Positions 1-32,927 of a stretch of DNA of 32,927 bases are shown here, in pieces. The position numbers and the translations under genes were made by a program. The notes beneath the pieces were generated by a model, which was given only the letters and a program-made list of their open reading frames with translations, searched no databases and was not told the origin of the DNA. The stretch covers positions 1 to 32,927 of the forward strand of contig WJIX01000182.1 of the NCBI GenBank assembly GCA_014730075.1, read 5' to 3'. The stretch comes from a bacterium. GTDB lineage: Bacteria > Krumholzibacteriota > Krumholzibacteriia > Krumholzibacteriales > WJIX01. Within the stretch, counting starts at the first letter, position 1, and every line of letters begins with the position of its first letter.

Positions 1-1404
1 GTGGTATCCCACATCTATACTGGCTCCGGTTACCGCGTCGATGCCATTGAACTCCGAGGATTCGGCCCAGACGGGGAGGACTACCTGCCGGTCGCGGACA
101 TGCCCGCTGAAACCGGAAACATACAGCGTCCTGATATAGTTGCCCCTGCTATCCTCTATCCATACGGCGATCTGGGGAGGAAGCTCATCCCGGTAACCCA
201 GAACAAAGTCGACTTTTACAGTCCCATCCTGCTGCTCATCCTCATCCATCCGCCACAGGTCCGGTTTCATGTCACTGTAGGCCTGTATGGCGGCCTCCGA
301 TTCCGGATATTTCACAGTGGCCTCTATCCAGTGATGATTTCCCTTTTTATGGTAACCCACACCCAGCAGATAATGCGCTGATGCCTTTACTGAATCGGGA
401 AGGGGGCTGCTCAGGACCATCTCCAGATCAGCCAGCCCCTGATCAGATTTTCCGGTGAAGAAGGGGAAATATATCAGCATGGAACCGCGGGTATATCTCA
501 ATTCCATGTTATCAGGCCTGATATCTACCGCCCTGTCCAGGTATTTTACCGCCTTCATAACCAGGTTGGTCCTGAGGTCGGTGTCGCTGGCGATACGCTC
601 GTCGTAACCCTCCTCCGCAAGCCTCGCGTAGGCAAGCCCCAGGTATCTGTTAGCATCGTAACTATCCGGGTTCTTCTCCGCCGCCTGGCTCAGAAGCTCC
701 CTTGCTTTTGAGTAATCCCCGTTCATGTACGCCTCCCTACCCCGCGATATCATCCTGGATGATTCAGGGGTCGGAGCCTCTGAACTCTGCTTCTTCATCT
801 TCTCCTTTTGCGCTGACAGCTTTTCGATTTCCTTTCTGGCCCGTTCAGCCTGGCTGCTGCCGGGGGAGATCTCCATGATTTCCTCCCAGGCTTTAATCGC
901 CTTATCATGGCTGTTGCTTTTCCGGTAAGCCTCGCCCAGATGTGTCCATACCGCTATCTGCCTTCCGCTGGAAAATTCCTCCGGGGATTCGGAGATTATC
1001 GAGGCCGCAATTTCAAGGTCCTCTATTCCCATATTCATCTTTCCCAGGAACTCGGGGACATTAACATATATTATTCCCCTGTTCATACGGACTTCCGGAT
1101 TATCCGGCTCGAGCGAAACCGCCTTGTCCAGGAGCCGAAATGAACGGTTGGCCAGTCTTCCTGCCTCCGTGAAATCAGTGGTGCTACCCGCGCTCATTCC
1201 GGTGTACAGCCCCAGATAGGAAATCAGAGTAGCGTTTTCGGAGTGTTCTTCCAGCGCTTTTTCCAGAATTGATACCGCCTGGCCCAGTTCCCCCTTCTGC
1301 TGGAGCTTCTCCGCCTCCATGATCTGATCTCTTATGCTGTCCTTTGCGTAAGCGGTTGAAATAAATGTAATAATACAAATAAGGATCCAGATATTCCTGC
1401 TCAT
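1..1404 (-). CDS. Secreted TPR-repeat protein with C-terminal DUF2271-like domain (C-terminus truncated by window edge)
   Basis: Manual minus-strand translation from ATG at 1404: MSRNIWILICIITFISTAYAKDSIRDQIMEAEKLQQKGELGQAVSILEKALEEHSENATLISYLG..., with TPR-like helices and C-terminal ...PPQIAVWIEDSRGNYIRTLYVSGFSGHVRDRQVVLPVWAESSEFNGIDAVTGASIDVGYH. No stop down to position 1. RBS-like GGGAGG upstream. Missing from the supplied ORF track because it is open at the edge. Confidence 0.85.
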   Translation of the reverse strand, partial: MSRNIWILICIITFISTAYAKDSIRDQIMEAEKLQQKGELGQAVSILEKALEEHSENATLISYLGLYTGMSAGSTTDFTEAGRLANRSFRLLDKAVSLEPDNPEVRMNRGIIYVNVPEFLGKMNMGIEDLEIAASIISESPEEFSSGRQIAVWTHLGEAYRKSNSHDKAIKAWEEIMEISPGSSQAERARKEIEKLSAQKEKMKKQSSEAPTPESSRMISRGREAYMNGDYSKARELLSQAAEKNPDSYDANRYLGLAYARLAEEGYDERIASDTDLRTNLVMKAVKYLDRAVDIRPDNMELRYTRGSMLIYFPFFTGKSDQGLADLEMVLSSPLPDSVKASAHYLLGVGYHKKGNHHWIEATVKYPESEAAIQAYSDMKPDLWRMDEDEQQDGTVKVDFVLGYRDELPPQIAVWIEDSRGNYIRTLYVSGFSGHVRDRQVVLPVWAESSEFNGIDAVTGASIDVGYH

Positions 1405-1596
1405 GTCAAAACCTCCCTTTAATAGCAGATTGGTCGGATATGTTACGCATTCTGAATAATAAATGTTGCATTTCCAGTTAAAAAGGTAAAGTATTAATAA
1501 TGAAGAAACGAATTATGATATAGATAGTCATCGCCCCAGAATAGATGAAATCTGAAAAGAAAGCTGCATCTTATGGAACCGGCAAGAAAAAGTATA

Positions 1597-2010
1597 ATGG
1601 AAAATCTGAGGATTCTTATAATCGAGGATGAAGAGAACGCCCGGAAAGTTACGGCGAAGTACCTCTGCGAATACGGGAGTTGTGATACCGCGGAAAACGG
1701 CGAGGAGGGGATGGAGCTCTTTATCAGGGCCAGGGAAGAGGGTAATCCCTACCATGTAATCTTCCTCGATATCCTGATGCCGAAGATGAGCGGTCGAAGG
1801 GTGCTGGATAGAATACGGGAGATAGAGGACAGGGATAATCTCAGAGATTCGGAAAGGGCCAGGATAATAATGACCAGCAGCCTCAGCGACCCCAGGAGTA
1901 TCTCCCGCGCTTTTAAATCGAGGTGCGAGGGCTACCTGGTCAAACCTTTCGGCAGGAAGGACCTGGAGGAGCAGCTGCAGTCACTGGGCCTGCTGAAAGA
2001 TCCCGCCTGA
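1597..2010 (+). CDS. Response regulator receiver protein (single-domain)
   Basis: MENLRILIIEDEENARKVTAKYLCEYG...HVIFLDILMPKMSG...IIMTSS...GYLVKPF: canonical receiver acidic pocket, phosphoacceptor D, T/S and K. Track start 1573 is an alternative. Confidence 0.9.
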   Translation: MENLRILIIEDEENARKVTAKYLCEYGSCDTAENGEEGMELFIRAREEGNPYHVIFLDILMPKMSGRRVLDRIREIEDRDNLRDSERARIIMTSSLSDPRSISRAFKSRCEGYLVKPFGRKDLEEQLQSLGLLKDPA

Positions 2011-2243
2011 ATTTTTCATTTTCCCGATACGGTCTGCCTCATTGGCTTGTACTTGCCTCGATATGACCTGAAGCTCTGCGGGAAGACCATTTTCCTATCC
2101 GGAGCAGTAGTTAATTCGGGCAGGGATTCCCGGAAATTATTAAGCGATGAATTGCTTTTGGCCACCAACAGCCTGGAGCAGCCCCCGAGCATCAGAAAAG
2201 CTCCGGTATGCGGCAGTGAAAAGGGAGTATATATAGCGGAGAT

Positions 2244-2522
2244 TCATTCTCTTTTAAGCTCTACCAGGGTCGCTCCCCAGCCACCCCCCTGTTCCCCGGC
2301 AGTACGGAAAGAAGATACCTCCGGGAGTCTGCCGAGCACGGAATGGACTGTCCTTCGCAGTATCCCTTTCCCCTTGCCGTGAATAATCCTCAGGCTGTAG
2401 ATATCCCTTTTCAGGCATTCCGATATATAGACCGGGATAAGGTCCTTTACCTCTGACGGCTGAAAGGTATGAAGGTCCAGAACTCCATCTATCGGCATTT
2501 CGGCCGGTTCGGGGTTATCCAC
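2244..2522 (-). CDS. Smr domain-containing protein (MutS2 C-terminal-like)
   Basis: GTG start; DGVLDLHTFQPSEVKDLIPVYISECLKRDIYSLRIIHGKGKGILRRTVHSVLGRLPEVSSFRTAGEQGGGWGATLVEL matches the Smr DLH...HGKG...G.TVV pattern. Confidence 0.85.
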   Translation of the reverse strand: MDNPEPAEMPIDGVLDLHTFQPSEVKDLIPVYISECLKRDIYSLRIIHGKGKGILRRTVHSVLGRLPEVSSFRTAGEQGGGWGATLVELKRE

Positions 2523-2583
2523 TTTGTTATGCCTCTTTTCTGGCAGGTGTAACTTGCCGTTTGTAAGCGGTCCTGTTATGTTG

Positions 2584-2597
2584 TACTATATATAGTA
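2584..2597. promoter_or_regulatory. Perfect 14-bp palindrome TACTATATATAGTA in the divergent smr/PPIase intergenic region (candidate operator)
   Basis: Read directly: ttgTACTATATATAGTAaatg is identical to its reverse complement. Confidence 0.45.
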
Positions 2598-2688
2598 AAT
2601 GATGACGGGCAGTTTGTTCCAGCGGACAGTTGCAGATTTTCCCCGATTCTTTGTTTTATTCTTTCGCAGCAAGATAAAGGAGTTGTTC

Positions 2689-3732
2689 ATGAGATCGGTT
2701 CCAATGAGAATCCTGGTGGTAATGGTGGCATTTATATTTATGAGTGGATGCGGGGGCGATAGCGGCTCGAAGGATGAGAGCGGCGGAGAAACTGCCCTTA
2801 GCGGGAAACAGAGTGGTGAAGTTATTGCCGTGGTGGCGGGAGAGGAGATAACGGAGGGCCTTCTCGCCGAACGGGTCGAGGAAATGAAGAAGAGTATGGG
2901 CGCCCGAATGAATCCTGCCGAGATGGCACAGATGGAGGGCTCGTTCAGGAACCAGGCATTCTCCAACCTGGTCAATTTCAAGCTCCTGGTCAACGAGGCG
3001 GATGGACGTGGGGTAACTGTCACAGACTCGGAGCTCCAGGCCAGAACGGACCAGATCATTGAGACATATCAGTCGGAGGAACAGTTTGACAGCCGGCTCA
3101 CTGAGCTCGGAATGGATCGCGAAAAGTTCAACTCGCGGCTTGCCAGCCAGATGAAGATCGATAAGCTTCTGGAAATGGAAACCAGTTCCATGGAGGCTCC
3201 CAGCGGTGAAGAGGTTAAGGAATATTATGATTCTCACTCCGCACAGTTCGAACAGCCGGAGCAGGTAAAGGCCAGTCATATACTGATGAAGTTAGAGGAG
3301 GATGCCGACCAGGAAACAAGAAAGCAGAAGAGAGAGAAACTGGAAGCTATACTTCAGGATATAAGAAACGGAGCATCCTTCAGTGAGCAGGCTTCCCTCT
3401 ATTCGGAGGGCCCCAGCAAGTCCAAGGGGGGAGACCTCGGTTTCTTCAGGCGGGCCGATATGGTAGCCCCTTTCTCGGAAGCGGCTTTCGCCCTGGAGGT
3501 CGGTGAGGTCAGCGATATAGTGGAAACCCGGTACGGGTATCATATCATAAAGGTTACCGATAGGAAGAAAGCCCATACCGTCCCATTTGCCGAGGTGGAA
3601 GAGAGAATATCCGGTTATCTGGAAAACACAGACAGAAACGAAGCCATAAACGATTACCTGACCGGTCTGAGGGAGAAGGCAGAAATTCAGTACTACGATT
3701 CTACCCTGGTACTTGAGGATCAGCCTGAGTAA
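2689..3732 (+). CDS. Peptidylprolyl isomerase lipoprotein, SurA/PrsA-like parvulin
   Basis: AAAGGAG RBS before ATG at 2689; lipobox MSGCGG; SurA_N-like helical region; parvulin domain VKASHILMKLEEDADQETRKQKREKLEAILQDIRNGASFSEQASLYSEGPSKSKGGDLGFFRRADMVAPFSEAAFALEVGEVSDIVETRYGYHIIKV. Confidence 0.92.
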   Translation: MRSVPMRILVVMVAFIFMSGCGGDSGSKDESGGETALSGKQSGEVIAVVAGEEITEGLLAERVEEMKKSMGARMNPAEMAQMEGSFRNQAFSNLVNFKLLVNEADGRGVTVTDSELQARTDQIIETYQSEEQFDSRLTELGMDREKFNSRLASQMKIDKLLEMETSSMEAPSGEEVKEYYDSHSAQFEQPEQVKASHILMKLEEDADQETRKQKREKLEAILQDIRNGASFSEQASLYSEGPSKSKGGDLGFFRRADMVAPFSEAAFALEVGEVSDIVETRYGYHIIKVTDRKKAHTVPFAEVEERISGYLENTDRNEAINDYLTGLREKAEIQYYDSTLVLEDQPE

Positions 3733-3760
3733 TCTGATCTGAAAAGACAAGACTCGCCGG

Positions 3761-6319
3761 TCAGTCCTTATTTCCCTTCCCGGTTCCGGGAACATCCGGA
3801 ATGGTCTTCTCCTCAAAGGGAAGGCCGCTTTCGCTCTCGATTGGATCAGGGCGGGTAATATGAAGGGGAGTGGCTTTCCAGATCTTGCTGTTATAACCTT
3901 TTATCGAGTTATCGGAGGAGAGCGCTCCCATTCCGGCAGTGTTCAGTATCGCCTTCCTGGCCCAACTTTTCTTCTCCCGGTAGTTCTTATCCACCTTCCT
4001 CTGGCATTCCCGGTATGATTCGAAATCGGCCAGTACCTTGAACCTGTCAACGTTAAGGAGGTCGTCCACCAGCGGCTGGAAAGCTCCGGGGTCTTCCTTG
4101 CAGAAAAAATCCTTTGCAACCAGGTCGATGGTCTCCTTGAGCAGGGTATTCTTCAGGTAGTATTCTCTGGGATTGTAGTTTGAGGCCAGTTTTTCTATCT
4201 CCGCGGAGGTGGATCCGAAAATGAATATATTCTCTTTCCCTACATTCTCGGCAATCTCTATATTTGCTCCATCCAGAGTTCCCACCGTAAGTGCTCCATT
4301 GAGAGCAAGTTTCATATTGCCGGTGCCGGACGCTTCGTAGCCCGCGGTGGATATCTGTTCAGATATTTCCGCGGCAGGTATAATTCTCTCTGCCAGGGTA
4401 ACGTTGTAATTCGGCAGGAATACCACCTTAATCAGCCCTTCCGGGTCGGAGTTGATGATCGAACTGGCGCGGCATATCAGCTCTATTATCAGCTTTGCCA
4501 TATCGTAGTTGGGTGCCGCCTTTCCTGCAAACAGGAAGGTCCGGGGGTGAAAGAGCCCCCTGCCGTTCTCCTTGGATTCTATCCACATGGAGATGATATG
4601 GATTATATTGAGCAGCTGCCTCTTATATTCATGTATTCTCTTTACCTGCACGTCAAAAATCGATTCCGGGTTGATGTCGTATCCGGTCAGTTCCTCGGTA
4701 AGGTCAACCAGGTCCAGTTTATTCTTCTGCTTCACGCCGGTGAACTCTTCCTGGAATGATCTGTCATCAGCAAGCTCCCTGATCTGTCCCAGCTGTTCCA
4801 GGTCCTTGATCCAGCCGGTCCCGATTTTTTCAGATATCAGTTCCGAGAGCCTGGGGTTGCAGGTAAGAAGCCATCGCCGGGGAGTAATCCCATTGGTGAT
4901 ATTCTTTATCTTATCCGGATACAGTTCTTCGAACAGTCTGAAAATCCTTGTCTTCAGCAGGTCGGTGTGCATCCCGGACACTCCATTCACGGAGTGAGAA
5001 CCAACGATCGCCAGGTTGGCCATCCGGACCTTCTTCTGCTTTCCCTCCTTTATCAGCGATACCTCCGAGAGATAGTCACTGTCGCCGATATGAAGAACGG
5101 AAGCTCTCCTGAGGAAACGCCTGTTTATTTCATAAATTATTTCCAGGTGCCTGGGCAGGAGCCTGCCGAACATGCTTACCGGCCATTCCTCCAGCGCTTC
5201 AGAGAGAACGGTATGGTTGGTGTAGGCGCAGGTATTTACCGTTATATTCCAGGCTTTATCCCAGGAGAGGTGATGTTCATCTATCAGTATGCGCATAAGC
5301 TCTGTTATCGCCAGGGAGGGATGTGTGTCGTTGAGTTGTATGGCCGCCTTCTCCGGGAACATATCGAAGGAGTAATTGTCGCTCATGAAGCGGCGCAGTA
5401 TGTCCTGTATGGAACAGGACACAAAGAAATACTGCTGCTTGAGCCGAAGCTCCTTTCCCTTGAAGCTGGAATCGTCCGGATATAGTACCTTTGATATCGT
5501 CTCGGAAATGTTCTTCTCCTGGACAGCTTTTATATAGTCACCGTCCTGGAAGTAGTCCAGGTCAAATTCGTTCGATGCCCTGGAGGACCAGAGCCTCAGG
5601 GTATTGACGGTATCGTTGTCATAACCGGCCACCGGCATATCGTAAGCTATCCCGATTACATTATTGGTATTGATCCATTCAGTTTTCAGCGCTCCGTCCG
5701 GCCAGGCGGTGTTGATGGTCCCTCCATAGAACTTCACCGTGTAATTGTATTCGGGTCTCTCTATTTCCCAGGGATTCCCGAACTGCAGCCAGGCGTCCGG
5801 TTTTTCGTCCTGCTGCAGGTTCTCCAGCTCCTGCCTGAATATTCCGAATTCATATCTTATTCCGTAACCGAAGGATGGTATTTCCAGGGTTGCCAGTGAG
5901 TCCAGAAAGCATGCCGCCAGCCGGCCCAGGCCGCCGTTACCCAGACCAGGCTCAGGTTCCTCCTCTGCAAGTTCCAAAAGGTCCAGGTTCAGGTTCTTCA
6001 TTGCTGCTTTCGCCTCGCGGTACATCCCTATATTGATAAGGTTGTTTATCAGGGCTCTCCCGATAAGGTATTCCGCCGAGAGGTAGTAAACCATCTTTGC
6101 CTTTTTCCTGTGGTATATCTGCTGGGTATTTATCCATTGCTCTATCATTCTGTCCCTGGTGGCCAGGGCCAGGGAGTAAAACAGGTCCCTTGGCGTGGCG
6201 GTATACTGGTCCTTCGATTTTGAGTACTCCAGGTGATTGGCGAAGCTGAACTCAAGGCTCTTGCTGTCCATCCCCTTATGGAATATTCCCCATTTCCTGA
6301 ATAATGAGCTTTCTTTCAT
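3761..6319 (-). CDS. glgP: Glycogen/starch/alpha-glucan phosphorylase
   Basis: 852 aa; AEYLIGRALINNLIN, EEPEPGLGNGGLGRLAACFLDSLATLEIPSFGYGIRYEFGIF, IQLNDTHPSLAI, PNYNVTLAERIIPAAEISEQISTAGYEASGTGNMKLALNGALTVGTLDGANIEI (PLP-binding region). GGGAGG RBS before ATG. Confidence 0.98.
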   Translation of the reverse strand: MKESSLFRKWGIFHKGMDSKSLEFSFANHLEYSKSKDQYTATPRDLFYSLALATRDRMIEQWINTQQIYHRKKAKMVYYLSAEYLIGRALINNLINIGMYREAKAAMKNLNLDLLELAEEEPEPGLGNGGLGRLAACFLDSLATLEIPSFGYGIRYEFGIFRQELENLQQDEKPDAWLQFGNPWEIERPEYNYTVKFYGGTINTAWPDGALKTEWINTNNVIGIAYDMPVAGYDNDTVNTLRLWSSRASNEFDLDYFQDGDYIKAVQEKNISETISKVLYPDDSSFKGKELRLKQQYFFVSCSIQDILRRFMSDNYSFDMFPEKAAIQLNDTHPSLAITELMRILIDEHHLSWDKAWNITVNTCAYTNHTVLSEALEEWPVSMFGRLLPRHLEIIYEINRRFLRRASVLHIGDSDYLSEVSLIKEGKQKKVRMANLAIVGSHSVNGVSGMHTDLLKTRIFRLFEELYPDKIKNITNGITPRRWLLTCNPRLSELISEKIGTGWIKDLEQLGQIRELADDRSFQEEFTGVKQKNKLDLVDLTEELTGYDINPESIFDVQVKRIHEYKRQLLNIIHIISMWIESKENGRGLFHPRTFLFAGKAAPNYDMAKLIIELICRASSIINSDPEGLIKVVFLPNYNVTLAERIIPAAEISEQISTAGYEASGTGNMKLALNGALTVGTLDGANIEIAENVGKENIFIFGSTSAEIEKLASNYNPREYYLKNTLLKETIDLVAKDFFCKEDPGAFQPLVDDLLNVDRFKVLADFESYRECQRKVDKNYREKKSWARKAILNTAGMGALSSDNSIKGYNSKIWKATPLHITRPDPIESESGLPFEEKTIPDVPGTGKGNKD

Positions 6320-6626
6320 TTCTGACCTCCCGGCCGGCCGGTATCGAGATATGCCGGTATCTTTAATGAATTCTGAACACTGTTATATTTTACCGTTTAC
6401 AGTTCCTGGCGTCAAAGATATATCGGGCCCCTGATGCCGGAGAAGAAGAAAGGTGTTAAACGCATCGCCCGGGATAATCCCTACACCTGGACGTAGGAAT
6501 ACCTGTTTAGGGGTGGACAAAGATTGTTCGGATGTGGTAAAGTGGAGAAAAGAACGGCATATATTAACTGCCGTGAATTATGTACGGAACTCTTGCAATA
6601 TGCAGTAATGCAGAAAGAGGGTTGAG

Positions 6627-7034
6627 ATGTCTGATAAGGGCATGGCGGCAAAGAAAAGAGTTCTATTCATGGATGACGAGGAGATGATCCAGCGGGTGAC
6701 GGCAATGATGCTGGAGGGGATGGGTTACGATGTAGAAGTGGTATCTGAGGGGGGAACCGCATTGTCTGCCTATAGAGAGGCAGAATTGCACGACCGGGGC
6801 TTTGACGTGGTTATTCTGGACCTGAAGGTCAAAGATGGAATGGACGGCCTCCAGGCTTCACAGAGGATACTTGAAGAAGACCCTGAAGCGGTTATCTATA
6901 TTTCCACTGGTTATTCCAGCGATCCTATCATCAATGACTACAAGAGCTATGGTCTGGCCGGGGCACTGGCCAAACCTTATACGGCGGATGAGCTGGAAAC
7001 AATGATGAACAGAGCCACCTCCATTCGTGATTGA
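6627..7034 (+). CDS. Response regulator receiver protein (single-domain)
   Basis: KKRVLFMDDEEMIQRVTAMMLEGMGYDVEVV...FDVVILDLKVKDGMDGLQASQRI...YISTGYSSD...ALAKPY. Receiver fold signatures. Confidence 0.9.
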   Translation: MSDKGMAAKKRVLFMDDEEMIQRVTAMMLEGMGYDVEVVSEGGTALSAYREAELHDRGFDVVILDLKVKDGMDGLQASQRILEEDPEAVIYISTGYSSDPIINDYKSYGLAGALAKPYTADELETMMNRATSIRD

Positions 7035-7219
7035 AAGCGCCCGGTGGAATCAGATCCTCAAATCCTGTTAGGAAGATGAGACGAACCAGTCTTACGGCTG
7101 CCGGTGGGAGTATAATCTCCTTCCCGGTTCCCGCAGAAGGCTTTTTGTTTAAAGTTTCAGCCTCCCCTTCCGATAATCCATCTAAATGGTAATGATTGAA
7201 GTTACAATGAGAGGTCAAG

Positions 7220-7855
7220 TTGCGCATTCTTATCGCCGAAGACGACAAAATTACCAGAAAAATCCTGGAAAAGATACTTACCGATGCAGGCCATGAGGTG
7301 ATTGCTACCTCGGATGGCAGGGAGGCTATGGAGGAGCTTAAAAGAGATGATGCTCCCAGGCTTGCCATACTGGACTGGATCATGCCGGAGATGAACGGTG
7401 TGGATGTGTGCAGCGCGATAAGGGATATCGAATCAAAGGAGGGTAATTATCTTATCCTTCTGACCTCCAGGAAGGAAAAGGGCGATATCATAGCCGGGCT
7501 GGACGCCGGAGCGGATGATTATATAACCAAACCATTTGAAAATGAGGAGCTGATGGCCAGGATCAGGACCGGCGAACGTGTTATCAACCTCCAGAAGGTC
7601 CTCAACGATAAGATCGAAGAGCTTCAGAATACTCTCGACCATGTCAAAACACTCCAGGGTATAATTCCTATTTGCAGCAACTGTCATAAGATAAGAACAG
7701 ATGACGAAAGCTGGCAGAAGATCGATAATTACCTGGAAGAGCATACCGAGGTTAAACTCAGCCACAGCCTCTGTGAGAAATGCCTGGATGAGCTTTATCC
7801 CCCCGAGGAAGAAGAAGTTCAGAAGGATCGCCCCGAAAAGCAGACCGCTGATTGA
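7220..7855 (+). CDS. Response regulator with C-terminal CxxC...CxxC module
   Basis: TTG start. Receiver MRILIAEDDKITRKILEK...LAILDWIMPEMNGVDVC...LLTSR...DDYITKPF, coiled-coil linker, then VKTLQGIIPICSNCHKIRTDDESWQKIDNYLEEHTEVKLSHSLCEKCLDELYPP. Confidence 0.92.
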   Translation: MRILIAEDDKITRKILEKILTDAGHEVIATSDGREAMEELKRDDAPRLAILDWIMPEMNGVDVCSAIRDIESKEGNYLILLTSRKEKGDIIAGLDAGADDYITKPFENEELMARIRTGERVINLQKVLNDKIEELQNTLDHVKTLQGIIPICSNCHKIRTDDESWQKIDNYLEEHTEVKLSHSLCEKCLDELYPPEEEEVQKDRPEKQTAD

Positions 7856-7875
7856 TACCTCTTGTCTCCGAATAA

Positions 7876-9360
<1,485 letters not shown>

Positions 9361-9389
9361 CGTATCGGATCAGAAATCGATCACGTCTG

Positions 9390-9425
9390 AAAGGGGTTTC
9401 CCCGCGGGGGAAGCCCCTTTCTTGT
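9390..9425 (+). terminator. Rho-independent-like terminator after gdhA
   Basis: AAAGGGGTTTCCCC-GCG-GGGGAAGCCCCTTT stem (one G-U pair) followed by TTTCTT at the stem end. Confidence 0.8.
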
Positions 9426-9488
9426 ATCTGCAGCTTTCACCCAAGAGATGCGCGGGCCACTCCCAAGCTGGAAAATTGCCTTCAGATA

Positions 9489-9497
9489 TGGTATAAT
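9489..9497 (+). promoter_or_regulatory. Extended -10 promoter element upstream of S8 peptidase
   Basis: TGGTATAAT (TGn plus TATAAT) 45 bp upstream of the ATG at 9542. No strong -35 seen. Confidence 0.5.
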
Positions 9498-9541
9498 CCT
9501 TATGAAACAGGGCCGAGCATAATTCAATCGGGGAGAACACC

Positions 9542-11998
9542 ATGAAACGGTTTATTGCATTTATCACCTTAATTATCATCTTTTTATACTCCAGTGCTGC
9601 GGATTCTTCCTCCTCCAGGTTAAATTCATCTCTCAGGCTTCTCAGGGAGATAAATAATGGTTCCGCCCTTAAGGGGCAGAAGGAACGGCTGGTCCGGTCG
9701 GGGGTTGACGCCGACAGGGCTTTTATAACGGTCAAGTTCGATCACGTACTCAGCCGATCCGAAATAGAGGAGCTGCGGGGATCAGGCGCTGTTTTCTACT
9801 ACCTGGACGGGGAGGTGGCAAGAACGGGGTCTATCTATCCGGTGACCATCCCCTATTCTGGTATAGACGGCCTGGCCGCAGACAGGAGGGTCGTCAGAAT
9901 GGAAAGCACATTCAAGCCGGCAATATATCCGCTGCTGGATGTAAGCTCCCCGGAGATTCAGGCGGATCAGACCTGGACAGAAACCGGCCCTTCCGGGAAT
10001 TATCTGACTGGAAAAGGTCTGAGGATTGCCGATTTCGATACCGGAATAGATGTCTTCCACCCGGCCTTCTTCAAGGCGGACGGCGATACCCTCAACTGGC
10101 TGGACCTTAATGGCAACGAAGCTTTTGATAACGGCGTGGACGCGGTGGATAAGAATAACAACGGCACTGCGGAATCTGATGAGCGGCTCTGTTATTTCGA
10201 CGGCGAAATAGAGGATTATGCAGGGGTTTTCGGCCCATCCAATCCCAACAACAGCGGTAACGGTTACCAGCCTTATTGGGACTGGCTCTATAATGATATA
10301 AATCAGAACTCAATCCGGGAATATGGCCCCGGCTCAGGGTACGGCGATGCCGATCCCACCTTCGGGGAACCGCTATACGTGGTCTGGGACAAGGATAGCA
10401 ACCAGGTGTTGAATGTCAGCGATCAGCTGATTGCCCTGGGCACATCTAAGATCTACGCCACCATGAACGCCGATTCGGTGGAGAGGATCAGGGGAGTGGA
10501 CCTGACACTTTCCGACCCCGATGACTATGGCCATGGGACTGGTGTCTGCGGGATTCTGGCGGGAGGATGGACTGGAGTCAGCAGCAGGTTTACCGGTATA
10601 GCACCGGAAGCTGAGATTCTGGCCGGCAATTACTTCTCAAATGTGGACCTCTCATACCTGATTCCCTGGGCCAGGAGCAGGGGAGCTGATGTGATGCTTT
10701 ATGAGTTCGGGGGTTTCGTGTTCAGCTTCCTTGACGGATCATCTCTAAACGAACAACTGGTCACGGCGGAATCTGACACTATTATGCAGGTAGTCCCCTC
10801 GGGTAACCTGGGCAGGGGAGGAAAGCATGCCATAGCGGATGTGGCCGCTTCCGATACCGTGATTCTGAACGTAAAAGTCTCCACCTACGGCTCTCAGGAC
10901 CCCTCCAATATCTACTGGTCCACCCTGTGGCGCACATCTCTATCCGATCTTTCCTTCGAGCTGGAAAGCCCGGCCGGCGGCTCAATTACCATTACCGGGG
11001 GAAACCAGTACGTTGACGGATACTATATCTGGTCTTCCGAAGACCAGAGCAGCAGGGGGACCTGTAAGCTGGATATATACGTGGATGAAAACAGTAATCC
11101 CGACGTCCTTGGAGACTGGTTCCTCACTGTCGATAACAGCTCTGGTTCGGCTATAGAGGTGATCAGCAACGTGGCGGACAACCTTTCATCCTGGTCGGGA
11201 GGAGCCCAGTTCGACAACTACAGGTCTAATGACAGGAATGTCACATACCCGGCCACCGCCGATTCCGCTTTTGTTAACGGATCCTACTCCACCAGGGGTT
11301 TCGAGAGTTATTACGGAACCGGCGGCGGTTCCATCAACCCTGGAGAGATAAGCGCTTTCAGCGGACGGGGAGAGAGGATAGACGGCAAGCACCTTCTGGA
11401 TATCTGCTCTCCGGGAAATTATGATGTTTTCTCCACCAAGTCCCATACCGATGCGGACAGCTATCCCCTGGGGGGGTTCCTTCAGTTCAGCGGTACCAGC
11501 GCGGCGGGACCCCATGTGGCGGCGGCAGCGGCATTAGTTCAGCAGAAATGGCCCGACGCCGATCTTAATGAGATAGCATACCTGCTCACTTCCCACGCCG
11601 AAACCGATTCGTATACCGGTGCCGTTTACAACGACACCTGGGGTTACGGAAAACTGAGGCTGATGGGAGCGGTAGGGGTGCCGACCGCTGTGGACCAGAT
11701 GGCGGCTGGAGAGATTCCACCAGCCCTGACCCTGGGGCAGAATTATCCCAACCCATTCAATCCCACTACCTGGATACCGTTCTATCTACCTGAGCCGGGT
11801 AGTATAGATATCAGGGTCTATGACGTTACCGGCCGTATGGTGAAGTCGCTGGAGAAGGGATTCTTCACAGCCGGGCGGCACAATACCCGCTGGGACGGGA
11901 TAAACAGCGATGGCAGCCCCGTTGCCTCGGGGATATACTTCTGCGTGATCAGCCATGGAGGGGCCACCGAGTCCAGGAAGATGGTTCTTTTGAGGTGA
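9542..11998 (+). CDS. Secreted S8 (subtilisin-like) serine peptidase with FlgD-like/T9SS-type C-terminal sorting domain
   Basis: Signal peptide MKRFIAFITLIIIFLYSSAA; catalytic Asp RIADFDTGIDVFHP, His DDYGHGTGVCGILAGG, Ser FSGTSAAGPHVAAAAALV; C-terminal LGQNYPNPFNPTTWIPFYLPEPGSIDIRVYDVTGRMVKSLEKGFFTAGRHNTRWDGINSDGSPVASGIYFCVI...KMVLLR. Confidence 0.95.
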   Translation: MKRFIAFITLIIIFLYSSAADSSSSRLNSSLRLLREINNGSALKGQKERLVRSGVDADRAFITVKFDHVLSRSEIEELRGSGAVFYYLDGEVARTGSIYPVTIPYSGIDGLAADRRVVRMESTFKPAIYPLLDVSSPEIQADQTWTETGPSGNYLTGKGLRIADFDTGIDVFHPAFFKADGDTLNWLDLNGNEAFDNGVDAVDKNNNGTAESDERLCYFDGEIEDYAGVFGPSNPNNSGNGYQPYWDWLYNDINQNSIREYGPGSGYGDADPTFGEPLYVVWDKDSNQVLNVSDQLIALGTSKIYATMNADSVERIRGVDLTLSDPDDYGHGTGVCGILAGGWTGVSSRFTGIAPEAEILAGNYFSNVDLSYLIPWARSRGADVMLYEFGGFVFSFLDGSSLNEQLVTAESDTIMQVVPSGNLGRGGKHAIADVAASDTVILNVKVSTYGSQDPSNIYWSTLWRTSLSDLSFELESPAGGSITITGGNQYVDGYYIWSSEDQSSRGTCKLDIYVDENSNPDVLGDWFLTVDNSSGSAIEVISNVADNLSSWSGGAQFDNYRSNDRNVTYPATADSAFVNGSYSTRGFESYYGTGGGSINPGEISAFSGRGERIDGKHLLDICSPGNYDVFSTKSHTDADSYPLGGFLQFSGTSAAGPHVAAAAALVQQKWPDADLNEIAYLLTSHAETDSYTGAVYNDTWGYGKLRLMGAVGVPTAVDQMAAGEIPPALTLGQNYPNPFNPTTWIPFYLPEPGSIDIRVYDVTGRMVKSLEKGFFTAGRHNTRWDGINSDGSPVASGIYFCVISHGGATESRKMVLLR

Positions 11999-12078
11999 TT
12001 GGCCCGGCATATTGAAATGCAATAGTATACCATCTGTTAGACCGGACCCGTAATATCGCTTCCGGGTAACCCTGTTTC

Positions 12079-13200
12079 TTATTTGAGAAGAACTGCCTGC
12101 CTGCTGGATTCCAGTGCAAGGTTATATTCCGATTCCAGGGATTCAACCAGTTCCCGGACATGTGTTATGCTGTTGACCCTGTATGCGTTGGAGCCGGCGA
12201 AAGCAAACCCGTCATCAAAATTTCCGTCTTTTGCCTCTCTGAGGGCTTTTCCTATGCAGTAGGGGGCATTTGCCACATCGCAGGTTTTCAGGCATTTCCA
12301 CGGGCATTCATATGGTTTCTTCTCTCCGGCGCGTACCTGCTGAAGAAACTGGTTATCTATGGCTCTGCCAGGGAGGCCAACCGGGCTGTCAATGATTTTG
12401 AGGTCTTCTACCCGGCAATCCAGGTACTGGCGCTTGAATTCTTCGTCAGCATCGCATTCGTAAGTTGCCACGAACCTGGTTGCCATTTGAACTCCGTCTG
12501 CCCCCATATCCAGGAATCTGCATATATCGCCGCCTGAAAAAATTCCTCCGGCAACGATCAGGGGAACTTTTATCCCATGCCTCTGCTCGAAATGGTTGGC
12601 AAACTGTTTTGTTTCACGGAATATATTTTCCAGTGTTATTTCCTTGTCTTCTAACTGGTTTCTGCTGAAACCAAGATGCCCTCCGGCCAGGGGGCCTTCT
12701 AAAACTATTGCATCAGGCGGATAATCGATCTTCTTCCATTTTTCCAGTATCAGCCTGGAGGCTCTGGCCGATGAAAGCACGGGGACAAGCCTGGTTCCGG
12801 AATCCCTGATATACTCTATTTTGAGCTCTGACGGAAGGCGAAAGGGGAGGCCGGCACTGAGGAATATTATATCAATGCCCGTGTCCATTGCTGTTTTAAT
12901 AAGTGACAAATGATCGGACAACGCCAGCATGATATTAACCCCCAGTATACCATCTGTCATACTGCGGGCTTTCATGATCTCTTTTTTCAGGCCGCGCCTG
13001 TTGGCGGCCTCCAGGTCAGTCACGAAATCCGGTTCAAGGTAGCCGATTCCGGCAGTTGCTATAACTCCGATTCCGCCCTGGTTGGCGATCGCGGAGGCGA
13101 GGCCTGAAAGAGAAATACCCACTCCCATCCCCCCCTGGATTATGGGTATTCCTGGTTCAAAGTTGCCGATGCGAAGCCCGGGATGCCCGTCGAAACTCAT
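12079..13200 (-). CDS. Nitronate monooxygenase family (FMN-dependent 2-nitropropane dioxygenase / FabK-like) protein
   Basis: IPIIQGGMGVGISLSGLASAIANQGGIGVIATAGIGY, LEGPLAGGHLGF, IPLIVAGGIFSGGDICRFLDMGADGVQMATRFVATYECDA. Confidence 0.92.
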   Translation of the reverse strand: MSFDGHPGLRIGNFEPGIPIIQGGMGVGISLSGLASAIANQGGIGVIATAGIGYLEPDFVTDLEAANRRGLKKEIMKARSMTDGILGVNIMLALSDHLSLIKTAMDTGIDIIFLSAGLPFRLPSELKIEYIRDSGTRLVPVLSSARASRLILEKWKKIDYPPDAIVLEGPLAGGHLGFSRNQLEDKEITLENIFRETKQFANHFEQRHGIKVPLIVAGGIFSGGDICRFLDMGADGVQMATRFVATYECDADEEFKRQYLDCRVEDLKIIDSPVGLPGRAIDNQFLQQVRAGEKKPYECPWKCLKTCDVANAPYCIGKALREAKDGNFDDGFAFAGSNAYRVNSITHVRELVESLESEYNLALESSRQAVLLK

Positions 13201-13598
13201 AATTGACTCCTTTTGAACAGGTGGGGATAATGTTCTTCAAGTTCCAAATTAAGTCTCAGGTGAAGTGGATATACATATTCTTCGGTAAAAATTCGCAGCG
13301 CCTTTAATCCGTTCTTTTCAATATAATAGTATTTTCTGGTTGGACCCTTGCTGGAACTGACCTTTTTTATGGTGACCATTCCCAGCTTTCTCAGCTTCTT
13401 GAGAATCTGGTAAATGTTGCTCCCATCAAGGGTTACGTTATTATCCGAATATTCTTTCAATTTTTCGGATATTTCCAACCCATACATATGCTTCTCCTTA
13501 AGCATAAGCAGAATGAAGTAGGTCAGGAATCCCTTCTTGTATTCCCGGCTCCAGATTCTGAGTACTTTTTCAAGGTTTCGCTTTTTCTCTTCAGTCAT
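13197..13598 (-). CDS. PadR family transcriptional regulator
   Basis: GFLTYFILLMLKEKHMYGLEISEKLKEYSDNNVTLDGSNIYQILKKLRKLGMVTIKKVSSSKGPTRKYYYIEKNGLKAL: PadR winged helix. Overlaps the following monooxygenase start by 4 bp. Confidence 0.93.
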   Translation of the reverse strand: MTEEKKRNLEKVLRIWSREYKKGFLTYFILLMLKEKHMYGLEISEKLKEYSDNNVTLDGSNIYQILKKLRKLGMVTIKKVSSSKGPTRKYYYIEKNGLKALRIFTEEYVYPLHLRLNLELEEHYPHLFKRSQL

Positions 13599-13634
13599 TT
13601 TCGCCTCCTTCTCAATAGGTATTATACATTAAAT

Positions 13635-13653
13635 TATAGTACAATATACTATA
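13635..13653. promoter_or_regulatory. Inverted repeat TATAGTA-N5-TACTATA in the padR promoter (candidate autoregulatory operator)
   Basis: Perfect 7-bp arms (13635-13641 and 13647-13653), adjoining a minus-strand -35-like TTGACT (13653-13658) upstream of padR. Confidence 0.5.
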
Positions 13654-13793
13654 GTCAAGAGCTTTTTTATTTAAATAGCATTCTACGGCAAATTAACCAT
13701 ACGGGCTTTAAACTGCAGGCCCCGGTTTGAGCGTTTAAACTCTCCGGGAAATAATTGTTTGTAAGATCAGAAACAGGATGTAAATTATATAAT

Positions 13794-14318
13794 ATGACGA
13801 AACTTTCAAACACGATAGTGCTTTACGCTCTGGTTGCATTCTCTGTATCCGCCGGCTTCGGGCAACAGAGAGAAGAGCCGGACAAGCAAAGAGTAGGGGG
13901 ATGTTCCCTGGATACGGTTGCCGTAGGAACTTCCTTCAGGCGGGCGAACCCTCCTTCGTCAGCAGCGTGGATAAAGGTTCACTCCATTGAGTTCGCCGGA
14001 GAGGATATTTACAGGGATGCGGTGCGGCAGGTCAGCTCTGCGCTCGATTCGGCGGGGATAGCGGTTTTCAGCTGCAGCGAGCTGGTTCATATAGAGGAGG
14101 GGCCCTGCTGGCCCCCCTATACCGTTACTCTGAGAATAGATACCCGGAAGAAGGAAGAAACAGCCCGGCTGCGCCAGCTCCTTGAGCTGAATTCGCCGGG
14201 GGGGCTGGCTCATTCGAAGGAGAGGCCCCCCGGCTACGGCGTGCTGTTTATCACCTGCGGAAGGTATGCGGTGGACTGGTGGACTGTCTGGTACCGGGAT
14301 AATTCCGGCAAAGAGTAG
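13794..14318 (+). CDS. Hypothetical secreted protein
   Basis: ATG at 13794 gives MTKLSNTIVLYALVAFSVSAGFGQ signal peptide, then a ~150 aa soluble domain of no recognised family. In-frame earlier start at 13755. Confidence 0.65.
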   Translation: MTKLSNTIVLYALVAFSVSAGFGQQREEPDKQRVGGCSLDTVAVGTSFRRANPPSSAAWIKVHSIEFAGEDIYRDAVRQVSSALDSAGIAVFSCSELVHIEEGPCWPPYTVTLRIDTRKKEETARLRQLLELNSPGGLAHSKERPPGYGVLFITCGRYAVDWWTVWYRDNSGKE

Positions 14319-14345
14319 TCGCGCCAGATTTAATTAAACTTATAA

Positions 14346-15974
14346 TTATTTCCCCGCCACCATCGCCTTTACATCCTGGTAGGCGCCGTTGACCGGCCTG
14401 ATGCCAAATTTGTCCACCAGCACCTTTCCCACCCCTGGAGAAAGGAAAGCGGGAAGGGTAGGCCCCAGGCGGATTCCCTTTATCCCAAGAGAAAGCAGGG
14501 CTAGAAGAACCGCTACCGCCTTCTGCTCGTACCAGGCAATATCGAAGGAGATCGGGAGCTCGTTGATATCCACCAGCTGGAATGCCTCCTTCAGCTTCAT
14601 GGCGATGACGGCCAGTGAATAGCTGTCGTTGCACTGCCCTGCGTCAAGCACCCTGGGTATCCCATCTATATCACCCAGGTCCAGCTTGTTGTACCGGTAT
14701 TTGGCACACCCGGCGGTCAGTATTACGGTATTATCGGGTAGTGCACCGGCCACGTCGGTGAAATACTCCCTGGTATCATGGCGCCCGTCGCATCCGGCCA
14801 TAACTATAAAGCGTTTTATCTTGCCTTCCTTTACCGCTTCTACGACTTTACCTGCAAGCTCGGTTACCTGATTATGGGCGAACCCTCCCACTATGGTCCC
14901 TGTCTCAAGCTGTTCGGGCGGATCGCACTTACCGGCCAGTTCAATGATTTCCGAGAAATCCTTCGGGCTGCCGTTTTCACGAGCAGGAATATGCCTAGCT
15001 CCAGGCCAGCCGGCCATCCCGGTGGTGAATATACGGTCAGCGTAGGAATCCTTCACCGGAATGATGCAGTTGGTAGTCATCAGTATTGGTCCGTTGAATT
15101 TTTCGAACTCTTCGTTCTGCTTCCACCATGAGTTGCCGTAATTACCCACGAAATGATCGTACTTCTTGAATGCGGGATAGTAATTAGCCGGGAGCATTTC
15201 GCTGTGGGTGTAAATATCCACTCCGGTCCCCTCAGTCTGTCTTAGCAGCTCCTCCATATCCTTCAGGTCGTGTCCCGATATCAGAATTCCGGGGTTGCCC
15301 CGCACCCCGATATTAACCTCTGTTATCTCCGGGTGGCCGTATGTTTCGGTGTTTGCCCTGTCCAGAAGGGCCATGGTATCAACGGCGGCCTCTCCGGTCC
15401 GCAGGACCAGATTCACCATTTCCTCAACGCCGAGGTCCCTGGTAGTGGAGGCCAGGCCTTCAATCAGAAAATCGTATATCTTCTCATCCTCATACCCCAG
15501 CACTGCCGCGTGATCGGCGTAGGCGGAGATGCCTTTCAGGCCGTAGGTCACAAGCTCCCGAAGTGAGCGTATATCCTCATCCCCAGTTGTGAGTACGCCG
15601 ACACTCTTACCCTTTTCCTCCCATTCCTCCTCCTGGAGGTCCCAGGTTGCCTGGTCGGGAAGGTCCTCTGACGGGCCTGCTTTTTCAGCCAGTTCGTCAC
15701 GGAGCAGGATAGCTTCGCTTATAAGCCCATGGAAACGTTCATTGTCAAAGTTCGCGTTGGTTATGGTTGCGAACAGCGATTCGGCAAGGAACCTCCCTGC
15801 CCTGTTCTTTTCCCCGCCGGCGATATCTGCCTTTTCGGCAAGAAGGGCTATCCCCTTCAGGGTATGAACCAGAAGGTCCTGCAGGTCTGCGGTAACAGCC
15901 TCCTTTCCGCATGCGCCCTTCCTGTATCTGCATCCCTCATTTCTGATTGTTTCCTGACACTGGTAACAGAACAT
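14346..15974 (-). CDS. hcp: Hybrid cluster protein (hydroxylamine reductase / prismane)
   Basis: [43 protein letters not shown]...; hybrid-cluster ligand regions [12 protein letters not shown]-like [87 protein letters not shown]. Confidence 0.97.
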
Positions 15975-16057
15975 ATCTTCCTCCTTCGCAATATATTAAA
16001 AACCTTATCGATGGACTCTCTCAGAGCCCGTTTAACCCGGGCCGGGCCGCGTATTGC

Positions 16058-16873
16058 CTACAGGATATCACCCCCTGTTGATATGACATTAACCCTGACC
16101 ATCCGGCTGACCCCCGAATCACTGAGCGCTTTCTCCACTATTCTTTCGATACCGCCACAGCAGGGGACCTCCATCCTGGCTACCGTTACACTCCTGATAT
16201 TCCTATTTCTGAATATTTCGGTGAGTTTGCGGATATAATCCTCTATCCCCGAATCGAGCTTGGGGCAGAGGGTGATAACCACTCTTCCTTCCATGAAACG
16301 ACGGTGAAAGTCTGCGAAGGCGAAAGGTACGCAGTCTGCCGATATCAGCAGATCGGCGTTCTCCAGGTAAGGGGCGTTAGGGTTGATCAGATGAAGCTGA
16401 ACCGGCCACTGCCTGAGCCGGCTCTGTATCTGCCTGCCTGCAGCCGGTTCCGCTTCGGCTTCCGGCTGGATCGACCTGGCCTCCGAGCCTGGGCAGCCGC
16501 AACGGCATTCCGAGAACTCGATTTCCGGCACCGGGATATCCTTTTCGTACAGTATCGCCAGTGCTTCGCGCAGGTATTCCATTTCGCCGTGGTCGCGCAG
16601 ATGCTCAAGGTGGGCTTTTATCGTTTCCGGCCCTTTCCCAATTATATTCTCCATCACCCGCGCCTCATCGTAAGGTTCAGATTCACGCTCCTCTATACTG
16701 ATTGCTCCCCGCGGACAGTCTCCGATACATGCGCCCAACCCGTCGCAGAACAGATCGCTAATCAGCCTGGCCTTTCCATCAAGTATCTGCAGGGCGCCCT
16801 CGGGGCAGGAGGGGACACACTGTCCGCACCCGTCGCAGAGCTCCTCGTCGATCTCTATTATCTCTCTTTTCAT
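16058..16873 (-). CDS. 4Fe-4S dicluster ferredoxin-domain protein (hcp-associated)
   Basis: DEELCDGCGQCVPSCPEGALQILDGKARLISDLFCDGLGACIGDCPRGAISIEERE gives two CxxCxxCxxxC-type motifs, followed by a C-terminal region with CRCGC and PCCGG. Confidence 0.92.
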   Translation of the reverse strand: MKREIIEIDEELCDGCGQCVPSCPEGALQILDGKARLISDLFCDGLGACIGDCPRGAISIEERESEPYDEARVMENIIGKGPETIKAHLEHLRDHGEMEYLREALAILYEKDIPVPEIEFSECRCGCPGSEARSIQPEAEAEPAAGRQIQSRLRQWPVQLHLINPNAPYLENADLLISADCVPFAFADFHRRFMEGRVVITLCPKLDSGIEDYIRKLTEIFRNRNIRSVTVARMEVPCCGGIERIVEKALSDSGVSRMVRVNVISTGGDIL

Positions 16874-16891
16874 AACTGTGTCTCTCCTCTG

Positions 16892-17296
16892 TCAGCTGCT
16901 GACGAAATCTGAAAGTCTTATATTGCGGTACATTTCGTGGATCTGAGTTGAAATCCTGTGAACCTCGTCCCTGAAAATACATTGATCGAACATGCATTCC
17001 TCTCTATCAAAAGGGCATCCTCCCGGTTTAACCTCCCCGTCTATAATTTCCAGGATATCCAGAAAGGCTATATTCTCCGGTTTCATGTTCAGTTCGAATC
17101 CACCTGAAGGGCCGCGGGTGGAGCTTACCAGACCCGCCGCCGCCAGCTTCTGAAAAACCTTGGCCATATGTGCCCTGGAGCCATCCAGCCTCTCCGCCAG
17201 TTCCTTAACCTTCATCCGCTCGGGGCGGTTACGGGCTATCAGAACCATGGCGTGGAGCGCGAGGGAAGCGCCTTCAGATACTTTTATAAGACTCAT
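16892..17296 (-). CDS. Rrf2 family transcriptional regulator with Fe-S-type cysteine motif
   Basis: MSLIKVSEGASLALHAMVLIARNRPERMKVKELAERLDGSRAHMAKVFQKLAAAGLVSSTRGPSGGFELNMKPENIAFLDILEIIDGEVKPGGCPFDREECMFDQCIFRDEV. Three conserved Cys as in IscR/NsrR types. Track start 17311 is an alternative. Confidence 0.93.
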   Translation of the reverse strand: MSLIKVSEGASLALHAMVLIARNRPERMKVKELAERLDGSRAHMAKVFQKLAAAGLVSSTRGPSGGFELNMKPENIAFLDILEIIDGEVKPGGCPFDREECMFDQCIFRDEVHRISTQIHEMYRNIRLSDFVSS

Positions 17297-17322
17297 CGGA
17301 TCTCCTTTCATATCAATATTAT

Positions 17323-17357
17323 GTATTTAGGATAGCAAATACCTAAAATGATTGCAA
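17323..17357 (-). promoter_or_regulatory. Candidate rrf2 promoter with overlapping inverted repeats
   Basis: Minus strand TTGCAA-N17-TATCCT (17352-17357 to -10). Two nested inverted repeats cover spacer and -10: GTATTT-N8-AAATAC (17323-17342) and TTTAGG-N10-CCTAAA (17326-17347). Confidence 0.5.
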
Positions 17358-17627
17358 GGATTTTCTCTCCCCCTGTATATTTTTTTTCCCTCACGTGGCG
17401 GGCGGCCGGTGATTAATTCACCTTCGGCCTGCCTTCATAAAAAGAAACATTGCCTGTAACTTATTATTTAACAGTATGATAACCATTGTGCTCGCCAGGA
17501 GTTGCCTGGCCCGGGATTTACAGGATAGATTTCCGGGGGATCTGTATCACTTTGGCATTTCATTTGCAGTCGGGATTAAATGGAGCAGTGTATTTATTGA
17601 CTTTGATAATTCACGAATGGAGCGGAT

Positions 17628-18764
17628 ATGTCACAATTCATGGAAGTACTGGAATGGTTTGACGAAACCGGCGAGGAGATAGTCCACCGCCTTCCCCCCG
17701 AAGGCTCCGGCGAGATAAAGATGGGCGCTCAGCTTATTGTAAGGGACAACCAGAGCGCTGTCTTCTTCAAGGATGGTAAGGGACTGGATATATTCGGGGC
17801 CGGCAGGCATACCCTTACTACCAGGAACCTTCCCATACTGACCAAGGTCCTTGCGCTCCCATGGGGATTCAAGAGCCCCTTCAGGGCGGAAGTCTATTTC
17901 GTCAACATGAAGACCTTTCTGAATCAGAAGTGGGGTACCAAGGACCCGGTAGCATTCAAGGACAGCCAGCTGGGGCTGGTGCGGCTGCGGGCTTTCGGCC
18001 TTTACACATTCAGAATCAAGGAGCCGGTGCTGTTCATAAATCATGTTGTCGGCACCCAGGGAGTGTTCACCAGCGAAATGATAGATAATTACCTGAGGGA
18101 TGTTATCGTCTCCAGGATGAACGATATGTTCGGAGAAAACCTGGATACCATTTTCGATCTGCCCAGGAATTACGATGAGCTGGCGGTGGAGATCACAGAG
18201 CGCCTGGCAAGTGATTTTTCGAAATATGGCATGGAACTGGCCGATTTCTTTATAAATTCCATCACCCCGCCGCCGGAGGTCCAGAAGATGATAGATGAGC
18301 GTTCAGGGCTTCAGGCTGTGGGCAACCTGGATAGCTTCTTCAAGTTCAAGGCTGCCAAAGCGATGGGAGATGCCGCGTCAGGCGGAGGAGATGGAATGGG
18401 CGGAGCGGCCGGAGCCGCGGCAGGCGGGATGGGTGTGGGTGTGGGCGCGGGACTTGGAATGATGCTCCCCGGTATGCTGGCCAGATCGGTTACCGAAACC
18501 GCCCCTGCTCAGGGAGAAAAGCTGAAATGCCCCAGGTGCCATAATGAAGTATCACCCGAATCACGTTTCTGCAATAACTGCGGCGCTCAGCTGGTAACCA
18601 TGAACAGGTGTCCCGAGTGCAAGGCGGAGCTTCCTCCCGAGGCTAAATTCTGTTCAAACTGCGGCAAGGAACTGGGCGAAACACTGGCCTGTCCTCACTG
18701 CGGTACCGAACTGCCCCCGGGGACCAGGTTCTGCACCAACTGTGGTGAGAAACTGAAAGACTGA
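17628..18764 (+). CDS. SPFH-domain protein (YdjI/virion-core-protein-like) with Gly/Ala-rich linker and C-terminal zinc ribbons
   Basis: [88 protein letters not shown]...[22 protein letters not shown]; low-complexity Gly/Ala linker; tandem CxxC ribbons. Confidence 0.93.
18520..18761 (+). repeat. Three tandem zinc-ribbon repeats within the SPFH protein
   Basis: [24 protein letters not shown] / [24 protein letters not shown] / [24 protein letters not shown], each CxxC-x10-11-CxxC. Confidence 0.9.
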
Positions 18765-18766
18765 TC

Positions 18767-19471
18767 ATGCTGATAAAATGTGATCTCTGTGGAGGCGAGA
18801 ACAAACTGCTTCCGGGGCAGAAGATGCTCAAGTGCAGCTATTGCGGATCGGCTCTGGCGGTGGAGGATAGTCATTTTGAGCACCTGATTCTTCCCCATGA
18901 AAGAAACGACCGGGTAGCCGGGGATATGCTCCGGTCCTTTCTTCTCAGAAGGGGTGCGGGCCCGCCGGTTGAAACTAAGATAGATTTCAGCTATGTACCC
19001 TTCTCCGTGATAGAGGATGATACCGGGGGGACCAGCTGTATACCGGCCGAGGGGGCGCCACATGCCGCGGGCCCCCTGGCTGACATTCCTGCCGGCGACT
19101 ACTCCTTCTTTGACCGTGATCTGGCATCCGGAGAAAAGATAATCGAAGAGGGCAGCAGGGACAGCCGGGCTTCCCGGCTGATTCATCTGCCTCTTTATAT
19201 TGCCGCTTTCAGGATTCGAAAGAAGAGGTGCCGGGCGGTAATCACGGGAGAGAACTGGCACGTTCAGATGGAGAAGATGCCTGCCAGGAAAAAGAGTCCT
19301 CTGGATATCTCCTTGTTGCTCCCCGTGGCGGGACTGTTTGTCTTATATCTGATGATAGGGGGGCTGGGAGCCTCCTGGCCAGCCAGGCTGGGATTCATAG
19401 CGGCGGCAGCTTCAGCCGCATGGTTTACATACAGAATCAGAGAGAAGGTGACGGCAGGGAATGAGCGGTAA
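18767..19471 (+). CDS. N-terminal zinc-ribbon protein with C-terminal transmembrane helices, unknown function
   Basis: IKCDLCGGENKLLPGQKMLKCSYCGSALAVED zinc ribbon; C-terminal LLLPVAGLFVLYLMIGG and ARLGFIAAAASAAWFTY hydrophobic segments. 2 nt downstream of the SPFH gene. Confidence 0.85.
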   Translation: MLIKCDLCGGENKLLPGQKMLKCSYCGSALAVEDSHFEHLILPHERNDRVAGDMLRSFLLRRGAGPPVETKIDFSYVPFSVIEDDTGGTSCIPAEGAPHAAGPLADIPAGDYSFFDRDLASGEKIIEEGSRDSRASRLIHLPLYIAAFRIRKKRCRAVITGENWHVQMEKMPARKKSPLDISLLLPVAGLFVLYLMIGGLGASWPARLGFIAAAASAAWFTYRIREKVTAGNER

Positions 19472-20507
19472 AAGTGCGGTAACCGGCCTTGCAGCTTCCG
19501 GATCGTCCGCCTTTCCCGGCGGGCAGTCAGGCCGTGTTGATACAACAGAGAATATCGGAGTGAACTGCCCCTCCTGCGGGGGATCGCTCAGTATACGGGA
19601 AGGGATTAGAAGCACCCAGTGCGAGTACTGCGGCTCCAGCCTCTATATATTCAATCCCCGCGGGGTCAGGAGCTACTATCTGCAGCCGGAGATAACAGCC
19701 GGCAAGGCGAAGCTGAAGGCCCTCAATCTGCTGGACCGCCAATCGGGGGGAAGAATCGGAGCGAGGCATACCTCGGTGGTTGACCTCAAGCTTATCCATG
19801 TGCCGTTCTGGAGGATGAAGGGGAGGTTCATGGGATGGATATGCGGTGAGGAGTACAAGAATATAACTGTGGAGAAGTACAACAGCACTCCAAACGGAGA
19901 TATCAAAAGAACAGCTGTCGAGCAGGAGAGAAAACCTTTCTCCAGGTTTCTCTCCAGGAATGTCAACTGGAGCGCTCCGGCCTGTGTGATGCGACACCTG
20001 GGGCTGCAGGGGATATCCTTCCGTTCCAGCTTCGGCGACTGGAAGCCGTTCGATCATACCCTGAGGAAATCGATGAATATAGCCCTGGTGACAGTACCCC
20101 GCAAAAAGGCCGAATCCTCCGCCTGTAAACATACTGTTAGCCTGGCCAGGCCATCCGGTTCAAGAATAGATGCCGGGCGGTACCATATGTTCGACAGGAG
20201 GCTGTCGATATATTACTACCCTGTTTTTCTGCTCTTTTACAAATACAGGGATATTATCTACGAAGTGACCATAGATGGTAATGACGGACATATAATCAGG
20301 GCTGACATACCCCGCAGGAAAAAGATAAATCCAACTTCCTATTTCTTTATCCCTGCCGCGGCAGCCTTTCTGGCGGGCAGTTATTTCCCCCTTGTAATCG
20401 CTTCCGCAGTACTGCTGTATCTCTCTGACATGATAAAGGGAAGGAATCTGATCAATCCCTGGAGCTGGCTCAGCTACAGGCTCAGGAAGGCTTTCGGAAA
20501 GGGATAG
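19461..20507 (+). CDS. N-terminal zinc-ribbon (TFIIB-like) protein with C-terminal transmembrane helices, YdjG-like organisation
   Basis: VNCPSCGGSLSIREGIRSTQCEYCGSSLYIF; VDLKLIHVPFWRMKGRFMGWI; YYYPVFLLFYKYRDIIYEVTIDGNDGHIIRADIP; C-terminal YFFIPAAAAFLAGSYFPLVIASAVLLYL. Overlaps the upstream gene by 11 bp. Confidence 0.85.
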   Translation: MSGKSAVTGLAASGSSAFPGGQSGRVDTTENIGVNCPSCGGSLSIREGIRSTQCEYCGSSLYIFNPRGVRSYYLQPEITAGKAKLKALNLLDRQSGGRIGARHTSVVDLKLIHVPFWRMKGRFMGWICGEEYKNITVEKYNSTPNGDIKRTAVEQERKPFSRFLSRNVNWSAPACVMRHLGLQGISFRSSFGDWKPFDHTLRKSMNIALVTVPRKKAESSACKHTVSLARPSGSRIDAGRYHMFDRRLSIYYYPVFLLFYKYRDIIYEVTIDGNDGHIIRADIPRRKKINPTSYFFIPAAAAFLAGSYFPLVIASAVLLYLSDMIKGRNLINPWSWLSYRLRKAFGKG

Positions 20508-20509
20508 TT

Positions 20510-21319
20510 ATGCTGGAAATCAGGAGACTGGTATGCCCCCACTGCGGCAGGGAACTCTCGGGATCGGAGCGATATATTACCCGTTTCTGCCTGACCTGCC
20601 TGCGTCAATGGATCATAACCGGCAAGGGCATACGGGCACTTTCTGTCCACCGGGCGGTAGCGGATGGGGAGGCTTCGGACCTCAACCTGCCGTTCTGGGT
20701 GATCAGAATAGACCACCGGAAGCTGGCGGGGGATATCACCCGGTCAGTCCGGAAGATCCGGGAGCAGACCGGATCGATGGCGGGGGTCAGGCTCAACCCT
20801 GAAATGGAGGAAGAGAGTTATCTGGATGCCTTCAGGCAGAAGAGCGGCATGGAGAAGATGGCGATGCTGGCAGGGATGAGGGAACACCGAAGGATGGTCG
20901 GCAGCTCCCAGATCGATCATCTGGTAGAGAGGATCACAAACAGCGGAGATTACCGGGTCTACGTGCCCGCATTCATATCGAGCAATCCATTCGCCTATCT
21001 CAAGGCCGGCAGGCTTCTTACTTCCAGGCAGCCCTCATTCGAAGTGGACAGCTCTGCGGTATTCAATGAGCAGCTCCTGTGTTCGGTGGAGAGTGGTGAA
21101 GCCCTTGCCCTGGCCGATTTTGTTTTTCTGGCCTCTCTTCCAAAATCTGTCCTTAACAGTGGAAAGCTGTTGAAGGGGATATCCCCGGAACCGCTCTCTC
21201 CTCCGGTTCTGGTCAATTTCCCCTTCCGCAGGGAGAGAAGTTCTCTTACCTCCCTGATAGGCCGGTTTTCAATATCCTCCAGGCTGGTGCAAACCCCCCA
21301 GCCTGCGGGGAAGGACTGA
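20510..21319 (+). CDS. Zinc-ribbon protein, unknown function (fourth gene of SPFH/zinc-ribbon cluster)
   Basis: LVCPHCGRELSGSERYITRFCLTCLRQW; ASDLNLPFWVIRIDHRKLAGDI motif shared in style with the two preceding proteins. Starts 2 nt after the upstream stop. Confidence 0.82.
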   Translation: MLEIRRLVCPHCGRELSGSERYITRFCLTCLRQWIITGKGIRALSVHRAVADGEASDLNLPFWVIRIDHRKLAGDITRSVRKIREQTGSMAGVRLNPEMEEESYLDAFRQKSGMEKMAMLAGMREHRRMVGSSQIDHLVERITNSGDYRVYVPAFISSNPFAYLKAGRLLTSRQPSFEVDSSAVFNEQLLCSVESGEALALADFVFLASLPKSVLNSGKLLKGISPEPLSPPVLVNFPFRRERSSLTSLIGRFSISSRLVQTPQPAGKD

Positions 21320-21373
21320 GATGTGGTATAAATGTTGCAATTCCATCCAGCAGTCTGTATAAAAGTTAATGTT

Positions 21374-22171
21374 ATGAAGAGAATAACTGACATTATACTG
21401 GCTCTGGTTATATTCCTCTCCCTCTCTAATTGCGGTGGAGAGGATGGAGGGAATGAAGGCATGAAGATAATTTTTCTGCATCACAGCACCGGCAGGATTA
21501 TATGGGATGCAGGGGTAAAGGACCGCCTCAGGGAATACAGCCGGGGCGGGGGTGTGAAGTGCAGGATAAAGGAGAGAGCGTTCCCACGCGAGAAGCCCTA
21601 CGGCTGGAAGAATTACCCTTATGATTACTGGAATATCTGGGTCAAGAACGGTGACGGCAGAAGGTATATGAAGGAACCCACCCTGGAGTATCTGACCCGT
21701 AAATATGACATAATAGTGTTCAAGCACTGCTTCCCCGTGAGCAAGCTCAATCCATGCGGAGGGGGCCGATCGGTGGATTCGGAGTTTAAATGCCCCGAAA
21801 ACTACAGGCTCCAGTATGAAGCACTGAGGGATAAGATGCGCTCTTACCCCGAAACACGATTTCTGGTATGGACAGGGGCCGCCCTGGTAGCCGGGGCCAC
21901 CGATCCCGGTAGCGCCAGAAGGGCCCGGAGTTTCTTCGAATGGGTCAGGGATGAATGGGATGAAAAGGGGGACAATATTTTCATCTGGGATTTCTTCGAG
22001 CTGGAGACTGAAGGGGGTCTATATCTAAGGGATGAATACGCCAGGTCATCCACCAATTCTCATCCCTCCGAAAGCTTTGCCCGTCAGGTGGCGCCTCTTT
22101 TCTGCAACCGGCTGATAGATGTAATAGAAGGTACGGCTGACAGTACCAGTGTGACCGGTAAGAGGGAATAA
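21374..22171 (+). CDS. Putative lipoprotein, SGNH-hydrolase-like
   Basis: Lipobox-like LSLSNCGG; MKIIFLHHSTGRIIWDAG, YDIIVFKHCFPVSKL, C-terminal TNSHPSESFARQVAPLF resembles SGNH block V (x-x-HPS). Catalytic assignments uncertain. Confidence 0.65.
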   Translation: MKRITDIILALVIFLSLSNCGGEDGGNEGMKIIFLHHSTGRIIWDAGVKDRLREYSRGGGVKCRIKERAFPREKPYGWKNYPYDYWNIWVKNGDGRRYMKEPTLEYLTRKYDIIVFKHCFPVSKLNPCGGGRSVDSEFKCPENYRLQYEALRDKMRSYPETRFLVWTGAALVAGATDPGSARRARSFFEWVRDEWDEKGDNIFIWDFFELETEGGLYLRDEYARSSTNSHPSESFARQVAPLFCNRLIDVIEGTADSTSVTGKRE

Positions 22172-22190
22172 CAAAAAGAAAGGCAGATTC

Positions 22191-23075
22191 TTGGCTATTG
22201 ATTTTGATTCTATCCACAGTTCCCTGGAGAAGGCGGGGATAAATGAAAAGAGCCCTGACAGAGCAAGGCTACTCGAGCTTCTTTCCGCGGGTGAGAAGTG
22301 CCCGGAATTTTCATCCCTCATACCCGGCGATCTGGATATCAAAGCGGTTGCCAGAAAGAGAAGAGAGGGAATGCCGATGGAATACGCGCTGGGGATTGCC
22401 CGGTTCATGGGCCGGATCTTCTGCTGCACCCCGGACACCCTGATACCCAGGGCTGACACATCCTGCCTGGTGGAGTCCGCAGTATCCGCCATAGATCAGC
22501 TGCGTGACAGCGGAGCTGGGGAGCTGGAGATTACGGAGATAGGCACCGGCTGCGGCAATATCGCCATAATGGTGGCGTTGCTCTCTGAAGAGACTTCAGT
22601 GCATGCTTCCGATATAAGCGAAGCGGCAATAAAAGTGGCCCGCAGGAATATAGAGGCATACAGATTAAGCAGCAGAATAACCCTGCGCTGCGGTGACATG
22701 TTTGAGCCGCTCAGGGAACTGGGGCAGGCTGATATAGTAATCTGTAATCCCCCCTATATACCTTCCGGTTCGTTGAAGAATCTGGACCGCGAGATTATAG
22801 ATCACGAGCCGGTTATTGCCCTGGATGCGGGAACCTATGGAATAGACATATTCCGGAGGCTTATAAGAGATTCGATAGAATTTCTGCGTCCCGGCGGGAT
22901 CCTGGCCTTCGAATTCGGGGAGAGGCAGGAAAAATTCATCAGGAGGCTGCTGGAGAAGAGCGGCGGCTACCGAGATATCAGTCTTCATAATTACCGGGGA
23001 GTTCCCAGAGCGGCAACCGCCGTAAGAAGCAGAAATGAGGATACTCCCGGCCGGAAAGAGAGTTCAAGAGAGTAG
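22191..23075 (+). CDS. HemK/PrmC-family class I SAM-dependent methyltransferase
   Basis: TTG start; EITEIGTGCGNIAIMVALL (motif I), ADIVICNPPYIPSGSL (NPPY), LRPGGILAFEFGERQ. Low conservation at the canonical RPETE site (RADTS here). Confidence 0.82.
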   Translation: MAIDFDSIHSSLEKAGINEKSPDRARLLELLSAGEKCPEFSSLIPGDLDIKAVARKRREGMPMEYALGIARFMGRIFCCTPDTLIPRADTSCLVESAVSAIDQLRDSGAGELEITEIGTGCGNIAIMVALLSEETSVHASDISEAAIKVARRNIEAYRLSSRITLRCGDMFEPLRELGQADIVICNPPYIPSGSLKNLDREIIDHEPVIALDAGTYGIDIFRRLIRDSIEFLRPGGILAFEFGERQEKFIRRLLEKSGGYRDISLHNYRGVPRAATAVRSRNEDTPGRKESSRE

Positions 23076-23083
23076 GGATTACG

Positions 23084-23506
23084 ATGTTATCGAGAGAAGA
23101 GATGGACAGTGCGGTAAAAAAATGGATGAAGGCATGGAACAGGCATGATCTGGAGGGTGTGATGGCCCTGTTTCATGATGATGTTATCTTCGAGAACTGG
23201 AGTGGCGGCAGGGTAAGGGGCAAGAGGAATCTGCGCAGAGTATGGAAACCCTGGTTCAACGAAAACGGCGGGTTTGAATTCGAGACCATAGGGATTCTCC
23301 TGGACACCGAATCCCAGCAGGCCCTGCTCCGTTGGAAGCTTTACTGGCCCTCACGCCTGCAGGGATACAGGGGAAAGACCGAAGAGAGAGAAGGCTTGGA
23401 CGTGCTTCATTTCCGCGGCGGCCTGATAGACCTGAAACTGACCTATACCAAGACTGCGGTCGAGATAGATGGCAGAAAGGTCAGGCTCTCACCTGAAACG
23501 GACTGA
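23084..23506 (+). CDS. SnoaL-like / NTF2-fold polyketide cyclase family protein
   Basis: MKAWNRHDLEGVMALFHDDVIFENWSGGRVRGKRNLRRVWKPWF...GLDVLHFRGGLIDLKLTYTKT. Confidence 0.82.
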   Translation: MLSREEMDSAVKKWMKAWNRHDLEGVMALFHDDVIFENWSGGRVRGKRNLRRVWKPWFNENGGFEFETIGILLDTESQQALLRWKLYWPSRLQGYRGKTEEREGLDVLHFRGGLIDLKLTYTKTAVEIDGRKVRLSPETD

Positions 23507-23642
23507 ACCGGATCCCGGACCTATGGAATATGCAGGGGGCGGAAATGACGCCGCCACAGTAAGCCGAAATCGATATTGAAATAATTATATCAGTGTGGTT
23601 AAATACTGCATCCGGAAGAAGCTGTGAATAATTGCGGAGAAA

Positions 23643-24374
23643 ATGAAGGAGTACAGGATGAATGTTCCCTATTCGGAAAAGACACGAGTAATAATGCCGC
23701 CCGGTGTAAGCCAGTGCTACAGCGAGGGGTGGGGTGTACTGAAGAATTACTTCATCGAACTGCTCCTGGTTACCCTTCTGGTAGGGCTGTTCTGGGGTAT
23801 AGGGGGAGCGATTGAGGCTGCCTCGGAGAGCGAATTCTATCTCAGTCCCATATACGGCCTGTTCTATCTCGGTTATATCATTCTTATTTTGAATCCGGTG
23901 CAATATGGTGAGTTTAATCCCTACCTCAAAGCGGTGAGGGGTGAAAAAGTCAAGGTAAAGGATATTTTTATCTTCCAGGAACTGTACCTCAATGTCGTTC
24001 TCGCCTCCGCTTTGACTGCCGCGATTATCGTTATAGGGTTATTCTTCTTCATCGTCCCCGGTATCATCCTGGCATGCAAGCTGGCCTTTGTCCCTTACCT
24101 GGTGATTGACCGCAGAATGGATGCCGTGGAGGCGATAAAGAAGAGCTGGAAAATGACCGCTGGTTACGCCGGCACGGTCTTCCTGATCGGCCTGCTGGCA
24201 GTCCCGGTTTTCATCCTGGGATTGATCTGTTTTTTCGTCGGCGCAATTGTATCGGTAATGTGGGTGACCTGCGCTATGACCTACCTGTATAATGAGGCGG
24301 ATAGGATCGAGAAGTTAAAAGCCGCGCCTCCCGCGCCCCCGGAGCCTGATGGGATGGCCGGAGAGAACGGTTAA
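23643..24374 (+). CDS. Multi-pass membrane protein (GDPD membrane-domain/YciC-like)
   Basis: Several hydrophobic segments (YFIELLLVTLLVGLFWGIGG, VVLASALTAAIIVIGLFFFIVPGIILACKLAFVPYLVIDRRMDAVEAIKKSWKMTAGYAGTVFLIGLLAV); VIDR...A(I)KKSW motif typical of this fold. Confidence 0.75.
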   Translation: MKEYRMNVPYSEKTRVIMPPGVSQCYSEGWGVLKNYFIELLLVTLLVGLFWGIGGAIEAASESEFYLSPIYGLFYLGYIILILNPVQYGEFNPYLKAVRGEKVKVKDIFIFQELYLNVVLASALTAAIIVIGLFFFIVPGIILACKLAFVPYLVIDRRMDAVEAIKKSWKMTAGYAGTVFLIGLLAVPVFILGLICFFVGAIVSVMWVTCAMTYLYNEADRIEKLKAAPPAPPEPDGMAGENG

Positions 24375-24412
24375 AGCTGAACGGTTTTTCTGAAAAAGCA
24401 TTACTGTAAAGA

Positions 24413-24440
24413 AAGGGATACCCGCGAACAGGTATCCCTT
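24413..24440. terminator. Hairpin between convergent genes (bidirectional terminator candidate)
   Basis: AAGGGATACC-CGCGAACA-GGTATCCCTT, perfect 10-bp stem. No long U tract on either side. Confidence 0.6.
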
Positions 24441-24484
24441 ATCTATGAAAGAATAACCGGTTTGTCATATTACCGGCCCGCTGG

Positions 24485-25228
24485 TTATCTATACAATCCC
24501 TTTACTGCTCCCCAGCTGCTCTCTTCCGTGTCAACTGCATCTCCGTCACTGGTGAGTGGGCCGATTGAAAAATCGACCGAGGTAACCGACGAGGCATCGA
24601 ATGTATACTTGATGTAATCCACGTCGGTGAAATCAACACCTCCGAATGCGGAAAAGAAGAAACTGTATATACCTTCATTTATCAGGTCGATGGTATGGCT
24701 CGCGGTTGCCTCTTCCGGGGTCCCCCTCCCGCTGGTGACGGTTATGGTGCAGGGAACCGGCCTCGGTCCGGCGTACATATCGCCACTGAGAACGCTAACA
24801 TAAAACATGGTAGCATCGATCACCAGAAAATTGGCGTTGAGGTCGACACTGAGGCCATATTCCAGCTCAAGAACCGCGGAAGCGCCCGCGTTATGATTGA
24901 ACGAAAGCGAATTCCCGGCGGCCCATATTCCGGAGTTGGCGGTACCGGTAACATACTGGATCATCGCGTTTCTCTCTCCTCCAACTACTCCGCTGAGCCC
25001 GGTCTGATAGGCCGAATCGTTAACAAGGTGACTTACCATATTCCCAGGCGGGCACGCTGACCCGTCACAGGTTGTTCCCACGAAAATAATCGGCCTTCCC
25101 GATGCGGGAAGGTCAGGATTCGGAGGAAAAGGATTGGAGAAATCGTCGATAGTCGCTCCCTGAGCCACAGAAAACGAAATCACTAATAGTACCGAAAGGA
25201 CAAACTGATGTTTGAACAGATTTTTCAT
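24485..25228 (-). CDS. Secreted protein of unknown function with C-terminal 'SSWGAVKGLYR' tail
   Basis: Signal peptide MKNLFKHQFVLSVLLVISFSVAQGA; beta-rich body; ends DTEESSWGAVKGLYR. Confidence 0.82.
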   Translation of the reverse strand: MKNLFKHQFVLSVLLVISFSVAQGATIDDFSNPFPPNPDLPASGRPIIFVGTTCDGSACPPGNMVSHLVNDSAYQTGLSGVVGGERNAMIQYVTGTANSGIWAAGNSLSFNHNAGASAVLELEYGLSVDLNANFLVIDATMFYVSVLSGDMYAGPRPVPCTITVTSGRGTPEEATASHTIDLINEGIYSFFFSAFGGVDFTDVDYIKYTFDASSVTSVDFSIGPLTSDGDAVDTEESSWGAVKGLYR

Positions 25229-25279
25229 AAACCCCTCCTACGAGTAAAGCACTGTCCCCGGAAAACTGCAATTTATGGT

Positions 25280-25308
25280 ATTCTAACATATTTCCGTATT
25301 CAGTTCAA
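25280..25308 (-). promoter_or_regulatory. Sigma70-like promoter for the secreted protein gene
   Basis: Minus strand TTGAAC (25303-25308), 17-bp spacer, TAGAAT (25280-25285), about 52 bp upstream of the ATG at 25228. Confidence 0.6.
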
Positions 25309-25408
25309 TCTTTGAATTCTGCCGGATTGAATGGATCATGCCGATAGATTTATTTGGTGCATAATAAGCGGTAATATTGTATTATATCGGGGTAAAGGGG
25401 GATTTAAG

Positions 25409-25861
25409 GTGGCAGCTGACCATACAGAGATACGTGAATATATCAGGGAACTTCTCAGAAAGCAGAGGCTGATGGTTCTGGCCTCAAAGGGGTCGGAGTA
25501 TCCTTACTGCAACCTGGTGGGGTTCGCCTTCACGGAGGACCTGAAATATTTCATCTTCATTACAGGGCGTGACAGCCGTAAGTACAGAAATATCAAGGCC
25601 AACGGCAGGGTTTCACTCCTGCTGGACAACCGGCGAAACAGTGTGGAGGATTTCAGAGAAGCTGCCGCGGTAAGCGTATTCGGAGAGGCGGAGGAAGTTG
25701 AAGGAAAGGAACTTGAAGCTCTGCAGGCGCTATATCTGAAGAGGCATCCCCACCTGAGAGAATTCCTGTTTTCTCCCTATACGGCCCTGTTCAGGGTCAG
25801 AGCAATAAAGTATATCCTGGTGCGGAGATTCCAGGAAGTAGTGGAACTGGATATGGAATAA
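25409..25861 (+). CDS. Pyridoxamine 5'-phosphate oxidase (split-barrel flavin) family protein
   Basis: LLRKQRLMVLASKGSEYPYCNLVGFAFTEDLKYFIFITGRDSRKYRNIKANGRVSLLLDNR...AVSVFGEAEEV...YILVRRFQEV. Preferred start GTG 25409; track start 25331. Confidence 0.82.
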   Translation: MAADHTEIREYIRELLRKQRLMVLASKGSEYPYCNLVGFAFTEDLKYFIFITGRDSRKYRNIKANGRVSLLLDNRRNSVEDFREAAAVSVFGEAEEVEGKELEALQALYLKRHPHLREFLFSPYTALFRVRAIKYILVRRFQEVVELDME

Positions 25862-25908
25862 AGACCTTCGTTGACCCGCTATAGTCAATATGGAAAGGTG
25901 TAATCGGG

Positions 25909-28092
25909 ATGGATCCGATTGTGCTGCCTCTGGGTTCTCCAGAGGCGGGAGACAGCAAACTCTGCGGTAACAAGGCGGCAGCTCTTTCAGTAATGATAGG
26001 CGAGGGGATTTCCGTTCCGGATGGGTTTGTTATTGCCACACCGGCCTACCGGCTTTTCGTTAAGGAAAATGATCTGGAGGGGATAATAGTAATGGAAACT
26101 GCCCGCAAGCCCCTGGATCAGATGCGCTGGGAGGAGATGTGGGATGCTTCGCTTCGGATAAGGAACGGTTTCATGCGCGGCCGGCTCCCCGGAAGGATCG
26201 AGGATGCCCTGAAAAATCAGTTAGGGAGCTGGATGAAGGGAAAGTCTCTGGCGGTGAGGTCATCTTCCCTGCTGGAGGATGCCGCCGGTACTTCCTTTGC
26301 GGGACTGCACGAATCTGTGATTAATGTTAGAAATTTCCAGGATCTTGTCGAAGCGCTGCTGAGTGTGTGGGCATCGCTCTGGTCGGATGCTGTCCTTGCA
26401 TACGCCAGGGAGCTCGAATTGGAAAAGAGTGATGCCGCCATGGCGGTGGTGGTACAGGAGCTGGTGGAGGGAGAGAGCTCCGGAGTGGCCTTTGGAGTTG
26501 ATCCCAGCGGCCGCAGCCGCAGTATCATAGAGGCTGTATTCGGCCTCAACAAGGGTATGGTGGACGGAGATGTACAGCCGGACCGCTGGATATTGGACCG
26601 CCAGAGCGGTGAAGTCCTTTCTATAGAAAGGGCGGAACATGAGAGGCGGGTGATTGCCGGCAGAGAGGGGACAACCTTCGAGAAGCTGGAGGACCAGGAT
26701 AAGGACAGGCTACCTCTTTCGGAGCAGCAGGCAGGAGAAATATTCGGCGCTGTCCGGAAGGTGGAAGATATATTCGGTTCTCCCCAGGATATGGAATGGA
26801 CTATCCGGGATGGTTCTCTCTACCTGCTCCAGTCCCGGCCGGTAACAACGGGGCGTATCGGAGAGGATGGTGACCGCCGGTCATTTGATCTAAGTCTCAG
26901 AAAGAGTTTCAACACCCTCAGTGAAATGTCGGGCCGGATAACAGAAGAGCTTATACCAGGGATGATTTCAGAAGCGGATGAAATATCAGCCACTGATCCT
27001 GCATCCCTGGATGATGGGGAGCTTGCCGGAGAGATAATGGAAAGGAGCCGGCTTTTTAAGAAATGGAAGAATATCTACTGGGATGATTTCATCCCATTCG
27101 CCCACGGAGTCCGGCTGTTCGGCAGGATTTACAATGACCGGGTGAAACCTGATGATCCATACCAGTTCGTGGATTTGCTATCGGCCTCGGAGACACTGAG
27201 TGTCAAACGCAACAGGAAGCTTGTTGAGCTGGCGGGGGAACTGGCAGATAACCCCGATCTTAACATATTGGAGCCGGATCAGAGACACAGCCCTTTCGAT
27301 AAGAAGCTGGAAGAATTTATAAGTGATTACGGAGGGCTTTCCTGTGAGGGAGGAGGTTGCAGGGATGAGAAGAGCGGGCTCCTGTCGCTCCTCCGGGAAT
27401 TAGCCGGGAGTGGGCGTCTGACCGCCGGAGAGGGTGCGAAGAGAAAGAGCAGTAGCGATACTGATCGGCTGGCTGAAAAGTTTCTGGAGAGTTTCCCAGA
27501 AGAGGAGAAGGAGTATGCATCAGAACTGCTTGAGATCGCCAGGGAAAGCTACCGGATCAGGGATGATGACAACATCTATCTGGGAAGATTCGAGAGATCC
27601 CTGAATGAGGTGATGGAAGAGGGAAAGAAACGGCTGGGCAGCAGGTGCGGCGGTTCTGCCGACTGCGAAGACCCTGAAGCCCTGGCTCGGGCTCTTCGGG
27701 ACCCGGATTATACCCTGCCTGAGAAGGAAGCCGGCTCTGAGGAAATTAGAGAAGCCGGTGTGACGGCCCGGCAGCTCAGGGGCCAGCCCGCCGGGAGCGG
27801 GATAGCAAGGGGGACTGCAAGGGTTGCCATCAGGAGTGAAGACCTCTTCGATGTCAGGGAAGGGGAGATTCTGGTATGTGATGCCATAGACCCCAATATG
27901 ACTTTCGTTATCCCCCTGGTCGCGGGGATAGTGGAACGGAGGGGAGGTATGCTGGTTCACGGGGCCATAGTGGCCCGGGAGTACGGGCTTCCCTGCGTAA
28001 CCGGAGTTGCCGACGCGACCAGGGTGATTGATACCGGGGACAGTGTGACAGTTGACGGATATGACGGCCTGGTGATAATACACCGTGATTAA
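25909..28092 (+). CDS. PEP-synthase/rifampin-phosphotransferase-like dikinase (ATP-grasp PPDK_N domain plus C-terminal swivelling His domain)
   Basis: N-terminal GNKAAALSVMIGEGISVPDGFVIATPAY, LAVRSSSLLEDAAGTSFAGLHESVINV, VVVQELVEGESSGVAFGVDP, QDMEWTIRDGSLYLLQSRPVTT; C-terminal GILVCDAIDPNMTF-type region and RRGGMLVHGAIVAREYGLPCVTGVADAT. 727 aa with no PEP/pyruvate TIM barrel after the His domain. Confidence 0.9.
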   Translation: MDPIVLPLGSPEAGDSKLCGNKAAALSVMIGEGISVPDGFVIATPAYRLFVKENDLEGIIVMETARKPLDQMRWEEMWDASLRIRNGFMRGRLPGRIEDALKNQLGSWMKGKSLAVRSSSLLEDAAGTSFAGLHESVINVRNFQDLVEALLSVWASLWSDAVLAYARELELEKSDAAMAVVVQELVEGESSGVAFGVDPSGRSRSIIEAVFGLNKGMVDGDVQPDRWILDRQSGEVLSIERAEHERRVIAGREGTTFEKLEDQDKDRLPLSEQQAGEIFGAVRKVEDIFGSPQDMEWTIRDGSLYLLQSRPVTTGRIGEDGDRRSFDLSLRKSFNTLSEMSGRITEELIPGMISEADEISATDPASLDDGELAGEIMERSRLFKKWKNIYWDDFIPFAHGVRLFGRIYNDRVKPDDPYQFVDLLSASETLSVKRNRKLVELAGELADNPDLNILEPDQRHSPFDKKLEEFISDYGGLSCEGGGCRDEKSGLLSLLRELAGSGRLTAGEGAKRKSSSDTDRLAEKFLESFPEEEKEYASELLEIARESYRIRDDDNIYLGRFERSLNEVMEEGKKRLGSRCGGSADCEDPEALARALRDPDYTLPEKEAGSEEIREAGVTARQLRGQPAGSGIARGTARVAIRSEDLFDVREGEILVCDAIDPNMTFVIPLVAGIVERRGGMLVHGAIVAREYGLPCVTGVADATRVIDTGDSVTVDGYDGLVIIHRD

Positions 28093-28105
28093 GGAGCTGC
28101 CGTAA

Positions 28106-29167
28106 GTGTCTGATTACGTAGAAATTATCAAAGAACTCAGCGGCCTGGGAACGGTACCGGGAAAAGCGGCGGAGAGCTTTTCAAGGGAGTTTCACCGTAT
28201 AGTTCCGGTGGTGGAGCAGACACTTGAGCATGAAGGTATTGATTCCTCTTTCATACGTTCCGGCACTGTTCATTTCGGACGAACCCTGGAGGCGGTATAC
28301 CGGTATTCCCTCTGGGAGGCGCTGGCAGCTGAAGTGAAAGGACTGGCCGGCGGGCTTTCAGCGAGAGGGTCTGAAGACCGCTTTTCCGGGATGCTCAGGG
28401 GTTGGATTATGGGGATAATGAGCGCGGTGGGATCACCGGAGGTTTATCAGCTGGTCCGGCCACTGGAGCTTATCCGTGAAAGAGCAGGCCTGTTTAAATC
28501 CGCGGCTTCCGCGGAAGATAGCCGGGGAGTGGCGGAATATGACAGTTCCTTTACCTCCTCTGTTCTGGCTGGAAGATCGGGCGAGGCCGCAGAAAGGGCG
28601 GTATCCGAGTATCGCCGCGGTGTTTCCCCGGACGATGTTCTGAGCAGGCTGTTCTATCCTTCTCTGGTTGAGATCGGAAGAAGGTGGAGCGAGAATCTGA
28701 TAGGTGTGGCGGAGGAGCATGCGGCTACTTCCACACTCAGGGCGGCGGCCCATAATTTTTTCGATTCTATCTCTGTCGATCAGAGCTACTGCCTGTCCAT
28801 GATGGTGACCTGCGTTCCCGGAGACGAGCATGAGCTGGGGCCGGAAATATTGTCACTCTATCTATCCTCCATGGGCTGGAAAGTGTTCTTTGTGGGGCGC
28901 AGCCTCCCGAGGGGTGACATAATCAGGGAACTTGACCGGGGCGGGTATCAGGTTTCTCTGCTCTCGGTATCATTGGTCCGTCACCTCCCCTCCTTCGAAA
29001 ATCTGGCCGGGGAGATTCGAGGGAGCCATCCGGAAATATTTCTTATTGCCGGGGGCGCGGCGCTTACCTACGGAGAGAGGGTGATGCGGGAGCTCGCCGA
29101 TGAAGTGGCGGAGACACCGCGCCAGGTTCACCGGATCCTTCTGGGACTGGAGAATGCCGATGCGTAG
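28106..29167 (+). CDS. Stand-alone cobalamin-binding protein, CarH/MetH-like B12-binding region
   Basis: Helical cap with RWSENLIGVAEEHAA (W-x9-EH); B12 domain with DEHELG-x41-SVS-x26-GG (DxHxxG...SxS...GG). N-terminal ~150 aa helical region is not a recognisable MerR HTH. Confidence 0.88.
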   Translation: MSDYVEIIKELSGLGTVPGKAAESFSREFHRIVPVVEQTLEHEGIDSSFIRSGTVHFGRTLEAVYRYSLWEALAAEVKGLAGGLSARGSEDRFSGMLRGWIMGIMSAVGSPEVYQLVRPLELIRERAGLFKSAASAEDSRGVAEYDSSFTSSVLAGRSGEAAERAVSEYRRGVSPDDVLSRLFYPSLVEIGRRWSENLIGVAEEHAATSTLRAAAHNFFDSISVDQSYCLSMMVTCVPGDEHELGPEILSLYLSSMGWKVFFVGRSLPRGDIIRELDRGGYQVSLLSVSLVRHLPSFENLAGEIRGSHPEIFLIAGGAALTYGERVMRELADEVAETPRQVHRILLGLENADA

Positions 29168-30281
29168 GACAGCCGCCTTCAAGATGCTTTTTCATGACCG
29201 GGCCGCGGCGATCGGTTCCATATCGGGGGTGATAGCGATTATTTTCCTGGTGGGACAGCAGCTGACAATTTTCTTCGGGCTTCTGACCTTTATGTCAAGT
29301 GTGGTTGATATCAGCGGGGCTGATATCTGGGTCCTGTCAGAGAATGCAGATAACGCGAATTCCTCCGGTACAGTCCCCGCCAGCTATCGCGACCGTATTA
29401 TAGGTGTGGAGGGAGTGGACCTGGTAGAGCCGCTGATTCTTGGAGGGGGGCTGATCCGCAGGGATAACGGAAATTACCAGGCTATCCAGATAATAGGGGT
29501 AAAGCGGCCCCATCTCCTGGGCGGGCCTAACCGCTTTCACCGGGGATCGATAGGGGACATTCTGGATTACGAAGGAGTCACCGTGGAATACCTTGAGCTG
29601 GGAACGCTGGATAATCCCGATATCGGTTCCCTCTTCGAAATAAATGAAGAGCGGGTGAGGGTTAGGGCCATAACCAGGGGTGTCAGGGGATTCAGCGGCA
29701 ACATGGTATTCACCAACCTGGAGAAAGCCCGTAAGCTTACCGGCATTCCACCCGACCGGTACAGTTCCCTGCTGGTCACGGTGCGGGATCACTCCCGGAT
29801 TGAATACATGATCAGGCTTCTCAGAACGGTCCTTCCCCGCGCGGATATCTACTCCAGCGATGAACTGTCACGAATGACCAAGCTTTATTACCTCAAGAAC
29901 ACCGGTATCGGGGGAAGTTTCGGATTCTCCACACTGATGGGAGCACTGGTAGGGGTAGTTATAATAGCCCTGACCATGTATACCAATGTGATGAATAAGA
30001 AAAGAGATTACGCCATGCTGAGGGCCCTGGGGGGCAGAAAAAAGGATGTACTCTATATTATATTCATTCAGACCATCTATATTGCATTCATAGGTATTCT
30101 GATCGGATTTACTCTGCTCAGTCTGTTCCTGCTCGGCACCAGGGATTCCAACCTTCCCAGCTATATGCCCTGGTGGGCGCCGCCCATTCATGCCCTGTTT
30201 ACGTTTATCCTCTGCCTCTTCGGATCGATAATAGCGATGAGGAGGGCGGTCAGCATTGAACCCGCAACGGTGTTCAGATAG
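29160..30281 (+). CDS. ABC transporter permease, MacB/DevC (FtsX-like) family
   Basis: ATG overlaps the upstream stop (ATGCGTAG); N-terminal TM, large periplasmic domain (GADIWVLSE...), C-terminal TMs with MNKKRDYAMLRALGGRKKDVLYIIFIQTIYIAFIGILIGF and AVSIEPATVFR. Confidence 0.9.
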   Translation: MRRTAAFKMLFHDRAAAIGSISGVIAIIFLVGQQLTIFFGLLTFMSSVVDISGADIWVLSENADNANSSGTVPASYRDRIIGVEGVDLVEPLILGGGLIRRDNGNYQAIQIIGVKRPHLLGGPNRFHRGSIGDILDYEGVTVEYLELGTLDNPDIGSLFEINEERVRVRAITRGVRGFSGNMVFTNLEKARKLTGIPPDRYSSLLVTVRDHSRIEYMIRLLRTVLPRADIYSSDELSRMTKLYYLKNTGIGGSFGFSTLMGALVGVVIIALTMYTNVMNKKRDYAMLRALGGRKKDVLYIIFIQTIYIAFIGILIGFTLLSLFLLGTRDSNLPSYMPWWAPPIHALFTFILCLFGSIIAMRRAVSIEPATVFR

Positions 30282-30298
30282 TACCGGGAGATATTGAT

Positions 30299-31027
30299 AT
30301 GACCGATAGCGGTAACGGAAATAATAGTCCGGTAATAGCCCTCAGGGGGATAGCCCGCGATTTTTACGACGGAAAACAGCGGAGGAGAGTTCTGTCCGAC
30401 ATAGATACCGCATTCTACCGGGGAGAGTTTACCATTATATCGGGCCCTTCCGGCAGCGGGAAGACCACTCTGCTTACCATAATGGCCCTGATCCTGAGGC
30501 CTACCGAGGGAACCGTGATCCTTCTGGGTAACGAGATAACTGATGCCAGCGAGAATGTCCTGGCCACTTACCGTTACAAACATTACGGATTCGTTTTTCA
30601 GAACGCGGCACTGATACCGGCCCTGACAGTCAATGAGAATATCCTTCTGGCTTCTGCGGTGCAGGGAGCGAGGATCCCCCGGGCATTGCGGATGAAGGCG
30701 ACCGGGATAATAGAGAAGCTGGGGCTCTCTGAATTCGCCAACACCAGGGCTGAACGCCTGTCCGGGGGGCAGAAGCAGAGAGTGGCGATAGGCCGGGCTC
30801 TTATCAACGACCCGGTAATGGTACTTTGTGACGAGCCCACTTCGGCGCTGGATGTTAAGAGCAGTGAACTGGTACTTCAGACACTCAAGGACCTGGCCAG
30901 GGAGGATAGGGCTATCGTGCTGGTAACGCATGATCCAAGGGTGTTTCCGTATGCGGACCGGCTGATACAGATAGAGGATGGAAGAATAAGGACCGATACG
31001 GGGGTCTCGCAGAAGAGTAATTTATGA
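30299..31027 (+). CDS. ABC transporter ATP-binding protein (MacB/LolD family)
   Basis: Walker A GPSGSGKTT, Q-loop FVFQNAALIPALTVNEN, signature LSGGQKQRVAIGRALINDP, Walker B VMVLCDEPTSALD, H-loop VTHDPR. Confidence 0.97.
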   Translation: MTDSGNGNNSPVIALRGIARDFYDGKQRRRVLSDIDTAFYRGEFTIISGPSGSGKTTLLTIMALILRPTEGTVILLGNEITDASENVLATYRYKHYGFVFQNAALIPALTVNENILLASAVQGARIPRALRMKATGIIEKLGLSEFANTRAERLSGGQKQRVAIGRALINDPVMVLCDEPTSALDVKSSELVLQTLKDLAREDRAIVLVTHDPRVFPYADRLIQIEDGRIRTDTGVSQKSNL

Positions 31028-31091
31028 AGAGAGTTGGTTTGAGACTGATTTTTTCAGGAAGAATAGAACCGGCAAAGGCAGGGATAAAGAA

Positions 31092-31973
31092 ATGAAGAGA
31101 GCAGTTATATATACCGTACTGATAGCAGTGATAATATTTCTGATTGGGTTCAATGTGATAACGGTCCGGAGAGTTTCAAGAAGACCGGGACCAGTAGAGC
31201 CGCCGGTATTGAACGAATACCCGGCTCGGATTTACGGGGTGGTGGAGCCCTCCGGCAAGGAGATAGAGGTGAGCCCGATGGAGCCGGGGGTAGTGGATGA
31301 AATTCATATCCGGGAGGGTGATACGGTGAAAGCGGGAGAGCTTCTATGTTCCCTGGAGAGTTCGGTCCGTTTGGCCAGGCTGGAAGCGGCACGTTCCAGA
31401 GTAGCAGTGGGGAGGAAGGCGGCGGAACTCAGCCGGGACCGTTATCTCAGAAACCGGGAGCTGCTGGAGGACGGTTCGATCTCCGAATCACAGTATACCG
31501 AGCTTAAACTGGAGAAGGAGCTGGACCAGCGCAGGCTGGATCTGTACGGCAGGGAACTGGAGCTGGCAAGGGCCGAACTGGAGAACCTGGAGGTTCCCTC
31601 CCCCGCCGACGGTATTGTGTATCTATGTGATATCAGAGAAGGGGAATACTTCAGTTCGGAAGGCGACCCCGGGATAATTCTGGGGCCGGTTGACCTGCAG
31701 ATCCGCTGTGATATCGAGGTGATATGGATCGGACGCCTGGCTCAGGACCGTACTTACCGGGTTCTCAACGCAGAGACGGCTGAGCCGGTGGGTACCGCTG
31801 TTTACCGGGGCTCATCAAGGTATCTGCGGTCGAAGAGGTTTTCCACCGAAGATCCCGCCAAACGGCTTTCCGCCCGCTACCAGGAAGTAATCATGGATTT
31901 TGTTCCGGAAAGAAAGGGTATCCCGATACGCCTTCCGGTGATGGTAGAGCTGCCGCCGGCATCCGGAGAATAA
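31092..31973 (+). CDS. HlyD/RND-type periplasmic adaptor protein
   Basis: N-terminal TM VIYTVLIAVIIFLIGFNVITV; biotinyl-lipoyl halves GVVEPSGKEIEVSPMEPGVVDEIHIREGDTVKAGELLCSLESS and LEVPSPADGIVYLCDIREGEYF flanking a coiled coil. Confidence 0.93.
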   Translation: MKRAVIYTVLIAVIIFLIGFNVITVRRVSRRPGPVEPPVLNEYPARIYGVVEPSGKEIEVSPMEPGVVDEIHIREGDTVKAGELLCSLESSVRLARLEAARSRVAVGRKAAELSRDRYLRNRELLEDGSISESQYTELKLEKELDQRRLDLYGRELELARAELENLEVPSPADGIVYLCDIREGEYFSSEGDPGIILGPVDLQIRCDIEVIWIGRLAQDRTYRVLNAETAEPVGTAVYRGSSRYLRSKRFSTEDPAKRLSARYQEVIMDFVPERKGIPIRLPVMVELPPASGE

Positions 31974-32042
31974 TTTGTCCGGCGGCGCCTGAGATTCTCC
32001 TGATGGCCAGGGGGGCGAGGTCAGCTTCCGGCTCAGGGCAGT

Positions 32043-32627
32043 TCAGAACCATCCCAGCTGATCCAGTTCCCTGATACTCTCTCGCAGTTCATCATGCAGA
32101 TCCTGAAGCTCATCTGCCTCTTCCTCGATCTCTCCGGCACGCCTCTCCAGTTTTTCAGCCTTCTTCTCTATATCCTTTTCCATCCGGTCCATCTCTTTTT
32201 CCAGCTTTTCCATCCCGTCATCATCGGAGAGATCCGCCAGTGCTTTTCCCAGCGCCTTGATCGCTATCCTGACTCCGTCGGCCCCTACCCGGGCCCCTTC
32301 CAACCCTATCTCACGGGCTTCTTCCATCACCTTCTCGAACTGACTGTAATACGCCCGGACCAGCCTGCGGTCGGATCTTTTCAGGGGTATATTCTTACCC
32401 TCGATAAAGAGTTCATATTTATCAGTTATTTCTACCTTTTCACCTGAATCCCTCTCCCTGAAAATAATGGAATCTTCGTCGAATTCGAGATCGACATTCT
32501 TCCCCCTGGTGAGATTATCACCATCGATTTCATCACATATCCTGTCGTCCAGAAACCCTGCTTCGGCTTCCTGCGCCGGAGCGGCAATAAGGGTTGCCAA
32601 TCCCAGCAGAATGATAAATGCTCTCAT
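32043..32627 (-). CDS. Secreted coiled-coil protein, DUF2884/YggN-like
   Basis: Signal peptide MRAFIILLGLATLIAAPAQEAEA; KVEITDKYELFIEGKNIPLKRSDRRLVRAYYSQFEKVMEEAREIGLEGARVGADGVRIAIKAL; C-terminal charged coiled coil. Confidence 0.7.
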   Translation of the reverse strand: MRAFIILLGLATLIAAPAQEAEAGFLDDRICDEIDGDNLTRGKNVDLEFDEDSIIFRERDSGEKVEITDKYELFIEGKNIPLKRSDRRLVRAYYSQFEKVMEEAREIGLEGARVGADGVRIAIKALGKALADLSDDDGMEKLEKEMDRMEKDIEKKAEKLERRAGEIEEEADELQDLHDELRESIRELDQLGWF

Positions 32628-32735
32628 CTGAACCTCCCGGTCAGAGATAATGATTTAATTATCCTTCACCGGTATCTACGTACCTGGGCGGCGGCAGGTT
32701 TCATGGTGATGCTGAAATTTTATATTTCGGAGATT

Positions 32736-32927
32736 TTACAGGCCGTCGAACTCACGCACGAACTCCCTGAGTTCTCCACTCAGCTTCTCCAGGGATGGCT
32801 GGTGAATATACATCATATGACCTGCCCTGAAGTGGCTTACCGTGATATTATCCTTCAGGCCGCCTTCCAGCCCCAGGTGGTCAACAGTGTATTCGGCAGC
32901 GAAGTAGGGGGTTGCCAGGTCGTAGTA
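32736..32927 (-). CDS. C-terminal fragment of serine carboxypeptidase-like (peptidase S10) protein, truncated by window edge
   Basis: Manual minus-strand translation: YYDLATPYFAAEYTVDHLGLEGGLKDNITVSHFRAGHMMYIHQPSLEKLSGELREFVREFDGL*. Catalytic Asp (YYD) and His (AGHMMY) contexts fit S10. Not in the ORF track. Confidence 0.85.
   Translation of the reverse strand, partial: YYDLATPYFAAEYTVDHLGLEGGLKDNITVSHFRAGHMMYIHQPSLEKLSGELREFVREFDGL

Follow-up and report, generated by a model that had tools for sequence, protein, structure and literature searches.

Five plus-strand ORFs lie in close succession at positions 25909-31973 of the window, the whole 32,927 nt stretch of DNA that was analysed. ORF calling showed all five to be real and confirmed their strand and spacings. 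They encode a dikinase of 727 aa (25909-28092), a B12 protein of 353 aa with a GTG start (28106-29167), a permease of 373 aa (29160-30281), an ATPase of 242 aa (30299-31027) and an adaptor of 293 aa (31092-31973). The genes are separated by a 13 nt gap, an 8-nt overlap and gaps of 17 and 64 nt. A longer permease ORF would start at the ATG at 29100, which is within the B12 gene; eight other complete permeases were aligned and all start at the ATG corresponding to 29160. An earlier sequence-only reading had described five tightly spaced genes on one strand, and its ORFs, strand and gaps were all reproduced. Its domain assignments agreed with Pfam and curated models, the HlyD/RND-adaptor matches being weak. 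It had overlooked a sixth gene, PNPOx-like, located 47 nt upstream of the dikinase. An internal terminator would have counted against its proposal, and a sequence scan found no terminator-like site on the plus strand inside the run. Promoter-like matches on both strands numbered 11 compared to 4.9 expected, which is not evidence of function.

The PNPOx-like split-barrel protein (PF01243, Pfam E 2.9e-17) is encoded at 25409-25861 on the plus strand. The ORF opens at 25331 but the gene probably starts at the GTG at 25409, where homologues begin. A PNPOx-like gene was directly upstream of the dikinase in 79/79 assessable loci of relatives, in both bacteria and archaea, and is the constant partner of the dikinase. 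The pair is a widespread unit present in methanogens, relatives of sulfate reducers and others. No study of it was found in a literature search carried out mostly without subscription papers. The dikinase has an RPH fold with an ATP-grasp domain, a helical middle domain and a His-swivel domain, and it lacks a PEP-binding domain. Its Pfam matches were PF01326 (PPDK_N) and PF00391 (PEP-utilizers) only. The AlphaFold model had a pLDDT of 84 and its best fold match was rifampin phosphotransferase 5hv1 (E 2.6e-35). The predicted phospho-carrier His684 (27958-27960, plus strand) lies in ERRGGMLVHGA and was invariant in 45 aligned homologues. With ATP-grasp, helical acceptor and His-swivel domains in one chain, the protein has the make-up of an RPH-type small-molecule dikinase. 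PEP synthase or PPDK was ruled out as its identity because the protein ends after the His domain, without a C-terminal PEP/pyruvate-binding domain, and matches the RPH fold. Nothing beyond the fold supports a role in rifampin resistance. A metal site formed by Cys pairs was also rejected: the close clade of the window has the pairs, L089 has an incomplete set, and they are missing from wider relatives, L159 for instance.

The B12 protein is a stand-alone cobalamin-domain protein in which approximately 145 N-terminal residues are followed by CarH-type B12-binding_2 and B12-binding domains (Pfam). No DNA-binding domain was recognisable with Pfam or NCBIfam. The nearest curated model was CarH (NF052513), matched over residues 160-327 only with 63 of 400 bits, below the cut-off. 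The protein has neither the MerR-type HTH nor the CarH score of the CarH/LitR transcription regulators. Its nearest solved relatives are CarH and the SasPcob-type cobalamin proteins, with AerR among them though distant, and SasPcob-type structures were the best PDB match of the B12 family profile. Photocobilins combine a cobalamin domain with a globin-like bilin-binding domain; of these, the cobalamin domain is present here. The N-domain had no Pfam, NCBIfam or PDB match by sequence, and its AlphaFold model was unusable (pLDDT about 30). Proteins with the same N-domain and cobalamin layout overlap kinase genes in L012 and L016 and a GGDEF gene in Ilyobacter.

The green-light AdoCbl signature consists of GxxW, EH, GxxH and GxxxP (PMC11796333). 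The window protein contains these as Gly191-Trp194 (28676-28687), Glu204-His205 (28715-28720), Gly239-His242 (28820-28831) and Gly264-Pro268 (28895-28909), all on the plus strand, with His242 as the predicted lower axial cobalt ligand. The CarH-type B12 domain named by the earlier reading carries a complete AdoCbl light signature. All four motifs were also present in G252, G196 and G569, and three in G471. Of 12 readable relatives, eight, all in one subclade, have lost the axial His together with most signature residues, so the unit as a whole does not depend on cobalamin. Cys236 is invariant in the family.

The remaining genes encode the parts of an exporter, all on the plus strand. The permease is a DevC/MacB-type FtsX-family protein (PF02687, E 4.8e-15). 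Hydropathy alone placed four MacB-like hydrophobic segments near residues 24-42, 254-272, 308-326 and 342-360, consistent with a four-helix topology in which a large periplasmic domain separates the first two helices. The DevA/MacB-type ABC ATPase (PF00005, E 3.7e-32) has an intact Walker A motif GPSGSGKT, LSGGQ and a His-loop THD; DEP was seen by eye after Walker B. The HlyD/MacA-type periplasmic adaptor (TIGR01730, E 4.6e-22, below the cut-off) has one N-terminal hydrophobic helix. The spacing R-x3-L-x6-S, which we take to be that of the RLS motif, was applied to adaptor residues 120-131. These residues, RNRELLEDGSIS (31449-31484), form an RLS-like motif, the pattern for docking to TolC, in the adaptor hairpin, the RLS motif of adaptors having been described previously (PMC4446572). 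The pattern, with Ser or Thr last, was present in 7/8 orthologous adaptors aligned with that of the window. Curated DevABC cut-offs were not reached, with 69 of 290 bits for DevC (TIGR01185), 206 of 296 for DevA (TIGR02982, the best curated model for the ATPase) and 33.5 of 129 for DevB (TIGR02971). No TolC-family gene lies within the operon; TolC-family (PF02321) matches over the cut-off were found on several contigs of the same genome.

The B12 protein, permease, ATPase and HlyD adaptor genes were found as a four-gene unit in 13 other genomes from two phyla, with the B12 gene directly before the permease in 13/13. Close permease relatives (44-51% identical) were all preceded by a B12 gene, and the permeases of the unit form one clade at 100/100. 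The overlap between the permease start and the B12 stop is ATGCGTAG (8 nt, 29160-29167, plus strand). It was identical in 9/12 orthologous junctions read, while a tenth was GTGCGTAG. Chance adjacency of the B12 gene and the transporter was ruled out by the recurrence across genomes, the common overlap and the single permease clade. A genome-collection scan with the window B12 protein gave no match, as the family is too divergent, and it was a permease profile that found the family. Searches of the phylum of the window with the B12 protein and the permease gave partial or distant matches only, and there was no close B12-linked permease in the draw from the Phycisphaerales phylum. No transcription factor was a recurrent neighbour when the neighbourhoods of orthologous units were compared. 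Light genes did not adjoin most units. By eye, the L198 unit was an exception, with CrtI-like, lipocalin-like and DUF1499-like neighbours. A literature search, again mostly without subscription papers, turned up no account of an ABC exporter paired with a cobalamin sensor; co-encoding of a B12 light-sensor-type protein with an envelope exporter is a pairing that we have not found described.

The sequence-only reading had tentatively joined all five genes in a single system in which the dikinase, B12 sensor and exporter phosphorylate and export a small molecule under light or B12 control. Its B12 protein and exporter part stood, as those four genes are conserved and translationally coupled across the 13 other genomes, but the dikinase was not upheld as a member. 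Neighbourhood tests rejected a five-gene unit and showed two conserved gene sets instead, joined only in this genome. Homologues were generally unlinked, an outcome which that reading had named as contrary to it. A B12-type transporter was beside the dikinase in 0/50 dikinase genomes, two of which carry both gene sets on different contigs. The nearest orthologous dikinase loci (66, 52 and 48% identity) had no B12, ABC or HlyD genes, and no dikinase was present in the 11 orthologous sensor-exporter neighbourhoods fetched. A cobalamin-domain protein was near the dikinase in L159 only, at a distance of approximately 4 kb and with a kinase after it. In favour of a single system are the tight same-strand spacing, the lack of a plus-strand terminator, and the occurrence of both gene sets in 4/395 genomes compared to 0.9 expected, a figure that ignores relatedness. 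In addition, L089 and L122 have another DevC-type transporter close to the dikinase, sharing 25-28% identity with that of the window, with relatives of it in G435 and G295. Set against the absence of linkage and the constant PNPOx partner of the dikinase, these leave a single system very improbable, and coupling of phosphorylation to export had no comparative support. The two modules lie head to tail and probably share one transcript.

A photolyase gene was found in 12/80 dikinase loci compared to 0.18 expected, and relatives of the dikinase-PNPOx pair sit among photolyase, DPRP, SDR-DUF2867, CMAS and amine-oxidase genes. As relatives of module 1 (25409-28092) occur in these photolyase islands, the two modules may be parts of a single response to light or photo-oxidative stress here. 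A shared light or photo-oxidative theme is plausible without the modules acting on each other. The position of the pair in such islands makes the substrate of the dikinase a concrete question.

The reading we favour, with roughly even confidence, is that two independently conserved modules are joined here and that module 2 (28106-31973) is a tripartite MacB/DevBCA-type exporter with its own cobalamin-domain sensor subunit. In module 1 the dikinase would pass phosphate from ATP via His684 to a small molecule. In module 2 the sensor would bind adenosylcobalamin. Light, or loss of AdoCbl, would break the Co-C bond and change the shape or oligomeric state of the sensor. The sensor would contact the cytoplasmic face of the permease/ATPase and raise or lower the ATP cycle, which would drive a periplasmic cargo out through a TolC-type duct. 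Where the cobalamin ligand has been lost, as in the one subclade, the sensor subunit would answer another input. Export of cargo is predicted from the gene products, and light gating of that export is what we infer. The stronger proposal, that an AdoCbl photoreceptor is a dedicated subunit directly gating a trans-envelope ABC exporter by light and that lineages which lost cobalamin retained it to respond to a different signal, with the subunit otherwise conserved, is put forward only tentatively and may well not hold.

The B12 protein could instead control transcription of the operon and not exporter activity, in the manner of the antirepressor AerR, with a separate DNA-binding protein as its target. 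AerR, a cobalamin photoreceptor that stands alone, exerts its effect via the transcription factor CrtJ (PMC6199135). The solved relatives of the B12 protein include AerR, albeit as a distant one, and genes for sensors frequently lie with those for their targets. The absence of both a DNA-binding domain in the protein and a recurrent transcription factor near the units speaks against this, and a start/stop overlap conserved between the B12 and permease genes is more in keeping with a stoichiometric partner than with a regulator; we regard transcriptional control as possible but rather unlikely. Less probable still is a carrier role, with the protein passing a corrinoid or some other tetrapyrrole such as heme to the exporter, so that the system would serve tetrapyrrole export or traffic and not light sensing. 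Folds of the B12 type are able to bind heme, a weak AppA_SCHIC match (E 0.12) was obtained for one member, and loss of the axial His in many members while Cys236 is invariant makes a different ligand possible. However, MacB-type machines act on periplasmic cargo and pass no substrate across the inner membrane (PMC5985334), and in four members the AdoCbl light signature is complete, with the residues capping the adenosyl group included. The best reading is a tripartite exporter with a dedicated CarH-type sensor subunit, probably co-transcribed with an RPH-fold phosphotransferase pair. If the sensor controls the exporter, light or coenzyme B12 status would act post-translationally on envelope transport. 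In the cited literature, cobalamin photoreceptors have DNA binding, repressors or c-di-GMP enzymes as their targets. The complete, near-complete and lost signatures would offer a natural series in which to study how a photoreceptor turns into a light-blind regulator.

The window dikinase shares the ATP-grasp domain, helical acceptor domain and His swivel with RPH/HpeHI-type small-molecule dikinases. It differs in its constant PNPOx partner, in reaching just 256 of 999 bits with the rifampin phosphotransferase model NF041857, well short of the RPH family cut-off, and in having an invariant Glu676 where the consensus T/SxxGGxxxH has Thr/Ser (PMC12167813). The light-inducible Pseudomonas phrB/SDR/FAD-oxidoreductase/ufaM/cryB cluster resembles the island genes around the dikinase-PNPOx relatives, but none of those genes are near the window genes, and the dikinase and PNPOx are not named among the cluster members in the available part of the source (PMC9758184). 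The two B12 domains and all four AdoCbl motifs of CarH/LitR are common to the window B12 protein, which has a different N-terminal domain and no MerR-type DNA-binding domain. The signature loss in one subclade is comparable to class II LitR, which no longer needs B12 (PMC9758184). SasPcob and AerR also have a cobalamin domain without a DNA-binding domain, whereas the partner in the window is an exporter, neither a repressor nor a diguanylate cyclase. Stand-alone photocobilins exert control over an enzyme through protein contact (PMC10979010); their globin domains, like all other solved chains, have no sequence similarity to the window N-domain. The exporter resembles DevBCA and MacAB-TolC (MacB-type, type VII ABC exporters) in its four-segment FtsX-type permease, separate MacB/DevA-type ATPase, HlyD/MacA-type adaptor with an RLS-like motif and TolC-family proteins encoded elsewhere in the genome. 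It differs from them in falling below the DevA, DevB and DevC cut-offs and in its obligate cobalamin-domain protein co-encoded with the permease, a component found in no description of those systems.

Five consecutive ORFs on the plus strand of the window encode a dikinase (25909-28092), a B12 protein (28106-29167), a permease (29160-30281), an ATPase (30299-31027) and an HlyD adaptor (31092-31973). These ORFs, their strand and their spacings match the sequence-only reading exactly, and the protein classes it named were borne out by domain scans. The best permease start is the ATG at 29160, common to the other complete permeases in the alignment, and with it the B12 and permease genes overlap by 8 nt. 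A sixth gene had been overlooked. It encodes a PNPOx-like split-barrel protein (25409-25861, plus strand) and ends 47 nt upstream of the dikinase. No plus strand terminator-like site was found in 25200-32700, which makes a single transcript for the run plausible. Elsewhere in the window (14346-17311, minus strand), genes for a hybrid-cluster (prismane) protein, a 4Fe-4S protein and an Rrf2 regulator are consecutive and look like the ordinary nitrosative/oxidative stress set of an anaerobe.

The sequence-only reading had proposed that the dikinase and the B12-linked exporter form one five-gene system. The B12-exporter unit is real and conserved, but the dikinase belongs to a different, strongly conserved pair that this reading had halved. 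The neighbourhood check went against a joint system, with a B12-linked permease in 2 of 50 dikinase genomes, both times on another contig. Both gene sets were carried by 4 of 395 genomes against 0.9 expected (P 0.008, ignoring relatedness), again on different contigs. In all four the dikinase 3' flank or the B12 gene 5' flank was long enough to exclude the window arrangement. No dikinase was present in the 11 sensor-exporter neighbourhoods fetched. As far as sampled, only the window lineage has the two modules joined. Another kind of DevC-type permease/ATPase/HlyD set, lacking a B12 gene, was seen approximately 1-10 kb from the PNPOx-dikinase pair at loci L089 and L122 and in genomes G435 and G295 (L089:4624-7605, L122:6509-11650, L207 and L208). 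At L122 this set lies between a MipA-family gene directly upstream and a TolC-like gene downstream.

The exporter unit was searched for with a profile built from three permeases, that of the window and two relatives. Close permease relatives were found in 12 of 395 genomes of the phylum of locus L132 (titled Desulfobacterales), one of them (G365) seemingly frameshifted, and all 12 had a B12-protein homologue directly upstream. The phylum of L122 (titled Acidobacteria) contributed a thirteenth B12-linked permease, and the phylum of L124 (titled Phycisphaerales) yielded no close one. More distant permeases of this general type, retrieved by these searches, had no B12 gene upstream. The 11 usable close permeases and that of the window formed one clade (support 100/100). 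Identity to the window was 44-51% for the permease, 50-61% for the ATPase, 26-39% for the adaptor and 26-30% for the B12 protein. The shared 8 nt ATGCGTAG, comprising the B12 stop and the permease start, occurred in the window and at 9 of the 12 junctions read; GTGCGTAG was present at the tenth and the remaining two differed. No published description of the unit was found in the literature searched. The orthologous units (L197, L198, L199, L201, L202) often adjoin an upstream cyclophilin-like gene and a gene for a SurA-like peptidyl-prolyl isomerase, both assigned by eye from clusters that recur.

The B12 protein consists of approximately 145 N-terminal residues, with no recognisable relatives, followed by a CarH-type cobalamin domain. 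The green-light signature of adenosylcobalamin (AdoCbl) proteins is GxxW, EH, GxxH and GxxxP (PMC11796333). All four motifs are complete in the window protein and in genomes G252, G196 and G569. In G471, QH replaces EH and the other three motifs are kept, and eight further relatives have lost the axial His (His242 in the window, the predicted lower cobalt ligand) and most of the rest of the signature. Since complete forms lie outside the lineage with losses on the permease tree, where some forks are weakly supported and the root is uncertain, the simplest reading is that the signature would have been lost inside one subclade. Such a loss parallels LitR class II proteins, which do not need B12 (PMC9758184). 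Cys236 (28811-28813) lies six residues ahead of the axial His. It is kept in every aligned member, even where that His is missing, and could be a site for another ligand.

The sensor layout also occurs away from exporters. Proteins that combine a similar N-domain with a cobalamin domain overlap a PAS/histidine-kinase-like gene (kinase assigned by eye) in two genomes from the same class as the window, and on an Ilyobacter polytropus plasmid such a protein overlaps a GGDEF gene (L012:251-2739, L016:2-2496, L227:6848-8891). This suggests that the layout is a portable trans-acting sensor. Stand-alone photocobilins reportedly regulate a diguanylate cyclase via protein contact (PMC10979010). Because the layout recurs at kinase and GGDEF genes and photocobilins act by contact, it is reasonable to infer that the B12 protein would serve the exporter as a sensor subunit acting in trans. 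Light gating of the exporter is a possible reading, and the most interesting one compatible with the data.

An orthologous dikinase was present in only 3 of 79 other genomes of the window's phylum (66, 52 and 48% identity). All three loci had the PNPOx gene directly upstream and no B12, ABC or HlyD gene nearby. A four-sequence alignment was scanned against one-genome-per-species contigs and the best 80 of 290 loci were kept. Hosts included Desulfobacterota-type MAGs, Methanosarcina, Methanolobus and related archaea, Phycisphaerae, Synergistales and Armatimonadetes. A PNPOx gene immediately preceded the dikinase in 79 of these best 80 loci, and the 80th starts at the locus edge. The two genes mostly overlap or are less than approximately 50 nt apart, with some archaeal gaps of up to approximately 200 nt. 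In the nearest relative (G001) a divergent TspO/MBR gene (L082:10931-11380) lies just upstream of the pair. TspO proteins bind porphyrins.

The genes flanking the pair are not random. When all ORFs of the best 80 of 290 loci were clustered, the flanks contained DUF523+DUF1722 (16 loci), SDR-DUF2867 (15), DNA photolyase (12), CMAS and peroxiredoxin (9 each), DPRP photolyase-like, SOUL and FAD amine oxidase (8 each), DUF1295 (7) and UvdE (5) genes. The 12 photolyase loci compare with 0.18 expected at the genome-wide rate, an expectation if anything inflated, as the rate came from 20 genomes chosen among the dikinase loci, several for a nearby photolyase. Islands with photolyase, DPRP, UvdE and others occur also in strict anaerobes (L085-L164). 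The flank set is similar to the light-inducible phrB/SDR/FAD-oxidoreductase/ufaM/cryB cluster of Pseudomonas (PMC9758184).

The window dikinase has ATP-grasp and His-swivel domains; no PEP-binding domain was found by domain scan. Its AlphaFold model (pLDDT 84) best matched rifampin phosphotransferase (RPH) 5hv1 (E 2.6e-35), and it scored below the curated cut-off for RPH proper (256 of 999 bits). The His684 loop is ERRGGMLxHGA with an invariant Glu, whereas the consensus in PMC12167813 has Thr/Ser at this position. By analogy with RPH and HpeHI, the dikinase would be expected to use ATP-to-AMP chemistry to phosphorylate a small molecule.

The window exporter proteins did not reach the curated DevA, DevB and DevC cut-offs. 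Permease hydropathy gave four segments, a pattern in common with MacB/DevC, and the ATPase motifs are present. The adaptor has a single N-terminal helix and an R-x3-L-x6-S pattern resembling the RLS motif linked to docking on TolC-like proteins, several of whose family are encoded elsewhere in the genome. In MacB-type machines, work in the periplasm is powered by ATP consumed in the cytosol (PMC5985334). Together, these features support an exporter that would work like MacAB/DevBCA.
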